Source of the DNA: an uncultured Bacteroidota bacterium | Lineage (GTDB): Bacteria; Bacteroidota; Bacteroidia; Bacteroidales; P3 | DNA: 64,000 bases | NCBI GenBank assembly: GCA_902784865.1 | Contig: CACZWL010000011.1 | Location: 16,803 to 80,802, forward strand | Direction of reading: 5' to 3' | Shown: positions 1 to 64,000 of the stretch, in pieces | How the letters are laid out: every line of letters begins with the position of its first letter | How positions within the stretch are numbered: position 1 is the first letter of the stretch | Notes under the pieces: generated by a model | What the model was told of the DNA's origin: nothing | Database searches by the model: none | What the model saw: only the letters and a program-made list of their open reading frames with translations | Program-made: the position numbers and the translations under genes

Positions 1-211
1 TGCGGCCCACGTATTCCTGCTGCAGGGCGCGCACCTCACGGCAGTAGTTGAGGTAGCGGTCGGCGGGGATGGCGAAGGTGTTGTCGAAGGGCACAGGTGC
101 GTGGCCGCTGATGCCGAGGTCGGTGAAGCCGTGCGTGTAGGCGAAGTCCACCATCTCGCGCAGCGGCGCCTTGCCGTCGCAGTAGTTGCTGTGGGTGTGG
201 TAGTTGGTCAA
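1..211 (-). CDS. PHP-domain phosphatase, histidinol-phosphatase-like (partial)
   Basis: The gene runs off the left edge, so only about 70 N-terminal residues are present. The reverse strand reads HTHSNYCDGKAPL, the HxH and Asp metal ligands of PHP phosphoesterases, followed by DFAYTHGFTDLGISGH, the pattern of the HisJ/HisK histidinol-phosphatase branch (hydrolysis of histidinol phosphate, a known family role). No in-frame ATG exists. A TTG at 211 just before TNYHTHS is the best start, but the frame stays open to about 285 through a short repeat (207-250), so the true start is uncertain. It lies downstream of the porin-like gene on the same strand and is probably the last gene of the cysS transcription unit. 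Confidence 0.7.
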   Translation of the reverse strand, partial: MTNYHTHSNYCDGKAPLREMVDFAYTHGFTDLGISGHAPVPFDNTFAIPADRYLNYCREVRALQQEYVGR

Positions 212-250
212 GTGGAAATTGAAAGTTGAGAGTTGAAAATTGAAATTATC
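207..250. repeat. Short A/T-rich direct repeat at a gene start
   Basis: Consecutive variants of TTGAAAGTTGAGAGTTGAAA form a degenerate 8-10 bp tandem repeat between the porin-like gene and the PHP gene. It reads through in the PHP frame (NFNFQLSTFNF) without a stop, so it could be a leader or an N-terminal extension. Confidence 0.6.
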
Positions 251-276
251 GTCACAGGCTGTGGGGATTGTCGCTG

Positions 277-1494
277 TTAGAAACTATACACCATGCTGAG
301 TGATAGGCGCAGGTTGCCGGCGGGGTCTTTGTATCCGGCGCAGGTGTATTCCGCCTCGGCGGTGAAGTCCAATCCCTTGAGGGTCTTGTAGGTGAGGCGG
401 GGCTGCACGCGCCAGAGGTATTCCAGCTCGTGGCCGCGGCCGAAGCAGTGGACGAAGTCGGTGTTGCCGTAGTCGAGGTTCTTGGCATAGCCGAGGAAGA
501 GGCCTGGGCGCCAATGGCCAGTGCTGCGCTCGATGTCGAGCCACACGGTGTTGAAGTGCCAGTCGGCGAAGGTGCTGTCGGCCAGCATCAGGTAGCCGCC
601 CAGCGAGCAGCCTTCGTAGAGGCTGTTGTTCAGCAGGGTCTGGGCCTTGACGGTGAAACCAGGGCCGTTGTAGCGGCCAAAGAGGCTCCAAGAAAAGGAC
701 GAATGGAGTCCGGTGTGTTGCAACGCTGTTGCAACAGACGCGACCTGTGGCTGTATGGTCTTCAGGTTGGCGGCGATGCCGAAGAAGAAGTGCTTGGAGT
801 GGTAGCGCAACTGCGCGTTCACTTCGGGCGCAAGGCTGTGGCGGGCAAAGAGGGTGCTGCTGGTAGGAATGCCGTTGAGCAGTCCCTGGCTCATGTTGTC
901 GAGTTGCCAACAGGTCACGGCGACGGCTTCCCAAGGGCCATGGGAATAGGTGTAGCGTATCTGTGGCTGGCGGGCATAGCAGTGGAACGGTGCGCCCATG
1001 TTCAGCGGGTTGGTCATGGGCATGATTTCGTGGATGACCATTGGATACCAGTACTGTCCCACAAGCAGCATGTGAGGGGTCTCATACAGATTGTCTACCA
1101 CCCAGCGATTCCACCGCAGGACAATATAGGCATGCCGTAGGCGCAGGTCGTTGATGGTGGCGTTGGTGCTGCCGGTGAAGTCGCCCTCGATATAGGCGCT
1201 GGTCCGTGCGCCCAGCATGTCGGGTCCGTTGATGCGGAGGCCTAAGCGGGCGGTGATAGCCAGCATATTGGCCTGCCAGCCGTCGTTGATGTCGTTGCCG
1301 AGGCTGTCGCGCAGGATGGGTTTGGGGTAGAAGAGCATCATGTCCTCGCGCCCGCCTACCACCGAGCGGCTGTCGGCATAGTAGTGGGGATTGACGAAGC
1401 CGTTCCACTCGAGGCTGATAGGCGATTGGGCCCTTGTCTCCCCTAGGATACCTAGGGTTCCTAGGACAACTAGGATAAATAAGGCGCGCTTCAT
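277..1494 (-). CDS. Outer-membrane beta-barrel (porin-like) protein
   Basis: 405 aa. A signal peptide (residues 1-24, ending TRAQ) precedes SLEWNGFVNPHYYADSR, the usual opening strand of Bacteroidota porin-like proteins. The rest alternates aromatic and polar residues and ends SLSMVYSF, with the C-terminal aromatic residue expected of a barrel. A DcaP- or OprO/P-like porin is likely, but the substrate cannot be read. The ATG overlaps the stop of the upstream membrane-protein gene (ATGA), which implies translational coupling. The signal-peptide core is encoded by a CCTAGGA-type tandem repeat (1441-1478), which is unusual. Confidence 0.75.
   Translation of the reverse strand: MKRALFILVVLGTLGILGETRAQSPISLEWNGFVNPHYYADSRSVVGGREDMMLFYPKPILRDSLGNDINDGWQANMLAITARLGLRINGPDMLGARTSAYIEGDFTGSTNATINDLRLRHAYIVLRWNRWVVDNLYETPHMLLVGQYWYPMVIHEIMPMTNPLNMGAPFHCYARQPQIRYTYSHGPWEAVAVTCWQLDNMSQGLLNGIPTSSTLFARHSLAPEVNAQLRYHSKHFFFGIAANLKTIQPQVASVATALQHTGLHSSFSWSLFGRYNGPGFTVKAQTLLNNSLYEGCSLGGYLMLADSTFADWHFNTVWLDIERSTGHWRPGLFLGYAKNLDYGNTDFVHCFGRGHELEYLWRVQPRLTYKTLKGLDFTAEAEYTCAGYKDPAGNLRLSLSMVYSF
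1441..1478. repeat. CCTAGGA-type tandem repeat coding a signal peptide
   Basis: Four degenerate 8-10 bp units around the palindrome CCTAGG lie inside the porin-like gene and encode its hydrophobic signal core ILVVLGTLGILG. The same unit type forms a longer array in non-coding DNA at 38330-38393. Confidence 0.75.
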
Positions 1495-2186
1495 TTCTTC
1501 AGGGCAAGAATAAGCCCCAGGGCGACGCCGAGCAGGGCGGCGAAGAGCACCTGCAGGGTGGGGGGCAGGATGAAGGTGATGGTGTGGGCCGGGAACCAGA
1601 AGAGGGGGATGGTCTTCTTGATGACGAAGTTCCACTGCATGTCCCAGTTGACCTTGTTGGCGAAGATGTCGCGCATGTGCATCGGGCGCAGCAGGCCGCG
1701 TACGGTACCGCCGTTGTCGAGGATGTGGATGTCGGTGCACTTGTGGAAGGTCATCATCACCGGGGCGAAGATGCTGTTCATCAGCACGCTGACGGCGAAG
1801 GCTATGCCCAGTTTGCCCCACGAGAACTCCGCCGCGGCGAAGGTCTGCTGCAGGGTGGGAAGGTCGGCGATGCCGGTGGAGGCAAGGAAGTAGGGGGTGC
1901 CGCTCTTGAAGATGGTCATTGCCATGGCGATGCACATGCCGAGGAAGCCCCAGACCATCATGCGGGGCACCACGCCGAAGCCAGGCTCGTTGTAGACGCC
2001 CTTGCGGATGCGGAGAGCCAGCATCTCGCCCAGGGTGGCGAGGATGGCGAACTTGAAGAAGGCCATGATGTAGGGGTGGGCCTTGGTGGTGCTCTCGAAC
2101 CACTCAAAGAAGCCGGTGGCGGGGATGAAGAAGGGCGCTAGCACGATGATGACGCAAGCGATAAGGATCCAGTCTGCTTTTTTCAT
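1491..2186 (-). CDS. Integral membrane protein of unknown function
   Basis: 231 aa with five or six hydrophobic segments, around residues 6-25, 40-60, 75-95, 125-145 and a long C-terminal stretch from about 185 to 228. I do not recognise a catalytic motif or a family. The protein starts MKKADWILIACVIIVLAP and ends in KK. It lies between a lipoprotein gene and the porin-like gene. Its stop codon overlaps the next ATG, so it is translated as part of the cysS operon and may act in the envelope with its neighbours. That role is inference from position only. Confidence 0.75.
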   Translation of the reverse strand: MKKADWILIACVIIVLAPFFIPATGFFEWFESTTKAHPYIMAFFKFAILATLGEMLALRIRKGVYNEPGFGVVPRMMVWGFLGMCIAMAMTIFKSGTPYFLASTGIADLPTLQQTFAAAEFSWGKLGIAFAVSVLMNSIFAPVMMTFHKCTDIHILDNGGTVRGLLRPMHMRDIFANKVNWDMQWNFVIKKTIPLFWFPAHTITFILPPTLQVLFAALLGVALGLILALKK

Positions 2187-2193
2187 AAGGGGA

Positions 2194-2658
2194 TTAATAC
2201 TTGTGAGAGGTGAACGAAACGATGTATTTGCCGTAGGAGTTAGGGTAGTTCTTGATGCGCAGTGAGAGGGCTATGGAGCGCGGGTCGTAGGTGACGGAGC
2301 CGGAGAAGTCGGCCTCGTAGGAGGTGCCGCGGATGGTGACGGGGCCGCTGACGGTGGACAGGTTGCCCACGTAGTTGCCGTCGGAGAGCGACACCCGCTC
2401 GAAGGTGTGGTCGATACCGATACGCGTTGAGGCGATGCGTACGCGGGCAGTGTTGTCGTCGACTTTGGTGATGCTGACACTGCCGTTGCCTTCGTAGTTG
2501 TAGGTGGTGTCGCGCATGGTGCCGTGGGAGTTGTAGCGGGTATTGACGACGACGGCGCAGTCGTAGGAGCCGGCAATGCGGTCGGCCACGGGTTCGTCGG
2601 AGCAGGCCGTGAACGCCAGTGCGGCGACGAGGGCAAGGAGGAGGCGCAGTTTCTTCAT
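2194..2658 (-). CDS. Small lipoprotein, calycin-like beta protein
   Basis: 154 aa. A lipobox (FTAC, Cys19) predicts lipidation and membrane anchoring. The mature part is rich in beta strands with alternating polar and hydrophobic residues (SYDCAVVVNTRYNS, GNGSVSITKVDDNTARVRI), the pattern of small calycin-like lipoproteins common in Bacteroidales. No enzymatic motif is visible. It begins 3 nt after the cysS stop and ends 7 nt before the membrane-protein gene, so the three are co-transcribed. Function is unknown; a structural or binding role at the envelope is the safest guess. Confidence 0.75.
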   Translation of the reverse strand: MKKLRLLLALVAALAFTACSDEPVADRIAGSYDCAVVVNTRYNSHGTMRDTTYNYEGNGSVSITKVDDNTARVRIASTRIGIDHTFERVSLSDGNYVGNLSTVSGPVTIRGTSYEADFSGSVTYDPRSIALSLRIKNYPNSYGKYIVSFTSHKY

Positions 2659-2661
2659 GGC

Positions 2662-4164
2662 TCAGAAGGTATAGGTGGCCCCGTCCTTGCCGTCTTTGAC
2701 GGTGACGCCGGCTTCGGCGAGGGCGTCGCGGATACGGTCGGAGGTGGTCCAGTCTTTGTTTTGCTTGGCGGTGGCGCGGATGTCGAGGATGATGTGCATC
2801 AGGCTGTCGATGAGGCCAGTGTTGGAACCCGAGGCGGCCTCGTCGCGCATGCCGAGGATGCCGAAGAGGAAGGTGTCGAAGACGCCGCGCAGCTCGTCGA
2901 TGTCGGCCTGGCAGAGCTTCAGCTTGCCGTCGGCGGCGATGTTGATGATGCGTGCAGCCTCGAAGAGGTGGCTGATGACGGTGGGGGTGGCGAAGTCGTC
3001 GTTCATGGCATCGTAGCACTTCTGGCGCAGGGCGGATATTCCAGACTCACCGGAGCCTCCGGACGTCTCGGGATAGCTGGCGATGCGGTCCAGAGCTTTG
3101 TAGGCCTCCATGAGTTTGGAGAATCCTTTCTCGGCAGCCTGAAGGGCCTCGTTGCTGAAGTCGACGGTGCTGCGGTAGTGGGCCTGGAGGATGAAGAAGC
3201 GGATGGTCATGGGGCTGTAGGGCTGGTCGAGCATTTCCTTGCCGTCCTTGTCCTTGTGGCTGCCAGCGAAGAATTCGTCGAGGGTGATGAAGTTGCCTAG
3301 GCTCTTGCCCATCTTCTGGCCGTTGATGGTGATCATGTTGTTGTGCATCCAGTAGCGGCAGGGGGCGTGGCCGGTGGAGGCGACGCACTGGGCTATCTCG
3401 CTCTCGTGGTGGGGGAAGACGAGGTCCATGCCGCCGCCGTGGATGTCGAAGGGCGAGCCCAAGTACTTGGCGCCCATGGCGGTGCACTCGGCATGCCAGC
3501 CGGGGAAGCCGTCGCTCCAGGGCGAGGGCCAGCGCATGATGTGCTCCGGTGAGGCTTTCTTCCAAAGGGCGAAGTCGCCCGAGAAGTGCTTCTCGTCCTG
3601 GCCGTCGAGCTCGCGGGTGGTGGCCAGCATCTCATCTATCACGCGGCCGCTGAGCTGTCCGTATTTGTGTGTCTGCTCCTGGTATTTGCGCACGTCGAAG
3701 TAGACCGAGCCGTTGCTGACGTAGGCCAGGCCGGCGTCGAGTATCTGCTGCACGAGGGCTATCTGCTCGAGGATGTGACCGCTGGCATGGGGTTCGATGC
3801 TGGGGGGCAGCACGTTGAGGCGCTCCATGGCGGCATGGTAGCGGTTGGTGTAGTACTGCGCCACCTCCATGGGCTCCAGCTGCTCGAGGCGTGCCTTCTT
3901 GGCTATCTTGTCCTCGCCTTCGTCGGCATCGTGCTCCAGGTGGCCCACGTCGGTGATGTTGCGGACGTAGCGCACCTTGTAGCCGAGGTGCTGGAGGTAG
4001 CGGAAGACGACGTCGAAGGTGATGGCAGGGCGTGCGTGGCCGAGGTGACCGTCGCCGTAGACGGTGGGGCCGCAGACATACATGCCCACGCGACCCTCGG
4101 TCACGGGGCGGAAGAGTTCCTTCTGACGGCTTAAGGTATTGTAAATCAACAATTGCTGTTCCAT
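2662..4164 (-). CDS. cysS: Cysteinyl-tRNA synthetase
   Basis: 500 aa class I synthetase that charges tRNA-Cys. The HIGH-type motif is GHLGHAR (residues 39-45) and the KMSKS-type motif is KMGKS (284-288). Zinc ligands are visible as Cys31 (CGPTVY), Cys227 (AECTAMG), His252 and Glu256 (FPHHESE). The frame is open to 4254, but [10 protein letters not shown] at 4164 matches the family N-terminus; an in-frame ATG at 4176 is the alternative. A good promoter lies at 4185-4214. This is the first gene of an operon continuing with a lipoprotein, a membrane protein and the porin-like gene. Confidence 0.97.
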
Positions 4165-4184
4165 AACGGTATGCATATTAGATT

Positions 4185-4214
4185 GCAAATTTACGAAAAA
4201 AAATTGATTTGCAA
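4185..4214 (-). promoter_or_regulatory. Promoter of cysS operon
   Basis: On the minus strand TTGCAAATC (-33) and TAAATTTGC (-7) are separated by about 18 bp, matching the Bacteroidota primary sigma consensus, just upstream of the cysS start. Confidence 0.75.
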
Positions 4215-4284
4215 GCGTCAGGGGCAAAAAAAGCCATAGTGTGGCCCCCACCACGGCGCAGTGTGCCAGGCAGGCACAGGTGCG

Positions 4285-4536
4285 CTAAAGACTGACCACC
4301 CAGTGTCCACCCTTGGCACCGCCTTCGCGGACGAGGAGGCCCGCCTGGCGGAGTTGGCGGAGGATTTTCTTCACGCCACTCTCCGACAACCCAGTGAGTT
4401 CTTGCAGTTCGCGGATGGTGACGAATGGGTTCTGCTGGATATAGGTAAGGATTTTCTGGTTACTTTTTTGGTTACTTTCATTCATCTCCCTCAGTGCCTC
4501 CAGCAGGCAGCGAAGCATAAAGGCGATGTCGCTCAC
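4285..4536 (-). CDS. Small winged-helix DNA-binding protein
   Basis: 83 aa. Residues 30-83 form a MarR/ArsR-like winged helix: TIRELQELTGLSESGVKKIL is helix-turn-helix, followed by a wing with QAGLLVREGGAKGGHW. The first 20 residues (MSDIAFMLRCLLEALREMNE) look like a dimerisation helix. NQKSNQKI joins the two parts and is encoded by a short repeat. Similar wHTH modules end AlbA-type DNA-binding proteins in Bacteroidota, so this could be a shortened relative, but it starts and stops cleanly. Target genes are unknown. It lies alone between cysS and the SGNH hydrolase gene. Confidence 0.65.
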   Translation of the reverse strand: MSDIAFMLRCLLEALREMNESNQKSNQKILTYIQQNPFVTIRELQELTGLSESGVKKILRQLRQAGLLVREGGAKGGHWVVSL

Positions 4537-4591
4537 CAGGCGCAGGATTTCTGCGCTGACGCTGAAAGGGGGAGGGGGGCATGGCGAGGGG

Positions 4592-5596
4592 CTAGTGGTG
4601 GGCGATGACGAGCTTGTGGCGGCGGTTGCCGGCCTGGAGGCAGTAGATGCCGGGGGCGAAGCGCGAGAGGTCGAGGAGGCCGGAGGAGGCGTCGAGGCGG
4701 TACGTGTGGCCGAGGCGGTCGACGAGGAGGACCTCGGCGCAGCCGTCGATGCGCAGCAGGCCGGTGGTGGGGTTGGGGTAGGCGCGGAGGCTTTCCTCGG
4801 CGGCAGGCAGCAGGCCCACGGGGTCGTCGACGACGGGTGCGGGGCCCATGAGCCACTCTTCGCGGCGCGGCAGGACGACGCTGTCGGCCACCTGCTGGAG
4901 GTATGCGGCCTGCGCCGAGTCGAGGCCGCCGTGGAAGCGGCAGGTGTCGAGGGGTTCCTCGTAGAGGGTCTGGAAGATGGCGCAGGCCACGAGGTAGGAG
5001 CCTGCCAGGCTGGGGTGTATGTCGTTGAAGGTGGAGTGGAGCATGAGGTCGTGGTGGGTGGCGTAGTGGCGGCGGAAGCATTCGCCCGCGGGAGCGAAGG
5101 GCAAGCCGGCTTGTTGGGCTATGCGCGTTACGGTGTCGAGGATGATTCCCTGGGCCATAAGGTAATAGCTGTAGTCGCCGTTGCCGTTGCCCGGGGGTAT
5201 GCCGTAGCCGATTTCGTAGAGGTAGACTTTGGCCTCGGGGCTTGTGGCGTGCAGCATGTCGACAAACCGGCCGATAATCTGCGCTGTGGCAGCAGAGGTG
5301 AGCGACTGGCCGACCGACTCGCTGGTGCCGGGCTGCAGCACCACCTTGTCCCACCGCTCGTCGCGAACCATGCGGGTCAGCGCTTCCGACGGCAGCAGTG
5401 TGGCGAGGCCCGCGCCGCCGACGGTGTAGGCTTCGACGGCGACCTCGTGGCCTTTCTCGCGGGCTATGCCCTTGAAGAGCTGGGGCATGTCGTTGTAGAA
5501 GGTGAGGCTGTTGCCGACAAAGAGCACGCGCTCCTGGGCCACGGCGGGCAGCAGGGCCAGGACGAGGGCGAGCGCGAGGAGGGTTTTCTTCTTCAT
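4592..5596 (-). CDS. SGNH/GDSL hydrolase with T9SS sorting domain
   Basis: 334 aa. A signal peptide (MKKKTLLALALVLALLPAVAQ) is followed by ERVLFVGNSLTFYNDMP, with the nucleophile Ser in the GNS block, and by DIHPS near residue 225, the Asp-His pair of SGNH esterases. Residues from about 255 form a type IX secretion C-terminal domain: YPNPTTGLLRI, then LSRFAPGIYCLQ and RRHKLVIAHH. The enzyme is therefore exported and probably attached at the cell surface; its ester substrate (acyl or acetyl groups on glycans) is inferred. The frame is open to 6007, but only the ATG at 5596 begins a signal peptide. A promoter lies at about 5660. Confidence 0.85.
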   Translation of the reverse strand: MKKKTLLALALVLALLPAVAQERVLFVGNSLTFYNDMPQLFKGIAREKGHEVAVEAYTVGGAGLATLLPSEALTRMVRDERWDKVVLQPGTSESVGQSLTSAATAQIIGRFVDMLHATSPEAKVYLYEIGYGIPPGNGNGDYSYYLMAQGIILDTVTRIAQQAGLPFAPAGECFRRHYATHHDLMLHSTFNDIHPSLAGSYLVACAIFQTLYEEPLDTCRFHGGLDSAQAAYLQQVADSVVLPRREEWLMGPAPVVDDPVGLLPAAEESLRAYPNPTTGLLRIDGCAEVLLVDRLGHTYRLDASSGLLDLSRFAPGIYCLQAGNRRHKLVIAHH

Positions 5597-5659
5597 GGAT
5601 GTTGATATTTCGTTCGTATGCGTTGTTCTTTGCGAGCCCGATTTCGGGAATTCGGAGGT

Positions 5660-5668
5660 GCAAAGATA
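5660..5668 (-). promoter_or_regulatory. -7 element of SGNH hydrolase promoter
   Basis: TATCTTTGC on the minus strand, 64 nt upstream of the ATG at 5596. No good -33 TTG is visible, so this is a partial match. Confidence 0.5.
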
Positions 5669-5914
5669 CGAAAAAAATCCAGATTGTGGGGCGGTGGCGG
5701 TCAAATTTTGTGTATCATGCTGATGTACAGACAGATGAGTTCCATGCGGAAAGCTCGCCATTTTTTTGAAAATTTTCTGAAAAAAGGGCCAAAAACGGCC
5801 ATTTGTAACAGTCTGATTGTCAGTGCGTAATAAGTTATAGGTTTTGCCTAGGTTTTGACATGGTAGGTCTATGGTAGGGCAAGGGTAGGGGAGGGGGTGT
5901 TTCCGGGCGGGTTT

Positions 5915-5960
5915 TCGGGAAAAAGAGAACGGGGGCCGCGGCAGTTGCCGCGGCCCCCGT
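5915..5960 (-). terminator. Rho-independent terminator of lipoprotein gene
   Basis: A perfect 15-bp stem (ACGGGGGCCGCGGCA and its complement, 2-nt loop) at 5929-5960 is followed on the minus strand by TTCTCTTTTTCCC. It lies 61 bp past the stop of the 6022-6747 gene. Confidence 0.85.
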
Positions 5961-6021
5961 CGGGGTACATCTCCACGACGAGCAGCCGCCATGGATCTTT
6001 TATGCAATAGCAGTAGGCAGA

Positions 6022-6747
6022 CTATTCTTCCTTGACAAGGCGGAAGAAAGCGGAAATTTCTTCTTGGTCGAGCACCATACGGACATCGAACTCTTTTTCC
6101 TGTGGCATATAACCTTCCTTCTCGCAGCGCAGGATGATGCGGACGTTGCTCGCCGTCTGGTAGGTCAGGCCCTTGATGTCCAGTGCTTTGGTGGCCTCGT
6201 AGGGTGTTGTCATCAGGTATTTGTTGTTGGTACTTTTGACCTCAGGGGTTTTTGAAACCACACGCCAGAAGATGTCGGCTCCTTGCGGACGAGACTGGAC
6301 GTCCCAGCGTACGATCATCTGTTCAAGTACGGTTGTACCCATGCCTTCAACTTTTTCCGTAGGCTCGTTTTTGGCATGCCGTGGGCGCATGTTTATCACA
6401 TACGATGATTGGGTGGGTTTGGTTACGGCACCTGTTGCGACGTCAACCACATATCCAGGGATTCCTCCGAGTATTATGTTTCCCAGGCTTGTCGGGTTGA
6501 ATCCTTTTTCAACGTCAACCTCGCCACGGGAGTGGTCGTTCTCGGCGGTAATGGTCGACTTGTTGAATCCGCGTTTGACCTTGACTTCAGTAGGTCCGTT
6601 GATGTAATAGGTTTCTCCATCTACGTTTGCACGGGCGTATTCGCCAGTTGATGTGGACACTGTGACTTTTGCTGTAGTGCCGGACAATATGGTAGCACAT
6701 GAGGTGAACAAAGGGAGTATTGCTAATAAAGCAAGCGATTTCTTCAT
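6022..6747 (-). CDS. Lipoprotein, possible PEGA-type beta domain
   Basis: 241 aa. The N-terminus MKKSLALLAILPLFTSC has a lipobox with Cys17, followed by ATILSGTTAKVTVST. Lipoproteins opening CATIxxGT are recurrent in Bacteroidota and often carry PEGA-like beta domains; GPTEVKVKRGFNKSTIT fits that pattern. A second beta-rich part (residues 110-241) ends in LVKEE. No catalytic motif is seen. The gene is less GC-rich than its neighbours. It follows a structured RNA locus on the same strand, with its ATG about 80 nt beyond that RNA's U-run, so the RNA may be its leader. Function is unknown. Confidence 0.75.
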   Translation of the reverse strand: MKKSLALLAILPLFTSCATILSGTTAKVTVSTSTGEYARANVDGETYYINGPTEVKVKRGFNKSTITAENDHSRGEVDVEKGFNPTSLGNIILGGIPGYVVDVATGAVTKPTQSSYVINMRPRHAKNEPTEKVEGMGTTVLEQMIVRWDVQSRPQGADIFWRVVSKTPEVKSTNNKYLMTTPYEATKALDIKGLTYQTASNVRIILRCEKEGYMPQEKEFDVRMVLDQEEISAFFRLVKEE

Positions 6748-6825
6748 ATTTTCTTGCCGGTTTTATACCGTTGGCGCGTCGGTTTTGATTTAATAACATG
6801 TTATATTGCTGTTCCGACGAGGTAT

Positions 6826-7095
6826 GCACATAAAAAGAGCGTGGAACTTGTAGGTCTTCATTGGTTCTCCTGAGGTCTTGGACTACCTATTTTCCCCAAT
6901 TACAACGTAAAAGTCCACGCATAAACGTGACCACGCTGTCGCCAAAGCTGGGGAAAATCTCTGAAAGTGTCCAAGTTTCAGGAGAACCAGTTCTGCTAAC
7001 TTCGCTATTTTCTATTCTATGATGTGCATATTGATTCTATGCGATATGCTTCATTGGCAATATATTTCGTTAATATTCCGGTTGTAAATCGACTG
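6826..7095 (-). ncRNA. Candidate pseudoknotted structured RNA, copy 1
   Basis: On the minus strand, behind a strong promoter (7096-7127), nested helices form: 6978-6988 with 6863-6873 (11 bp), 6970-6975 with 6877-6882 (6 bp) and 6949-6958 with 6889-6898 (10 bp). The apical loop carries GCGTGGA (6914-6920) and AGCGTGG (6931-6937), either of which can pair with 6838-6845 outside the stem, just before the U-run CTCTTTTTATG; that would be a pseudoknot or an alternative terminator hairpin. The same architecture with different helix sequences recurs at 33051-33267. No known family is assigned; a 6S-like or Bacteroidales-specific RNA is possible. Confidence 0.7.
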
Positions 7096-7127
7096 CAAAA
7101 GTACGACAATTATTTCATACGGCAAAA
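7096..7127 (-). promoter_or_regulatory. Promoter of structured RNA copy 1
   Basis: Minus strand TTTTGCC and TACTTTTGC are spaced about 19 bp. The promoter closely resembles that of the two tRNA-Ala genes (36279-36311), which argues for a stable RNA product. Confidence 0.75.
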
Positions 7128-7155
7128 TTTATTTTATATGGCCCGAAATCCGGAA

Positions 7156-9000
7156 TCAGAACTGGAAGTAGATGAAGGGCTGGAGGTCGGCGGTGACGAA
7201 CTGGTAGAGCGTCAGGGCCATGAGGACGACGGCCAGCGCCATGAGCCACAGCGGCATGGCGGCGAACCAGAGGCGGTAGCGGCGCTTCAGGCGCTCTGGC
7301 AGCCAGTGGATTAGCATGCCGAGGGCGAAGAGGAGGAAGACCTGCCAGTAGGAGGTGACGATGGTAGGCACCTGCTGTAGGTTCCAGTGCGAGCCTATCT
7401 GAGCCACCATCTGAGAGGCGGTCTCCCATGCCACCTCGTTGGCTTCGGCAGGGTCGAGGTTGGAGCCGCTGCGGAAGAAGAGCCGCGTGAAGCTGATGAA
7501 GACGAAGGTGATGAGTACGCTCCAGGCGGTGGCTACGTTGGATTTCTGATTGTGGATTTCTGATTTTTTAGTTATCAGGCTGCATACATATATAATAATG
7601 TATCCGCCGAGGAGGACTTGTGCGCAGAAGGCCAGGAGGTTGAGCAGTGGGCTCTCGACCGGAAGCGAGGCGGCGGTGAGCGCTGCGGCCGCGAGCGTCA
7701 GCGTCAGCAGGCGCGCACCCCATCGGCGGCCGCGCCACCATTTGTAGACCAGGATGCCGAGGCCGTTCAAGCCGCCCCAGGTGATGAAGTTGAACGACGC
7801 GCCGTGCCACAGGCCGCCCAGCAGCATGGTGTCCATGTTGTTGACGTTGGTGCCGAGGGTTTGGCGGTGGGACGGGCGGAAGATGTAGAGCGCCAGGATG
7901 ATGACTGCCACGGCGACGGCGGCCGCCGTGAACCAGAGGTTCTGGAGACGGAAGGCCGCGATGGCGAGGATAAGGAAGAGGAGGAAGTAGGAGAGGAAGC
8001 CCGCCGAGCGGTTGCCGCCGAGGGGTATGTAGAGGTAGTCGCGTAGCCAGCGCGAGAGCGACATGTGCCAGCGGCGCCAGAAGTCGGTGGGGTTCTGCGC
8101 TTTATAGGGCGAGTTGAAGTTCACCGGCAGGTAGAATCCCATGAGCATGGCCACGCCGATGGCGATGTCGGTGTAGCCCGAGAAGTCGGCGTAGACCTGC
8201 AGCGAGTAGAGCATCAGTGCGGAGAAGTTCTCGAAGGGGGTGTAGAGGAGGGGGTTCTCGAAGACGCGGTCGACGAAGCTGACGGCGAGGTAGTCGCTGA
8301 GTATAATCTTCTTTATCAGTCCGTTGCAAATCCAGAAGACGGCGATACCGAACTGGCGTCGGCCAAGGAAGAAGGGGCGGTAGAGCTGCGGGACGAACTG
8401 GTCGGCGCGCAGGATGGGCCCTGCGACGAGCTGGGGGAAGAAGGCGGTGTAGAAGCCGAAGTCGAGAATGTTGCCGACATGGGGTATCTTGCGGCGATAG
8501 ACGTCGACTATGTAGCTGATATTCTGGAAGGTGAAGAACGATATGCCCACCGGCAGCAGTATCTTGACGGCGATGCTGTACTCGGTGTGGAAGGTGGCGT
8601 TGAAGATGTCGAGGAAGAAGTAGGCATACTTGAAGAAGCAGAGCACGGCGAGGTTGAGGACTACGCCAGTGGCACAGAGGATTTTGCGGCCTCGGCGTAG
8701 GCCGTCCATTCCGATGCCGAGGAGCCACCCGACGAGGGTGGAGCCGACGAGGAGCAGGACGAAGAGGCCCGAGGTCTTGTAGTAGAAAAGCAGGCTGAAG
8801 GCGAAGAGGTATCCGTTGCGGAGTATGCGGCGTGTGGGGTCGAGGCTGCCGTCGGGCTGGCGGCGCTGGCGCGCGACGATGAGTCCGAAGACTATATATA
8901 TAATAAGGAATAGGACCCAGAAGTGGATTTGGGTGAACAGCAGGGGGTGGTCGCTGTTGAAGGAGAAGAGGCTGAGTATGTAGTGTCCGAGGGCGCTCAT
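7156..9000 (-). CDS. MBOAT-family O-acyltransferase (AlgI/PatA-like)
   Basis: 614 aa polytopic membrane protein with at least ten hydrophobic segments. Family signatures are NPTDFWRRWHMSLSRWLRDY and the catalytic His in LLGGLWHGASFNF. Known relatives (AlgI, PatA, DltB) move acyl groups across the membrane to extracellular glycans. Two SGNH proteins immediately upstream in the same operon would be the transfer or hydrolysis partners. The ATG abuts the stop of the preceding SGNH gene. A short repeat at 7540-7569 is read in frame as KSEIHNQKSN inside a loop between two transmembrane segments. The acceptor (peptidoglycan, LPS or exopolysaccharide) is not visible. Confidence 0.92.
   Translation of the reverse strand: MSALGHYILSLFSFNSDHPLLFTQIHFWVLFLIIYIVFGLIVARQRRQPDGSLDPTRRILRNGYLFAFSLLFYYKTSGLFVLLLVGSTLVGWLLGIGMDGLRRGRKILCATGVVLNLAVLCFFKYAYFFLDIFNATFHTEYSIAVKILLPVGISFFTFQNISYIVDVYRRKIPHVGNILDFGFYTAFFPQLVAGPILRADQFVPQLYRPFFLGRRQFGIAVFWICNGLIKKIILSDYLAVSFVDRVFENPLLYTPFENFSALMLYSLQVYADFSGYTDIAIGVAMLMGFYLPVNFNSPYKAQNPTDFWRRWHMSLSRWLRDYLYIPLGGNRSAGFLSYFLLFLILAIAAFRLQNLWFTAAAVAVAVIILALYIFRPSHRQTLGTNVNNMDTMLLGGLWHGASFNFITWGGLNGLGILVYKWWRGRRWGARLLTLTLAAAALTAASLPVESPLLNLLAFCAQVLLGGYIIIYVCSLITKKSEIHNQKSNVATAWSVLITFVFISFTRLFFRSGSNLDPAEANEVAWETASQMVAQIGSHWNLQQVPTIVTSYWQVFLLFALGMLIHWLPERLKRRYRLWFAAMPLWLMALAVVLMALTLYQFVTADLQPFIYFQF
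7540..7569. repeat. In-frame direct repeat inside the MBOAT gene
   Basis: Two copies of GGATTTCTGAT separated by TGT code on the minus strand for KSEIHNQKS in a hydrophilic loop. Repeats of this kind elsewhere in the window are also read in frame. Confidence 0.75.
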
Positions 9001-10212
9001 CTATCTGTGCTTGTGTTTGCGGTAGGCCTCGGCGAGTGCTTCGTAGAAGAGGTCGCCGAGGAGAAGGTAGCCAGCGCGAGTGAAGTGTACGCGGTCGGCC
9101 TGAGCGAGTTTGGCGCGTTGCCAGCGTTCCATAGAGGAGAGGCCGCCCATGATGTGGAACTGGTCCCATAGCGCGCCGTCGGTGTCGAGGGCCAGTCGGC
9201 GGAAGACGTCGTGGGCGAGAAGGCCGTTGCGGTTGACCTGGTACTTGCGGCGGCCGAGTTTGCGGAAGCTGTCGTTGTTGGAGATGAAGATGAAGGCGCA
9301 GTCGGGGTTGACGGAGCGGATGGAGTCGACGAGGGCGAGGTAGTTGTGGCGGAACTCGGCGGTGTCGAAGTCAGACTTGCTGGCGTCGTTGATGCCGATG
9401 CCGAAGACGACGAGGTCGGGATGGAGCAGACGCAGGTCGCGCGTGAAGTGCTGGCAGCGCAGGAAGTCGGGCACGGCGGCGCCATTGACGCCGATGGAGT
9501 GGAAAGAGAAGCCCGGGCGGCGGTTGGCCAGGTAGATGCCGGTGAGAGCAAACTGCTGCCCTTGGCGGCAGGGAAGGACGACGGTGAAGGAGTCGGTGGG
9601 GCGTACGAGGTTGAAGATGAAGCGGTCGGTGCGTGGGTCGATATAGGAGGGGAAGACTGTGCGCGGGCCGATGAGGAGGTGGGGGATGACGTTCTGGTCG
9701 GAGTGGCCGAGGACGACGATGGAAGAGGTGGCATAGTCGATGGTGGAGTCGCGGAGCGCGATGGCTACCTCGGTGGTGGAGTCGGCGGCGGTGACGCTGA
9801 TGCCGCAGAGGCCGAGGGGGTTAGGATATTCTTTGTAGACGTTACGCGTGAGCGACACCTTCTGCGGGCAGCGTACGCGATAGTCGGCGGGGTTGTTGCA
9901 GCGTGCGGCGGCGGAGTAGGGGAAGAGCATGCCGCGGTCGGCGACAAGGGTGGGGTTGTCGTGGAGCAGGCGCTGGCGTATGGCGTTGCTGAGGGTGCCG
10001 GCCTGGACGTGCGAGCCGCCGATGTGGACGATGTTGATGTTGCCTTGGCCAGTGGCGACCATGCGCTGCCAGCGCTCGAAGAAACGGTCCAGCGAGGCAG
10101 AGCGGTCGGCATAGTCGAGCCGGTTGTCGTGGTAGCGGATAAAAGAGTGCTGCTGTGCGCAGAGAGGGACAAAGGACAAGACCAGCAGGAGGAAGAAGAG
10201 TATGCGTTTCAT
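9001..10212 (-). CDS. Periplasmic SGNH hydrolase, MBOAT partner (first)
   Basis: 403 aa with a signal peptide (about 1-20, ending LCAQQ). SGNH blocks are visible: HIGGSHVQAG (block I region near residue 65), VVFGIGINDAS (block III Asn) and DRVHFTRAGY (block V Asp-x-x-His). The layout matches the SGNH proteins found beside MBOAT acyltransferases in Bacteroidota, which are thought to transfer or remove acetyl groups on surface glycans. It sits between a second SGNH gene and the MBOAT gene with 8 nt and 0 nt spacing, so the three act as one unit. Which protein transfers and which hydrolyses cannot be decided from sequence. Confidence 0.85.
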   Translation of the reverse strand: MKRILFFLLLVLSFVPLCAQQHSFIRYHDNRLDYADRSASLDRFFERWQRMVATGQGNINIVHIGGSHVQAGTLSNAIRQRLLHDNPTLVADRGMLFPYSAAARCNNPADYRVRCPQKVSLTRNVYKEYPNPLGLCGISVTAADSTTEVAIALRDSTIDYATSSIVVLGHSDQNVIPHLLIGPRTVFPSYIDPRTDRFIFNLVRPTDSFTVVLPCRQGQQFALTGIYLANRRPGFSFHSIGVNGAAVPDFLRCQHFTRDLRLLHPDLVVFGIGINDASKSDFDTAEFRHNYLALVDSIRSVNPDCAFIFISNNDSFRKLGRRKYQVNRNGLLAHDVFRRLALDTDGALWDQFHIMGGLSSMERWQRAKLAQADRVHFTRAGYLLLGDLFYEALAEAYRKHKHR

Positions 10213-10220
10213 AGTGCGGT

Positions 10221-11702
10221 TCAGTTATTTGAGGGTTCGTGGAAGGCGAGTTTGCGGCGGAGGGAGTAGCGGCGGTAGGACTCGGCGAGGGCTTGTGAGA
10301 GGCGGTCGCCCATGAGGTCGGCGCCGCGGGTGGTAAAGTGGACGTAGTCTTCGCCAGCCAGGCCGTCGCGTTTCCATTGCAGCATGGAATTGTGGCCACC
10401 CATGGCGTGGTAGATGCTCCAGTAGGCTGCGCCGTGACGCAGGGCGGTGGCGGCGAGGCTGTCGACGACAACAGGCAGCTGAGGGTAGGTCTGTAGCTGT
10501 CCGCGGACGCGGGTGCTCATGTCGGAGGGCCCGATGAAGAGCACTTTGGCCTTGGGGCAGGTGCGGCGGACGTGGTCAATCTGGCGGCCGATAGAGGTGC
10601 AGTACTTGACGATGGCTTTTTCGTCGCGGAGGTAAGGCATGGAGTTGCCGCCGAACTGCAGGATGATGAGGCCGACGTCGAACTGGGCATAGGCTTGCGC
10701 CAAGCGGTCGGCCGGGACGAGGGTGAACTGCTGGCCGGAGCATCCGCGCATGGGGATGTTGTCGACGGCTACGCCGGGGCCGTTGTCGAGGGTGAGGGCG
10801 TAGAGTTCGGCGTTGCCGGAGACGCTGACGACCAGATGCGCGGAGGTGGTGTCGAGGTGCCAGCGGAGGCGGCCGATGCCGGTGCTGTCGGCCTGCTGAG
10901 GCAGGAACCGCTTGTTGGTGCGGTCGGCGAGGGTGGCACTGAGGGTGGCGCCGCGGTTGTTGTAGACGAGGCTGATGTCGGAGAAGCGCTTGACGCGGTC
11001 GTCGACGCCTTTCTTGGAGGCCTCGCGGAGAGTGACGTTGGCACTGCCGCTGAGGCGGAAGCACTGCATCATGGGGCCGTAGTTACCCGGCGAGCGGGTG
11101 ACGGTGCTGTCGCCGAAGGAGGAGAGGTGGGTGAGGGCGCCGCTGCCATACTGGCGGACGGCATAGGTGGGTATGATGGTGCGGAAGGGCAGCATGCCGG
11201 GGCCGCCGCCGCCGAAGGTGCGTTGCATGTAGGTGCGCAGGCGGCAGGAGATGCGGTCCATCTCTATCTGTGAGTCGCCATAGTGCATGATGCGTACTAT
11301 GCGGTCGTGGCTGCGTGCCTGCTCGGCAGCAGCCCAGAAAGAGTCGAAGAAGGTGCTGTCGGGCAGCCAGAAACGGGCACCGCCGGTGTCGGTGACGTAG
11401 CAGTCGGCCGGAGAGATGCCGTCGGGGAGGGGTAGGCTGAGCAGCAGGGTGTCGGATGCGCTGCTGGGCAGGTCAGGCTGGTCGGGTGTGATAGCCAAGG
11501 CGTGGTCCGCTGGCTCTTCGACTGCCACGGTGGGGGTGAAGAGCGGTGCAGGCTGTGCCTCGCCGGTCGAAGAGGGGGGCACTCCCGGCAGGTAGAACTC
11601 GTGCCCGGCGACGGTGATGCCGTCGCGCGGGAAGAGGGCGCAGGCGATGGCCAGCGCAGCGATGACAGCGGCGAAGAACAGTGCGATACGACCGGGTTTC
11701 AT
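10221..11702 (-). CDS. Membrane-anchored SGNH hydrolase, MBOAT partner (second)
   Basis: 493 aa. One N-terminal hydrophobic segment (residues 5-23) is followed by a Pro/Thr-rich linker to about residue 90 and then an SGNH domain: [14 protein letters not shown] (GDS block), [11 protein letters not shown] (block III) and [17 protein letters not shown] (block V). The C-terminal 90 residues resemble those of the neighbouring SGNH protein (GGxxSMxxW, DxVHFTxxG), so the two are paralogues. Its ATG overlaps the lpxD stop by 4 nt. It most likely works with the MBOAT protein on O-acylation of an envelope glycan. The linkage to lipid A genes in one operon may point to LPS as acceptor. Confidence 0.85.
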
Positions 11703-12715
11703 TGCTTCTTCTCAAGCTTGGCGATGCGGTCGGCCAGGCGTTCGATATTACGTACAAGCACTTCGACTTTGCGGCGCTTGGAGGCTTCCATGGCGGGGCT
11801 GCCGAAGATGGTCTGGTTGGAGGCTACGGAGTTGGTGACGCCGCTTTGGGCGCCGATGGTGACGTGGTCGCCCACGGTGATGTGGCCCACGATGCCGGCC
11901 TGGCCTGCGATGATGCAGCCTTCGCCGACCTTAGCACTGCCGGCGATGCCAACCTGCGAGGCCATGGCGGTACCGGCGCCAACGACGACATTGTGAGCCA
12001 GTTGGCAGAGGTTGTCGACCTTGACGTTGGCATGCAGGATGGTGGAACCCATGGTGGCGCGGTCGATGCAGGTGTTGGCTCCCACCTCGACGTTGTCCTC
12101 GAGGATGACGTTGCCTATCTGGTCAATCTTGTCCCATCCGCCGTTGCCGTCGGGGGCGAAGCCGAAGCCGTCGGCGCCGATGACGCAGCCGGCATGGAGG
12201 ATGCAGTTGCGGCCAATCTCGACGCCTTCGTATATTTTGGCACCGGAGTAGACGACGGTGCCGTCGCCGATGACGACGTTGTCGCCGATGGTGGCATTGG
12301 GGTAAATCTTGACGTTGTTGCCGATGCGGCAGTGGCGGCCGACGACGGCATAGGGACCCATATAGCAGCCTTTGCCAATCTTGGAGCCGCGGCCTACGCT
12401 GCTACGCCAGGAGCGCCCTTTGGGGGGCTTGCTGCGCTGGTTGAAGACGTGGAGCAGCTTGGCCACAGCGAGGTAGGGGTTATCGACACGTATGAGGGTG
12501 GATCCCACGGGTTGCTCAGGCTGGAAGTCGTTGCGAACGATGACGATAGAGGCCTGTTTCTCGTAGATGTAGTGGGTGTATTTGGGGTTGCCGAGGAAGG
12601 TGATGCCGCCTTCGCAGCCTTCTTCAATCTTGCAAGGCTGCCACACGCGGGTGTTCTCGTCGCCCTCGACAGAGCCTTTGACCAGTTGGGCTAATTCTTT
12701 GGCTGTAAATTGCAT
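11699..12715 (-). CDS. lpxD: UDP-3-O-acylglucosamine N-acyltransferase
   Basis: 338 aa, the usual LpxD length. An N-terminal uridine-binding domain (residues 1-100, [19 protein letters not shown]) is followed by a left-handed beta-helix of hexapeptide repeats ([26 protein letters not shown]). The catalytic His is in [12 protein letters not shown], and a C-terminal helical extension ([14 protein letters not shown]) closes the trimer. It adds the second 3-hydroxyacyl chain in lipid A synthesis. Here it is a single-domain LpxD, separated by 2 nt from lptC upstream and overlapping the SGNH gene downstream by 4 nt. Confidence 0.96.
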
Positions 12716-12717
12716 GG

Positions 12718-13329
12718 TTATTCTTGGAATTCAATGGTGCCGCGTTGCCGTGTGACGCGGAGGTTGGTGAACTTGGCGTTGCTGACGAAGCCGTCGCCGA
12801 AAGTGACGCGCGAGCCGTTGACGGCGCGGACGGGGCGGTTGGAGTAGATAACGTCCTCGCTGGACTTCCATGTGATGTCCTCGAGGTAGATGGTGTCGCC
12901 GGTGGCGTAGTCGATGATGACGACGCTGTCGCGGGCGTATAGGATATCGCGTTCGTCGTAGGAGGTGGCTTTGTTGGCGCGGATGGAGGTTTTAAGGTTG
13001 AGGTCGTTGTCGTAGAAGCGCAGGTTGACCCCGTCGGGGTAGTGGGTGCGGGTGTCGGGGTTGCGGTATTGAACGATGGAGGGGGCTTCGAGCTCGAGTT
13101 GCAGGCGGCCATACTCGCTGCGCCAGATGCGGGCGTCCTTGAGGGTCTGGTCGGGAGGGGTCTTGCGGTCGAAGCGGCTGATGTCCTTCATGTCGTTGGA
13201 GCAGGCTGCCATCAGGAGCAAAACGGCACATAGAGACGTGGTAATCCACGTCTCTATGCTCCTGTGTGTATTGTGTCTAAGGTTCAAGCCGTTTAACGGG
13301 TTCTGACGGTGGTCGACTCGCTGACCCAT
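12718..13329 (-). CDS. lptC: LPS export protein LptC
   Basis: 203 aa. The N-terminal hydrophobic stretch [15 protein letters not shown] resembles a lipoprotein signal or anchor, followed by a beta-jellyroll OstA-like domain ([61 protein letters not shown]) as in LptC. It would pass LPS from the LptBFG pump to LptA. The ATG at 13329 overlaps the preceding TPR gene by 37 nt; a TTG near 13287 is an alternative start. A palindromic repeat (13229-13258) encodes the start of the hydrophobic stretch, so the signal sequence is partly repeat-derived. Confidence 0.85.
13229..13258. repeat. Palindromic repeat inside lptC signal region
   Basis: CATAGAGACGTGG and its exact complement flank a 4-nt loop (26 paired bases). 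It is read in frame as [12 protein letters not shown] recall similar AGACGTGG palindromes scattered in Bacteroidales genomes (not verified). Confidence 0.75.
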
Positions 13330-14642
13330 CCGGGCACCGTGAAGCGGTTGCCGTTCTCGAGGCCTGCCATGAAGGCGTCGGCCTGTTTGGGGAAGTGGGC
13401 GCTGTAGCGGCTGATCATGGTGTTGCAGGCGTTGACGTTCTCCTCGGAGGAGTCGACGCTCTTGGACTTCTGCAGTTTGTCGACGGCAGCCCAGTAGACG
13501 CTGCGGCCGTTGATGTTGTCCTCGGTGGCGCTGGAAGCGCTGGCGGCGTAGAGCTGAGCTATGAAGCGGTAGGGTTCACCCTTGGTGCGGTCGGCTTCGG
13601 CAGCGTTGTTGTAGGCGTTGCGGGCGGCGGAGAAGCTCTTGAGGCCGTTGTAGGCGTGGCCGAGGTAGAGGTAGGCTTTGTATTTGTCCTTCTGGGTGGT
13701 GACGCCCTTCACAGCATCGCCCAGGTACTCGACGGCCTTGCTGTACTCTTTCTTCTGTAGGCACATCTGGCCCATGTTGAGGGCGGTGGAGGGGGTGGGC
13801 TCTAGGCGGTAGAGGTTCTCGGTGGCGGAGAAGAAGAGGGGCTGGTCGGTGCAGCCTTTCTTCGACATGATGTTGGTGATTTTCTTCAGCAGGTCAATGT
13901 TTTCGGGGTCGGCCTCGAATTTCTTGCTGTAGATTTCGACGAGCTGGTCGCAGGTGGCGTAGGGAGAGAAGGCGCCTTCGACGCCTGCTATGTAGCCGCG
14001 GATGGTGGCGGCTTTGACGCTGTCGTCGACGTTCTTCTGGAGTTCATCTTCGAGTTTCTCGCTGGCGATGTCGTAGTTGTCGACCACCAGGGTGGGCTCG
14101 GCCTTGCCGGCGCGGACGTAGTTGATGGTGGCTTCCATGTATTTGACCAGGTAGGCGGCCTCGAGGTCGCCTTCCATCTTGACGGCTTGGTCGTAGAGCG
14201 CGTAGTAGCGGTCGAGGCCTTCGGCTTTGAGCAGGAGCTCGATGTCCATGGCCTTCATGGCGGTGACTTTGGCGGCTTCGCCGTAGTTGGCGATGCGGGT
14301 GTCGTACATGCGCATCAGCTCATCGATGTAGGCGTCGCGCTCCTCGGTGGTCTTGGCGCTGGTGATTTTCACCTTCATGATGTTGGCACCGTTGGTGTAG
14401 AGGTTCTTGCTCTGCTTGGGGCAGTTGGCCACAATCTGTGTCCAGAAGGGGTAGGCCTCTTCGAGGTAGCGCACGTCCTTGGAGGAGCGGTACTGCTTGA
14501 TGTTTTCCTGGTAGAGGGATACGGGTTCGAGCATTTGCTGCTGTGTGGCTTCGTCGCAGCCCCAGTTGCCGATTTGTGCCATGGCGGGCATGGCGGCGGC
14601 GGTCAGGAAGATTCCAATTGTCAGTTTCTTGATAGTTTTCAT
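13293..14642 (-). CDS. TPR-repeat periplasmic protein
   Basis: 449 aa with a signal peptide (MKTIKKLTIGIFLTAAAMPAMAQ). The body is helical; tetratricopeptide-like repeats are clear at residues 290-370 (ALNMGQMCLQKKEYSKAVEYL, KAYLYLGHAYNGLKSFSAARN). A conserved GNWGCDEA follows the signal peptide. Tetratricopeptide proteins between an outer-membrane protein and lptC are frequent in Bacteroidota and may serve in envelope assembly; that role is inference. It overlaps lptC by 37 nt and lies 73 bp downstream of the outer-membrane protein gene, with no obvious promoter in the gap. Confidence 0.85.
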   Translation of the reverse strand: MKTIKKLTIGIFLTAAAMPAMAQIGNWGCDEATQQQMLEPVSLYQENIKQYRSSKDVRYLEEAYPFWTQIVANCPKQSKNLYTNGANIMKVKITSAKTTEERDAYIDELMRMYDTRIANYGEAAKVTAMKAMDIELLLKAEGLDRYYALYDQAVKMEGDLEAAYLVKYMEATINYVRAGKAEPTLVVDNYDIASEKLEDELQKNVDDSVKAATIRGYIAGVEGAFSPYATCDQLVEIYSKKFEADPENIDLLKKITNIMSKKGCTDQPLFFSATENLYRLEPTPSTALNMGQMCLQKKEYSKAVEYLGDAVKGVTTQKDKYKAYLYLGHAYNGLKSFSAARNAYNNAAEADRTKGEPYRFIAQLYAASASSATEDNINGRSVYWAAVDKLQKSKSVDSSEENVNACNTMISRYSAHFPKQADAFMAGLENGNRFTVPGWVSESTTVRTR

Positions 14643-14715
14643 CTTTTATACTGTTTTATTGTTATCTTGTTATTAGGTTCCCCTAGGGGGGTATTTCTTG
14701 CAATATGGGTGAAGG

Positions 14716-16044
14716 TTAGTTGTATTTGCGTTTGACGAACCAGCGCTCGCAGCTGCTGATGGCGATGCCGACGGTGAAGCAGTCGCGCTGGAGTAGGTCT
14801 TTGTTGCCGAGGCTGGAGTAGCCGAGGCTGATGGTGAGGAGCGAGCGTCCCTTGCGCATGGGCAGTGCGGCGCCGAGGCCGAAGCCCCATTCGTTGACGA
14901 CCTGCTCTTGGCCGTCGAGGAAGAGGCGCATGGCGCCCTGTTCGGTGTGGAGGCCTGCGCTCCAGCTTATGCGGCCCCAGTAGGTGGAGGCGTCCATGGT
15001 GCCTATCTTCTCGAAGCCCAAGGCGTAGCGGCTCCAGGGGCCGGTGCGCAGGGCGTCGGTGCCGAAGATGGGGGTGGTGCCGCCTTCTTCGTAGGCTAGG
15101 CCGCTCCATCCGGCGAAGGAGGCGTCGGCGGCGACGAGCCATTTCTTGTTGCGCTCGAGGCTGAGGCCTATGCCGAAGGTGTGGTCTTGCTTGGCGGTGC
15201 TGGTGAACTCGGGCGAGTCGCCGGCGAGGGGGAAGACGGTGTCGATGGGGCTTTGGTCGGAGGGACGGTAGGTGTAGATGAGGGCTTTGTCGTCGACGCT
15301 CATGTTGCGGGCGGGCTTGTAGGTGAGGCCGACGCCGAGGGTGTAGCGTTCGCCGAGGGGGTGCCAGTACTGCAGGCCGAGGTCGAAGAGGAAGTTGCCG
15401 GCCGAGGTCTCCCTGAGGCGGCGCGAGTGCATGAAGTGGGTGGTGTCGGTGCCTTGGAAGGAGTAGGAGATGGCGCGCTGGATGCGTCCGGTGAGGTATC
15501 CGACATTGAAGCCGGCCTGTAGGCGGTGGCCTTCGGGGTTGTTGAGTATGTTGAAGGCTGCGCCGAGGAAGACGAGGCTGGTGCCGCCGGTGCCGCCGTA
15601 GATGTTCTTGACGGTGCCGTAGGAGGGGTCGCTGGCGGTGTAGGTGGACTGGTAGTCGGTCGAGGTGTAGGGCATGAGGCCGCCGGCGACTTTCATCCAG
15701 CGGGTGACGGGTAGGCCGACCATGAGGTAGCCGATGTTGCCGTCGATGTCGCGGGCGGAGGTGCCGTTGTTGGCGAGGGTGGTGAACTGGATGTTGGCCC
15801 CCATGTCGAAGACGAAGCTTTCCATGCCGATAGAGGCGTAGGAGGCCGGGTTGAAGGGGTTGATGAAGTTGTCGCCCGAACGGGTGAGGACGACCCCGCC
15901 CGTGCGTGTGGCCGTGGGCAGGTTGTAGGGCATGTCGCTGGTGCCGAGGCCGAACTGCGAGTATGGCATGTTGAGGCCTTCCTGCGCGCTGGCGCTGGCG
16001 GCCATGGTGGCGATGAGGGCCAGGGTTGCTATCAGTCTGTTCAT
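14716..16044 (-). CDS. Outer-membrane beta-barrel protein, FadL-like
   Basis: 442 aa. A signal peptide (MNRLIATLALIATMAASASAQ) is followed by GLNMPYSQFGLGTSDMPYN and a long beta-barrel with many aromatic residues, ending SSCERWFVKRKYN. The opening (mature N-terminus, then a GGV...NPFNPASYAS segment) resembles FadL/OMPP1-type proteins for hydrophobic compounds; exact substrate unknown. The start ATG at 16044 overlaps the coaX stop by 4 nt, so the gene is translationally coupled. It is the third gene of the pth operon, upstream of the TPR, lptC and lpxD genes. Confidence 0.8.
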   Translation of the reverse strand: MNRLIATLALIATMAASASAQEGLNMPYSQFGLGTSDMPYNLPTATRTGGVVLTRSGDNFINPFNPASYASIGMESFVFDMGANIQFTTLANNGTSARDIDGNIGYLMVGLPVTRWMKVAGGLMPYTSTDYQSTYTASDPSYGTVKNIYGGTGGTSLVFLGAAFNILNNPEGHRLQAGFNVGYLTGRIQRAISYSFQGTDTTHFMHSRRLRETSAGNFLFDLGLQYWHPLGERYTLGVGLTYKPARNMSVDDKALIYTYRPSDQSPIDTVFPLAGDSPEFTSTAKQDHTFGIGLSLERNKKWLVAADASFAGWSGLAYEEGGTTPIFGTDALRTGPWSRYALGFEKIGTMDASTYWGRISWSAGLHTEQGAMRLFLDGQEQVVNEWGFGLGAALPMRKGRSLLTISLGYSSLGNKDLLQRDCFTVGIAISSCERWFVKRKYN

Positions 16045-16721
16045 TGGTTGTGTATCATTATTTCGTTGAGGCCGATGAGCGACAGGCCCGGCACGTGCTG
16101 GCGGCCCGGGGCTCCCGGCGGTATGATGCGTTGTGCGTCGCCGCCGGTGACGACGACCTGGAGGTCGGGGGCGGCGGAGTGGTAGGAGGCGACGAAGCTG
16201 GCCAGGGCCATCTGTGCGGCGCCGAGGGTGCCGGCGAGGATGCACTCGTCGGTGGAACGTCCGAGCAGGGGCGCCTTGTCGACGCTCTCGCTGTCGAGCA
16301 GGGGCAGCTTCTCGGTGAAGGCGTTCAGGGCCCGGAGGCTCATGGCCAGGCCGGGCATGATGGCGCCGCCGTGGTAGGTGCCGTCGGCGCTGACGAACTC
16401 GAGGGTGATGCAGGTGCCGCAGTCGATGACGAGCGAGGGCTTGCCGGGATGCAGGCTCCAGGCGCCGCAGGCGTCGGCTATGCGGTCGGGACCCAGCGTG
16501 GCGGGCGTCTTGTAGTCGAGGCCGAGGGGCAGGGGAGTGTCGGCAGTCAGACGCGGCACGTCGTCGAGGGCCTGGGGCACCTTGCCGCTGGCGCAGGCCA
16601 TGATGCTGTCGGCCTTGGCCATGAGGTCGGCCGGGAGGCCGTGGCCGTGGTCGGTCATGGTGCGTCCGTCGAAGGTGGCCCATTTGACGGCGGTATTGCC
16701 TATGTCGAGCGCGAGGTTCAT
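16041..16721 (-). CDS. coaX: Type III pantothenate kinase
   Basis: 226 aa, slightly shorter than the usual 240-260. Motifs: DIGNTAVKWATF (phosphate-binding, N-terminal), GPDRIADACGAW and LVIDCGTCITLEFV (the acetate/sugar kinase superfamily PHOSPHATE/ADENOSINE signatures), and GGAIMPGLAMSLRAL. It phosphorylates pantothenate in coenzyme A synthesis and is not feedback inhibited by CoA (family knowledge). The frame is open upstream to 16802, but MNLALDIGNT at 16721 matches the family and overlaps the pth stop by 4 nt. The downstream outer-membrane protein gene starts within its stop codon. Confidence 0.93.
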   Translation of the reverse strand: MNLALDIGNTAVKWATFDGRTMTDHGHGLPADLMAKADSIMACASGKVPQALDDVPRLTADTPLPLGLDYKTPATLGPDRIADACGAWSLHPGKPSLVIDCGTCITLEFVSADGTYHGGAIMPGLAMSLRALNAFTEKLPLLDSESVDKAPLLGRSTDECILAGTLGAAQMALASFVASYHSAAPDLQVVVTGGDAQRIIPPGAPGRQHVPGLSLIGLNEIMIHNQ

Positions 16722-17377
16722 GCTTGCGGAGTCTCTTTTCGTGCGTTGCCTTTGCTGTTGTAGAGGTTCATAGTGCGGTCGATGCCCTGGGTGGCGAAGC
16801 ACCGTATGGCATCGCCGGCGAGGGCGACAGAGGCCTCGACGTCCGGCAGCTCGTCGGGCTTGAAAGCGCCGAGGACGTAGTCAATCTGGTGGCCGCGGCC
16901 GAAATTGCCGCCGATGCCTATGCGCAGGCGGTTGTAGGCCTGGGTGCCGAGGAGCGCCTCGATGTCGGCGAGGCCGTTGTGGCCGCCGGCGGCACCCTGC
17001 TTCTTGATGCGTATGATGCCGGGGTCGAGGGCAATGTCGTCGACAACGACCATCAGGTTCGGCAGCTCCACCTTCTCGGCCTGGAGCCAATACTTGACGG
17101 CCTTGCCGCTGAGGTTCATGAAAGTGGTGGGCTTGATGAGGACCAGCTGGCGGCCTTTGTGGCGCACCTCGGTGCGGTAGGCATGGCGCTCGAGGCTCCA
17201 GCGGGCGTCGGCCGCCTTGGCAAGGGCGTCGACGACCATGAAGCCGGCATTGTGGCGGGTCCCCTCGTACTCGGAACCCACGTTGCCCAGTCCCACTATG
17301 AGATATTTAGCCACTGCGTCGTTATTGTCGTATTCGTTTCGTTTACAGAATGATAAAATCCTATCCAGCAGTTTCAT
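16718..17377 (-). CDS. pth: Peptidyl-tRNA hydrolase
   Basis: Recycles peptidyl-tRNA. The catalytic region reads GLGNVGSEYEGTRHNAGF with the active-site His in TRHN, plus VVDDIALDPG and GGHNGL. From the ATG at 17377 the product is 219 aa and has about 20 residues before the usual core; a GTG at 17314 (VAKYLIVGLGN) would give the standard N-terminus, so the start is uncertain. The promoter region, including this ATG, is perfectly duplicated in tandem (17371-17476). First gene of a nine-gene operon that continues to the MBOAT gene at 7156. Confidence 0.94.
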   Translation of the reverse strand: MKLLDRILSFCKRNEYDNNDAVAKYLIVGLGNVGSEYEGTRHNAGFMVVDALAKAADARWSLERHAYRTEVRHKGRQLVLIKPTTFMNLSGKAVKYWLQAEKVELPNLMVVVDDIALDPGIIRIKKQGAAGGHNGLADIEALLGTQAYNRLRIGIGGNFGRGHQIDYVLGAFKPDELPDVEASVALAGDAIRCFATQGIDRTMNLYNSKGNARKETPQA

Positions 17378-17476
17378 CGTTCCGGAATTAAAGTGCAAAG
17401 ATACGATTTTTTTTATATATACGGTTTCATCGTTCCGGAATTAAAGTGCAAAGATACGATTTTTTTTATATATACG
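17371..17476 (-). repeat. Perfect 53-bp tandem duplication of the pth promoter
   Basis: Units 17371-17423 and 17424-17476 are identical. Each carries on the minus strand a TATCTTTGC -7 element (17395-17403 and 17448-17456) and an ATGAAA start context. The distal copy's ATG opens only a 5-codon frame (MKPYI). The result is two identical promoters in series upstream of pth. Confidence 0.95.
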
Positions 17477-17540
17477 AAGAGTCAATGTATAAAAAAAGAA
17501 AAAACATGCCCCCGAAGCGCCGGGCGACTGGCAGGCGACC

Positions 17541-17622
17541 GGTAGGTGTCTGGTAGGTGTCTGGTAGGTGAATACTTCGACTCTTTCCCATCATTTCCCA
17601 CCGATGGGAAAATCGGGGAACT
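17541..17622 (-). repeat. Dispersed element copy A
   Basis: Minus-strand copy of the five-copy element: GTTCCCCGATTTTCCCATC, imperfect palindrome CCCATCGGTGGG, then ATGATGGGAAAGAGTCGAAG and three 11-bp CTACCAGACAC units. It begins one base after the recQ stop and lies upstream of pth in the same orientation. Degenerate units continue to about 17521. Confidence 0.92.
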
Positions 17623-17623
17623 T

Positions 17624-19828
17624 CTAGTGTCCGAAGTGGGCCATGAACTTGATGCGCATGAGGCGGATTTCCTCCTCGGTGTAGTCGGGGTCGTCGGCGA
17701 ACTCTTCGTAGGCATCCTCGAGGGAGTCGGTCTCGGAGTTGCGCCAGTAGTCGAGCAGTTCGTCCTGATGCTCAGGCTCGATGACTTCGTTGATGTAGTA
17801 GTCGATGTTGAGCTTGGCGCCGCTTGAGATGATGTGTTCCATCTCGGTGAGGAGTTCGTCCATGCTGAGGCCTTTGCCCTCGGCGATGTCCTCGAGGCTC
17901 TTCTGGCGGTCGATGGCCTGGATGATGTAGACTTTGAGGCCCGACTTGTTGACGGCGCTTTTGACGACGATGTCCTGCGGGCGCTCGATGTCGTTGTCCT
18001 CGACATACTGGCGGATGAGATCGATGAAGGGCTGTCCGTATTTCTGCGCCTTGTTGATGCCGACGCCTGCGCAGTGGCTGAGTTCTTCGACGTTGCAGGG
18101 GTACTGCAGGGTCATGTCCTTGAGCGAGGTCTCGTCGAAGATGACGTAGGCTGGCAGTTTTTCGCGCGAGGCGATGCTTTTGCGGAGGCTCTTGAGCTGG
18201 ACGTAGAGAGCCTCGTCGCCTGCTGCCGAGCCGCCACCGCTGGCTGCCATCATCTCGTCGTCGTCGTCGGAGCCGTCGCCGGAGTAGTCGTGGTCGCAGG
18301 TGACGCTGATGCTGTAGGGCGACTTGATGAATTTGTGGCCTGCGGGGGTGAGGCGGAGCACGCCGTATTGCTCTATCTCCTTCTGCAGCAGGCCTTCGAA
18401 CTGTGCCTGACGGAGGACGGCTTTCCAGAAGAGGTCGTCGCGTTCGGTGCCGCTGCCGAAGGCCTCGAGCTGGTCGAGGTGGTAGGTTTTGGTGTTGCTG
18501 TTCTTGCGGCCCATGAGGACGTCGACGATATCCTTGGGTTTGAAGGCCTGCTTCATGGCGAGGACGGCCTCGAGGGCCATGGCCATTTCCTCCTTGGCCT
18601 CGACTTGGGGCTTGGGGTGGATGCAGTTGTCGCAGTTGCCGCAATAGGGTTCGTTGTAGGCTTCGCCGAAGTACTTGAGTATGTTGAGTCTGCGGCAGGC
18701 CGAGCTTTCGGCATAGGAGACCATCTCCTGGACGAGTTGCTTGGCCATTTCCTGCTCGGTGACGTTCTTGTCGGTGAAGAACTTATAGAGTTTTTCGACA
18801 TCCTGCTCGCTGTAGAAGGCTATGCAGCGGCCCTCGCCGCCGTCGCGGCCGGCGCGGCCGGTCTCCTGGTAGTAGCCCTCGATGCTCTTGGGGATGTCGT
18901 AGTGGATGACGAAACGGACGTCGGGTTTGTCGATACCCATGCCGAAAGCGATGGTGGCGACGATGACATCGACCTCTTCCATGAGGAACTTGTCCTGATT
19001 CTCGGCGCGCACCTTATTGTCGAGGCCGGCATGGTAGGGCAAGGCCTTTATGTCATTGATTACCAGCAGTTCGGCCACTTCTTCCACGCGCTTGCGTGTG
19101 AGGCAATATATAATGCCGCTCTTGCCGGGGTTCTCTTTGATGAAGCGGATGATTTCCTTGTGGAGCATCATAGGCTCGGTCGGCTTGGGGCGCACCTCGT
19201 AGTAGAGGTTGGGGCGGTTGAAGCTGGAGATGAAGGTCTTGGCATTGCCCATGCCGAGGTTCTTGATGATGTCCTGCTGCACCTTGGGGGTGGCCGAGGC
19301 GGTGAGGGTGAGGATGGGCACGCCGGGGTTGATGGCCTTGATGGCATCGCGCAGGCGTCGGTATTCGGGGCGGAAGTCGTGCCCCCACTCCGAGATGCAG
19401 TGCGCCTCGTCGATGGCGAAGAACGATATCTTGATTTGCTTCAGGAACTCGACCGTTTCCTCCTTCGAGAGGGTCTCCGGGGCCACGTAGAGCAGCTTGG
19501 TGTCGCCCTTGAGGAGGTCCTCCTTCACCTCGGCCACCTGCGCCCGCGAGAGCGAGGAGTTGAGGAAGTGGGCAACGCAGTGGTTGCCAGAGGTATAGCG
19601 AACGGCATCGACCTGATTCTTCATCAGTGCGATGAGTGGCGAGACGACAATGGCTATGCCTTCGCACATCATGGCCGGCAACTGGTAGCAGAGGCTTTTG
19701 CCGCCGCCGGTGGGCATGATGACGAAGGTGTCGTGCCCCTCGAGGAGGCTGCGGATGATGGCTTCCTGGTCGCCTTTGAACTGGTCAAAGCCGAATATTT
19801 CCTTCAAATATTTATGCAAATCAACCAT
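17624..19828 (-). CDS. recQ: ATP-dependent DNA helicase RecQ
   Basis: 734 aa. Superfamily 2 helicase motifs: TGGGKSLCYQLPA (Walker A), AIDEAHCISEWGHDFRPEY (DEAH box), TLTASATP, and ETGRAGRDG (motif VI). Four Cys of the RecQ zinc site appear around residues 378-401 (CRRLNILKYFG, CGNCDNC), followed by an RQC winged helix and an HRDC domain (YVQLKSLRKSIASREKLPAY). The C-terminal 100 residues resemble the HTH_40 extension typical of long Bacteroidota RecQ. A role in recombination and fork repair is known for the family. Divergent from kdsD; promoter at about 19876. Confidence 0.96.
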   Translation of the reverse strand: MVDLHKYLKEIFGFDQFKGDQEAIIRSLLEGHDTFVIMPTGGGKSLCYQLPAMMCEGIAIVVSPLIALMKNQVDAVRYTSGNHCVAHFLNSSLSRAQVAEVKEDLLKGDTKLLYVAPETLSKEETVEFLKQIKISFFAIDEAHCISEWGHDFRPEYRRLRDAIKAINPGVPILTLTASATPKVQQDIIKNLGMGNAKTFISSFNRPNLYYEVRPKPTEPMMLHKEIIRFIKENPGKSGIIYCLTRKRVEEVAELLVINDIKALPYHAGLDNKVRAENQDKFLMEEVDVIVATIAFGMGIDKPDVRFVIHYDIPKSIEGYYQETGRAGRDGGEGRCIAFYSEQDVEKLYKFFTDKNVTEQEMAKQLVQEMVSYAESSACRRLNILKYFGEAYNEPYCGNCDNCIHPKPQVEAKEEMAMALEAVLAMKQAFKPKDIVDVLMGRKNSNTKTYHLDQLEAFGSGTERDDLFWKAVLRQAQFEGLLQKEIEQYGVLRLTPAGHKFIKSPYSISVTCDHDYSGDGSDDDDEMMAASGGGSAAGDEALYVQLKSLRKSIASREKLPAYVIFDETSLKDMTLQYPCNVEELSHCAGVGINKAQKYGQPFIDLIRQYVEDNDIERPQDIVVKSAVNKSGLKVYIIQAIDRQKSLEDIAEGKGLSMDELLTEMEHIISSGAKLNIDYYINEVIEPEHQDELLDYWRNSETDSLEDAYEEFADDPDYTEEEIRLMRIKFMAHFGH

Positions 19829-19875
19829 GTTTCACAATATTTTTTGCAAAGGAACGTTATCCTAATTCAGTTTTA

Positions 19876-19883
19876 CAAAGATA
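19876..19883 (-). promoter_or_regulatory. -7 element of recQ promoter
   Basis: TATCTTTG on the minus strand 48 nt upstream of the recQ ATG, with T-rich DNA at the -33 position. Confidence 0.55.
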
Positions 19884-19918
19884 GTCAAAAAAATTGAACT
19901 AACAAAATATTTTTCTCA

Positions 19919-20877
19919 GTGAAGAGCCGTGAAGAGATAAAACATATTGCATATCAGGTGATTGCGGACGAAAAAAAAGCTATCGAAAATCTGCATTCAC
20001 GCATCGGAGATGCCTTTGCCGAGGCTGTTGAAATCCTTTTTTCGACCTCCGGACGCGTCGTTGTGACGGGTATCGGGAAGAGCGCCAACATCGCCACGAA
20101 GATTGTCTCGACCCTCAACTCGACGGGCACCCCTGCCCTCTTCATGCACGCCGCCGATGCCATCCACGGCGACCTCGGCATGGTGCGCCCCGGCGACGTG
20201 GTCATCTGCATCTCCAAGAGCGGCAACACGCCTGAGGTCAAGGTACTTGTGCCGCTGATCAAGAACTTCGGCAACAAGCTGATAGCCATCGTCGGCAACA
20301 CCGACTCGTATCTGGCCCACGAGGCCGACATCGTGCTCGACACCACGGTCGACCACGAGGCCTGCCCCAACAACCTGGCGCCCACAAGCAGCACCACGGC
20401 TCAGCTCGTCATGGGCGACGCCCTGGCCGTGGCCCTCATCGAGTGCCGCAACTTCTCGGCGCGCGACTTTGCCCGCTTCCACCCCGGCGGCGCCCTCGGC
20501 AAGCAGCTCTACCTCCGCGTCAGCGACCTCTACCTGCAGAACGAGCGCCCCCTCGTCGGCCCCGACACCCCCATCCAGGAAACCATCCTCGAGATGACCT
20601 CCAAGCGCCTCGGCTGCACCGTCGTCGCCGACCACGACCGCATCCTCGGCATCATCACCGACGGCGACCTGCGCCGCATGATGCAGACCTTCCACGCTCC
20701 GCTGACGGCCTCCGACATCATGAACCACAACCCCAAGACCATACGCGACACCGAGTACGCCGTCAGCGCCCTGCAGATGATGCGCGCCAACGCCATCACC
20801 CAGCTCATCGTCGTCGACGCCGACGACCGCTACCTCGGCATCGTACACATTCACGACATACTCAGAGAAGGCATCCT

Positions 20878-20881
<4 letters not shown>
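19919..20881 (+). CDS. kdsD: Arabinose-5-phosphate isomerase
   Basis: 320 aa. An N-terminal SIS domain ([40 protein letters not shown]) is followed by two CBS domains ([40 protein letters not shown]). It converts ribulose-5-phosphate to arabinose-5-phosphate for Kdo synthesis, consistent with the adjacent lptB and LPS function. The start codon is GTG ([12 protein letters not shown]); no closer ATG fits. The stop overlaps the lptB ATG by 3 nt. The upstream promoter is weak by eye and shares the divergent region with recQ. Confidence 0.94.
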
Positions 20882-21723
<842 letters not shown>

Positions 21724-21756
21724 CCTCGGCCCAATCCGCCCTGCGCACCGCACAAA

Positions 21757-21806
21757 AAGAATCCACGCAGACCGTTGCAACTGGTCTGCGTGGACTCGTT
21801 TTTCTC
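21757..21806. terminator. Bidirectional terminator after lptB
   Basis: A 12-bp stem, TCCACGCAGACC (21762-21773) with GGTCTGCGTGGA (21783-21794), is followed by CTCGTTTTTCTC on plus and ATTCTTTTTGTG on minus. It serves lptB and the convergent small gene at 21827. Confidence 0.88.
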
Positions 21807-21826
21807 GCTGGATCACAGCGGATTGC

Positions 21827-22027
21827 CTAGTTCAAGGAGAGCTTCATCTGCATCCCCCCAGCCTCGACATGCTGGTAGCAGCGGGCAAAACCCATAATGT
21901 TCTGGAGTATCTGCTCCGAGGGTTGTATGGTTGTGCTTGCAGAGGTCGGAAATGTGTCCGCCGGGATGAATTCGTATTCCTGCATCATACGCGCCTTTAA
22001 TTGGTTGAACATTAATTTTAACACCAT
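21827..22027 (-). CDS. Small hypothetical protein (66 aa)
   Basis: 66 aa, mixed composition with no signal peptide or membrane segment: MVLKLMFNQLKARMMQEY at the start and MGFARCYQHVEAGGMQ near the end. It is smaller and more AT-rich than its neighbours. A bidirectional terminator just past its stop, with a T-run on the minus side, supports a transcribed minus-strand gene. The start could also be the ATG at 22012. I do not recognise the family. No strong promoter is visible in the 200 bp upstream, which hold the 29-bp dispersed repeat. Confidence 0.55.
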   Translation of the reverse strand: MVLKLMFNQLKARMMQEYEFIPADTFPTSASTTIQPSEQILQNIMGFARCYQHVEAGGMQMKLSLN

Positions 22028-22221
22028 AATAACTACCCACGAAGAAAAATATTGTGCCGAGATGAAAATTTAACATTTCACCCCCCGGGCCGGCCCCGGC
22101 CAGGGCAATAGCAAGGCAAACTTTAAGCAAACTTTGATACCTCTAAGATGCTGACAATCAGCGGTCGGAAAAAGTGACTTTTTGGTCCCTTTTCCGATTT
22201 TCGGAACCGTTTTTTCAAAAT
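22028..22221. other. Intergenic stretch upstream of dapB
   Basis: About 190 bp without a convincing gene. It contains the dispersed repeat at 22112-22165 and GC-rich CCGGGCCGGCCCCGGCC. A 64-residue frame on the minus strand (22070-22264) is mostly repeat and is not supported. Confidence 0.5.
22112..22165. repeat. Dispersed GCAAACTTT repeat, copy 1
   Basis: 29 bp identical to 55337-55365, built on the direct repeat GCAAACTTTAAGCAAACTTT. It is followed in both loci by a related CTnAnATnCTG-n5-CAGnGGT tail that can form a small hairpin. Confidence 0.85.
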
Positions 22222-22224
22222 AAA

Positions 22225-22257
22225 TTTTGCCATATCGGACAACCTTCGTATCTTTGC
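22225..22257 (+). promoter_or_regulatory. Promoter of dapB operon
   Basis: TTTTGCC and TATCTTTGC with 19-bp spacing, 19 nt before the dapB ATG; a strong consensus match. Confidence 0.85.
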
Positions 22258-22275
22258 AGCCCAATTCAGAAACCT

Positions 22276-22959
22276 ATGAACATAGCACTAATAGGATACG
22301 GCCGCATGGGCCACGCCATCGAGGGCCTCGCCGCCGGGCGCGGCCACACCGTCGTTTGCACCGTCGACAACGAGGCCGAGTGGGGCGCCAAAGCCGAGGC
22401 CCTCGGCAGCGCCGACGTCGCCATCGAGTTCACCACCCCCGCCACCGCCGTGGCCAACATACGGCGCTGCTTCGGCCTCGGCCTCCCCGTTGTCTGCGGC
22501 ACCACTGGCTGGGATGCCGACCTCGACGCCGTCGCCGCGCAGTGCCGCGCCGGAGGCCACGCCCTCTTCACCGCCTCCAACTTCAGCCTCGGCATGAACA
22601 TCATGTTCGAACTCAACGAGCGGCTGGCCACCCTCATGCGCGGACGCGACAGCTACCGCGTCGACATCGTCGAGACCCACCACATCCACAAGCTCGACGC
22701 CCCCAGCGGCACCGCCCTCACCCTGGCCCGCCAGATTGCCGCGGCCACAGACCGTCCTCTCGACGCCATACCCATCGAGTCGGTCCGCCAAGGCGAAGTG
22801 CCCGGCACCCACACCGTGACCTACCGCAGCGACATCGACACCCTCAGCCTCACCCACGAAGCCCACAGCCGCCAGGGCCTGGCCCTCGGCGCGCTCCTCG
22901 CCGCCGAGTTCCTCGTCGGCCGCCAAGGGCACTTCACCATGAAAGACCTCCTGCATTGA
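22276..22959 (+). CDS. dapB: 4-hydroxy-tetrahydrodipicolinate reductase
   Basis: 227 aa. The NAD(P) fold starts at once (MNIALIGYGRMGHAIEG), EFTTPATAVAN follows, and the catalytic segment is ETHHIHKLDAPSGTALTLA with the His-His pair and the Lys of the family. It reduces hydroxytetrahydrodipicolinate in lysine and meso-diaminopimelate synthesis. At 227 aa it is shorter than the 250-270 aa of proteobacterial DapB, typical for Bacteroidota. The start at 22276 follows a strong promoter by 19 nt; an upstream in-frame ATG at 22174 precedes the promoter. The stop overlaps the TTG start of the permease gene. Confidence 0.96.
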   Translation: MNIALIGYGRMGHAIEGLAAGRGHTVVCTVDNEAEWGAKAEALGSADVAIEFTTPATAVANIRRCFGLGLPVVCGTTGWDADLDAVAAQCRAGGHALFTASNFSLGMNIMFELNERLATLMRGRDSYRVDIVETHHIHKLDAPSGTALTLARQIAAATDRPLDAIPIESVRQGEVPGTHTVTYRSDIDTLSLTHEAHSRQGLALGALLAAEFLVGRQGHFTMKDLLH

Positions 22960-23930
22960 AACCCGCCGCCACACACCGCGCCAACCCCTGGGTCCTTGCC
23001 GGGCTCTCGCTGCTGCTTCTGGCCGCCATCGCCGTCTGCTGCCTCTTCGGTGCCGTCGACTTTGCCTGGGCCGACCTCTGGCGCTCGCCCATCTTCCTCC
23101 AGCTGCGCCTGCCGCGCGTGCTCATGAGCGCCCTCGTCGGCGCCGTCCTCTCGGTCTGCGGCGCAGCCTACCAGAGCATATTCCGCAACCCCCTGACCGA
23201 CCCCTACGTCCTCGGCGTCAGCAGCGGAGCCTCGCTCGGTGCCGCCGTGGCCATCCTCCTGGGCCTCGAGGCCTTCTTCTGGGGTGTCGGCGGCTTCGCG
23301 CTTGCCTCGGCGCTGGCCACCGTGCTGCTCATCTACAAGATAGCCTCCATCGGCAACCGCATGCACACCACCACGCTGCTCCTCACCGGCGTGTGCCTCA
23401 CGCTGCTCATCTCCGCCCTCATCTCCTTCCTCATGGTCCTCAACCAAGAGAAGATGGACGCCATCATCTTCTGGACCATGGGCTCCTTCGGCTCCTCGTC
23501 GTGGACCGACGTGGCCATCATGGCCCCTGTGGCGCTGGTCGGCATGGGCATCGTCCTTTTCTACAGCCGCGACCTCAACCTGCTCCTTGCCGGCAGCGAG
23601 GCCGCCCGCAGCATGGGCGTCGAGGTTGAGCGCGTCAAGCGCACTCTGCTGCTGACCACGACACTCATGGTCGCCTTCGCCGTCAGTTCCTGCGGCGTCA
23701 TCGGCTTCGTCGGCCTCATCGTGCCCCACGCCGTGCGCCTCGTCGCCGGGCCCGACAACCGCCGCGTCGTCCCCTACTCCATCCTCTGCGGTGCCATCTT
23801 CGTACTCCTCTCCGACACCCTGGCACGCACCCTCCTCCGCCCCAGCGAGCTGCCCGTCGGAAGCCTCACCTCCATAGTCGGCGCCCCGCTCTTCATCTAC
23901 CTCCTCTATAAGAACAAGAAGTCCTTCTGA
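22956..23930 (+). CDS. FecCD/BtuC-type ABC transporter permease
   Basis: 324 aa with about nine hydrophobic segments. Family motifs: RLPRVLMSALVGAVLSVCGAAYQ, NPLTDPYVLGVSSGASLGA and GVIGFVGLIVPHAVRL, diagnostic for permeases importing iron-siderophore, haem or cobalamin. The best start is a TTG (LKPAATHRANPW) overlapping the dapB stop, since no ATG precedes the first membrane helix. The ATPase gene follows after 3 nt. No periplasmic binding protein or TonB receptor lies nearby, so the substrate cannot be assigned. Confidence 0.9.
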   Translation: MKPAATHRANPWVLAGLSLLLLAAIAVCCLFGAVDFAWADLWRSPIFLQLRLPRVLMSALVGAVLSVCGAAYQSIFRNPLTDPYVLGVSSGASLGAAVAILLGLEAFFWGVGGFALASALATVLLIYKIASIGNRMHTTTLLLTGVCLTLLISALISFLMVLNQEKMDAIIFWTMGSFGSSSWTDVAIMAPVALVGMGIVLFYSRDLNLLLAGSEAARSMGVEVERVKRTLLLTTTLMVAFAVSSCGVIGFVGLIVPHAVRLVAGPDNRRVVPYSILCGAIFVLLSDTLARTLLRPSELPVGSLTSIVGAPLFIYLLYKNKKSF

Positions 23931-23933
23931 CCC

Positions 23934-24677
23934 ATGATACAGCTCAGCCACCTCAGCCTCAACTTCGCCGACCGCACCGTGCTGCGCGACATCGACTGCA
24001 CGCTGCAGCCCGGCCGCATCACCGCCCTCATGGGCCCCAACGGCTGCGGCAAGACCACCCTCTTGCGCTGCATAGGCGGCCTGCTGACGCCTGACGGCGG
24101 ACAGGTGCTCATCGACGGCCTGCCCGTGCGCGACTATCCCGCACGCCTCCTGGCACAAAAGGTGGCCTTCGTGCGCCAGCATGCGCAGACCGACTTCGAC
24201 TTCTCCGCTTTCGAGACCGTCCTCATGGGACGCAACCCCTACCAGCGACGCCTGCAGAACGAGAGCCAGGCCGACTGGGACATCGTCGAGCAATGCATGC
24301 GGCAGACCGCCACCTGGCACCTCCGCTTCGCCAAGCCCGCACAGATGAGCGGCGGCGAGCTGCAGCGCGTCATGATTGCACGCGCCCTGGCTCAGCAGAC
24401 GCCCGTCCTGCTGCTCGACGAGCCTGTCTCCAACCTCGATATCGCCCATCAGCTCGAAATCATGCGCCTCCTCAGGCAGGCCTCCGACAAGACCATCCTC
24501 ATCGTTATCCACGACCTCAACCTCGCCCTGCAGTTCTGCGACGACCTGCTCCTCGTCCACGACGGGCACCTGCTCTTCCACGGCCCCATAGCCCAAGGCC
24601 TCACGCCGGAAAACATACGCAGCGTCTACGGCGTCGAGTCGCACACCGCCGAAGGCCGCATACTCTTCGATTACTGA
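23934..24677 (+). CDS. FecE/BtuD-type ABC transporter ATP-binding protein
   Basis: 247 aa. Walker A GPNGCGKTTLLRCIGG, Q-loop VAFVRQHAQTDFDF, signature MSGGELQRVMIARALAQQ, Walker B VLLLDEPVSNLDI and switch His IVIHDLNLALQF. The length and the ALxQ, MGRNPYQ segments match the ATPases of iron-complex and vitamin B12 importers. It is the partner of the permease encoded 3 nt upstream. The downstream gene for an exported NlpC/P60 protein begins 10 nt later, so all may be on the dapB transcript. Confidence 0.92.
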   Translation: MIQLSHLSLNFADRTVLRDIDCTLQPGRITALMGPNGCGKTTLLRCIGGLLTPDGGQVLIDGLPVRDYPARLLAQKVAFVRQHAQTDFDFSAFETVLMGRNPYQRRLQNESQADWDIVEQCMRQTATWHLRFAKPAQMSGGELQRVMIARALAQQTPVLLLDEPVSNLDIAHQLEIMRLLRQASDKTILIVIHDLNLALQFCDDLLLVHDGHLLFHGPIAQGLTPENIRSVYGVESHTAEGRILFDY

Positions 24678-24687
24678 CCCCGCTGAC

Positions 24688-26235
24688 ATGAACCCACGAC
24701 GCATACTGCTCACGCTGCTTCTGGCGCTCCTCGCCGCGCCGCTGGCCGCACAAAGTTCGCCGCCGTTGCGCGACGACATCTCTGCCGACTCGCTCCTGGC
24801 CGAGGCCAACAGGCACATCGGCGTGCCCTACCACTACAGCGGCAAGACCCCCAAAGGCTTCGACTGCGCAGGCTTCGTCCGCTACGTCTACGGCCGCTTC
24901 GGCGTCTCGCTGCCGGCCTCCTCGCGCGACCAGTACCCGCAGGGCCAGCCTGTCAAGGTCGACGAACTACTGCCCGGCGACCTCGTCTTCTTCGGCGGGC
25001 GCATGCGCACCCACACCATAGGCCACGTCGGCATAGTCACCGCCGCCGCCAGCAACGGCTACAGCTTCATCCACGCCGCCAGCACCGGCGTGCGCATATC
25101 GCTCTCGTCCGAGGACTACTACGCCAAGCGCTACCTCGGCGCCTGCCGCATCCTGGCCCCGTCGGCCCCCTCCCCGCCTCCGGCACCGGCTCCGCAACCC
25201 GCCGGACAGCCGCAGCCGCCACCCGAACCCCTGCCGCCGCCAGACACCGTCTTCTCCATCGCCATGGTGGGCGACATCATGCTCGGCACCGACTTCCCCA
25301 AACCCATGCTGCCCCTCCACGGCGGCCGACAGCTCTTCTCCGACGCCGCCCCCATCCTCAGCGCCGCCGACATAGCCATCGGCAACCTCGAGGGGGTCTT
25401 CTGCGACACCATTCCGCAATGCCGAAAAAAGGAGGGCCAGTACTCCTATGCCTTCCGCACTCCGCCCGAATACGCACAGCTCCTGCAGCAGGCCGGCTTC
25501 GACTTCCTCTCGCTGGCCAACAACCACAGCTACGACTTCGGCCTTGCCGGCACTCGCCAGACCATGGTGCGCCTCGACAGCCTCGGCATACGCTACGCCG
25601 GCATCCGCGACATCTGCGACATCGCCCTCCTCCGCATCGACAGCACCACCTTCGGCTTCGCCTCGTTCGGCCACAACAGCCACACCCCGCGCCTCACCGA
25701 CTCCGCCGCCGTCCGCCGCATACTGGAACCCCTACGCTACGCTTGCGACATCCTCGTCGTCTCCTTCCACGGCGGCGGCGAAGGGCACGCCTTCCGGCAC
25801 CTGCCCGACAGCACCGAGAGGTACCTCGACGAGAACCGCGGCCACCTGCGGCGCTTCGCCCACCTCTGCGTCGACCTCGGCGCCGACATCGTCCACGGCC
25901 ACGGGCCACACGTCTGCCGCGCCATGGAGGTCTACCGCGGACGCCTCATAGCCTACAGCCTGGGCAACTTCTGCACCCCGGTGGGCATCAACCTCCAGGG
26001 CTATGCCGCCCACGCCCCCATCGTCACGGCACGCATCGGACGCAGCGGCACGCTCATCGACGGCCGCATCCACTCCTTCCTCCAGCCCTACCGCAAAGGG
26101 CCGCGCCCCGACCCCGAGAACACCGCAGCAAAAAACATCCGCTCGCTCACCTTCGACGACTTCGACGACCCACACATCGCCATCGACGACGACGGCTTTT
26201 TTCGCCCCACGGACGAGACTGTTGAAAACCAGTAG
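24688..26235 (+). CDS. Exported NlpC/P60 peptidase fused to CapA-like domain
   Basis: 515 aa with a signal peptide (MNPRRILLTLLLALLAAPLAAQ). Residues 35-145 are an NlpC/P60 domain: GVPYHYSG, FDCAGFVRYVYG with the catalytic Cys, LPGDLVFFGG and GHVGIV with the His. A Pro-rich linker (about 155-188) leads to a CapA/PGA_cap metallophosphatase-like domain: AMVGDIMLGTD, IAIGNLEGVF, LANNHSYDFG, VSFHGGGEG and HGHGPHVCRAME. The first half cleaves peptide bonds in the wall; the second is related to poly-gamma-glutamate synthesis proteins. The fusion is unusual. A start 10 nt after the ATPase gene suggests co-transcription. Confidence 0.88.
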   Translation: MNPRRILLTLLLALLAAPLAAQSSPPLRDDISADSLLAEANRHIGVPYHYSGKTPKGFDCAGFVRYVYGRFGVSLPASSRDQYPQGQPVKVDELLPGDLVFFGGRMRTHTIGHVGIVTAAASNGYSFIHAASTGVRISLSSEDYYAKRYLGACRILAPSAPSPPPAPAPQPAGQPQPPPEPLPPPDTVFSIAMVGDIMLGTDFPKPMLPLHGGRQLFSDAAPILSAADIAIGNLEGVFCDTIPQCRKKEGQYSYAFRTPPEYAQLLQQAGFDFLSLANNHSYDFGLAGTRQTMVRLDSLGIRYAGIRDICDIALLRIDSTTFGFASFGHNSHTPRLTDSAAVRRILEPLRYACDILVVSFHGGGEGHAFRHLPDSTERYLDENRGHLRRFAHLCVDLGADIVHGHGPHVCRAMEVYRGRLIAYSLGNFCTPVGINLQGYAAHAPIVTARIGRSGTLIDGRIHSFLQPYRKGPRPDPENTAAKNIRSLTFDDFDDPHIAIDDDGFFRPTDETVENQ

Positions 26236-26270
26236 TTTGCGGAGCAACCTGTTCAAATCGTGCCGGGTTG

Positions 26271-26354
26271 TGTTCCCTCATTTTCCCATCGATGGGAAAT
26301 AATGGGAAAGAGTCGAAGTATTCACCTACCAGATACCTACCAGACACCTACCAG
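26271..26354 (+). repeat. Dispersed element copy B
   Basis: Plus-strand copy with perfect palindrome CCCATCGATGGG, GGGAAAGAGTCGAAG and three CTACCAGAYAC units, 36 bp after the NlpC-CapA gene and about 125 bp upstream of the M23 peptidase ATG, same orientation as that gene. Confidence 0.92.
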
Positions 26355-26412
26355 AAGCCTGCAGCCGACCCACCCCTCAGACCCCATTTTTGATTTTTTA
26401 AGATTATTCCGT

Positions 26413-26444
26413 TTGGCCAGTTGCAACTTTTTGCGTACTTTTGC
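26413..26444 (+). promoter_or_regulatory. Promoter of LysM-M23 peptidase operon
   Basis: TTTGGCC (-33) and TACTTTTGC (-7, 26436-26444) about 20 bp apart, 34 nt before the ATG at 26478. Confidence 0.75.
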
Positions 26445-26477
26445 ATCACTTTTTATATCCATACTGAACCCTACGCA

Positions 26478-27710
26478 ATGAAATATATCGCACGTATCTT
26501 ATTGTTATTGGCAACGTTGGCCCCCGCAGCCATCGCCCATGCACAGACCGACGACCCGCACAAGAAAAGCGACAAATCCGAAATAAAAGTCAACAAACTC
26601 GACGTCATCTACGAAGACGAAGAGTTCAAAGGCGTCGTCATCGACAACCGCAACGACCGCGAGACAGAGCACTACCTCTACCAGGCCCCCTTCATCGTCG
26701 ACCCCGCCGAGGAGGACGACGACGACGAGGACGAGCTGCCCGGCTCCTACAACCTCAGCGACGAGGGCGCCGCCAGCGAGGACGAGATACTCCTCGAAGG
26801 CTTCGACACCGCGGCCATACACCTCGAGAAGTCCGACGTCAGCCACCTCGCCTCGCCCGTCACCATACGCCTCCGCGACAATGCCCGCGGCGAACGCTTC
26901 CACTGGCCCACGCCGACCTCGGCGCGCCCCTCCTCGCACTTCGGCCCGCGGTGGCGGCGCTTCCACTACGGCCTCGACCTCGCGCTGCCCACCGGCGAAC
27001 CCATCTACGCCGCCTTCGACGGCATCGTCCGCATATCCAAATACAACCGCTCCTACGGCAACCTCGTCATCATACACCACCACGACGGCCTCGAGACCTA
27101 CTACGCCCACATGTCGAAGCGCCACGTCCAGGCCGGCGACCACGTCAAAGCGGGCGACATCATCGGCCTCTGCGGCAACACCGGACGCTCCTTCGGCTCG
27201 CACCTCCACTTCGAGATACGCTACAAAGGCAACGCCATCAACCCAGAGACCGTCATCGACTGCAACACCCACGACCTCATCTCCGACCACCTCACCCTCA
27301 ACTCCAGCTCCTTCCGCAAGATAGCCTCCTCGCGCAGCTCGCGTGGCGGCAACAGCGGCGGCAGCAGCGGATGGTACCGCGTCCGCAACGGCGACACCCT
27401 GGCCAAGATAGCCCGCCGCAACGGCACCACCATCAAGAAACTCTGCCAACTCAACGGCATCAGCCAGAACAAAGTCCTCCATCCGGGCGACCTGCTACGC
27501 GTCAGCGGCTCGGCCTCCTCCAACCCGCCAAAGTCCAGCACCGCCGCCAGCAGCGGCAAGGGCTCCTCGAAGACCTACACCGTCCGCCGCGGCGACACCC
27601 TCGGCAAGATAGCCCAGCGCCACGGCATGAGCCTCAAAGAACTCTGCCGCCTCAACGGCATCAGCCAGAACAAACCCATCCGCGAAGGCCAAAAACTCAA
27701 AGTAAAATGA
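26478..27710 (+). CDS. M23 peptidase with two LysM domains
   Basis: 410 aa. A signal peptide (about 1-22) is followed by an acidic region, then an M23/LytM domain (residues 150-270): [16 protein letters not shown], with HxxxD, and SHLHFEIRY, with the second HxH. Two LysM modules follow ([16 protein letters not shown] near 300 and [16 protein letters not shown] near 370). The active-site residues are intact, so it is probably a peptidoglycan endopeptidase at the division site or envelope rather than an EnvC-like regulator. The ATG at 26478 follows its promoter; the stop overlaps the trmD start. Confidence 0.93.
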
Positions 27711-28411
27711 TGCGCCTCGACATACTCACCCTCTTCCCCTCCATGATGCAGATGTTCTTCCAGGAGAGCATCATCAGCCGCGCACAGAAGAAAGGCCTCG
27801 TCGAAGTCGTCTTCCACGACCTCCACGACTACTCCCTCAACCGCTACGGCTCCGTCGACGACTACCCCTACGGCGGCGCCGCAGGCATGGTCATGTGTGT
27901 CGAACCCATCGCCAACTGCATCGAAGGCCTCCAGGCACAACGCACCTACGACGACATCATCTACACCGCCCCCGACGGCGAGATGTTCAGCCAGCCCATG
28001 GCCAACCAGTTGTCGTTGGCACAGAACTTGATGGTGCTCTGCGGCCACTACAAAGGCGTCGACGAGCGCATCCGCGAACACTTCATCACCCGCGAAATCT
28101 CCATCGGCGACTACGTCCTGACCGGCGGCGAGCTGGCCGCGGCCGTCATCGCCGACGCCGTCATACGCCTCCTCCCCGGCGCCATCGGCGACGAACAATC
28201 AGCACTCGCCGACTCGTTCCAAGACGGCCTCGTGGCGCCGCCCGAATACACGCGCCCGCCGGAGTTCCGCGGCTGGCGCGTCCCCGACGTCCTCCTCTCC
28301 GGAAACCACGCCAAGATAGACCAGTGGCGCATGGACCAGGCCCTCGCCCGCACCAAAGAGCGCCGCCCCGAACTCCTCAAACAATCAAGCAATCAAACAA
28401 TCAAGCAATAA
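27707..28411 (+). CDS. trmD: tRNA (guanine37-N1)-methyltransferase
   Basis: 234 aa. The family opens [15 protein letters not shown] and carries the deep-trefoil SAM site in [14 protein letters not shown] and [16 protein letters not shown], then [20 protein letters not shown]. It methylates G37 of tRNAs to prevent frameshifting. Two adjacent ATGs (27707, 27710) are possible; the first overlaps the LysM gene stop. The C-terminus [11 protein letters not shown] is encoded by a CAATCAAG-type short repeat (28378-28412) that runs up to 3 nt before the clpP ATG, so the tail is probably an acquired extension. Confidence 0.95.
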
Positions 28412-28412
28412 C
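28378..28412. repeat. CAATCAAG repeat forming the TrmD tail
   Basis: Tandem AACAATCAAGCAATCAAACA units read in frame as [10 protein letters not shown] before the trmD stop and continue to the clpP start. Confidence 0.75.
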
Positions 28413-28415
28413 AAT

Positions 28416-29111
28416 ATGACAGAATTTGAAAAATACGCCACCCGTCACCGTGGCATCAGCAGCACCACCTTCGCCAAGTACACCTCGGCCATGAACAGGA
28501 CAATTCAGAATTCAGGACTCAGAATTCAGAATTCCCTCACCCCCTACATCGTCGAAGAGCGCCAGCTCAACGTCGCCCAGATGGACGTCTTCAGCCGCCT
28601 CATGATGGACCGCATCATCTTCCTCGGCACCGCCATCGACGACTACACCGCCAACGTCATCCAGGCGCAGCTCCTCTTCCTCGAGAACATGGACCCCGAC
28701 CGCGAGATCACCATCTACCTCAACTCCCCCGGCGGCTCCGTCTATGCCGGCCTCGGCATCTACGACACCATGCAGTTCATCCAGCCCAAGGTGGCCACCA
28801 TCTGCACCGGCCTCGCCGCCTCCATGGCCTCCGTCCTCCTCTGCGCCGGCGAGAAAGGCCGCCGCTCCGCGCTCCCCCACTCCCGCGTCATGATACACCA
28901 GCCCATGGGCGGCGCCGACGGACAGGCCACCGACATGGAAATCACCGTCCGCGAGATCCTGAAACTCAAGAAAGAGCTCTACGAGATTATCGCCCACCAC
29001 AGCGGCCAGCCCTTCGAGCAGGTAGAGAAAGACTCCGACCGCGACCACTGGTTCACCGCCGAGGAGGCCCTCCAGTACGGCATGATCGACGAGGTGCTGA
29101 CCAAGAAGTAA
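28416..29111 (+). CDS. clpP: ATP-dependent Clp protease proteolytic subunit
   Basis: 231 aa. Catalytic Ser in GLAASMASVLLCAG, His in SRVMIHQPMGG and Asp in EKDSDRDHW are all present. It degrades unfolded and tagged proteins with ClpX or ClpA; neither is in the window. The 40-residue N-terminus before LTPYIVEERQ contains TIQNSGLRIQNS, coded by a GAATTCAGAATTC repeat (28502-28534), next to the N-terminal loops that contact ClpX. It starts 4 nt after trmD; clpP is more often next to tig and clpX (family knowledge), so this placement is uncommon. Confidence 0.95.
   Translation: MTEFEKYATRHRGISSTTFAKYTSAMNRTIQNSGLRIQNSLTPYIVEERQLNVAQMDVFSRLMMDRIIFLGTAIDDYTANVIQAQLLFLENMDPDREITIYLNSPGGSVYAGLGIYDTMQFIQPKVATICTGLAASMASVLLCAGEKGRRSALPHSRVMIHQPMGGADGQATDMEITVREILKLKKELYEIIAHHSGQPFEQVEKDSDRDHWFTAEEALQYGMIDEVLTKK
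28502..28534. repeat. GAATTCAG repeat inside clpP
   Basis: Four near-copies of AATTCAGAATTCAG read in frame as IQNSGLRIQNS in the ClpP N-terminal region. Confidence 0.8.
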
Positions 29112-29122
29112 GCATCCCCCCA

Positions 29123-30133
29123 ATGGTTCCTGTGGACAACAACTCCTTCGTCAGCGACATCAAACAGCTCATCGAGCATAGTCGCCGCGCGGCATACGCT
29201 GCCGTCAACTCCATCATGATTGACACCTACTGGCATATCGGCCAGCGCATTGTGGAGCAAGAGCAGCAGGGCGAGAAGCGCGCCGAGTACGGCAAGCAGA
29301 TAATCAAGATGCTGTCGAAGGAGTTGACACAAGAATATGGAGAAGGGTGGAGTGAACGGAATTTGCGGAATTTCCGTTCGTTCTACCTTACCTTCAACGA
29401 TTTGGAGATTTGGCACACGCGTGTGCCAAATCTTACTTGGTCGCATATCCGTACTACCCTCCGCGTTGACGACCCTGTCGCGGCGCGGTGGTATCTGCAG
29501 ACCGCCTCGCAGGAGATGTGGAGCGTCCGCACCCTCGACCGCAACATCAGCACACAGTATTTCGAGCGGCACTTCAAACAGCCGCAGTTGGTTGAAGACA
29601 GTCGCAAGAACCCACCTGCCGACAAGCTGGAAGTGCTCAAAAGCCCTGTCGTAGCCGAATTCCTCGGATTCAACCCTGGCACCGACTACACGGAGAGTGA
29701 CCTGGAGAAAGGGCTCATCTCACACCTGCAGGAGTTCCTCGTCGAGATGGGACGGGGATTTGCCTTTGTCGCACGACAGAAACATATCTTCACCGATGCC
29801 GGCGACTTCTACATCGACCTGGTCTTCTACAACTACATCCTGAAATGTTTTGTCCTCATCGACCTGAAGAAAGGCCAGATAACCCATCAGGACATCGGAC
29901 AGATGGATATGTATGTGCGCATGTACGATGACTTGCAGCGCACCGAGGGCGACAACCCCACGATAGGCATTGTGCTCTGCAGCGAGACCAGCAAGGACAT
30001 CGCCCGCTATTCAATCCTGCACGACAACGACCACCTCTTCGCAGCCAAATACATGGCCCTTATGCCCACCGAAGAGGAGCTCCGCCGCGAGATTGAACAG
30101 CAAAAAGAACTCTACAATCTGCAAAATTCCTAA
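29123..30133 (+). CDS. DUF1016 (YhcG-type) PD-(D/E)XK nuclease-like protein
   Basis: 336 aa. The N-terminal DUF1016 domain (residues 1-160: TYWHIGQRIVEQEQQG, GWSERNLRNFRSFY) is followed by a PD-(D/E)XK-like domain with GDFYIDLVFYN and FVLIDLKKGQ, then IGIVLCSETSKDIARYS. Members are often linked to restriction-modification or mobile DNA, but a stand-alone gene after clpP is also common. Residues LEIWHTRVPNLT are coded by a perfect 28-bp palindrome (29406-29433). The gene is less GC-rich than its upstream neighbours and lies at the edge of an AT-rich island, which may mark transfer. Confidence 0.88.
   Translation: MVPVDNNSFVSDIKQLIEHSRRAAYAAVNSIMIDTYWHIGQRIVEQEQQGEKRAEYGKQIIKMLSKELTQEYGEGWSERNLRNFRSFYLTFNDLEIWHTRVPNLTWSHIRTTLRVDDPVAARWYLQTASQEMWSVRTLDRNISTQYFERHFKQPQLVEDSRKNPPADKLEVLKSPVVAEFLGFNPGTDYTESDLEKGLISHLQEFLVEMGRGFAFVARQKHIFTDAGDFYIDLVFYNYILKCFVLIDLKKGQITHQDIGQMDMYVRMYDDLQRTEGDNPTIGIVLCSETSKDIARYSILHDNDHLFAAKYMALMPTEEELRREIEQQKELYNLQNS
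29406..29433. repeat. Perfect 28-bp palindrome inside DUF1016 gene
   Basis: AGATTTGGCACACG and its exact complement with no loop, translated as EIWHTRVPNL. From memory this peptide recurs in Bacteroidota DUF1016 proteins (not checked). Confidence 0.85.
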
Positions 30134-30151
30134 ATTTAAAAGCCTTGCAAA

Positions 30152-30192
30152 AAATCATGCTCATGATTGGGGTATAATCATGAGCATGATTT
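30152..30192. terminator. Inverted repeat after DUF1016 gene
   Basis: 17-bp perfect stem (AAATCATGCTCATGATT and complement) with loop GGGGTAT, 18 bp after the stop. It lacks a long T-run, so terminator function is only likely. Confidence 0.5.
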
Positions 30193-30222
30193 CAATACGT
30201 CATGCGCTTGAGAATCTGGGGG

Positions 30223-30296
30223 CTACTTTATCACCACCACCTTGCGAGCGGGGTGCATTGCCAATACTTACAATATAGACACCAGCAGCGCCTCAG
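30223..30296 (-). pseudogene. Remnant of a T9SS sorting domain
   Basis: On the minus strand the frame AAGVYIVSIGN is followed, after a one-base shift, by RKVVVIK and a stop, the typical end of a type IX C-terminal domain. No upstream gene body remains; the DNA upstream is repeat-like (AAGGAGGGGGCGGGGGG). This is a decayed fragment. Confidence 0.6.
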
Positions 30297-30344
30297 GAAG
30301 GGCAGCTCAAGGAGGGGGCGGGGGGTATCCTCGATTTATACATT

Positions 30345-31409
30345 TCATATCCGAATGCCACAGTCATATTTCATAAGAATAGTGTTACTGATAGAATCAG
30401 GGAGCAAAGTAAGTTGCACCAGTGAGTTGTGCGGGACAATACGGTAGGATGAGCTCCACTTCACCAATCCTTTCCACTGATTGAAGTAGATGCAAACGAT
30501 AGTAACAATATCGCCCTTGATGCTGACCTGCGGCGTGTAATCAATGTCTGGCAGATTTGCGATAGCTTGATACCGAATGGCAGAGTCTATGTCTGCTGTC
30601 GAGAAAATGACTGATCGAGTGAGGTACGCTCCGTGGTCGAACTTCGGCAGAAAATACTCGATATTGTCAAGCAAAAACAGTTGCCAGAATGCTTCATTCT
30701 TGTTTGGGAGCAGAATGTGTTGCGATGGTTTGGGTATATGCTTGGAAATGCGGCGGTCAACCACATTATTTATCAAGTATTCGGGCGAGTAATAAAGCGA
30801 GATTGAAACCGAGCCTTCCTCGTATGGTTGTTTGGCCACACCCAACCGCTGCGCCAGCGTGGGCTTTATGGGTGTAATAATAGGCTCGAATGCCCTGTCG
30901 GCATTGTGGTTGTGAATGTAAGGCGAGGCAATAAACGAGCGGTCGACAATATCGTCTTGGCGGCGATATAGACCAAGCGTCTTGCCTGGCTCAATGGTCA
31001 AGTCTGGCAATGCTTCGAAAAGAAACATTGCATCGAACATATCGTAATCGTAAAGCGTCTCAATATTGTAGTTCGCCTTAATGCTGGCAAGCAAGCCACG
31101 ATAGAAACTTTCGTATGTGGCCGTTGCATCCGATGACCGTGCTTGCTGTTTGGTGTGATCGGCGAGAAGAATGCATGGCATCGGACGTCCGCCTTCAGAC
31201 GATACCCTAGCAAAGCAGAAATCGTCCATATCACACTTCTTGTTGCGGAGAATACGTTCTGCCACCTGTGGCGAAACCAGTCCGCGCACCGTACCACAGG
31301 CAAAAACATATTCGCTGACGCGCATGTCTTCCGCAATACTCAGTTCACTGCCCTGCTCTATGATATATTGCCGCAGCGGCTTATACTCGTGAAATACAAT
31401 GTCGTCCAT
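30345..31409 (-). CDS. Hypothetical protein, paralogous N-domain with upstream gene
   Basis: 354 aa, unrecognised. Residues 1-90 (KPLRQYIIEQGSELSI, FACGTVRGLVSPQVAERIL, MPCILLADHT) align by eye with most of the 111-aa protein encoded just upstream (KPLRQVILEQNAELQH, FFQCGNVKGYIGSKAVERL, IPCLILAKHE), so the two share a domain. The remaining 260 residues show no membrane segment or known catalytic motif. The frame is open to 31439; MDDIVFHEYKPLRQ at 31409 gives the best match to the paralogue and avoids overlap. AT-rich compared with flanking genes. Last gene of the island operon. Confidence 0.75.
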   Translation of the reverse strand: MDDIVFHEYKPLRQYIIEQGSELSIAEDMRVSEYVFACGTVRGLVSPQVAERILRNKKCDMDDFCFARVSSEGGRPMPCILLADHTKQQARSSDATATYESFYRGLLASIKANYNIETLYDYDMFDAMFLFEALPDLTIEPGKTLGLYRRQDDIVDRSFIASPYIHNHNADRAFEPIITPIKPTLAQRLGVAKQPYEEGSVSISLYYSPEYLINNVVDRRISKHIPKPSQHILLPNKNEAFWQLFLLDNIEYFLPKFDHGAYLTRSVIFSTADIDSAIRYQAIANLPDIDYTPQVSIKGDIVTIVCIYFNQWKGLVKWSSSYRIVPHNSLVQLTLLPDSISNTILMKYDCGIRI

Positions 31410-31419
31410 ATAGTATGTT

Positions 31420-31755
31420 TTAGAATGGCAAGTCGTCATCGTCTGCTATGGGTGACCTAAAAGCGACAGCTTCAGAGTAAGTGAATGTCCATAGCAGCCT
31501 GTATGGTTCATGTTTCGCGAGTATAAGGCATGGGATGGATGCCCCATCGCTGCCTTCAACCATACCTATATTAAAGTCTCCAACTTGGCATTCTTCCTCC
31601 GCAAGCCGCTCTACCGCCTTCGAGCCGATATAGCCCTTCACGTTGCCACACTGGAAAAATGACTTGCCTGTCTGTGGATTTTTCCAATGCTGTAGCTCTG
31701 CATTCTGCTCCAGTATTACTTGACGTAAAGGTTTTGTACTTTGTATCTTTGTCAT
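31420..31755 (-). CDS. Hypothetical protein, paralogue of downstream gene
   Basis: 111 aa starting MTKIQSTKPLRQVILEQ. It consists almost wholly of the domain shared with the N-terminus of the 354-aa downstream protein, with two conserved Cys (FFQCGN and IPCLIL) and the acidic tail ADDDDLPF. No signal peptide. The frame is open to 31893, but the earlier part lacks coding character and would overlap the preceding gene. The gap to the next gene is 10 nt. Function unknown; tandem paralogues in an AT-rich accessory operon recall polyimmunity or effector-immunity loci, which is speculation. Confidence 0.65.
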   Translation of the reverse strand: MTKIQSTKPLRQVILEQNAELQHWKNPQTGKSFFQCGNVKGYIGSKAVERLAEEECQVGDFNIGMVEGSDGASIPCLILAKHEPYRLLWTFTYSEAVAFRSPIADDDDLPF

Positions 31756-31760
31756 TCCTG

Positions 31761-32207
31761 CTATTTTATTATGGTGAAAAAACTGGCGATAAGATTCACT
31801 GGCAACAGCAGCAAGGCTGCCATACAACCGCTTCCTTGCTGAACTCCATTGTCTGGCAACATTCCGCCTCTCGTTCTGACACACTTCTGACATATTTGAT
31901 AATGGAAGTTGTGGTTAAAACCATCAGTAAAGCGACCAGGATTACCATAGATAGGATTTCCACATTGCAAACACCTTCCGTTATTCACCAGACCTATCTC
32001 TTTTAAATAATCCAACCCATCTTCGTCCAATTCAAGGGAAAAATAAGCAGGATCACTCAAATCGGCCTTATAATAGCCCGTTCGTACCCACTTTCTCCCG
32101 TCAAACTCCTTTGCTTTATAACCTGCGGCATTGAGTTCTTTTGCCATCAATTCGTTCCACTCATGCCAAGACAGGCTGTTGATTTGTTGTGATGTGTACT
32201 TTTTCAT
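31761..32207 (-). CDS. Hypothetical protein with zinc ribbon and membrane tail
   Basis: 148 aa. The N-terminal half is acidic/helical (MKKYTSQQINSLSWHEWNEL). Residues 98-124 hold two CxxC pairs, RCLQCGNPIYG and YQICQKCVRTRG, likely a zinc ribbon. The last 25 residues (CMAALLLLPVNLIASFFTII) form one membrane segment. A restriction-endonuclease-like fold could be hidden in the first half (AAGYKAKEFDGRKWVRTGY resembles a start of Mrr-like domains), but catalytic residues are not convincing. It stands 5 nt before the 111-aa gene in the same operon. AT-rich. Confidence 0.7.
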   Translation of the reverse strand: MKKYTSQQINSLSWHEWNELMAKELNAAGYKAKEFDGRKWVRTGYYKADLSDPAYFSLELDEDGLDYLKEIGLVNNGRCLQCGNPIYGNPGRFTDGFNHNFHYQICQKCVRTRGGMLPDNGVQQGSGCMAALLLLPVNLIASFFTIIK

Positions 32208-32231
32208 CTTGTTTTTTTATTTGCATTTTTA

Positions 32232-32630
32232 TCAATCTATGTAAACTTTCTTTTCCTCGTATGAAAATTTACGGTCTATCATGACAAATGCTTGTCCTCT
32301 GTCCAATATAGACTCGATAAGTTTTCTTGAATCCAGATCCATGTTCTCAATGCAATCTGAAATCTTGCCATAAGTTAACAGATTTGCCTGTAGCCATGTA
32401 ATTCTTGTCAGCTTTCCATTGATGTTTGAGAAACAGATATATGCTGGGTTGTATCCACTTTTCTCAAACGTATCAAGAACAGCTATGCGAGTTATGTACG
32501 CAGCAAAAATCAGATGGTTAAAGTCCCCATCCCGTTCATACTCGTCCAAGAAATGTAGAACAGTTGAAACACCATTTGCTATGTGTTCATTGTCTTTTGT
32601 TCCACTTGCAAATTTGTCAAAAAGGCTCAT
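32232..32630 (-). CDS. Hypothetical protein (132 aa)
   Basis: 132 aa, soluble and mostly helical: MSLFDKFASGTKDNEHIANG, VLHFLDEYERDGDFNHLIFAAY, ESILDRGQAFVMIDRKFSY. I recognise no family and see no catalytic or metal-binding motif. The start overlaps the end of the 60-aa gene upstream by 14 nt, and the next gene begins 24 nt after its stop, so it belongs to the island operon. Base composition is clearly more AT-rich than the surrounding core genes. Confidence 0.7.
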   Translation of the reverse strand: MSLFDKFASGTKDNEHIANGVSTVLHFLDEYERDGDFNHLIFAAYITRIAVLDTFEKSGYNPAYICFSNINGKLTRITWLQANLLTYGKISDCIENMDLDSRKLIESILDRGQAFVMIDRKFSYEEKKVYID

Positions 32631-32799
32631 CGTTTTTGTTGTTTTTAGCAGTTAAATATTTTTCTTTGTATATCTTTCTCAACATTTGCTCATGATTCAT
32701 GTATTCCGGTAGTGTCCATTCAAGATTAACATTGCCTACTATTGGGCTATTCCTAATCACTTCATTACATACGTTTTTTGCATTATTCGTCCTTGCCAA
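32617..32799 (-). CDS. Small hypothetical protein (60 aa)
   Basis: 60 aa, basic and hydrophilic: MARTNNAKNVCNEVIRN at the start and LRKIYKEKYLTAKNNKNDEPF at the end. It overlaps the genes on both sides (17 nt upstream, 14 nt downstream) in different frames, which is consistent with a tightly packed operon but also weakens support for such a short frame. No known motif. Confidence 0.5.
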   Translation of the reverse strand: MARTNNAKNVCNEVIRNSPIVGNVNLEWTLPEYMNHEQMLRKIYKEKYLTAKNNKNDEPF

Positions 32800-32983
32800 A
32801 GGCTACAACTATCACATCTTTCAGATTGATGACCCAGAAAACAATAAGAACCCATTTTACAATGTTAGAAAATGTGTTCCACTCGCTGATATGGAAGTTC
32901 CAACTAAACAGGCTGCATAGTAGATAGCCTACAACGGGTATTGTTACAAGCCACAAGATACCTCCCGACAAGTTTTTCTTCAT
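32783..32983 (-). CDS. Small two-helix membrane protein (66 aa)
   Basis: 66 aa. MKKNLSGG is followed by two hydrophobic segments, LWLVTIPVVGYLLCSLF and WVLIVFWVINLKDVIVVAF, leaving a short polar tail GKDE. A small membrane protein of this shape could anchor or regulate the following products. It is the first gene of the AT-rich island operon and starts about 75 nt beyond the U-run of structured RNA copy 2 on the same strand, so the RNA could act as its leader. Family not recognised. Confidence 0.65.
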   Translation of the reverse strand: MKKNLSGGILWLVTIPVVGYLLCSLFSWNFHISEWNTFSNIVKWVLIVFWVINLKDVIVVAFGKDE

Positions 32984-33050
32984 AACTTTATAGCACTAAT
33001 TAGTGTCGTGCGCAACCTCCATACTGGCCAGCCCAACTCCAGTGATTTTA

Positions 33051-33267
33051 CATAAAAGAAGCGTGGGCCTGCATGTCTCACATTGTACTTGAAGGTCGTA
33101 GCAAAAACCTGTATCACTAATGTAAAGGGACAGCCCACGCTTGCGCGCGAAGCCGTCACACCGCCCTTGTGATACTTTGAAAATTTGCTACGTTCTCAAG
33201 TACAAGGAAGCATAACGCTTCTAATCATTAACTTTCGGCCTTGAGGTTATACCCTCAAAAACCGACT
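33051..33267 (-). ncRNA. Candidate pseudoknotted structured RNA, copy 2
   Basis: Minus-strand transcript from the promoter at 33268-33302. Helices: 33196-33205 with 33083-33092 (10 bp), 33184-33192 with 33097-33105 (9 bp), 33169-33175 with 33111-33117 (7 bp) and 33164-33168 with 33125-33129. GCCCACGCTT partner positions 33133-33142 pair perfectly with 33059-33068 outside the stem (10 bp), directly before CTTCTTTTATG. The architecture equals that of copy 1 with different helix sequences but shared loop bases (GAA opposite ACC, YTTTCARAG opposite AGGT). The 5' part also holds the hairpins TTGAGG/CCTCAA and GAAGC/GCTTC. Family not identified. Confidence 0.72.
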
Positions 33268-33302
33268 GCAAAAATACGAACAATATTCCATTCTGCAAAA
33301 AA
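33268..33302 (-). promoter_or_regulatory. Promoter of structured RNA copy 2
   Basis: Minus strand TTTTTTGC (-33) and TATTTTTGC (-7) about 18 bp apart, facing the RNA and the island operon and divergent from dut. Confidence 0.75.
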
Positions 33303-33329
33303 TATTTTACTCATGTCGTGGAAAATGTG

Positions 33330-33338
33330 TAATTTTGC
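33330..33338 (+). promoter_or_regulatory. -7 element of dut promoter
   Basis: TAATTTTGC 25 nt before the dut ATG; the -33 region is T-rich without a clear TTG. Confidence 0.5.
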
Positions 33339-33362
33339 AGGCGAATTTAAAGCGTGACAACT

Positions 33363-33800
<438 letters not shown>

Positions 33801-33823
33801 ACGCGAATTATCATGAATTGACC

Positions 33824-34972
33824 ATGAATTTCTGCAAGCATTTATTTATCCTGTTGGCTCTGGCAGCATGCAGTGCATGCCATGCCCAAAGCAATGAGGA
33901 TTTCGGGTATGAACCCCTTTCGCCAGATTCCGCTTTTGCCACAGGTGCCGAGAACCTGTGGGGCCATGAGGTGTTCCCCTCTATGTTCTTGTTCCGCGAG
34001 GGCGGCTATAAGGGTCGCACTGCGGTGGTGGCAAACCAGACCTCGGTGGTGGGGGCAACACACCTTGTGGATACCTTGCTCCGCGCGGGTGTGAACGTCA
34101 CCAAGATATTCTGTCCTGAACATGGCTTCCGCGGCATTGCGGCGGCGGGCGCCAAGGTGGACAACAGCACTGACCCCAAGACGGGCCTTCCCATCATATC
34201 CCTTTATGGCAAGAACAAGAAACCCACCCCGCAGCAGATGGCCACCGTCGACGCCGTGGTGTTCGACCTGCAGGATGTGGGCTGCCGCTTCTATACATAT
34301 ATAAGTACGCTGCACTACGTGATGGAGGCCTGCGCCGAGCGGGGCATACCCCTGGTGGTGCTCGACCGCCCCAACCCCAACGGGCACTATGTGGACGGCC
34401 CGGTGCTGGACACCGCCGCCTGCCGCTCCTTCGTGGGCATGCATCCCGTGCCGGTGGTCTACGGCATGACGATAGGGGAATACGCGCAGATGATCAACGG
34501 CGAGCGCTGGCTCAAGGGCGGCGTGCAGTGCGCCCTCACCGTGGTGCCCCTGCAGGGCTACCGGCGCGACTCGATGGGCTACTGCCTGCCCGTCGCCCCA
34601 TCGCCCAACCTGCGCAACGCCCATGCTGTGGCCCTCTATCCGAGCCTCTGCCTCTTCGAGGGAACCCACTGCGGCGTGGGGCGAGGCACCGACTATCCCT
34701 TTGAGTGGGTCACCTTCGGCACCGACACCCTCGACCTGCGACAGGAGGCGGCTCCGGCGCGGTTCAGCCTCAAATATCTGATGGCGATGCACCGCCGTGT
34801 GCCGCAGGGCAAGTTCTTCATCCAAAACAACTTCTTCGAGAAGCTGGCCGGCACCACCGACCTGCGCCGCCAGCTGGAGCAGGGCCTGAGCGAGGAGGCG
34901 ATCCGCGCCACATGGCAACCCGGGCTCGACCGTTTCAAAGAGATCCGCAAAAAATATTTAATCTATCAATAA
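33824..34972 (+). CDS. NamZ-like exo-N-acetylmuramidase (DUF1343)
   Basis: 382 aa with a signal peptide ending at CHAQ. Family blocks: AVVANQTSVVG, FCPEHGFRG, DPKTGLPIISLYG, FDLQDVGCRFYTYISTL, LDRPNPNGHYVDGP and FEGTHCGVGRGTDYPF. The family releases terminal MurNAc residues from peptidoglycan fragments (known for NamZ). After TDYPF the sequence jumps to GTDTLDLRQ, apparently lacking the 25-30 residues that normally contain an FTP...GVDLRN segment (from memory of relatives), so an internal deletion is possible. The ATG at 33824 is chosen over an upstream TTG. Followed directly by a nitroreductase-like gene. Confidence 0.85.
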   Translation: MNFCKHLFILLALAACSACHAQSNEDFGYEPLSPDSAFATGAENLWGHEVFPSMFLFREGGYKGRTAVVANQTSVVGATHLVDTLLRAGVNVTKIFCPEHGFRGIAAAGAKVDNSTDPKTGLPIISLYGKNKKPTPQQMATVDAVVFDLQDVGCRFYTYISTLHYVMEACAERGIPLVVLDRPNPNGHYVDGPVLDTAACRSFVGMHPVPVVYGMTIGEYAQMINGERWLKGGVQCALTVVPLQGYRRDSMGYCLPVAPSPNLRNAHAVALYPSLCLFEGTHCGVGRGTDYPFEWVTFGTDTLDLRQEAAPARFSLKYLMAMHRRVPQGKFFIQNNFFEKLAGTTDLRRQLEQGLSEEAIRATWQPGLDRFKEIRKKYLIYQ

Positions 34973-34973
34973 A

Positions 34974-35615
34974 ATGAAAAGAACCCTTATCCTGATGGCA
35001 GCCGCCGCCATGCTGTGCGGCGCCTGCTGCACCAAGCAAGAAACCGCCCCCCAGGCCGACCCGGCCGAGGTGGTGATGCAGAACATCCTGGCCCGCAAGA
35101 GCGTCCGCTCCTACAACGGCGACACCATCCCCGCCGCGGTGATGGAGAACATCCTGCGCGCCGCCATGGCCGCCCCCAGCGGCCGCGACTGGCGCCCCTG
35201 GAGCTTCGTCGTGCTCACCGACAAGAGCCAGTACGACAGCATCTTTGAAGGCAACTTCAACATGCAGAAGTTCAAGGAGAGCGGAGCCGTGGTGGTCATC
35301 TGCGCCGACACCATCCACATGGGACCCACGCGCGACAACCCCGACGGCCCGGCCGTGGCGCAGTACAACCCCCTGTGGCGCGACGACATGGGAGCCGTCA
35401 CCGAGAACCTCCTCCTGGCGGTGGAAGCCTACGGCCTCGGTGCCTGCTGGACCGCCTGTTACCCCTATCCGCAGACCATGGCCCCGGTGAAGCGCACCCT
35501 CGGCCTGCCCGCCTCGGTGGTGCCCTACGCCGTGGTGCCCATCGGCTACCCCAACGGCGACACCCAGCCCAAGGACAAGTGGGAGCCCGCTCGCGTTCAC
35601 TACAACCGCTGGTAG
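34974..35615 (+). CDS. Nitroreductase-family lipoprotein
   Basis: 213 aa. MKRTLILMAAAAMLCGACC has a lipobox-like end, so the protein is probably exported and lipidated. The nitroreductase fold is visible: ILARKSVRSYNGDTI (FMN phosphate site), AAMAAPSGRDWRPWSFVVL, and AYGLGACWTACYPY. Such FMN enzymes reduce nitro or quinone compounds with NAD(P)H; export to the periplasm is recurrent for Bacteroidota homologues but its physiological electron donor there is unclear. It starts 1 nt after the NamZ-like stop and precedes a thioesterase by 3 nt, forming a four-gene unit with dut. Confidence 0.88.
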   Translation: MKRTLILMAAAAMLCGACCTKQETAPQADPAEVVMQNILARKSVRSYNGDTIPAAVMENILRAAMAAPSGRDWRPWSFVVLTDKSQYDSIFEGNFNMQKFKESGAVVVICADTIHMGPTRDNPDGPAVAQYNPLWRDDMGAVTENLLLAVEAYGLGACWTACYPYPQTMAPVKRTLGLPASVVPYAVVPIGYPNGDTQPKDKWEPARVHYNRW

Positions 35616-35618
35616 CCT

Positions 35619-35999
35619 ATGCTTAGCGTTGGAATCAAAGGCCACCTTGAGCAGGTGGTCACCCCCGACCTCTCCGCCGCCCGCATCGGCAGCGGACTGG
35701 TCGAGGTCTTCGCCACACCGATGATGATAGCCCTCATGGAGCGCACCTGCAACGAGAGCGTCGTGCCCCACCTCGACGAGGGGCAGGGCACTGTGGGCAC
35801 ACTGGTCAACGTCAGCCACACCGCCGCCACGCCCGTGGGCATGCGCGTCTGGTGCGAGAGCGAACTGCTGGAGGTGGACCGCCGCCGCCTGGTGTTCCGC
35901 GTGCAGGCCTTCGACGAGCGCGGCCCTATCGGCGAAGGCACCCACGAGCGCTTCGTCATCGACACCGCCAAGTTCCAGGCCAAGGCCCTCGGAAAATAA
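35619..35999 (+). CDS. Hotdog-fold thioesterase (FlK-like)
   Basis: 126 aa hotdog protein: VFATPMMIALMERTCNESV (helix with Glu), GTLVNVSHTAATPVGMRV and RLVFRVQAFDERGPIGEGTHERFVI. The layout matches the FlK/thioesterase-like group, which hydrolyses short acyl-CoA esters; the conserved His in VNVSHTAATP is present. Substrate unknown. It is the last gene of the dut unit; a bidirectional terminator starts 20 nt after its stop. Confidence 0.85.
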   Translation: MLSVGIKGHLEQVVTPDLSAARIGSGLVEVFATPMMIALMERTCNESVVPHLDEGQGTVGTLVNVSHTAATPVGMRVWCESELLEVDRRRLVFRVQAFDERGPIGEGTHERFVIDTAKFQAKALGK

Positions 36000-36018
36000 C
36001 CTTCACTAAAACATACAC

Positions 36019-36050
36019 AAGAAAGAGGATGCCTTGGCATCCTCTTTCTT
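36019..36050. terminator. Bidirectional terminator, thioesterase gene and tRNAs
   Basis: 15-bp perfect stem (AAGAAAGAGGATGCC and complement, 2-nt loop). The A/T-rich arms give a T-run on either strand. It closes the dut unit and the tRNA-Ala transcript. Confidence 0.88.
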
Positions 36051-36051
36051 G

Positions 36052-36124
36052 TGGAGTAGATGGGACTCGAACCCACTACCTTTTGATTGCGAACCAAATG
36101 CTCTACCAGATGAGCTACTACCCC
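36052..36124 (-). tRNA. tRNA-Ala (anticodon CGC)
   Basis: 73 nt. Acceptor GGGGTAG/CTACTCC contains the G3:U70 pair, the alanine identity element. D arm GCTC/GAGC; anticodon stem TTTGG/TCAAA with loop TTCGCAA, anticodon CGC (codon GCG); T arm GTGGG-TTCGAGT-CCCAT. CCA is not encoded. Confidence 0.9.
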
Positions 36125-36167
36125 TTTCTCTATCAAAAAAGGGCCGTTCACGCTGCGACCCTTTCCT

Positions 36168-36244
<77 letters not shown>

Positions 36245-36278
36245 ATGTTGCATTTCGTTTTTTCTCTCGAAATCGGGT

Positions 36279-36311
36279 GCAAAAGTACAACTATTTTCCG
36301 ATATGGCAAAA
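36279..36311 (-). promoter_or_regulatory. Promoter of tRNA-Ala pair
   Basis: Minus strand TTTTGCC and TACTTTTGC about 18 bp apart, 35 nt before the first tRNA. Nearly the same as the promoter of structured RNA copy 1. Confidence 0.85.
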
Positions 36312-36442
36312 TATTTTTTGCACTTTTTTCTTAATTGTCTATAATACAGCACATAGCGATTGTAAATAAAACAATCTTCGCTCCTTTTTTCCACCCTGAG
36401 TGGACGCTCCGGCAGGTCGTTTTTGCTACTTTCGGCAGGGTC

Positions 36443-37192
36443 CTACACCTTCCACGTGAAGCCCTCGAAGGGGTTCTGCCGGTCGCAGTCCTGCTCCTGC
36501 GAACGCTCCTGCATGCGCTTGATGCGCCGCAGGCCCCAGCGCCACATCGTGACGTCGAAGACTATGAACACTATCATCAGGACTCCGCTTACCAGCATGC
36601 CTAACCCGCTGTCGCCAAGGCCGTCGCTCACCATGAGGAGGGCGTCGTAGGTGCCGTGCAGCAGCATCGGGAAGAGCAGCGCGCAGGCCAGGTGGCGGCG
36701 GCGCCCCGCGGGGTCGAACTTGGCCAGCGACACGTAGTAGCCCATCGTCACTGCAAACAGGAAATGCGCCGGCACCGCCAGCAGGCCGCGCATCAGCGCC
36801 ACCTGCATCATGTCGTCGCCACTGGTCACATACATCACGTTCTCCACGCAGGCAAAGCCCAACGAGAGGAACACCGCGTAGACGATGCCGTCGAAGTATT
36901 CGTCGAAATGCGGGCTGCGCCATATCACCAGCAGCAGCAACAGCAGCTTGCACAGCTCCTCGCTGAAGCCCGCCACGGCGAAGCCGTTGTACAGGCCGCC
37001 AAGCACCGGGGTGCCGGGGTTGAAGGCGCCCATCACCATCTCCATGACTATTGCGGGCACCACGCTCAGGCACCCCACGAAGAACGTCAGCAGCAGGCGC
37101 CCCACGGGTTCGGGGTTCTGCTTGTCTTTCCGATAGATGAACCACAGCAGCAGCAACACTGGCAACACTGCCGAAATCAATGCGATATTCAT
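36443..37192 (-). CDS. PrsW-family intramembrane metalloprotease
   Basis: 249 aa with eight hydrophobic segments. The family's glutamate motif is GFSEELCKLLLLL and later conserved segments are VPAHFLFAVTMGYY and MLLHGTYDALL, giving the Glu-Glu, His and His-Asp residues thought to hold zinc. Known members cleave anti-sigma factors within the membrane, but most Bacteroidota members are uncharacterised. The ATG overlaps the stop of the radical SAM gene (ATGA), so the pair is translationally coupled; no sigma/anti-sigma pair is nearby. Confidence 0.9.
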   Translation of the reverse strand: MNIALISAVLPVLLLLWFIYRKDKQNPEPVGRLLLTFFVGCLSVVPAIVMEMVMGAFNPGTPVLGGLYNGFAVAGFSEELCKLLLLLLVIWRSPHFDEYFDGIVYAVFLSLGFACVENVMYVTSGDDMMQVALMRGLLAVPAHFLFAVTMGYYVSLAKFDPAGRRRHLACALLFPMLLHGTYDALLMVSDGLGDSGLGMLVSGVLMIVFIVFDVTMWRWGLRRIKRMQERSQEQDCDRQNPFEGFTWKV

Positions 37193-38172
37193 AATACGGT
37201 CTCCTTGTTTTTCTCTTGAGATACAGATGCTTCCACCCGGCATCCCTGGCGTGTGCCGCGGCGGCGCAGCTCGGCCTCGACCAAGGCGGGCATCTCCTCG
37301 TTGCGCAGCAGGCGGCCGTCCTGTCGGCGGAAGCTTCGCTCGGGGCAGGCCTGGTAGCGCGGCGGCACCTCGCCGGCCAGGCGCTCGATAACCAGGTCGT
37401 CGCGCAGCCGCTCCAGCAGGTCGCACACCAGCCCCACATACTCCTCCAGTCCCCACTGCGGCAGGGTGCGCCTGAAGGCCTCGTCGGCGTATTGCCGTTC
37501 CATCTCCGTGCCGCGCAGCACCTGCAGCTGGTGCAGCTTGAGGCTCGTCAGCGGCAGGGCGTTGAGCAGCGGCGCCTCGGCCAGCACCTCGTCGCGCCCT
37601 TCGCCGGGCAGCCCCAGGATGAGGTGTCCGCCCACCGGCAGGCCGCGCTCGGCCGTCAGCCGCACCGCGCGTTCCGTGCAGGCGAAATCGTGCCCGCGAC
37701 GTATGGCACGCAGCGTGCTGTCGTGGCAGCTCTCGATGCCGTATTCCACCGCCACATAGTGCTCGCGCCCAAGCGTTTCCAGCAGGTCGAGCACCTCGTC
37801 GTCCACGCAGTCGGGCCGCGTTCCTATCACCAGCCCCACCACGCCCGGCTGACGCAGTGCCTCGCCGTAGCGCTCGCGCAGCACGCCGACCGGCGCATAG
37901 GTGTTGCTATACGACTGGAAATAAGCCAGATACTTTGCTGTCGAGCGGTAGCGGCGGCGGTGGAACCCGATGCCCTCGGCCACCTGCTCGGCGATGCTGC
38001 CCGCGCGGCGGCAGTACGACGGGCTGAAGGCCTCGCCCTGGCAGAATGTGCAACCGCCCGTGCCCAGCCGCCCGTCGCGGTTCGGACAGGTGAAGCCCGC
38101 ATCAATCGACAGTTTCTGCACCCGCGTGCCGAAGCGTTGGCGGAAATAGGCGCTCTGTGTTCGGTAAAACAT
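37189..38172 (-). CDS. Radical SAM protein, TIGR01212/YhcC type
   Basis: 327 aa. The [4Fe-4S] site lies in CPNRDGRLGTGGCTFC, with spacing typical of the TIGR01212 group rather than plain CxxxCxxC. YLAYFQSYSNTYAP, VIGTRPDCVDDEVLDLL, VEYGIESCHDSTL and GLPVGGHLILGLPGE follow. The function of this group is not settled; it resembles tRNA-modifying Elp3-type enzymes. The frame is open to 38319 through the reverse of dispersed element C, but MFYRTQSAYFRQ at 38172 starts the conserved region. The promoter's -7 box ends 3 nt before this ATG, so the mRNA may be leaderless or the start may be later. Confidence 0.92.
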   Translation of the reverse strand: MFYRTQSAYFRQRFGTRVQKLSIDAGFTCPNRDGRLGTGGCTFCQGEAFSPSYCRRAGSIAEQVAEGIGFHRRRYRSTAKYLAYFQSYSNTYAPVGVLRERYGEALRQPGVVGLVIGTRPDCVDDEVLDLLETLGREHYVAVEYGIESCHDSTLRAIRRGHDFACTERAVRLTAERGLPVGGHLILGLPGEGRDEVLAEAPLLNALPLTSLKLHQLQVLRGTEMERQYADEAFRRTLPQWGLEEYVGLVCDLLERLRDDLVIERLAGEVPPRYQACPERSFRRQDGRLLRNEEMPALVEAELRRRGTRQGCRVEASVSQEKNKETVL

Positions 38173-38175
38173 TTT

Positions 38176-38206
38176 GCAAATATACGCATTTTTTTCCAAC
38201 CGACAA
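38176..38206 (-). promoter_or_regulatory. Promoter of radical SAM / PrsW genes
   Basis: Minus strand TTGTCGG and TATATTTGC spaced 19 bp; the -7 element lies immediately before the ATG at 38172. Confidence 0.7.
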
Positions 38207-38243
38207 AAAAAAAGTTGCCCCGACCGCCCTTTTCCGCCTCCTT

Positions 38244-38325
38244 GTTCCCCGATTTTCCCATCGATGGGAAATGATGGGAAAGAGTCGAAGTATTCACCTA
38301 CCAGATACCTACCAGACACCTACCG
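38244..38325 (+). repeat. Dispersed element copy C
   Basis: Plus-strand copy with palindrome CCCATCGATGGG and three CTACCAGAYAC/CTACCGGATGC units, in the divergent region and upstream of, and co-oriented with, the 38483 gene. Confidence 0.92.
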
Positions 38326-38329
38326 GATG

Positions 38330-38393
38330 CCTGCCTAGGACTCCCTGGGACCTCCTAGGACTTCCTAGGATTTCCCAGGATTTCCTGGGAGGA
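38330..38393. repeat. CCTAGGA-type tandem array
   Basis: About six degenerate 10-bp units alternating CCTAGGAYTT and CCCAGGAYTT directly after element C. Related units encode the signal peptide of the porin-like gene at 1441-1478. Confidence 0.8.
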
Positions 38394-38482
38394 ATACTCT
38401 GCTGAACCACAGCGCATTGCGCAGATGCAGAATCTTTTTTTATTTTTTTAACAATAAATACACCCTTGCGCCGTTATTGCAG

Positions 38483-39091
38483 ATGTATATGTACAAAAAG
38501 GCCCTCATACTGCTAGCGCTCGTGCTGCCGTTCGCGGCGGCCACCGCCCAGCGTTCCGGCGCCCCGGCCGACACTTCGCGGTGGGACTACCACCTCTCGG
38601 TGGGCACCACCGTGGTCAACGCTTGCGGCCGCACCGACGCCCTCGGCTGGGTCGCCCCCTCGGCGCGCTACCAGGCCACCGACCGCCTCACCCTCGGCGG
38701 CGGCTTCGTGGCCGTCGGCTCGCTGCTGTCGTCCTACGAGCTCCACGGCTACCACAACCGCAGCCTCGCCCCGCGGCGCCGCGGCACACGCCTCGCCGCG
38801 CTGCACCTCGAAGCCGAATACCGCATCAACGACCGCCTCGATGTCTGGGCCTCCGTCGCCCGCATCTCAGGCTTCGCACAGCCCCTCTGGCTCGACGGCG
38901 CCCGGCCCGTCGAGGCCACCGTCCTCTCCGGCGGCCTGGCCTACCACCCCAACGACGCCACACTCCTCGAGCTGCACTTCCACATCGTCCACGACCACTA
39001 CGGCAACGCCGCCCTCGGCCTCTTCGGGCACCCCTGGTACGGCCACGCCACCCCCAACCTCGACCTCTATGGCGGCCTCTGGCCTTTCTAA
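38483..39091 (+). CDS. Exported beta-barrel-like protein
   Basis: 202 aa. A signal peptide (MYMYKKALILLALVLPFAAATAQ) precedes a sequence of alternating strands: WDYHLSVGTTVVNACGR, LTLGGGFVAVGSLLSSY, LEAEYRINDRLDVWASVAR and LELHFHIVHDHYGN, as in small outer-membrane barrels. No enzymatic motif is certain. The frame is open upstream to 38417, but the signal peptide sets the start at 38483 or 38489. The DUF4290 gene follows 10 nt after the stop, then murA, so a shared transcript is likely. Very GC-rich. Confidence 0.75.
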   Translation: MYMYKKALILLALVLPFAAATAQRSGAPADTSRWDYHLSVGTTVVNACGRTDALGWVAPSARYQATDRLTLGGGFVAVGSLLSSYELHGYHNRSLAPRRRGTRLAALHLEAEYRINDRLDVWASVARISGFAQPLWLDGARPVEATVLSGGLAYHPNDATLLELHFHIVHDHYGNAALGLFGHPWYGHATPNLDLYGGLWPF

Positions 39092-39101
39092 ACACACAAC
39101 C

Positions 39102-39719
39102 ATGGAATACAACACACAACGCGAACACCTCGACATCACCGACTACGGACGCAACGTCTACAAACTGATAGACTACGCCAAGACCCTCGCCGACCGCGAC
39201 CAGCGCAACACGATGGCCAACACCATTATCAACACCATGGCCCTCGTCAACCCCAAAATCAAGGACCGCGCCGACTACCGCCGCATCCTCTGGGACCACC
39301 TCATGCTCATGGCCGACTACCAGCTCGACGTCGACTGTCCCTACCCCGTCAGCCGCGACGAAAGCGCCGCACATAAACCCCACCGTCTGCAATATGCCGA
39401 CAACGCCATCACCTTCCGCCACTACGGCCGCGCCCTCGAAGACATGATCCACGCCGTCGCCGACATGCCCGACACCCCCGAACGCATGCAGCTCACCGAG
39501 CAGATTGCCCACACCATGAAGCGGCAATACCTGCAGTGGAACCGCGACTCTGTCGACGACGACCTCATCCGCGAACAGCTCGAACAGCTCTCCGGCGGCC
39601 GCCTCTCCCTCGGCCCGGAATTCCAGTTCCGCGACTCGAAGATATACCTCGACGCCATGGCCGCAGCCATGGCAAAGAAAGAGAACAGCAGCAAGAAAAA
39701 GAAAAAGAAAAAGAAATGA
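39102..39719 (+). CDS. DUF4290 protein
   Basis: 205 aa. The family start is YNTQREHLDITDYGRNVYKL, followed by NTMANTIINTMALVNPKIKD and LWDHLMLMADYQLDVDCPYP. The function is unknown; the family is found in Bacteroidota directly upstream of murA, as here, so a role linked to cell-wall precursor synthesis is possible by context. The C-terminus ends SSKKKKKKKK, encoded by A-rich codons, which may be length-variable. Its stop overlaps the murA ATG. Confidence 0.9.
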   Translation: MEYNTQREHLDITDYGRNVYKLIDYAKTLADRDQRNTMANTIINTMALVNPKIKDRADYRRILWDHLMLMADYQLDVDCPYPVSRDESAAHKPHRLQYADNAITFRHYGRALEDMIHAVADMPDTPERMQLTEQIAHTMKRQYLQWNRDSVDDDLIREQLEQLSGGRLSLGPEFQFRDSKIYLDAMAAAMAKKENSSKKKKKKKK

Positions 39720-41038
39720 GCAGCTTCGAAATCACCGGTGGCCACAGACTCTGCGGCGAGATAACACCCCAAGGCGCAAAGAACGAAGCCCTGCAGGTGC
39801 TCTGCGCCGTGCTCCTCACCTCCGACAAGGTGCGCATCGAGCACGTGCCCGACATTCGCGACGTCAACAAGCTCATTGAACTGCTCAAACTCCTCGGCGT
39901 CAGCGTCCACGAGGACACCGCCTCCGCCTGCGAAAGCGGACGCACCTTCGAATTCCAGGCCGACCAGGTGAACCTCGACGCCCTCCACAGCCCCGAGTTC
40001 CGCCAGCAGGCCGGCGCCCTCCGCGGCAGCATCATGCTCGTCGGGCCGCTCCTCACACGCTTCGGACAGGCCATAGTCCCGCAACCCGGCGGCGACAAGA
40101 TAGGCCGACGCCGCCTCGACACCCACTTCATCGGCATGGAACGCCTCGGCGCCGAAGTCGAATACAAACGCGGCGCCTACTACGTCAACGCCAAACGCCT
40201 CAAAGGCACCTACATGCTCCTCGACGAGGCCTCCGTCACCGGCACCGCCAACATCGTCATGGCCGCCGTCATGGCCCGCGGCACCACCACCATCATGAAC
40301 GCCGCCTGCGAACCCTACGTCTACCAACTCTGCAACATGCTCAACACCATGGGCGCCAAGATATCGGGCGTAGGCTCCAACCTCCTCACCATCCGCGGCG
40401 TCAAAGAACTCCACGGATGCACACACCGCCTCCTGCCCGACATGATCGAGGTAGGCTCCTTCATCGGCATGGCCGCCATGACCCAAGGCGACATCACCAT
40501 CAAAAACGCCCAGGTGCAACACCTCGGCCTCATCCCCCAGGTCTTCCGCCGCCTCGGCATCGAAGTGTGGCAACGCGGCGACGACCTCTACGTCCCCGCC
40601 CAAGAGCACTACGAAATAGAGCGCTTCATGGACGGCTCCATCATGACCGTCGCCGACGCCCCCTGGCCCGGCTTCACCCCCGACCTCATCTCCATCGCCC
40701 TCGTCGTCGCCACACAGGCCAAAGGCAGCGTCCTCATCCACCAGAAGATGTTCGAAAGCCGCCTCTTCTTCGTCGACAAACTCATCGACATGGGCGCCCA
40801 GATCATCCTCTGCGACCCCCACCGCGCCACCGTCATCGGCCTCGACCGCGAACACAAACTGCGCGGCGTACGCATGGCCTCGCCAGACATACGCGCCGGC
40901 GTCGCACTGCTCATCGCCGCACTCTCCGCCGACGGCACCAGCCGTATCGACAACATAGAGCAAATCGACCGTGGCTACCAGCGCATCGACGAGCGTCTGG
41001 CACGCCTCGGCGCTCAAATCAGACGTCTTGACTTATAA
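39716..41038 (+). CDS. murA: UDP-N-acetylglucosamine 1-carboxyvinyltransferase
   Basis: 440 aa. Domain signatures: ITGGHRLCGEITPQGAKNEA, RGSIMLVGPLLTRFG, VPDIRDVN, DEASVTGTANIVMAAV and LPDMIEVGSFIGMAAMT. MurA adds enolpyruvate to UDP-GlcNAc in the first committed step of peptidoglycan synthesis. The loop that carries the catalytic Cys in enteric MurA reads QPGGDKIGRRRLDTHF, with Asp in its place. In other bacteria this change confers fosfomycin resistance, so natural resistance of the target is expected (inference). Coupled to the DUF4290 gene by ATGA overlap. Confidence 0.96.
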   Translation: MSSFEITGGHRLCGEITPQGAKNEALQVLCAVLLTSDKVRIEHVPDIRDVNKLIELLKLLGVSVHEDTASACESGRTFEFQADQVNLDALHSPEFRQQAGALRGSIMLVGPLLTRFGQAIVPQPGGDKIGRRRLDTHFIGMERLGAEVEYKRGAYYVNAKRLKGTYMLLDEASVTGTANIVMAAVMARGTTTIMNAACEPYVYQLCNMLNTMGAKISGVGSNLLTIRGVKELHGCTHRLLPDMIEVGSFIGMAAMTQGDITIKNAQVQHLGLIPQVFRRLGIEVWQRGDDLYVPAQEHYEIERFMDGSIMTVADAPWPGFTPDLISIALVVATQAKGSVLIHQKMFESRLFFVDKLIDMGAQIILCDPHRATVIGLDREHKLRGVRMASPDIRAGVALLIAALSADGTSRIDNIEQIDRGYQRIDERLARLGAQIRRLDL

Positions 41039-41051
41039 CCACTTTTGAGAT

Positions 41052-41792
41052 ATGTTCCTCAACCTATTCAAGAAAAATCGCGAACCCCGCCCCATCTTCG
41101 AAGCCCTCGGCACCGACATGCACTGTCACCTCATCCCTCGGGTCGACGACGGGTCGAAATGCATCGAAGAGACTGTCGAATGTCTGCAGACCCTCCGTAC
41201 CCTGGGCTACAGCAAAGTCTACATCACCCCGCACTTCCAGACCCCCAGGTTCGAAAACGACGAAGACGACATCACCCGCCGCTTCATGGAGGTCAAAACC
41301 AAGGTGGCCGACGCTGGCGTCGACATCGAACTGGCCGGCATTGGCGGCGAATACCGCATCGACAGCGGCTTCTACAACCGCCTCAAAAGCCCCCGCTTCC
41401 TTAGGGTCGCAAAAAAATATGTCCTGGTCGAGTTCTCGCTCCACCAACAGATGATGGGCTGCGACGAGATGATCTTCGAAATGCAGATGAACGGCCACGA
41501 AGTCATCCTCGCCCACCCCGAACGCTACCCCTACCTCAACGTCCGCGGCTCGCGCATGGAGCAACTGAAAAACCAAGGCGTGTACTTCCAGGTCAACGTC
41601 CTCTCCCTCGGCGGCTTCTACGGCGACGACGCCAAGCGCCGTGCCTTCGAGATGCTCGACCTCGGATGGGTCGAATTCCTGGGCACCGACACCCACAACA
41701 CCATGTACGCCCAAGCCCTCACCGACTTGAGCCACGACCGCAAGGTGGCCAAAGTGCTGGAGACCCACGAATTCTTAAACAAGACACTGTAA
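41052..41792 (+). CDS. PHP-type tyrosine-protein phosphatase (YwqE/CpsB-like)
   Basis: 246 aa. PHP metal ligands appear as DMHCHLIPRVDDGS, VYITPHF, LAGIGGEYRID, LVEFSLHQQ, ILAHPERYPYL and FLGTDTHN. The family dephosphorylates tyrosine kinases that control capsule and exopolysaccharide synthesis. No kinase or capsule genes lie in the window. It starts 13 nt after murA and probably ends the murA unit; the next gene is convergent (minus strand) 19 nt away, with no clear hairpin between them. Confidence 0.92.
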   Translation: MFLNLFKKNREPRPIFEALGTDMHCHLIPRVDDGSKCIEETVECLQTLRTLGYSKVYITPHFQTPRFENDEDDITRRFMEVKTKVADAGVDIELAGIGGEYRIDSGFYNRLKSPRFLRVAKKYVLVEFSLHQQMMGCDEMIFEMQMNGHEVILAHPERYPYLNVRGSRMEQLKNQGVYFQVNVLSLGGFYGDDAKRRAFEMLDLGWVEFLGTDTHNTMYAQALTDLSHDRKVAKVLETHEFLNKTL

Positions 41793-41811
41793 ACCTGCCG
41801 GTTCGGCCTCT

Positions 41812-43023
41812 TCAGATGCGCGCCCGGCGCACCGTGAGGGCCACCGACAGGCTGCTGATGGCCATCACCAGCACAAACGTCATCAGGAAGTCCACACCCC
41901 GCATCGCCACGGGAAACGCGCGGACCACGAAGTTACCGTCGCCCATGCCAATCAGGCCAAACTGCTGCTGCAACAGGCAGACGACAAATCCCAACACCAG
42001 ACCTGTCGCCACCGCCACGGCACAGATGAGCAGCCCCTCGAGGGCAAACGCCCGCCGGATACGGCGACGCTCCATGCCCATGCTCTGCAGCATGAAGATA
42101 TCGCCACGCTTGCCGATTATCAGCAGCGACAGCGATGCCACCAGACTCAAGGTCGAGATTAGCACTATCAGCGACAAAATCAGGTAGATACCCAATCTTT
42201 CCGTACGAAATATCTTGAAATAGAGCGGCTGCTGCTCGTAGCGGTCTTTTACCGTCAGCGGCAGCTGGCGCGAGGCTATAGCCTCCTTGACGCCGGCCTT
42301 CACCCTGCTCACCCGCGCACCCTTGGCCACCTTCAGGGCCACCGCGCTGCACTCGTCGGGCGCATAGCCCATCAGTCGCCGGACAAAGCCTATGTCGGCC
42401 ACCACATATTTCTTGTCGATATCGTTCTGTATAAAGAAATTGCCCACCGGATAGGCATAGCCGATATTAAACGCCTCGTCCATGGTGAAGCCCATCGCCG
42501 TGGTGCCGCGCTTGGGGATGTGCACCGCGGCCGGTACCGCCGAGGGTATGCGCATGCCCAGCTGGTAGAAGATTTCGCCGCCGACCACCAGCGTCGCCAG
42601 CCCCTCCTGCTCAGGCTTGAGCAGGTACTCGCCTTCTGCCATCAGGGTGTCGAGGCCCGTTAGGGCGACATAGTTCTCGTCGACCCCTCGCAACGTGACG
42701 ATGGCCTGGTTCTCGCCATAGGTCACCCACGCCGTCTCCGTCACCATTGGCGACACCGTGGCCACACCCTCCACTTGCCCCAGCCCACTGTCCGTCAGCC
42801 TGAAAGTCTTGCCCTCGGCAGGCTCGACGAGCAGCTCAGGGTCGAAGGTGCTGAAAAGTTCTTTGGTGAGGTTGCCGATACCATTGTAGACCGACAGCAC
42901 GATAATCAGCGCCATTGTACTGACCATCAGCCCGATGAGAGATATCCACGAGATTATGTTCACCACCGACCGCTGCCGGCGGGCGAAAAGATAGCGTACC
43001 GCGATGAGCGATTCCAGCCTCAT
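41812..43023 (-). CDS. FtsX-type ABC transporter permease (LolE/LolC-like)
   Basis: 403 aa. One membrane helix near residue 25-45 (NIISWISLIGLMVSTMALIIVLS), a large periplasmic domain, then three C-terminal helices (YLILSLIVLISTLSLVASL, LLICAVAVATGLVLGFVV, FLMTFVLVMAISSLSVALT). RYLFARRQRSVVNIISW and LQSMGMERRRIRRAF are typical of lipoprotein-releasing LolC/E permeases. No ATPase gene (lolD) is adjacent. The ATG overlaps the rbfA stop by 4 nt. A role in lipoprotein transport to the outer membrane is likely but not certain. Confidence 0.88.
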   Translation of the reverse strand: MRLESLIAVRYLFARRQRSVVNIISWISLIGLMVSTMALIIVLSVYNGIGNLTKELFSTFDPELLVEPAEGKTFRLTDSGLGQVEGVATVSPMVTETAWVTYGENQAIVTLRGVDENYVALTGLDTLMAEGEYLLKPEQEGLATLVVGGEIFYQLGMRIPSAVPAAVHIPKRGTTAMGFTMDEAFNIGYAYPVGNFFIQNDIDKKYVVADIGFVRRLMGYAPDECSAVALKVAKGARVSRVKAGVKEAIASRQLPLTVKDRYEQQPLYFKIFRTERLGIYLILSLIVLISTLSLVASLSLLIIGKRGDIFMLQSMGMERRRIRRAFALEGLLICAVAVATGLVLGFVVCLLQQQFGLIGMGDGNFVVRAFPVAMRGVDFLMTFVLVMAISSLSVALTVRRARI

Positions 43024-43364
43024 TGTTTAAGCAGGCGCTCGATGTTCTCTATGTAATCCAGCGAGTCGTCCAGATAGAACTCCAACTGGGGTATGATGCG
43101 CAGCTGCTTGCCTTCGCGCAGCCCCAGGCGGCGTCGCAGGTCGGCGGTGTTCTCGCGTATCAGCGCCATAAGCCCATCCTGGCTTCCACCACCTATCACC
43201 ATGATGGAGAGGTAGATGCGGGCAATCGAGAGGTCGGGGGTGACGCGCACCCGCGTCACCGTGATAAGCGACGGCCCCAGCAGCGGCTTCATCTCCCGCA
43301 GGAAGATGTCGCCCATGTCCTGCTGTATCAGGCGGCAGATCTTGTTTTGTCGTGTGCTCTGCAT
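43020..43364 (-). CDS. rbfA: Ribosome-binding factor A
   Basis: 114 aa KH-like fold protein: STRQNKICRLIQQDMGDIF, ITVTRVRVTPDLSIARIYLS, LRRRLGLREGKQLRIIPQLEFYLDDSLDY. It assists 16S rRNA maturation and 30S assembly. It begins 4 nt after the outer-membrane protein gene and overlaps the permease gene, so it is translated inside the M1-peptidase operon. Confidence 0.94.
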   Translation of the reverse strand: MQSTRQNKICRLIQQDMGDIFLREMKPLLGPSLITVTRVRVTPDLSIARIYLSIMVIGGGSQDGLMALIRENTADLRRRLGLREGKQLRIIPQLEFYLDDSLDYIENIERLLKQ

Positions 43365-43368
43365 AGTC

Positions 43369-43992
43369 CTACCACCTCCAGCCTAAACGTATCGGGAGAA
43401 ACACCGTCTGCTGCATGTAGGCCACGCCCAGCGTCACGTAGAAGCTGTGCCAGTTGCGGCTCATGTTGCGCATTCCGTTCAGGTGGTACCAGTAGTACCA
43501 GTTCAGGCCGCCATAGACTTCCACCAGCGGCGTGAGGGTGGTGCCATAGGTGTCGCTCGGACCCAGCAGCATGCTGCCTCCCACGCGGGCACCCACCTCG
43601 GGGGCCCACTTGATGGAGGTCGGCTGGTAGTCGAGCCCCATGATGGCTTTCCATATCGGGCGGAAGTCGAAGTCGACAAACACCTGGGCGCCAAGCATCG
43701 ACTCGGCCTGCTCGTGGCTGCTGAAGTAGTAGCCCACGCCGGCTCCGCCGCCGAGGAACCAGTCCTGGCTTATGTTCATGCCTACCATCACGTTGACGTC
43801 GGCCCCGTGGTGGTGTTTGTTCAGGTAGTGGCCGTAGTCGCCGGCCTCGCCGATGTTGCCTATGTACGGCAGGTATCCGGCCTCCACCTTCATCATGAAC
43901 TCGTTCTTCTTGCCCAGCTGCGAATATTGGGCGGCGGCAGGCATGGCCATGCCTATTAACAGCGTCGCTATGAGTGCTTTTACCTTATTCAT
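43369..43992 (-). CDS. Outer-membrane beta-barrel protein
   Basis: 207 aa. Signal peptide MNKVKALIATLLIGMAMPAAAQ; then barrel strands such as EFMMKVEAGYLPYIGNIG, VNVMVGMNISQDWFLGGGAG, VEVYGGLNWYYWYHLNG and SFYVTLGVAYMQQ, ending FLPIRLGWRW with a C-terminal aromatic residue. It resembles the small opacity-type barrels of Bacteroidota. Function unknown. The ATG overlaps the M1 peptidase stop; rbfA follows after 4 nt. Confidence 0.85.
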   Translation of the reverse strand: MNKVKALIATLLIGMAMPAAAQYSQLGKKNEFMMKVEAGYLPYIGNIGEAGDYGHYLNKHHHGADVNVMVGMNISQDWFLGGGAGVGYYFSSHEQAESMLGAQVFVDFDFRPIWKAIMGLDYQPTSIKWAPEVGARVGGSMLLGPSDTYGTTLTPLVEVYGGLNWYYWYHLNGMRNMSRNWHSFYVTLGVAYMQQTVFLPIRLGWRW

Positions 43993-46280
43993 AGTTGTAT
44001 CAATTTCGACTGCAAAGATATGAATTTATTTTCAATTCTCACAAAATATGTTCCTTTTCCAAGTGCCGGCCTCAGTTTTTCGCCGTCGCGGACACCCTTT
44101 TTCGCCCACACCTGACGCCCTTCGGCATCGAAAATCGCCACCTCGTAGGGTGCCGCCTGGCCCGTTGTCACCGACAAGACCTCGCCCCGCTTCAGGGGGT
44201 TGGGGAACAGGTTGGCCTCGGCAGCGCGTGGCGCCGTTATGCCGACGGCCGAGGTGTCGATGATGGCCAGCGTGTATTCGCCTGGCAGCAGGCTGTCGGC
44301 CACCACGAAACCTTCGTTGGCGGTGCCCGTCAGCCGGTACGGCAGCACCTGCCACTCGCCGCGCTCCGGGCGGTAGAGCAATACTATAGAATCGCGCGAG
44401 GCCGACTGCGCGTAGAAGCCGTTGTCAAGGTTGGGATAGTTCGAGCTGGAATAGCCCCGGCGCACGTAGCGGAAGCGGCCTTCGACGGCGGCCTCGCGGT
44501 CCCACGCGCCACGCAGCGCCCAGTAGCGCCGCGCCGTGCGCACCGTGCCCTCGGGCAGCGTGCCCCACGGGCGGCCCCAGTGGTGCTCCACATAGATGTC
44601 TGTCGCCGCCTGCGAGCGGAACGCCGCATGCGCCGTCGGCACCGACACCAGCGATCCGCCTTGCGTGTGGGCCTCGCCGACGGTGGCGGCGTCAGACAGC
44701 TCCTTGTCGTAGTCGAGCACAAAGTGCGTCGCCACAAACGGCAGGCTGAACACCACGTCGAGGGCGGTATCGTTTGTCGTGAACCACATCTTGGCCGTGT
44801 CGCCGTTGGCCGAGAAGAAGGTGATGGGCACTTTGATGCTGCGCATCACGCTGTCGGTGCCCACGCCCTGCTGGCTGATCATCACGTTCAGCGAGTGGGG
44901 GTTGCAGCCCGCCAGCCCGAGGGTCGAGGTCACGTGGTAGTCCACAAAGCCTTTGCCGAAGACGTGGAAGTCGAAGAAGTCGGTCAGGTCGGTGCCGCTG
45001 TACAGGCTCAGCGAGTCGCGCAGCCCGTAGGCGTCGATGTTGCCGAAGGCGCAGCTCGCCATCAGCCGGTTCAGCGCGTTGTAGAACACCTCCTCGCCGA
45101 GGTAGCCGCGCAGCGAGTGCCACACCATCCACCCCTTCTCGTAGGTCGTTGAGCCGTAGGTGTAGTCGTGCGGCATGCCGTGCAGCGGACGGTAGCCGTG
45201 GTCGGTCAGGTGCGTCGTGCGCAGCACCGACTCCAGGTTGCGCTGGTAGTAGTCGTCGCTCGCCGCGCGTCCCTGCACCGACTCCATCGCCACCTCGCTG
45301 CAGAACGAGGCGCCGCCTTCGTTGATCCACATGTCGCCCGACGTGGCGCACGTCACCAGGTTGCCGAACCAGGCATGCCCCAGTTCGTGCGCTATCGTGC
45401 TCTGCGCACGCTCCGACATCGACGCCACAAGCGAGGCGTCGAGCGCTATGTTGTTCACATGCTCCATGCTGCCTTTGGCTGTCGCTATGTAGCCTATACG
45501 CCCCCAACGGTAGGGGCCGAAACAGCGCTCGAACATCGGCACCACCGAGTCCAGCTCGGCAAAGGCATTGCGCACATTGGTCTCCGAACGCCCCTGGTGG
45601 CCTATGCTCAGCGGGTAGGTGCCATACTGCGACACCACGCTGTCCTCTATCTTGTCCCATGCCGCCTGGCTCACCGACACCAGATAGGTCGGCACCTCCT
45701 GGCCGATGCGCCACACCGAGCTCTCCGTCCCGTCGGCATTGGCCGTCCGGCTCTGCAGCATGCCGCCGCACTCCGCCGTCCACCCGGCCTTCGTCTTCAC
45801 CCGCAGCGTGTAGGTGGCTTTGTCTGTGAAATTGTCGCGGCACGGGAACACCGACCGCCCCATCGAATGGGGGTCGGCCTCGAAGCCCACGCCCAGGTTG
45901 TAGTGGCAGTTGGCATCGAACCAGAAGCCGCCCCAGCCGCCCGACTCGGCATTCTGCCGGCCGGTGTACCACACCCGCACCGTGAAGTCGCTCCCGGCGG
46001 CAATCCCCGCCGTCGGCAGCGCCGTCAGGTCGGGATTGCTCACCCGCACGCCGGCCACCTCGACCGAGTCCACCGTCCCCACCAGCTCCAGCCCTATGCT
46101 GGCGCACGGCCGCAGCAGCGACAGGGTCAGCGTGGCATCGCCCTTGAACGGCGACCCGGCGCTCAAATCCAACGCAATGTCATAGTCCTTCACGTCGACA
46201 GAGTCTGTAGTCTGACCCCACACCGCACTGGTAACCAGCACCATGCAGAGCCCTGTGAATATTTGCTTCAAGGTCTTCAT
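43989..46280 (-). CDS. M1-family metallopeptidase with T9SS sorting domain
   Basis: 763 aa. Signal peptide to about residue 23 (VWGQ). An M1 aminopeptidase-like N-domain is followed by the zinc site TIAHELGHAWFGNLVTC, with the third ligand Glu in MWINEGGASF. The exopeptidase GAMEN motif is replaced by GSMEH, so cleavage specificity may differ. The C-terminal 80 residues form a type IX sorting domain: LFPNPLKRGEVL, YEVAIFDAEGRQVW and GTYFVRIENKF. It is therefore secreted to the surface. First gene of a four-gene operon; promoter at 46297. Confidence 0.92.
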   Translation of the reverse strand: MKTLKQIFTGLCMVLVTSAVWGQTTDSVDVKDYDIALDLSAGSPFKGDATLTLSLLRPCASIGLELVGTVDSVEVAGVRVSNPDLTALPTAGIAAGSDFTVRVWYTGRQNAESGGWGGFWFDANCHYNLGVGFEADPHSMGRSVFPCRDNFTDKATYTLRVKTKAGWTAECGGMLQSRTANADGTESSVWRIGQEVPTYLVSVSQAAWDKIEDSVVSQYGTYPLSIGHQGRSETNVRNAFAELDSVVPMFERCFGPYRWGRIGYIATAKGSMEHVNNIALDASLVASMSERAQSTIAHELGHAWFGNLVTCATSGDMWINEGGASFCSEVAMESVQGRAASDDYYQRNLESVLRTTHLTDHGYRPLHGMPHDYTYGSTTYEKGWMVWHSLRGYLGEEVFYNALNRLMASCAFGNIDAYGLRDSLSLYSGTDLTDFFDFHVFGKGFVDYHVTSTLGLAGCNPHSLNVMISQQGVGTDSVMRSIKVPITFFSANGDTAKMWFTTNDTALDVVFSLPFVATHFVLDYDKELSDAATVGEAHTQGGSLVSVPTAHAAFRSQAATDIYVEHHWGRPWGTLPEGTVRTARRYWALRGAWDREAAVEGRFRYVRRGYSSSNYPNLDNGFYAQSASRDSIVLLYRPERGEWQVLPYRLTGTANEGFVVADSLLPGEYTLAIIDTSAVGITAPRAAEANLFPNPLKRGEVLSVTTGQAAPYEVAIFDAEGRQVWAKKGVRDGEKLRPALGKGTYFVRIENKFISLQSKLIQL

Positions 46281-46296
46281 AAACTGATTTTAAAAT

Positions 46297-46305
46297 GCAA
46301 AAATA
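46297..46305 (-). promoter_or_regulatory. -7 element of M1 peptidase operon promoter
   Basis: TATTTTTGC on the minus strand with TTGGCAGG about 20 bp upstream; the ATG is 17 nt further. Confidence 0.75.
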
Positions 46306-46384
46306 CGAAAAAAAACTCACCTGCCAACCATTTTGTTCCCCCAACTAGCTGCAGAAATCGCAAAATGCTACCCCTCAGCAACTT

Positions 46385-46480
46385 ACAACCCAACCACTCC
46401 AGAGTCTACCAGACACCCACCAAATACCTAGGGGGGGCAGTCACCCCCCTCTCTTGAAAGGAGAGGGGGGGGCGGGGGGG
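46385..46480. other. Degenerate repeat units and C/G-run hairpin
   Basis: GTCTACCAGACACCCACCAA resembles the 11-bp units of the dispersed element without its palindrome. It is followed by CCTAGGGGGG and a hairpin CCCCCCTCTC / GAGAGGGGGG (46445-46471). No gene is seen. Confidence 0.5.
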
Positions 46481-46493
46481 GTGAGGCCTCCCC

Positions 46494-46679
46494 TCACTCC
46501 ACCAGGAGTTTGCGGATGCTGCTGGCCTGGCCACTGGTCAGGCGCAGGGTGTAGACGCCCTTGGCCAGGCCGCCGAGCGGCATGCGCGTAGCGCCGGCGG
46601 CGTTGCGCACCGTCCGCACGGCGCGGCCCTGCGCGTCGTACAGCGTCAGCTCGTAGCCGCCGATCTGTGCGGCACGCAC
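46494..46679 (-). pseudogene. Orphan T9SS C-terminal sorting domain
   Basis: The frame reads GGYELTLYDAQGRAVRTVRN, then GGLAKGVYTLRLTSGQ and IRKLLVE, a complete end of a type IX secreted protein, but no protein body precedes it. About 20 bp upstream of the in-frame ATG begins dispersed element copy D, so the gene seems cut at the repeat. On its own it would lack a signal peptide and is most likely a remnant. Confidence 0.75.
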
Positions 46680-46698
46680 CGTCCTGTGCGAACAAAAA

Positions 46699-46781
46699 GT
46701 TCCCCGATTTTCCCATCGGTGGGAAATGATGGGAAAGAGTCGAAGTATTCACCTACCAGATACCTACCAGACACCTACCAG
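46699..46781 (+). repeat. Dispersed element copy D
   Basis: Plus-strand copy with CCCATCGGTGGG and three CTACCAGAYAC units, followed by at least three decaying units (TTACCAGACGC, CTGTCGGTTGC, CTGCCGGTCGC) to about 46815. It lies about 100 bp upstream of the 46887 gene, same orientation. Confidence 0.92.
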
Positions 46782-46886
46782 GCGCTTACCAGACGCCTGT
46801 CGGTTGCCTGCCGGTCGCACGGCGCTTCGGGGCAAAAAATCGACCCCTCGGCACAATATTTCCGTCCGGGTGCCGTTACCCTAGGC

Positions 46887-47018
46887 ATGAACAGACACCT
46901 CAAACGCGCACTGCGCATTGCCCTGTTGCTGCTGCTCGTGGCCGGCACCGCCGCCTGCGGCGGTAGCGCCAATATGCACAAACACAAAAAGAGCGACTGC
47001 AATTGTCCGACGTTCTGA
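46887..47018 (+). CDS. Small lipoprotein (43 aa)
   Basis: 43 aa. MNRHLKRALRIALLLLLVAGTAAC is a lipoprotein signal with lipobox TAAC, leaving a 20-residue mature peptide GGSANMHKHKKSDCNCPTF. Similar tiny lipoproteins ending in Lys-rich, CxCPxF sequence are recurrent in Bacteroidota; their function is unknown to me. The two Cys and two His could bind metal. It overlaps the following SprT-like gene by 16 nt. Confidence 0.75.
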   Translation: MNRHLKRALRIALLLLLVAGTAACGGSANMHKHKKSDCNCPTF

Positions 47019-47725
47019 CACCGCAGCAGCGCTACCGGCGTATCCTTGAGCGCCACCTGCCGCCCGACAGGGTTGCGGAGCTTGCCGACGGGTCGCGCGT
47101 GGCGGCGTCGGCTGTCGGCTGGGTCTACGATTTCCTCGAGCGGCACCGCGTCCATTTCCACATCACCCGCGAGCGCCGTTCGAAGCTTGGCGACTACCGT
47201 CGCCCCTGGCCCGAGCCCGACACCCCGCCGGCCCTCGCCGATGCCCACCCGAGGCACCCTTTCCACGAGATATCCGTCAACGGCGACCTCGGGCCGCTGA
47301 TGTTCCTGTGGGTCTTCATCCACGAGGCCGCGCACCTGGAGACGCACCTGCGCCACCGCCACGTCCAGCCCCACGGCCACGAGTGGCAGGAGCAGTACCG
47401 CCAGCTCCTCGTCGGGTGTGCCTCTCTCTTCCCCGACGAGTTGCGTCCGCTGCTCGACCGCTACACCCGGCGTGTGCCCCTCAACCGCGCCGTGGGCCGC
47501 CAGATCGAGGCCACCCTCCGGCGCCTCGACAGCGGCGGCGACGCCTCCGGCAGCCCCGCTGTGCTCGACGACCTGCAGCCCGGCGCCGCCTTCCGCCTGC
47601 GCAGCCACCCCGACCGTCGCTTCCTGGCCCTCGACAGGCGCCGCACACGGTGGCTCTGCCGCGACCTCGACGACGGGCGCCAGTTCCTCGTCAGCGGCTC
47701 GGCAGAAATTGTCGCCGAACATTAA
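47003..47725 (+). CDS. SprT-like zinc metalloprotease domain protein
   Basis: 240 aa. The zinc-binding segment is FIHEAAHLETHL (HExxH) with a likely third ligand in PHGHEWQEQYR, as in SprT-like proteins. QRYRRILERHLPPDRVAE begins the domain and FHITRERRSKLGDYR precedes the active site. The C-terminal part (FRLRSHPDRRFLALDRRRTRWLC, LVSGSAEI) resembles a small beta domain as in Bacteroidota SprT homologues. The start is a TTG (MSDVLTPQQ) inside the lipoprotein gene. Known eukaryotic relatives repair DNA-protein crosslinks; the bacterial role is unknown. Confidence 0.85.
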   Translation: MSDVLTPQQRYRRILERHLPPDRVAELADGSRVAASAVGWVYDFLERHRVHFHITRERRSKLGDYRRPWPEPDTPPALADAHPRHPFHEISVNGDLGPLMFLWVFIHEAAHLETHLRHRHVQPHGHEWQEQYRQLLVGCASLFPDELRPLLDRYTRRVPLNRAVGRQIEATLRRLDSGGDASGSPAVLDDLQPGAAFRLRSHPDRRFLALDRRRTRWLCRDLDDGRQFLVSGSAEIVAEH

Positions 47726-47730
47726 TTTTT

Positions 47731-47761
47731 TTTGCACATTAGTTTTTTTTTCGTATCTTTG
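47731..47761 (+). promoter_or_regulatory. Promoter of ackA
   Basis: TTTGCAC and TATCTTTG with 19-bp spacing, 60 nt before the ackA ATG. Confidence 0.82.
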
Positions 47762-47821
47762 ACGTTCAGAAGAATACCGAAAAAACAAATTATAAATTAT
47801 AAATCAAACAGTTAGTGTAAT

Positions 47822-49018
47822 ATGAAGATTTTAGTTTTAAACTGCGGAAGCTCTTCCATCAAGTACCAGCTCATCGACATGGCCAACAACGCCCAGGTGA
47901 TGGCCAAAGGTCTGCTGGAGCGTATCGGTCTGGAAATGGGCGAGTTCACCCACAAGTACAACGGCCAGAAGCACTATGAGCAGCTGCCCATCCCCAACCA
48001 CACCGAGGGCATCAAGATAGTCCTCAAGGCGCTGACCGACCCGCAAATCGGCGTCATTGCCGACCTGAAGGAGATCGGCGCCGTCGGCAACCGCGTGGCC
48101 CATGGCGGCGAAATCTTCAAGGACAGCGTCCTCGTCGACGACAAGGTCATCGAGCAGATCAAGAGCCTCGAGCACCTGGCGCCCCTCCACACCCCCGGCA
48201 ACCTTGCCGGCATCTACGCCATGCGCGAGGTGCTCCCCGGCGTGCCCCAGACTGCCGTCTTCGACACCGCCTTCCACTCCACCCTCCCCCCCAAGAGCTA
48301 CCTCTACGGCCTCCCCTACGAGATGTACGAGAAGTACGGCATACGCCGCTACGGCTTCCACGGCACCAGCCATAAATTCGTCGCCGAGAAGGGTGCCAAG
48401 ATGATTGGCCGCGACTGGAACGACCTCAAGATTATCTCCTGCCACCTCGGCAGCGGCGCCTCCATTGCCGCCATCGACCACGGCAAGAGCTTCGACACCA
48501 CCATGGGCCTCACCGCCCTCGAAGGCCTCGTCATGGGTTCGCGCTGCGGCGATGTCGACCCCGGCGTCATCCTCTACCTCATGGACCAGGGCTACGACAG
48601 CAAGGCCCTCACCAAACTCCTCTACAAGCAGAGCGGCCTCATCGGCATCAGCGGCGACAAGCAGGACATGCGCGACATACGTGCCGGTCGCGACGCTGGC
48701 GACGTCCGCGCCACCTACGCCTTCGACATGTTCGCCCAGCGCGTCAAACGCTACATCGGCGGCTACATGGCCGAGATGGGCGGATGCGACCTCCTGCTCT
48801 TCACCGGCGGCATCGGCGAGAACGCCTGGTTCATGCGCCGCCCCATTCTGGAGAACATGGAGTGCCTCGGCATCAAGATCGACTTCTCCAAGAACGACAA
48901 CGTCATGGGCGAGGACATCATCCTCTCCACCCCCGACTCGAAGGTCGCCACCGTCGTCTGCACCACCGACGAGGAGTTCGTCATCGCCAGCGACACCTAC
49001 CGCCTCACCTCCAAGTAA
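47822..49018 (+). CDS. ackA: Acetate kinase
   Basis: 398 aa, the usual length. Signatures: LVLNCGSSSIKYQLID, GNRVAHGGE, YGFHGTSHKFVAEKGA, SCHLGSGASIAA and FTGGIGENAWFMRR. It interconverts acetyl phosphate and acetate with ATP formation, an energy-yielding step in fermentation. No phosphotransacetylase gene is adjacent, unlike the usual pta-ackA pair, and the gene has its own strong promoter and terminator. Confidence 0.97.
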   Translation: MKILVLNCGSSSIKYQLIDMANNAQVMAKGLLERIGLEMGEFTHKYNGQKHYEQLPIPNHTEGIKIVLKALTDPQIGVIADLKEIGAVGNRVAHGGEIFKDSVLVDDKVIEQIKSLEHLAPLHTPGNLAGIYAMREVLPGVPQTAVFDTAFHSTLPPKSYLYGLPYEMYEKYGIRRYGFHGTSHKFVAEKGAKMIGRDWNDLKIISCHLGSGASIAAIDHGKSFDTTMGLTALEGLVMGSRCGDVDPGVILYLMDQGYDSKALTKLLYKQSGLIGISGDKQDMRDIRAGRDAGDVRATYAFDMFAQRVKRYIGGYMAEMGGCDLLLFTGGIGENAWFMRRPILENMECLGIKIDFSKNDNVMGEDIILSTPDSKVATVVCTTDEEFVIASDTYRLTSK

Positions 49019-49046
49019 CCCCGCATCCCTTACAAAGAGATACTCA

Positions 49047-49078
49047 AAGCGGGAGCTCCCTCGAGGGAGCTCCCGCTT
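49047..49078. terminator. Bidirectional hairpin between ackA and Rieske-like gene
   Basis: 14-bp perfect stem (AAGCGGGAGCTCCC and complement, loop TCGA) between convergent genes. The flanking T-tracts are short. Confidence 0.8.
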
Positions 49079-49098
49079 CATTTACGTCTCTGCCGGGC

Positions 49099-49521
49099 TC
49101 AATATATCAGCAGCGTCTGCCCGTCGAAGTCGGCAGTGTACTGGTAGAGCGCGCACGCCGTGGCGCTGCCCTCGAGGGGGTTGCCGTTGATGGTCTCGAA
49201 CCTCGACCCGCACGCCGGGCAGCTCAGCAGCACGTCGTTCTCCGCGTCGGGCACAAGCTGCACCTCGTGGTCTTCCGGGCAGCTCATCTCGAAGGCCACA
49301 AAGTCGGTAAAGGTCACGCGGCGCACATAGATGCCCCTGTGTCCCACCACTTGGCCGTAGATGTCATGCGTGATGGCCTGCGCCCCCACCGTGCCGATGG
49401 CGGCATAGGCCGGCAGCGTCAGGTCGAACTGCCCACCCGGGCCGATGGGCGTGTTGCAGCGGTCGGGGGTGCATCCCGCCGCCGCCGCCAGCGCCGACAC
49501 TATGAGCCACAGCCGCTTCAT
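49099..49521 (-). CDS. Rieske-like lipoprotein with incomplete cluster site
   Basis: 140 aa. MKRLWLIVSALAAAAGC is a lipoprotein signal. The mature part has a Rieske-type fold pattern: FEMSCPEDHEVQLV, then VLLSCPACGSRFETINGNPLEGSA. A true Rieske centre needs CxH and CxxH; here the sites read CPEDH and CPAC, so a [2Fe-2S] cluster is doubtful and the second could instead be part of a zinc-ribbon-like knuckle. The ATG overlaps the M28 peptidase stop by 4 nt. An electron-transfer or structural role remains open. Confidence 0.7.
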   Translation of the reverse strand: MKRLWLIVSALAAAAGCTPDRCNTPIGPGGQFDLTLPAYAAIGTVGAQAITHDIYGQVVGHRGIYVRRVTFTDFVAFEMSCPEDHEVQLVPDAENDVLLSCPACGSRFETINGNPLEGSATACALYQYTADFDGQTLLIY

Positions 49522-50528
49522 TTCGCCGGATAGTCGCCGTAGATGGTCTTCATGGCCACCAGCGCCACGGTGCGCAGCGTCTCGCGGTCCACGGACTCCA
49601 GGTCGTCGGTCGTCGTGTGCCAATGCTCAAAGAAGCTCGTGATGCCGCTGTTCTGCACGATGTCCACCGTCGGGATGCCTGCTATCTGGTTGATGTACAG
49701 GTGGTCGTCGAGTATGGGGTCGGTATTCTGGTTGACGAAGATGCTGCCGTAGCCCAAAGCGGCGGCCACGTTCCACACCTTGTCGGTCAGCCCGGGGGCG
49801 AAGTTGCGGCTCACCTGCTCTTTCGTGAAGCGCGGATGCGGCGTGCCCACCATGTCGAACAGGATGCCGTAGACCGCCGTATAGTAAGGCACATGGCGGT
49901 TGCGGGCCCAGTGTTGCGACCCTTTGCACCACGTGTTGTCCTCGTAGGTGTCGGCCCATTCGGGCAAGCCCTGGTCCTCGACGTCGAAGAGCACGAAGTC
50001 GACACCCACCGACGGGGGCATCTGGCTCATCACGCGGGCCATCTCCATCAGCACCGCCACGCCCGAGGCGCCGTCGTTGGCACCCGGCACGGGCTGCCTG
50101 TGCTTGGCTTGGTCGCCGTCGTGGTCAGCCCAGAGACGGCTGTCCCAGTGGGCCGCCAGCAGCACCCGTTGGCTGGCCTGCGGCAGCAGCGATGCCACGA
50201 TGTTGCGGCCTGACACCGCACGGCCGTCCCACAGCGTGGTGTTGAACGGCTGCACCATCACCGTGTCGCACCAGCGCCCAAGCTGACGCTCCAGGTAGGC
50301 GGCGCAGCGCTCCCACCCCGGACTGCCGGGCGTGCGGGGGCCGAAGGCCAGCTGCGCCTCGACATAGCCGTAGGCCGAATCGGCCGAGAACTCAGGCACC
50401 GCCACCTGCGCGTAGTTCACGCCGGCAGGCTGCTGCGGCACCTCCGTTTTATGCTTGCAGCCTGCCAGCACAAGCAGGCAGGCCGCAATCATAACCTTGA
50501 ATCTTGAATCTTGAATCTTGAGTTTCAT
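49518..50528 (-). CDS. M28 peptidase / glutaminyl-peptide cyclotransferase-like lipoprotein
   Basis: 336 aa. Lipobox LAGC near residue 24. The M28 zinc site is seen in LLAAHWDSRLWAD, GANDGASGVAVLMEMAR, FVLFDVEDQG, ILFDMVG and EHWHTTTDDLESV. The arrangement is that of bacterial glutaminyl cyclases, which form N-terminal pyroglutamate; T9SS substrates in Bacteroidota often become pyroglutamylated after signal-peptide removal, which fits this organism (inference). The N-terminus KIQDSRFKV is encoded by a TCAAGAT repeat; the alternative ATG at 50492 would remove it and leave a very short signal. Confidence 0.88.
   Translation of the reverse strand: MKLKIQDSRFKVMIAACLLVLAGCKHKTEVPQQPAGVNYAQVAVPEFSADSAYGYVEAQLAFGPRTPGSPGWERCAAYLERQLGRWCDTVMVQPFNTTLWDGRAVSGRNIVASLLPQASQRVLLAAHWDSRLWADHDGDQAKHRQPVPGANDGASGVAVLMEMARVMSQMPPSVGVDFVLFDVEDQGLPEWADTYEDNTWCKGSQHWARNRHVPYYTAVYGILFDMVGTPHPRFTKEQVSRNFAPGLTDKVWNVAAALGYGSIFVNQNTDPILDDHLYINQIAGIPTVDIVQNSGITSFFEHWHTTTDDLESVDRETLRTVALVAMKTIYGDYPAK
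50495..50524. repeat. TTGAATCTTGAA repeat coding a signal-peptide N-terminus
   Basis: Three and a half tandem TTGAATC units give, on the minus strand, KLKIQDSRFKV, the positively charged start of the M28 lipoprotein signal. Confidence 0.78.
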
Positions 50529-50540
50529 CAATATTCGACT

Positions 50541-51104
50541 TTATTTGATGCGCTCGGCATACTCGCCCGTGCGGGTATCCACCTTGATGCGCTCGCCCTC
50601 TTTGATGAACAGGGGGACGCGCACCTGCACGCCGGGTTCCACCGTGGCGTCTTTCATGGCGTTGGTGGCCGTGTTGCCGGCGAAACCGGGCTCGGTGTAG
50701 GTCACCACCGTCTCGATGAACGGGGGCAGCTCGCAGGTCATCGGGGTCTCGGTGTCGGCGTCGACCGTGATTTCCACATACTGGCCGTCCTTCAGGAACT
50801 GCGGCGCGTTGATGATGGCCTCGGGGATGTAAATCTGCTCGTAGGTCTCGGTGTGCATGAACACGTGCATGTCGCCCTCCTTGTAGAGGTAGGTGTAGGG
50901 GCGGCGCTCCACGCGCACGATGTCGATCTTGGCACCGCTGGGGAACGTGTTCTCCAGCACGCGGCCCGTCTTCACGCTGCGCATCTTCGTGCGCACAAAG
51001 GCGGCGCCCTTGCCGGGCTTCACGTGCAGAAACTCCACTATCGTGTAGATGTCGTTGTTGAAATTGATGCAAAGTCCGTTCTTGATGTCTGTGGTTGTTG
51101 CCAT
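50541..51104 (-). CDS. efp: Translation elongation factor P
   Basis: 187 aa. KOW-like domain 1 has the tip lysine in [16 protein letters not shown]; the oligonucleotide-binding domains follow ([28 protein letters not shown]) and the family end EYAERIK. It relieves ribosome stalling at polyproline, relevant here because several proteins carry Pro-rich stretches. No modification enzyme is adjacent. It lies 12 nt upstream of the M28 gene and 82 nt downstream of the 88-aa membrane protein. Confidence 0.97.
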
Positions 51105-51186
51105 AAATGATTTTGTGTTTTTATTTTATTATTGTTTTTATACTTTATATTTTTTCTTTGTTGGCACCGCCCTACGGTCGGCGGCA

Positions 51187-51453
51187 TCACTTCCCGTCGC
51201 CCGACGAGCGTTTTTTCTCCTCGGCGAGCAGCTGCGTCAGCCGTCGCAAATCGGCCTTCAACTGGTCGTTCTCCTCCTCGCACGACTTGTAGCGTTCGCG
51301 CTCCATCATCCACCTCATGCCCACTGCCAGGGCAAGCAGTATCATGGTGAGCGCCAGTCCGTTAGGTCTTATCATAAAATACACCGCCGTGGCGCCCAGT
51401 ATCAGCACATACGAGGCGATTTCATACAACCTTATTGCCGTTTTGTGACTCAT
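51187..51453 (-). CDS. Small membrane protein with coiled coil (88 aa)
   Basis: 88 aa. Two hydrophobic segments (YEIASYVLILGATAVYF and LALTMILLALAVGM) are followed by a charged coiled coil (RYKSCEEENDQLKADLRRL, TQLLAEEKKRS). It is probably an inner-membrane protein with a cytoplasmic helical tail. I do not recognise the family. A TATCTTTGC promoter element precedes it; efp follows, perhaps on the same transcript. Confidence 0.7.
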   Translation of the reverse strand: MSHKTAIRLYEIASYVLILGATAVYFMIRPNGLALTMILLALAVGMRWMMERERYKSCEEENDQLKADLRRLTQLLAEEKKRSSGDGK

Positions 51454-51475
51454 AGATTTATCGACTTTTGAAAAT

Positions 51476-51484
51476 GCAAAGATA
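51476..51484 (-). promoter_or_regulatory. -7 element upstream of 88-aa gene
   Basis: TATCTTTGC on the minus strand, 23 nt before the ATG at 51453; T-rich upstream DNA without a clear TTG. Confidence 0.6.
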
Positions 51485-51515
51485 CATCTTTTTTTTTAAC
51501 CCCACAAAAAAAAGT

Positions 51516-51600
51516 TGTTCCCCGATTTTCCCATCGGTGGGAAATGATGGGAAAGAGTCGAAGTATTCACCTACCAGATACCTACCAGACACCTACCAGA
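51516..51600 (+). repeat. Dispersed element copy E
   Basis: Plus-strand copy with CCCATCGGTGGG and three CTACCAGAYAC units, in the divergent region, upstream of and co-oriented with the thiamine operon promoter. Confidence 0.92.
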
Positions 51601-51658
51601 CACCCTGTGATTTCCTGTGCTTGCCTGTTTTTTTTCTCTCCGTATTCAAAAAAATGTG

Positions 51659-51667
51659 TATCTTTGC
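51659..51667 (+). promoter_or_regulatory. -7 element of thiamine operon promoter
   Basis: TATCTTTGC about 14 nt before the TPP riboswitch. Confidence 0.65.
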
Positions 51668-51680
51668 ACCGTCAACCAAA

Positions 51681-51759
51681 GAGTACGGGGTGCTGCAACT
51701 TGTTGTGGCTGAGAATATACCCTTAACAACTTGATCCGGATAATGCCGGCGAAAGGATA
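51681..51759 (+). promoter_or_regulatory. TPP riboswitch (THI element)
   Basis: The conserved core is present: ACGGGGTGCTG, GGCTGAGAATATACCC, then ACTTGATCCGGATAATGCC and GGCGAAAGGA. It ends 5 nt before the first possible ATG (51765) of the TonB receptor gene. No terminator hairpin with a T-run lies between, so control of translation initiation is likely. Confidence 0.96.
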
Positions 51760-51764
51760 AGATT

Positions 51765-54032
51765 ATGAAACACGAAAACGCAAAGCGTGGCCTCGTGCGC
51801 ATGGCCACCATGAAGAAGCGGGCCCTGGCCTGCAGCGCATGCCTCCTCTCGGCTTTTGCCTTCCAACCCTCGGTTTCGGCGCAGGACACTGTGCGGATGC
51901 TCGACGACGTCATCATCTCCACCACGCGCGCCGACAACAAGACGCCGCTGACCACCACCACCCTCGACCGCGAGGCCCTCGACAACAACAAGATAGCCGT
52001 CTCGCTGCCCTACATGCTCGAGCTGCAGCCCTCGGTGGTTGTCAGCGCCGAAAACGGTCCGTTGAGCGAGCAGAATATGCGTATCCGCGGTGTCGAGGCG
52101 TCGCGTATCAACGTCAATATCAACGGCATCACCCTCAACGACCCCGAGAGTCAGGAGGTCTTCTGGTACAATATCCCCAACCTGGGCGGCATGGCGCAGA
52201 GCGTGCAGCTGCAGCGCGGCGTCGGTGCCTCGACGGGCGGCGCGGCCTCCATGGGCGGCGCCCTCAACCTGCAGACCCTCGGCGCGGCCTCGCGGCGCTA
52301 CCTTAATGTCGACCTCGGCTACGGCTCGTGGAACACCATGCTCTACGGCTTCTCGGCCGGCACGGGCCTCACGCGTCACGGCTTCTCCTTCGACGTGGCC
52401 TACAACGGCCAGCGCACCGACGGCTTCGTCCGCAACGGCCAGGCCAACCAGCACTCGCTCTTCCTCAGCGGCGGCTGGTACGGCGAGCGCCAGATGCTCA
52501 AGGCCATCTTTATCCTGGGGCACCAGAAGACGGGCATCACCTGGAACGGCGCCACCGCCGAAGAACTCGACGAGGACCCGACCTACAACCCCTCCGGCAT
52601 CTACTACGACCGCGAGGGCCTGATGCACTACTACGACAACGAGACCGACTACTACAACCAGCGCCACTACCAGCTCTACTACTCCTTCATGGCCGACGAG
52701 CACCTCACCCTCAACGCCGCCTTCGACTTCACCCACGGCGACGGCTACTTCGAGCAGTACGGATACGACCAGAAAGCCTACAAGAAGTTCCACCTCTACC
52801 CCCTCGGCGGCGCCACGAAGAGCGACTTCATCTTCCGCCGCGAGATGTACAACTCAGCCTATACCGGTTCCCTCTCCGCGCGCTACACCGAGGACCCCCT
52901 CACCATCGACCTCGGCGCCACCTTCCTCTACTACAACGGCAACCACTTCGGCAACGTCGTCTGGGCGCAGGACAGCATGAGCCTCGACGGCTCGGCATTC
53001 CTCCCCCTCGGCGAGGACTCGCCCCACGAGTGGTACCGCAACGAGGGCGACAAGTACGACTACACCCTCTTCGCCAAGTTCAACCACACCCTCAACCCCT
53101 CGCTCAACCTCTACTCCGACCTCCAGCTGCGCTCCGTCCGCTACGCCATCGAGGGCATCGAGGCCAAGTTCCAGGACATGGGCTTCGCCGAAGGCTACCT
53201 CTTCTTCAACCCCAAGCTGGGCCTCAACTACACCCCCCGCGACAACCAGCGCCTCTATGCCGTCGCCGGCATCACCTCGCGCGAGCCGCGCCGCGCCGAC
53301 ATCAAGGACGCCATCACCTCCGGCGACACCATCAAGGCCGAGACCATGCTCGACATCGAGCTCGGCTACCACCTTCAGCTTCAGGACTTCTCGCTCAACG
53401 CCAACGCCTATGCCATGCTCTACCGCGACCAGATGACCCCCTCCGGCGGCATCTCCGAGAGCGGCTACGCCCTCATGGAAAACGTCGACCGCAGCTACCG
53501 CCTCGGCATCGAGCTCGCCGCAGGCTACCGCTTCACCCAGCAGCTCTCTCTCGACGCCAACCTCACCCTCAGCTCCAACAAAATCCTCGACTACACCTTC
53601 GCCGACTTCACCCCCGGCGACGCCACTACCCACGACGTCACCGCCAACACCGACCTCGCCCTCTCGCCCTCCGTCATCGGCGCCGCCATGCTCACCTACC
53701 TCCCCTTCAAGAACGCAAAGCTCCAGCTCACAGGCAAATACGTCGGCAAGCAGTACGGCGACAACACCAGCCGCGAGGCCTACGCCCTCGACCCCTACTT
53801 CCTCCTCGGCCTCCGCGCCTCCTACACCTTCAACCTACCTAAGGACCAGCAACTTGAGCTCCAGCTCGCCGTCAACAACCTCCTCAACCACAAGTACCGC
53901 ACCTATGCATGGTCCGAGGACTGGGAGGACTGGGACTATGTGAACGACGTCTCGCTCGGCCTGCAGCACCACTGCTACTACTTCCAGCAGCCCGGCATCA
54001 ACTTCATGGGCCGCGTCGTCTATAGGTTCTAA
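51765..54032 (+). CDS. TonB-dependent receptor, thiamine uptake
   Basis: 755 aa. Signal sequence (KKRALACSACLLSAFAFQPSVSAQ) and plug domain (TPLTTTTLDREALDNN, NMRIRGVEASRINVNINGI, GGMAQSVQLQRGVGASTGG) are followed by a 22-strand-type barrel ending FMGRVVYRF. Control by a TPP riboswitch and the downstream pnuT and thiamine pyrophosphokinase genes assign thiamine (or a close derivative) as substrate. The ATG at 51765 sits next to the riboswitch, but a start at 51810 (MKKRALAC) would give a more normal signal peptide; the choice is uncertain. Confidence 0.93.
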   Translation: MKHENAKRGLVRMATMKKRALACSACLLSAFAFQPSVSAQDTVRMLDDVIISTTRADNKTPLTTTTLDREALDNNKIAVSLPYMLELQPSVVVSAENGPLSEQNMRIRGVEASRINVNINGITLNDPESQEVFWYNIPNLGGMAQSVQLQRGVGASTGGAASMGGALNLQTLGAASRRYLNVDLGYGSWNTMLYGFSAGTGLTRHGFSFDVAYNGQRTDGFVRNGQANQHSLFLSGGWYGERQMLKAIFILGHQKTGITWNGATAEELDEDPTYNPSGIYYDREGLMHYYDNETDYYNQRHYQLYYSFMADEHLTLNAAFDFTHGDGYFEQYGYDQKAYKKFHLYPLGGATKSDFIFRREMYNSAYTGSLSARYTEDPLTIDLGATFLYYNGNHFGNVVWAQDSMSLDGSAFLPLGEDSPHEWYRNEGDKYDYTLFAKFNHTLNPSLNLYSDLQLRSVRYAIEGIEAKFQDMGFAEGYLFFNPKLGLNYTPRDNQRLYAVAGITSREPRRADIKDAITSGDTIKAETMLDIELGYHLQLQDFSLNANAYAMLYRDQMTPSGGISESGYALMENVDRSYRLGIELAAGYRFTQQLSLDANLTLSSNKILDYTFADFTPGDATTHDVTANTDLALSPSVIGAAMLTYLPFKNAKLQLTGKYVGKQYGDNTSREAYALDPYFLLGLRASYTFNLPKDQQLELQLAVNNLLNHKYRTYAWSEDWEDWDYVNDVSLGLQHHCYYFQQPGINFMGRVVYRF

Positions 54033-54053
54033 AACGCTGCCAGACAGTTGCAA

Positions 54054-54620
54054 ATGAACGCCATCGAGATTGCAGGAGCCGTCATCGGCCTGGCCTACGT
54101 CATCAGCGAATACCGCGCCGACCGTTGGTTCTGGCCCCTCAGCCTCCTCATGTCGGCATTCTATATCGTAATCGACTTCTCCTCAGGCATCTATGCCAAC
54201 GGTACCATCTGCTGCTACAACTTCCTCATGTCCGTCTACGGCCTCCTCGTCTGGCGTGGCATACTGGGGCGGCGCGACAGGCAGGAACGCCCCATAACCA
54301 GCTGTCCGCGAGCCTACTGGCTTCCGATTCTCCTCGCTGTGGCGCTCCTCGCCGTGGGCCTCTTCTTCCTCCTCCGTAAGCTCCCCGACGAAAGCGCCTA
54401 CCCAGCCATCGACGCACTCTCCTCGGCCATCTCCATCGTCGCCATGTGGATGCTCTCCAAGAAATACTGGCAGCAGTGGATCGGCTGGCTCATCGTCGAG
54501 CCAATGATGGTGGCACTCTTCTGGCTGACAGGCAACTACGCCTCGGCAGCCCTCTATGTGGTGTACTTGCTGTTTTGTGTTATGGGAATCGTCAAATGGA
54601 AAAGACTCAGCATCGCATAG
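54054..54620 (+). CDS. pnuT: PnuC-family thiamine transporter
   Basis: 188 aa with seven hydrophobic segments. The PnuC-type sequence is seen in AYVISEYRADRWFWPLSLL, NFLMSVYGLLVWRG and MWMLSKKYWQQWIGWLIVEP. Position in a TPP-riboswitch operon between a TonB receptor and thiamine pyrophosphokinase indicates PnuT (thiamine facilitator) rather than PnuC (nicotinamide riboside). Substrate capture would depend on phosphorylation by the next gene product. The ATG at 54054 is preferred to a TTG 6 nt earlier. It overlaps the kinase gene by 25 nt. Confidence 0.9.
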   Translation: MNAIEIAGAVIGLAYVISEYRADRWFWPLSLLMSAFYIVIDFSSGIYANGTICCYNFLMSVYGLLVWRGILGRRDRQERPITSCPRAYWLPILLAVALLAVGLFFLLRKLPDESAYPAIDALSSAISIVAMWMLSKKYWQQWIGWLIVEPMMVALFWLTGNYASAALYVVYLLFCVMGIVKWKRLSIA

Positions 54621-55249
54621 CAATCCTTGCCGATGGTGACTTCCCGCGCTGCGAGCAACCGCTGAAGGCCCTGCGCGAGGCAGACTTCGTGGTCTGCTGC
54701 GACGGCGCCTACCGCGCTGCCGCCACCTGTCTGGACGGCTCGGGCTTCGTCGTCGTCGGCGACGGCGACTCGCTGTCGCTCAGCGAGAAACAGGCCCTCG
54801 GCAGCCGCTTCGTCCACGTCGCAGAGCAGGACTACAACGACCTCCACAAAGCCGTCGGCTGGGCAGTGGAAGCATTTTCAACTCTCAACCTTCGACTTAC
54901 AATCCTAGGTGCCACCGGCCGCCGCGAGGACCACACCCTGGGCAACATAGCCTACCTGGCCACCTTCGCCGACGAATACCCAGGCATCGACATCGAGATG
55001 CTCACCGACCACGGCCGTATGCGCTATGTGTCAGGCACTTGCACCCTGCCGTCGTTCCCCCGTCAGCAGGTCTCCTTCTTCGCCCTCGACCCCACGCAGC
55101 CCGTCACCGCCACGGGCCTCCGCTGGCCCCTGCAAGGCCGCACACTCTCGCGCTGGTGGCAGGGCACCCTCAACGAAGCCCTCGGCGACACCATCACCAT
55201 CGACGCCGCTCAGCTCATCGTCTTCCAGACCTACGACCCCAAGGTCTGA
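54596..55249 (+). CDS. Thiamine pyrophosphokinase
   Basis: 217 aa. Motifs: AILADGDFPRCEQPLKAL, CCDGAYRAA, VVGDGDSLS, EQDYNDLHKAVGWA and LGATGRREDHTLGNIAYL, matching the ATP and thiamine sites of TPK. It converts imported thiamine to the coenzyme, trapping it in the cell and closing the feedback loop to the riboswitch. Residues FSTLNLRLT (54875-54906) are encoded by a CAACTCTCAACCTTCG-like repeat between two conserved motifs. The ATG lies inside pnuT. Confidence 0.93.
   Translation: MEKTQHRIAILADGDFPRCEQPLKALREADFVVCCDGAYRAAATCLDGSGFVVVGDGDSLSLSEKQALGSRFVHVAEQDYNDLHKAVGWAVEAFSTLNLRLTILGATGRREDHTLGNIAYLATFADEYPGIDIEMLTDHGRMRYVSGTCTLPSFPRQQVSFFALDPTQPVTATGLRWPLQGRTLSRWWQGTLNEALGDTITIDAAQLIVFQTYDPKV
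54875..54906. repeat. Short repeat within thiamine pyrophosphokinase gene
   Basis: TTTTCAACTCTCAACCTTCG-type degenerate units, similar to the repeat at 207-250 read on the opposite strand, coded in frame as FSTLNLRL. Confidence 0.55.
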
Positions 55250-55336
55250 GCCCGCCTCCCCCTCCAACCCCGCTTTGTACCCTCCGCCCGCCGGCCAGAG
55301 AGGCCTTCCCCTCGACGCCTCTTTCCATAGCTGAAC

Positions 55337-55390
55337 CAAGGCAAACTTTAAGCAAACTTTGATACACCTAAAATACTGGTTTTCAGTGGT
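55337..55390. repeat. Dispersed GCAAACTTT repeat, copy 2
   Basis: 29 bp identical to 22112-22140, followed by a similar tail ACCTAAAATACTGG...CAGTGGT. Confidence 0.85.
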
Positions 55391-55510
55391 TCGTTTTTGG
55401 ACGTTTTCGACGCCCACGCGGATTTTTTTTCAACTTTTTCACCGCTTTTTTCGCCACCCTTTTCATACCCCCTGCCGAAGATTTTTTGACGGCATACCGA
55501 AGGAAATTTG

Positions 55511-55519
55511 TATATTTGC
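55511..55519 (+). promoter_or_regulatory. -7 element of regulator promoter
   Basis: TATATTTGC 26 nt before the ATG; a TTGACGG lies upstream with longer than usual spacing. Confidence 0.6.
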
Positions 55520-55544
55520 AGGCGCAACACTAGTCGAAACGATT

Positions 55545-57266
55545 ATGAAACTCTCAGTAGGACAGGTAAATATGCCTCTTTTGCCCCTCCTTGTGGCCTC
55601 CGTGCTGCTCGGTGTGGCCTGCCGTCGCGAGGCTTCCGAGGCCAATGTCTACAACGAGATGCTTCGTGCCAGCCGCGAACGCGCGATGTTTGTCGGCAAC
55701 GAGTTTGCCGTCGACGAGGCCCATGCCATGCTCGACCGGGCCGAGCGCGAGGGTAGCCGCTACGGCAAGGTCATGGCATACCTCAGCCTCTCGAGCCTCG
55801 CTGCCCAAAGCGGCGACCACGACGACCTGCGGCGATACATGGAGGTGGCACGCGCCTCGCTCGACGTCGCCGACCCGCCCTACCTGCAGGGCTACGCCTA
55901 CTACGTCGAGGGTACGGTCGACTTTAGCACCACGCTCAGTATCAATGCCTTGCTCTGCTACGACAAAGCCCTCCGATACTTCCGCCCCTTGGGCGACTCG
56001 CTGATGGTGGCCAGCTGCTTCGTCAACAAGTGCAACTGCTACATGGTCAACAAAAACCTCGAGGGCTCCTCGGCGTGCCTCGACAGCGCCAAGGCCTGGT
56101 GCCCAGTCTCCTACGGCCATACCACACGCTTCTACGAGGCCATGTTGCAAAGCTACCTCGGACAGCCGCAGCAGGCCATGCAGACCTATGCCGACATCGT
56201 CGCCGCTGCCAGGGCCGACAGCGCCTCGTTCGCCTTCCCCTCGCGCGCCAGCGCCAGGTTCTGGGCGCTCCTCTATTCCAACTATATCTTCTCCGCCCTG
56301 GCCTCCGACAGCATCGCCCTGGCCGAAGGTATCCTGCAGGAAATGCGGCTGTTAGCCTCGGCTTATGGCCGTGGGTTCGACAGCACCTGCTGCCACCTGA
56401 TGGAGGCCTGGATTGTGGCCTCTAAAGGTGACCTCGATGCAGCCTTGGGTATCTGTAACGACCTCTACGACAACTATAAAGGCTTCCACCAAGTGGCCAT
56501 CAGGCGGCAGGTGGTCGACCTCATGGAGCAGTGCTACACCGAGAAGGGCGACTACCGTAAAGCCCTCGAGTTCAACCGTATCAAGGCCTCCATTGCGCCG
56601 GGCCGCATGGCCGACGTGCGACTCCTCGAGGAAATTGTCGACCGCCAGCAGGGCTACGAGCACCACATACGCAGCCTCGAAATCCGCACCTCGCATACCC
56701 GTATCGCCCTCATTCTCATGCTCTCGCTGCTCGTAATCACCGTCGGTGCCTTCCTCCTCTACCGCAAGGACCGCCGCCTCAAGGAGCGCCAGGCCCGCGT
56801 ACGCGAGCTGGAAAACGAGCGCCTCCTCCTCAGGCAGCAGAGCGAAATCGACTCGGCCAAGATGGAGCAGGCGGCGCGGCGCGAGCAGATGGCCAGTTTC
56901 GCCGGCCAGGTGCGCCGCATAGCCTCCGAGATGCCCAAGAACGTACGCTCGCGCCTCCTGCAAGGCATTAGCCGTATGGAAGAGCAGCAGGAGCAGGACG
57001 CATGGGGCGAGTTCGAAGAGGGCTTCAGCCGTCAGTATGCAGGCTTCCTCGAGCACCTCGCACAGCACTACCCCTCACTCTCGCCCATTGAGGTGAAGAT
57101 ATGCATGCTTATACGGGTCGGTCTCTCCAACCGCGAGGTGGCCGACACTCTCCACCTGGCCGACAACACCGTCCGCACCTACCGCACCCGCATCCGTAAG
57201 AAGCTCGCCCTCGACGGAGGCAACGAGGACCTCAACCTCTTCCTGTCGTCCATTGTGGTTGAATAG
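55545..57266 (+). CDS. TPR sensor protein with C-terminal LuxR-type HTH
   Basis: 573 aa. The N-terminus has a lipoprotein-like or signal-anchor segment (LLPLLVASVLLGVAC). Residues 35-380 are helical repeats of TPR type, a membrane helix follows (RIALILMLSLLVITVGAFLLY, near 395-415), then a coiled coil (RRLKERQARVRELENERL) and a LuxR/Spo0E-like helix-turn-helix: LSPIEVKICMLIRVGLSNREV, TVRTYRTRIRKKL. This layout is common in Bacteroidota as a one-component envelope sensor. The ligand is unknown; the downstream T9SS protein genes are plausible targets (inference). Confidence 0.9.
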   Translation: MKLSVGQVNMPLLPLLVASVLLGVACRREASEANVYNEMLRASRERAMFVGNEFAVDEAHAMLDRAEREGSRYGKVMAYLSLSSLAAQSGDHDDLRRYMEVARASLDVADPPYLQGYAYYVEGTVDFSTTLSINALLCYDKALRYFRPLGDSLMVASCFVNKCNCYMVNKNLEGSSACLDSAKAWCPVSYGHTTRFYEAMLQSYLGQPQQAMQTYADIVAAARADSASFAFPSRASARFWALLYSNYIFSALASDSIALAEGILQEMRLLASAYGRGFDSTCCHLMEAWIVASKGDLDAALGICNDLYDNYKGFHQVAIRRQVVDLMEQCYTEKGDYRKALEFNRIKASIAPGRMADVRLLEEIVDRQQGYEHHIRSLEIRTSHTRIALILMLSLLVITVGAFLLYRKDRRLKERQARVRELENERLLLRQQSEIDSAKMEQAARREQMASFAGQVRRIASEMPKNVRSRLLQGISRMEEQQEQDAWGEFEEGFSRQYAGFLEHLAQHYPSLSPIEVKICMLIRVGLSNREVADTLHLADNTVRTYRTRIRKKLALDGGNEDLNLFLSSIVVE

Positions 57267-57390
57267 CGATTTTGTTTCCTGTTGATATATAGTATATTGT
57301 ATTAAAAATATCCTTGAAATATCCTTGCAGTAGTAGGCCGTATCTCTTATTTATATAGGCGTGTGTGTTACGGGTGTGAATAAATAGTCG

Positions 57391-57399
57391 TATCTTTGC
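57391..57399 (+). promoter_or_regulatory. -7 element upstream of choice-of-anchor L gene
   Basis: TATCTTTGC 18 nt before the ATG at 57417. Confidence 0.7.
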
Positions 57400-57416
57400 A
57401 CCACAAAACACAGCAC

Positions 57417-58901
57417 ATGCGAAAGAGAAACCTATACCTTATTTTGTCGCTCCTGATGGCGATGCCGTTGGCGGCCCAGAATGTCTCCGTCGCCTCTGCC
57501 CAAGGGCAGGACATCGAAGCCTTTGTCAGGGTCCACTTCCTCGGCAGCGGTGTCCACGTCTACAACGTCAGGTTCAACAACACCAGCGGCAATGTCACCC
57601 ACCCACAGATAGGGAGTTTCCAGAGCAACGGCTTCTCCCTCATGCAGATGGCCTCGGGTATTGTGCTGACCACTGGCAACGTCGCCGTGGCCGAGGGCCC
57701 TAACAGCACCTCCAGCGCCAGCCAGACGGTGGGGAGCTACTACACTGACCCCCTGATGGCTGCCGTCAGCACCGGCAACCTCCGCGCCTGTGCCACGCTG
57801 GATTTCGACTTCGTGTGCCTCTCCGATCACATGTCGTTCACCTATTCCTTTGGGTCCGAGGAATATCCAGAGTATGTAGGTAGTTCGTTCAACGATGTCT
57901 TTGCCTTCCTGCTGACCGGTCTCGACCCGCAGACGGGCCTCTCCTCCACGCGCAACATCGCGCTGGTCCCCGGCTCGCAGTCGACTGACAATCCCGACGG
58001 TATCGCCGTGGCTATCAACTCGATAAACCCTGGTGTCGCCGGCACCTATGGCTATTCCTACGTCGACATCCACCCCGAGTACTCCAGTTTCTATCTGGAC
58101 AACCCCGAGGGCAGCACAGGCGTGCAGTACGACGGCTTCACCTCCAAACTCGTTGCCTCGGCGCAGTTGGTGCCGTGCACCCCCTACCACATGCACATCA
58201 GCATCTGCAATGTGGGCGACAACAATCGCGATTCGGGCGTGATGATCGAGGGCAACAGCCTCAGCAGCGGCTCTGTGTCCACCCGTTTCTCCTCCGGCAG
58301 GGCCGACACCGTGGTCCGCAGCGTGGGGCGCAATGTGGTCCTCAGCCTCGGCAACAGCGCCTACCCCCAAGGCAAAGTCCACCTCTCTTTCGGTGGCGAC
58401 CTGGTCAATGGGGTTGATTTTCTGTGCACTACCGACAGCGGTGCCATTATCGGTAGCTGGCGCGACCACCTGTTTGTCGACGGTGGCTTGCACTATTTCA
58501 ATCTGGTTGGTACCGCCGCCGCCGACCTTTCCGCGCCGAAGTACATCGAGGCCTATCTCGCTACCGAGCTTTGTCCGCTCTACCCCGAGTTGCTGGTCTA
58601 CGATACCATGCGCTTCGTCATGGTTGACGACCCCCGTCCCACCGAGGGCATCGGTGCGTCGGCCGAGGGTGCCGTCGAGGTCGCCGTCTTTCCCAACCCC
58701 GCAAGTGGCAGGTTGACAGTGGCTTGCCAGGGTCTGCAGTGGGTCGACTTGCTCGATGCCACCGGCAGGCTCCTCGTGCGCCGACAGGGTGGGGGAGGCC
58801 CCAATGCCGAACTCGACCTATCGGCCGTCCCGGAGGGCCTCTATGTCGTCCGTGCGGTGACACCCGCCGGTATCGGCACCGCAACAGTGGTAAAACATTA
58901 A
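57417..58901 (+). CDS. Surface protein with choice-of-anchor L domain and T9SS signal
   Basis: 494 aa. Signal peptide MRKRNLYLILSLLMAMPLAAQ. The choice-of-anchor L domain occupies about residues 30-260: GIVLTTGNVAVAEGPNS, DFDFVCLSDHMSFTYSFGSEEYPEYV, FNDVFAFLLTG and STDNPDGIAVAINSIN. The C-terminus is a type IX sorting domain (VAVFPNPASGRLTVACQG, LDLSAVPEGLYVVRAV, GTATVVKH). It is exported and probably attached to the surface, with an adhesive or structural role. ATG 57417 is preferred to an upstream TTG in the promoter box. The next gene starts 14 nt after its stop. Confidence 0.9.
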   Translation: MRKRNLYLILSLLMAMPLAAQNVSVASAQGQDIEAFVRVHFLGSGVHVYNVRFNNTSGNVTHPQIGSFQSNGFSLMQMASGIVLTTGNVAVAEGPNSTSSASQTVGSYYTDPLMAAVSTGNLRACATLDFDFVCLSDHMSFTYSFGSEEYPEYVGSSFNDVFAFLLTGLDPQTGLSSTRNIALVPGSQSTDNPDGIAVAINSINPGVAGTYGYSYVDIHPEYSSFYLDNPEGSTGVQYDGFTSKLVASAQLVPCTPYHMHISICNVGDNNRDSGVMIEGNSLSSGSVSTRFSSGRADTVVRSVGRNVVLSLGNSAYPQGKVHLSFGGDLVNGVDFLCTTDSGAIIGSWRDHLFVDGGLHYFNLVGTAAADLSAPKYIEAYLATELCPLYPELLVYDTMRFVMVDDPRPTEGIGASAEGAVEVAVFPNPASGRLTVACQGLQWVDLLDATGRLLVRRQGGGGPNAELDLSAVPEGLYVVRAVTPAGIGTATVVKH

Positions 58902-58915
58902 ATACTATATTATAT

Positions 58916-61900
58916 ATGAAAAAGAAATCTTTATTCTTTGCGCTCCTGTCGGCAGTTCTGCTGACAGCCACGGCCAATGCTCAAGACCTGAGCAGCTACA
59001 CTGTGGAAACAGACACTGTGACCTACGTGTCCATTGCTTCGACGGGCACCCGCCTGACCAGCGTCTACGGCGACTACAACACCCAGACGCTGCCGTTGCC
59101 CTTCGCCTTCGAGTTCGGCATGCGCTCCATCGCGCAAGGCGCCACCTTGAGGGTCCGTTCCGACGGACATGTGCTGATCAACCTCACCGGCACATGGGTC
59201 GGCAACGACATGGGTTACAACTACTGGCCCGTCAACACCTCGCGCAACTATTGCGCCATCGTCCCCTACTCCTGCGACGACGGCTACCTGCCCAACAGCA
59301 GCTCGGCTGGCGCCTACTGGCTTGTCGAGGAGGACGACAACGGCGACAGCGTCTTCGTCCTGGAATTCCTCGGCCTCGAACTCTACGAGGACAACGGCGA
59401 GGTCTTCAACTACCAGCTGCGTATCTTCCAGAATGGCAACATCTCGGTCACCTATGGCGCCATGACGGGCAGCACCCAATTGGCCAACTTCATGATGACG
59501 GCGAACGACACTTACGACCGCGTCTTGCTCACCGGCTCATGGGACAGCCCCGTGGCCGGATGCCCGGCGCAGATGTCCTACCTTGCCGGAGCACCCTCCG
59601 AGGGAACCGTCATCACCTACGTCCGTCCCACCTCCTTCTGCCCCAGGCCGCAGCAGCTGATGGTCAGCAACCTCCTCAGCGACGAGGCTACCGTGCAGTG
59701 GACCGGCAGCGAGCAGTCTTATGTCTATGAATATGACACCGTTGACTTCATACCCGGCTCCGGCGAGCACAATATGGGCACCGCCTACGACACCAGCGTC
59801 TACCTCGGCGGCCTGACCCACTCGACCACCTACTACTTCTATGTCCGTTCCGACTGCGGCTCCGACACCAGCAACTACGCCTCCTTCACATTCCGCACCG
59901 CTTGCGGCAGCATCGCCGACTTCCCCTGGGAGGAGGGTTTCGAGAGCGTCGACGCCCTGGCCTGTTGGTCCATCCTCGACCTTGACGGCTCGACCAGCGA
60001 CAACTGGCAGCGCTACTCTAGCTCCACCAACAGCCACTCCGGCTCCTACTCAGCACGCTCGTCCTACAATACCAGCACCGCCGCCAACGACTGGCTCGTC
60101 ACTCCGCCGCTCGAAATTCCCTCCGACGCCGACGGCTACGTCATCAAGTGGCACGCCAAGGGCGTGGCCTTCAGCTCCAACCAGGCCCACTACACCGTCC
60201 TCCTTTCCACCTCCGGCGCCAGCGCTTCGACCTTCACCGACACCCTCTTCGCCGAGAACGGCACCGGCAGCTATGTCGAGCGCACGGCCTCTCTCGACAG
60301 CTATGCCGGGCAGACCGTCAACATCGCCTTTGTCCACGACAGCCACAACGACAATGGCCTTTACATCGACGACGTCTCGGTCTACAGCGCCATGATGCCC
60401 GTCGTCTCTATCGCCGGACCGGTGCGTGCCGACGAAGGCTTCGCCACGGTCTTCCGTGCCGTCGTCGCCGAGGGCGCCTCCTCGGCCATGCAGTATTCGT
60501 GGACTTCCTCGATGGAGGCGGCAGGCCATGCCTCCACCGTCGCCGACGGCGACTCCCTGCAGGTCATCTACTCGGCAGGCGGCACCGATACCGTCAGCCT
60601 CGTGGCTACCAATGCCTTCGGCTCCGACACCGCCACCATCCTCGTTCAGGTCTGCGGATCGGTGAGCTCTTTCCCGTGGCTCGAGGACTTCAGCTCCTCT
60701 TCGGCCCTCGAGTGCTGGACGGTCTACGACTACGATGCCTCCACCTCCGACAACTGGGTGCGCGTCACCTCCGGCGGCCTCAACGGCTCCGCCGCCGTCC
60801 GCTCCTACTATAACTCCAGCGCCGCCGCCAACGACTGGCTCGTCACCCCCTCCATCACGTTCCCCTCCGACGCCTCGGGCCTCGTCCTCGGCTGGTATGT
60901 CAAAGGCTCGCAATATTCTGGCAATGTGGCCCATTACACCGTCCGCCTCTCCACCTCGGGCGCTGACACCGCCAGCTTCGCCGACACCCTCTTCGCCGAG
61001 AGCTACAGCGGCGACTTCGCCAGCAGGTCTGTCTCGCTCGACGCCTTCGCAGGGCAGTCTGTGCGCATTGCTTTTGTCCACGACAGCTACAACGACAACG
61101 GCCTCACCCTCGACGACATCTCGGTCCGCAGCGCCGTGATGCCTCTGGTCTCGCTCGCAGGCCCTACGTCGGCCTTCACCAACGAACCCGTCGCCTTTGC
61201 GGCAACCCTCCTCGAGGGCAGCACTAGCGGCCTCACCTACACCTGGTCCAGCACCCTCGGCGGCACCCTCTCGCCCAATGCCGACAGCGTGGTCATCGTC
61301 TACTCCACCGGCGGTACCGACACCGTCTCCGTCATCGCCACCAACGCCTTCGGCGCCGACACCGCCACGGCTGTCGTCCAGGTCGTCGACTGCGCCCCCA
61401 TCGCCTCCTTGCCCTGGTCCGAGGGCTTCGAGGGGTCGGACGACGACCTCGCCTGCTGGATGATGCTCGACCTCGACGGCAACACCAACGACAACTGGAC
61501 GCGATACAGCTCAGGCACCAACAACAACAGCGGCAGCTACTCCATGCGCTCCTACTACAACTCCAGCGCCGCCGCCAACGACTGGCTCGTCACCCCCCAA
61601 ATCACCGTCCCCTCCGACGCCGACGGACTGGTCGTCTCGTGGTTCGTCAAAGGTACCACCTACAGCTCCAACGTCTCGCACTATACCGTCCGCCTCTCCA
61701 CCTCCGGCTCCGACACCGCCAGCTTCACCGACAGCCTCTTCGCCGAGGCCTATAGCGGCCCCTACGTCTCCCGCTCCGTCTCCCTCGACGCCTATGCCGG
61801 CCAAAACGTCCGCATCGCCTTCATCCACGACAGCCACAACGACAACGGCCTCTACCTCGACGACATCGCGGTCCGCTACTCCTCGCTCCCCAGCGTCACC

Positions 61901-63565
61901 CTCGATGCGCCCACTAGCGTCTTCACCGGCGAGACCGTCCGCATCGTCGCCACCCTCAGCGAAGGCTCCACCTCGGGCCTCTCTTACTCCTGGAGCAACA
62001 CACTGGCTTCCAGCACCCTGTCGCCTAATTCCGATACCCTCGAGGTGGTCTATTCCGCCGGCGGCATCGACACCGTCAGCGTCATAGCCATCAACGCCTT
62101 CGGCGCCGACACGGCCTGGGCCGTCATCGGGGTAATCGACTGCTCGCCAATCACTTCCTTCCCCTGGACCGAGGACTTCGAGGGCGGCAGCGCATCACTC
62201 TACTGCTGGCGCTTTGTCGACAACAACAACTTCGCCGACGACGACTGGATGGTCGGCTCCACCATCAGCGCCTACGACGGCACCTACTGCCTCGCTGGAC
62301 GCTACCACGAGTACGGCTCCTGCGACGACTACGTCATCTCGCCGGCCTTCGCCATCCCCGCCGACGCCACCGGGCTGCGCCTCTCCTACTACGTCGCAGG
62401 CGGCTCCTATGTCAGCAACACCACCTCCTACAGCACCCTCGTCTCCACCTCGGGCTCCGACCTGGCCGACTTCACCGACACCCTCATCGCCGAGACCTAC
62501 GGTGGCGACTACGTCCGCCGCTCCTTCTCCCTCGAACCCTACGCCGGTCAGACCATCCACTTCGCCTTCCACCAGACCTCCTACGATGCTGATAACATGT
62601 ACATTGACAATATCTCCATCGCCGTCGGCGACGACGAGCCCGAACCCGCCTGCGACGCCCCCGAAATCGTCTCCGTCAGCGAGTCGGAGACCGCCGTCAC
62701 CATCACCTTCAGCGGCACCGCCGTCACCTACAGCGTAGCCATCGTGGCAGGCTCCTGGAGCGCGCCCGCCCAACCTGCCTCCACGCTCTCCAACACCTAC
62801 ACATTCAGCAACTTGACTCCGGGAACGGCCTACGTCGTCGGTGTCCGCGGCACCTGCGCCGACGGCACGTTCAGCGACTGGACTACCCAGACGGTGACCA
62901 CCGCCTCGGCCTCCTGCGCCACGCCTACAGGCCTCAGCATCAGCGATGTGGACTACACTGCAGTCACCGTCGCCTGGGATGCCGACCCCGCGGGCCCACA
63001 GGCTTGGGAAATCAATGTCCATAGCAACTCGCCGGTCTCCGACAGCATCGTCGCCGCCACCGCCTCGCCCGTCACCATCCAGGGCCTGCAGCCCGGCCGC
63101 TCCTACAGCGTCACCGTCCGCGCGCTCTGCTCGGCAGGCACCCATAGCCCCTGGAGCGCAGCACAGACCTTCACCACCAACTCCTGCTCCACGCCCACGG
63201 GCCTGCAGCTGGCTTCGCTCTCAACAACCTCGGCTTCAATAGCTTGGAACGCCACCGGCGCCGATGCCTACGAGGTCAACATCGGCGGCGAAATACTCGT
63301 CGTACAGACCGCCGCGGCCCTCCTCGACAACCTCACGCCCGGCACCGCCTACGATGTCGTCGTCCGCGCGCTATGTGCTGATAATGTGGCTTCTGCATGG
63401 ACCTCCGTGCTCCACTTCGTCACCCAGCAGGTGGGCATCGATGCTGCCGACTTCAGCGCCTTCGAGCTCTTCCCCAACCCCGCCACCTCCACGGTGACGC
63501 TGCAGGGCCTCGTAGCTGGCGACGCTGTTCCACGGACGCGCCGTAGCCTCGTTCCAGGCGAATGA
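58916..63565 (+). CDS. Giant repeat adhesin, frameshifted in T9SS domain
   Basis: 1549 aa as read. Signal peptide (SLFFALLSAVLLTATANAQ); beta domain to about 240; Fn3-like (240-330); four MAM/choice-of-anchor J domains (about 330-500, 580-740, 825-990, 1072-1240; each with ANDWLVTP or a variant, VRLSTSG and DNGLYIDDVSV-type motifs) alternating with three PKD/Ig-like domains (YSAGGTDTVSLVATNAFG); three Fn3 domains (1243-1500); then LFPNPATSTVTLQG. Near 63516-63520 one extra base shifts the frame, giving VPRTRRSLVPGE and a stop; the intact sorting-domain end follows in the next frame (63520-63671). A surface adhesin when in frame. Confidence 0.9.
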   Translation: MKKKSLFFALLSAVLLTATANAQDLSSYTVETDTVTYVSIASTGTRLTSVYGDYNTQTLPLPFAFEFGMRSIAQGATLRVRSDGHVLINLTGTWVGNDMGYNYWPVNTSRNYCAIVPYSCDDGYLPNSSSAGAYWLVEEDDNGDSVFVLEFLGLELYEDNGEVFNYQLRIFQNGNISVTYGAMTGSTQLANFMMTANDTYDRVLLTGSWDSPVAGCPAQMSYLAGAPSEGTVITYVRPTSFCPRPQQLMVSNLLSDEATVQWTGSEQSYVYEYDTVDFIPGSGEHNMGTAYDTSVYLGGLTHSTTYYFYVRSDCGSDTSNYASFTFRTACGSIADFPWEEGFESVDALACWSILDLDGSTSDNWQRYSSSTNSHSGSYSARSSYNTSTAANDWLVTPPLEIPSDADGYVIKWHAKGVAFSSNQAHYTVLLSTSGASASTFTDTLFAENGTGSYVERTASLDSYAGQTVNIAFVHDSHNDNGLYIDDVSVYSAMMPVVSIAGPVRADEGFATVFRAVVAEGASSAMQYSWTSSMEAAGHASTVADGDSLQVIYSAGGTDTVSLVATNAFGSDTATILVQVCGSVSSFPWLEDFSSSSALECWTVYDYDASTSDNWVRVTSGGLNGSAAVRSYYNSSAAANDWLVTPSITFPSDASGLVLGWYVKGSQYSGNVAHYTVRLSTSGADTASFADTLFAESYSGDFASRSVSLDAFAGQSVRIAFVHDSYNDNGLTLDDISVRSAVMPLVSLAGPTSAFTNEPVAFAATLLEGSTSGLTYTWSSTLGGTLSPNADSVVIVYSTGGTDTVSVIATNAFGADTATAVVQVVDCAPIASLPWSEGFEGSDDDLACWMMLDLDGNTNDNWTRYSSGTNNNSGSYSMRSYYNSSAAANDWLVTPQITVPSDADGLVVSWFVKGTTYSSNVSHYTVRLSTSGSDTASFTDSLFAEAYSGPYVSRSVSLDAYAGQNVRIAFIHDSHNDNGLYLDDIAVRYSSLPSVTLDAPTSVFTGETVRIVATLSEGSTSGLSYSWSNTLASSTLSPNSDTLEVVYSAGGIDTVSVIAINAFGADTAWAVIGVIDCSPITSFPWTEDFEGGSASLYCWRFVDNNNFADDDWMVGSTISAYDGTYCLAGRYHEYGSCDDYVISPAFAIPADATGLRLSYYVAGGSYVSNTTSYSTLVSTSGSDLADFTDTLIAETYGGDYVRRSFSLEPYAGQTIHFAFHQTSYDADNMYIDNISIAVGDDEPEPACDAPEIVSVSESETAVTITFSGTAVTYSVAIVAGSWSAPAQPASTLSNTYTFSNLTPGTAYVVGVRGTCADGTFSDWTTQTVTTASASCATPTGLSISDVDYTAVTVAWDADPAGPQAWEINVHSNSPVSDSIVAATASPVTIQGLQPGRSYSVTVRALCSAGTHSPWSAAQTFTTNSCSTPTGLQLASLSTTSASIAWNATGADAYEVNIGGEILVVQTAAALLDNLTPGTAYDVVVRALCADNVASAWTSVLHFVTQQVGIDAADFSAFELFPNPATSTVTLQGLVAGDAVPRTRRSLVPGE

Positions 63566-63671
63566 CAACGCTATGCAGCTCGACGTCAGCGCTTTCGCTC
63601 GCGGACTCTACTTCGTCCGCGTCATGGGTGGCGCCTCCTCGTCGGTGCGCAAACTCGTTCTGACAGAATAG
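63520..63671 (+). pseudogene. Out-of-frame end of the adhesin's T9SS domain
   Basis: Read one base shifted, the sequence continues ATLFHGRAVASFQAND, then LDVSAFARGLYFVRVMG and VRKLVLTE with a stop at 63671: a normal sorting-domain end. Deleting one G in GCTGGCGACG restores the full reading frame. Confidence 0.88.
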
Positions 63672-64000
63672 TTTGTTTCATCAATATTGGTATTTTGGTT
63701 GGAGGGTGCCGCTTGCGGCATCCTCCTTTTTTCGACGTCAACCTCCTCGTGCTGAGTGGCATACGTCGTGGCTGACACCGCGCCCTCCTTGCCCTCGGCG
63801 AAGACCCACAGGTGCACCTCCTCCATGGCGAAACCCTCTGGCAGCAAGAACCTTACGCCCCTGCGGCCGCGCTCGGCCGCGGCCACGGCCAGGCCCGTCG
63901 CCGCAGCGGGGCAGTAGGCATAGACGTGCACCGTGTCGCTCCCGCGGCCCAGGCCGCGCGCCCAGCGCACCTCCACGGCGCCGCCCTCACCGCGCTCATA
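63608..64000 (-). CDS. Hypothetical protein, DUF6266-like C-terminus (partial)
   Basis: The 5' end lies beyond the window, so only 130 C-terminal residues are visible. DTVHVYAYCPAAATGLAVAA, RRGVRFLLPEGFAMEEVHLW and VFAEGKEGAVSATTYA recall the repeated beta unit at the end of DUF6266 proteins (memory-based, moderate). The first stop in frame is at 63608, which makes the end overlap the convergent adhesin gene and read through its terminator; the last 40 residues are therefore dubious. Function unknown. Confidence 0.5.
   Translation of the reverse strand, partial: YERGEGGAVEVRWARGLGRGSDTVHVYAYCPAAATGLAVAAAERGRRGVRFLLPEGFAMEEVHLWVFAEGKEGAVSATTYATQHEEVDVEKRRMPQAAPSNQNTNIDETNYSVRTSLRTDEEAPPMTRTK
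63704..63733 (+). terminator. Terminator of the adhesin operon
   Basis: GGAGGGTGCCGC / GCGGCATCCTCC hairpin followed by TTTTTT, about 35 bp after the sorting-domain stop. Confidence 0.88.

Follow-up and report, generated by a model that had tools for sequence, protein, structure and literature searches.

In bistable leaders of the riboswitch type, of which the strand exchange of the purine riboswitch is an example (available part of PMC9756952), a fold formed locally in the 5' leader is rearranged by strands made later, resulting in control of the gene behind. Among the Bacteroidaceae, the FopS and GibS sRNAs of Bacteroides are multicopy, structured and transcribed from promoters of their own; FopS is composed of a single-stranded 5' seed and a terminator hairpin, and acts in trans on susC mRNAs (PMC11697453, available part). 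Other structured RNAs of Bacteroidetes and gut samples, such as 6S-Flavo, Bacteroidales-1, Bacteroid-trp, Bacteroides-1 and Gut-1, are listed in PMC2864571, and in the accessible table of that paper Bacteroides-2 and GUCCY-hairpin bear no Rfam number. The accessible text of PMC8040213 further reports 3161 unnamed candidates from the human microbiome, some of them found only in Bacteroidetes, with sizes of 27-219 bp. The switching of translation is poorly known in Bacteroidales, since Bacteroidetes generally lack Shine-Dalgarno signals (PMC3155529, available part).

Here we have analyzed a window, meaning the whole stretch of 64,000 nucleotides from a contig of an uncultured bacterium of the Bacteroidales, in which an initial annotation made from the letters alone had pointed out a pseudoknotted RNA with a diverged second copy. 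This RNA, hereafter the leader RNA, may by analogy work like a riboswitch-type leader, its membership of a riboswitch class being a candidate assignment. Unlike such leaders, it precedes genes without a metabolic theme, unrelated genes being found behind fully identical leaders, and it shares one strand (the hinge, see below) with a pseudoknot beside the AUG. In contrast to FopS, as far as the available part of PMC11697453 describes it, the leader RNA is ∼170 nt long, pseudoknotted and apparently acts in cis. It differs from the motifs named above in having no match in Rfam, and from Bacteroides-2, which the accessible description assigns to one sequenced organism, in being present in many. 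Pieces of the family may be among the candidates of PMC8040213. No description of the leader RNA was found in the literature searched (main texts, for the most part open-access), nor in the available parts of PMC11697453, PMC7366714, PMC10994844, PMC11109978, PMC8632094, PMC2864571 and PMC8040213.

Results

The two copies in the window

The minus-strand sequences at 33051-33267 (copy 1) and 6826-7095 (copy 2) were re-read and agree with the initial description, the four helices and the GCGTGG/CCACGC pseudoknot being present in both (Table 1). That the two are the same RNA, as had been proposed, follows from the fact that a covariance model blind to copy 2 finds it. This model was built from alignment A6, comprising 22 full-length relatives; A6 derives from the 28 rows of alignment A5, outside which the partial blastn loci L005, L019 and L020 remain, by omission of copy 2 and of five near-duplicates (L010, L011, L013, L014 and L026). 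In the window the model has exactly two matches, copies 1 and 2, with E-values which rest on a short calibration. Both copies fold better than 200 of 200 dinucleotide shuffles (z −6.0 for copy 1 and −5.1 for copy 2). Ends resembling the extra closing helix f of copy 2 are visible in the paralogues L078, L081 and L082.

Table 1. Elements of the two leader RNA copies and neighbouring features, numbered from the first letter of the window.
Feature	Position	Strand	Remarks
Copy 1, leader RNA core, model positions 1-168	33054..33221	minus	cmsearch 167.6 bits, E 3.4e-40; the copy is itself in the model
Copy 1, promoter -7 box TATTTTTG	33269..33276	minus	TAnnTTTG, Bacteroidota type
Copy 1, 5' hairpin TTGAGG/CCTCAA, between promoter and core	33241..33258	minus	predicted fold
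Copy 1, helix b (helix 1 of the initial annotation)	33196-33204 with 33084-33092; span 33084..33204	minus	
Copy 1, helix c (helix 2)	33184-33192 with 33097-33105; span 33097..33192	minus	
Copy 1, helix d (helix 3)	33169-33175 with 33111-33117; span 33111..33175	minus	
Copy 1, pseudoknot e	33133-33142 (AAGCGTGGGC) with 33059-33068 (GCCCACGCTT); span 33059..33142	minus	
Copy 1, alternative 5' hairpin	33149..33221	minus	HA 33210-33221/33149-33161
Copy 1, alternative 5' hairpin, helix cc	33202-33207/33165-33170	minus	
Copy 1, alternative 5' hairpin, helix h5	33193-33199/33177-33183	minus	exclusive with helix b
Copy 1, pre-AUG pseudoknot	33023..33071	minus	g 33064-33071 with loop 33029-33035 (TGGGCTG)
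Copy 1, hairpin S, loop carries TGGGCTG	33039-33043/33023-33027	minus	
Copy 1, possible second small H-type pseudoknot GTTG/CGAC + CAC/GTG	32993..33016	minus	by eye; 9 nt 5' of start codon
Copy 1, downstream ORF, 66 aa	32783..32983	minus	membrane-protein-like by eye
Copy 2, leader RNA core	6832..7003	minus	49.6 bits, E 7.4e-11, model without copy 2
Copy 2, promoter -7 box TACTTTTG	7096..7103	minus	TAnnTTTG
Copy 2, helix b	6978-6989/6862-6873	minus	span of b-c-d 6862..6989
Copy 2, helix c	6969-6976/6877-6883	minus	
Copy 2, helix d	6950-6958/6889-6897	minus	
Copy 2, pseudoknot e	6911-6920 with 6839-6849; span 6839..6920	minus	
Copy 2, extra closing helix f, just past U-run	TATGCACAT 7022-7030 with ATGTGCATA 6823-6831	minus	
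Copy 2, helix g	GTTCC 6843-6847 with GGAAC 6811-6815; span 6811..6847	minus	under the 7-mer threshold of the family-wide test
Copy 2, second small pseudoknot CCG/CGG + GCC/GGC, 5' of start codon	6756..6782	minus	row L079, stretch positive by strict rule
Copy 2, downstream ORF, 241 aa	6022..6747	minus	signal-peptide-like N-terminus by eye; no Pfam match
tRNA-Ala genes, anticodons CGC and GGC, adjoining pair	36051-36244	minus	

Conservation of the long-range fold

Structure statistics were obtained from 100 model-aligned copies (alignment A8). Since A8 is fitted to the b-c-d structure, pair counts lean towards it, and as safeguards we used shuffled and slid controls, together with permutation tests that take from A8 only the positions at which strands are cut. 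Within this alignment 95.3% of the cells of helices b, c, d and e pair, against 74.1% in column shuffles, and only 34-44% do so when the partners are slid by 1-3 columns; the remark that helix letters differ and yet stay paired is thus upheld as an excess over chance. Likewise, the claim of a selected RNA structure is supported by a covariation score of 0.539 (shuffled mean 0.144), which 0 of 500 shuffles reach. Variation on both sides is observed in 25 of the 32 pairs, with both-sided changes in 7/7 pairs of helix b, 7/9 of helix c and 7/7 of helix d. The 6-bp core of pseudoknot e is 98.2% paired and its 3-bp extension 86.4%; the core being near-invariant, e does not rest on strong covariation. 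On comparative grounds, the structure of the leader RNA is well supported. Regarding the unpaired bases described as conserved, GACC and TTTCA are indeed invariant in both copies and 26 relatives, but TTTTCAA can also pair in an alternative helix.

A second set of helices

Helix h5 combines TTTTCAA with its complement, made up of GAA and the inner end of helix b. Three further complementarities were recognised in the same region: between the strand 5' of b and the strand 3' of d5' (helix cc), between GAAGCGTTATGC and GYATRACGGCTTC (helix HA), and between GCGTGG and the strand 5' of it (helix HB). We evaluated these helices with strands cut by alignment columns and pairing left free, against 500 pairings across different copies. 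All four exceed the permuted maximum: cc scores 5.25 (maximum 4.86) and HA 5.57 (5.33), while h5 with 6.42 (6.34) and HB with 4.14 (4.03) do so by a small margin, their strands being nearly invariant. Two negative controls fall within their own permutations, one of them near the top (2.81, maximum 2.84). Of eight distant relatives read by eye, four show a cc of 7-9 bp whose letters differ (GTTCTTGT/ACAAGAAC, TTATTCTGT/ACAGAATAA, GTCTTGT/ACAAGAC and ATCCTGT/ACAGGAT).

Because they share bases, h5 and b are mutually exclusive, as are HB and e. Strict exclusion would apply to these two cases only, as a bent fold might accommodate both cc and b-c-d. In minimum-energy predictions, which ignore pseudoknots, the 5' part of the core alone adopts cc (98 of 100 copies), HB (91) and h5 (85), while the whole core adopts b (98), c (98) and d (88), a pattern which corresponds to a fold rearranging during transcription. 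The preservation of two partly incompatible helix sets is supported by comparative evidence, and the predicted energies suggest that one may give way to the other as the RNA is made. In respect to the two conserved structures that characterise riboswitches, both helix sets exceed their permutations, although some helices could coexist.

Promoter, position and genes behind the leader

The annotation had also noted Bacteroidota promoters at the right place for both copies, and this holds for the window (Table 1) as well as for the family: 88 of 100 copies have TAnnTTTG no further than 120 nt 5' of the core, against 7.4 expected from shuffles, and in 76 of these 88 the box lies 44-68 nt upstream. 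At the other end, 114 of 121 loci have a next ORF of the same orientation according to a crude ORF caller (ATG only, at least 55 aa), which errs both ways: copy 1 (L086) and L037 were given an antisense ORF although a same-strand one exists, and the same-strand ORF is doubtful for L078 (63 aa, counted), L051 and others. This count started from 125 hits, four loci with less than 500 nt downstream being skipped. For the 108 distinct same-strand ORFs starting within 300 nt, only the same strand being inspected, core and ATG are separated by a median of 49 nt; the distance is 42-56 nt for 47 of these ORFs and 42-84 nt for 74. The copies without a clear ORF just behind are the L080 copy, L078 and L253-L256; at L080:9386-9565, in the own genome (C5), the next gene is oppositely oriented.

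By sequence, the leader RNA thus occupies the location of a cis-regulatory leader, from promoter to start codon on the strand of the gene, and its position just upstream of the start codon is well supported. As most copies would by position run into the coding region and a consistent terminator is lacking, the free 210-270 nt transcript formerly envisaged is not a likely product.

The genes themselves are diverse. For their analysis we used 95 of the 108 first ORFs (set A7), from which near-duplicates and doubtful cases had been removed by hand and to which one long ORF had been added. Signal-like N-termini, called by a simple hydrophobicity rule and not by a trained predictor, occur in 57 of these 95 and in 24 of 139 control ORFs (odds ratio 7.2, Fisher p 2e-11), a control drawn from 240 upstream ORFs by the same crude caller, which may be understated as it possibly includes false ORFs. 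Pfam assigns 96 families to the 95 proteins, none of them in more than three, and no common metabolic theme emerges. A link to anti-phage defence was considered and rejected: PADLOC gives 137 families in 139 downstream ORFs and 129 in 139 upstream control ORFs, figures which count families and not proteins (25 among the matches listed), with no visible enrichment behind the leader.

The start-codon end

Downstream of the core lies a hairpin whose loop GGnnCTG is complementary to CAGnnCC within the 3' strand of e (helix g), and the pseudoknot formed in this way 5' of the start codon competes with e for the same strand. Compensatory variants are found in CAGCACC/GGTGCTG, CAGTTCC/GGAACTG, GCAGTCC/GGACTGC, TTGGCTC/GAGCCAA and GTTGCTC/GAGCAAC. 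Helix g reaches threshold in 49 of 100 copies, compared to a mean of 17 and a maximum of 29 in 1000 permutations, and in those 49 the flanking stem scores 4.67 (permuted maximum 3.90). The two rival partners of the hinge in copy 1 share the seven letters TGGGCTG, at 33131-33137 and 33029-33035.

A possible second small H-type pseudoknot was noticed shortly 5' of the ATG in long-spaced copies (L107, L136, L002, L007 and L085), with sequence types GTTGCGCCCGACAC..AGGG, GCCGAAAACTGC..GAGTAGGC and GAGCCGACAGGA..CGGC. Under a strict rule and mononucleotide shuffles, it is scored in 10 of 34 long-spaced copies (shuffled mean 2.7, maximum 8) and in 9 of 51 short-spaced ones (mean 3.9, maximum 8); the candidate of copy 1 is not positive by this rule. 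A short upstream ORF was discarded as a feature of the leader, being present in copy 1 (ATG CTT CCT TGT ACT TGA) but without any ATG in L022 and others.

Family identity and distribution

Compared to Rfam 15, window copies 1 and 2 have no family match, even at E 5, nor any at gathering score. None was obtained for eight named loci bearing the leader RNA and two chance loci, for eight 3-kb loci of distant relatives, or at E 0.1 for ten loci. The leader RNA is a family without a match in Rfam 15, and the suggestion of an uncharacterised Bacteroidales motif gains support from this and from its wide presence in Bacteroidales genomes. The proposed search of Rfam and of these genomes with a covariance model had a double outcome: no Rfam match, and homologues with paired changes.

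6S RNA is a free housekeeping RNA, present in one or two copies and with no tie to a downstream ORF. A relationship with it, the other candidate put forward, would agree with the size of roughly 200 nt and the long irregular hairpin, but is already contradicted by the lack of any Rfam 6S or 6S-Flavo covariance match, by the many copies per genome (15 matches in the own genome, two of them doubtful), by the position just upstream of ORFs (114 of 121 loci beside a same-strand ORF) and by the pseudoknots. On the first three of these grounds the leader RNA is not 6S, and we give a relationship practically no chance.

Among the 99 genomes of the genus, 56 have a blastn match to copy 1, which in many cases is confined to the promoter end of this query. 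With the model, at E ≤0.001, matches are present in 90 of these 99 genomes, in 131 of 150 genomes of the family (all 11 sampled genera), in 88 of 295 genomes of the order (56 of 177 genera) and in 15 of 345 across the phylum. Three of the last 15 belong to the order, the own genome included, and the 12 outside it have one weaker copy each, of 39-64 bits. In the own genome, where 15 matches were obtained at E ≤1, the doubtful ones are L072 (27.9 bits) and L073 (19.8 bits). As the leader RNA is near-palindromic, at many loci the model also responds weakly (11-35 bits) to the opposite strand of a true copy, so that low-scoring hits need care and per-genome counts may include antisense echoes. Exempt from this are nine named Bacteroidales genomes, reached through loci, with 3-13 copies each, from which the echoes were dropped; Bacteroides xylanisolvens, Phocaeicola massiliensis, Xylanibacter rarus and Bacteroides faecalis are among the carriers. 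In two genomes outside Bacteroidota, whose contigs match a short pattern by chance, the model search found zero leader copies. A scan for stretches listed 80 of at least 119, and 78 of the 80 match the model at E ≤0.001; L106 does so only at 1.4e-4, and L157 and L165 have no match. Some loci are one record in two collections, e.g. L013 and L126, whose contigs are equally long. Queried with one B. xylanisolvens copy, 3 of 50,697 phage records matched, one over 85% of the query at 85% identity, and one pattern queried against viral contigs gave 2 matches.

In distant Bacteroidota (L253-L256, the same places being in L258-L261, and further L262 and L263) single copies occur without an adjacent ORF, several of which terminate in a U-run. 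All six of these loci have a divergent small ORF upstream (77-158 aa); of four scanned, two weakly resemble helix-turn-helix proteins. In L258, L261, L262 and L263 an ORF for a SusC-like TonB-dependent receptor of ∼1000 aa starts 228-341 nt downstream.

Leaders and the genes behind them

Once loci had been de-duplicated, 40 leader pairs showed an identity of at least 95%, reaching up to 100% before unrelated genes, and in 36 of these pairs the proteins behind have no blastp match to each other (two of the 36 depend on the doubtful 58-aa ORF of L051). The 80 nt upstream, promoter included, are only 70-90% alike in 32 of the 40. For 14 pairs with unrelated first genes we determined where homology stops: on the downstream side this is −3 to +22 nt from the 3' end of the RNA in 11 pairs and +29 to +74 nt in the remaining three, and on the upstream side 169-297 nt from that end in 12 of the 14. 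L097 and L158 have homologous Mob_Pre relaxase genes just upstream of the leader. Among 139 upstream ORFs, Phage_integrase and Mob_Pre match two each, and no recombinase is regularly adjacent.

In one gene family the leader stands before 8 of the 24 best homologues, which indicates that it is dispensable for that gene. Two homologues of a gene under leader control, L274 and L281, have kept the promoter and some sequence like the beginning of the RNA with the ORF directly after, the leader having apparently undergone internal deletion. This partial presence and the truncated leaders point to leaders being gained, lost or swapped, be it by ordinary recombination or through a mobility mechanism specific to them. 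At L009, L011, L036 and L088 the first genes differ, with a leader that is near-identical on one side and a second ORF that is conserved on the other (181-188 aa, MEQRESFFMRI... and kin), which looks like an exchange of the first gene.

Discussion

The observations above could be brought together by a portable bistable 5' leader which controls translation of the gene behind, a reading to which we assign a little less than an even chance. The promoter and a structured RNA of ∼170-230 nt would head the mRNA of whichever accessory gene follows. During synthesis the first half would fold locally into hairpins HA, cc, h5 and HB (state A), which would later be invaded by strands of the second half, resulting in b, c and d and in pseudoknot e (state B). 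The hinge of this exchange would be the strand CAGnnCC(A), held in state B by the upstream GTGGxCTG in helix e; when free, it would pair with GGnnCTG in the hairpin loop ∼20-50 nt 5' of the AUG, and the pseudoknot resulting from this helix g would lie in the region where translation starts. The balance might be shifted by the speed of transcription, by an RNA-binding protein or by a small molecule, which would thereby set the translation of an often secreted protein, the direction and the signal of such a switch being conjectural.

The two states could also be coupled to transcription, with e and the U-rich stretch behind it forming a long-loop intrinsic terminator, so that state B would stop the polymerase and state A let it pass. 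The U-run reported after the core of both window copies does recur, a run of at least four T within 12 nt 3' of CCACGC being found in 61 of 100 copies and at least seven T among the 12 in 80, and L253 and L256 read CGCCTTTTTT; it is nonetheless not general, as 39 copies have no T-run and a number of Bacteroides copies read CCACGCTTCGTG. Moreover, intrinsic terminators do not usually have loops of ∼70 nt, and a terminator scan, whose rule allows loops of 3-8 nt only, makes no call at the 3' ends of the two window copies. We have discarded an intrinsic terminator as a general feature of the family and consider transcriptional attenuation unlikely. An own promoter and a compact fold would be expected as well of a stand-alone multicopy sRNA that acts in trans, the ORF downstream being a separate gene; such families are known in Bacteroides (FopS, available part of PMC11697453), and the few copies without a clear ORF just behind would be in agreement with this. 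The predominance of same-strand ORFs at narrow spacing, the extension of the structure toward the start codon and the lack of a consistent terminator argue to the contrary, and neither the fold nor the covariation of the leader RNA reveals a terminator hairpin behind a free single-stranded 5' seed, as in FopS. Action in trans is accordingly rated as quite improbable.

A different possibility is that the block is mainly a DNA-level exchange site, a cassette or recombination block in which the RNA fold serves exchange and regulation is secondary. The near-identical leaders before unrelated genes, the homology edges close to the 3' end of the RNA and at a confined distance upstream, and the Mob_Pre genes next to L158 and L097 are what such a site might leave behind. 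On the other hand, two pairs of e are G-U in 12 and 15 of 100 copies, which counts against a role at the DNA level because they correspond to A-C mismatches on the other strand; the spacings to promoter and start codon are narrow, and integrase and relaxase families are rare among the upstream ORFs. The probability of a mainly DNA-level function appears small.

Returning to the bistable leader, a broader and decidedly more doubtful proposal is that it constitutes a portable, typed RNA control module, in which a block of promoter and leader with a conserved two-state fold ending in a start-codon pseudoknot would spread between genes and Bacteroidales families, placing secreted or surface accessory genes under one shared signal. 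Within each leader type the RNA is near-frozen (95-100% identity), and if the module exists, such frozen types would point to a trans-acting partner.

Bacteroidales are dominant gut bacteria, and the leader RNA is common in them and experimentally tractable; the proteins encoded behind it are for the most part uncharacterised and often secreted. Should it be a switch, a whole surface regulon would be tied to one signal, and a control part ready for gut engineering would be at hand. Its spread before unrelated genes also prompts one to ask how a regulatory RNA can travel alone; if true, a transferable regulon at the RNA level would be a new kind of regulatory element.
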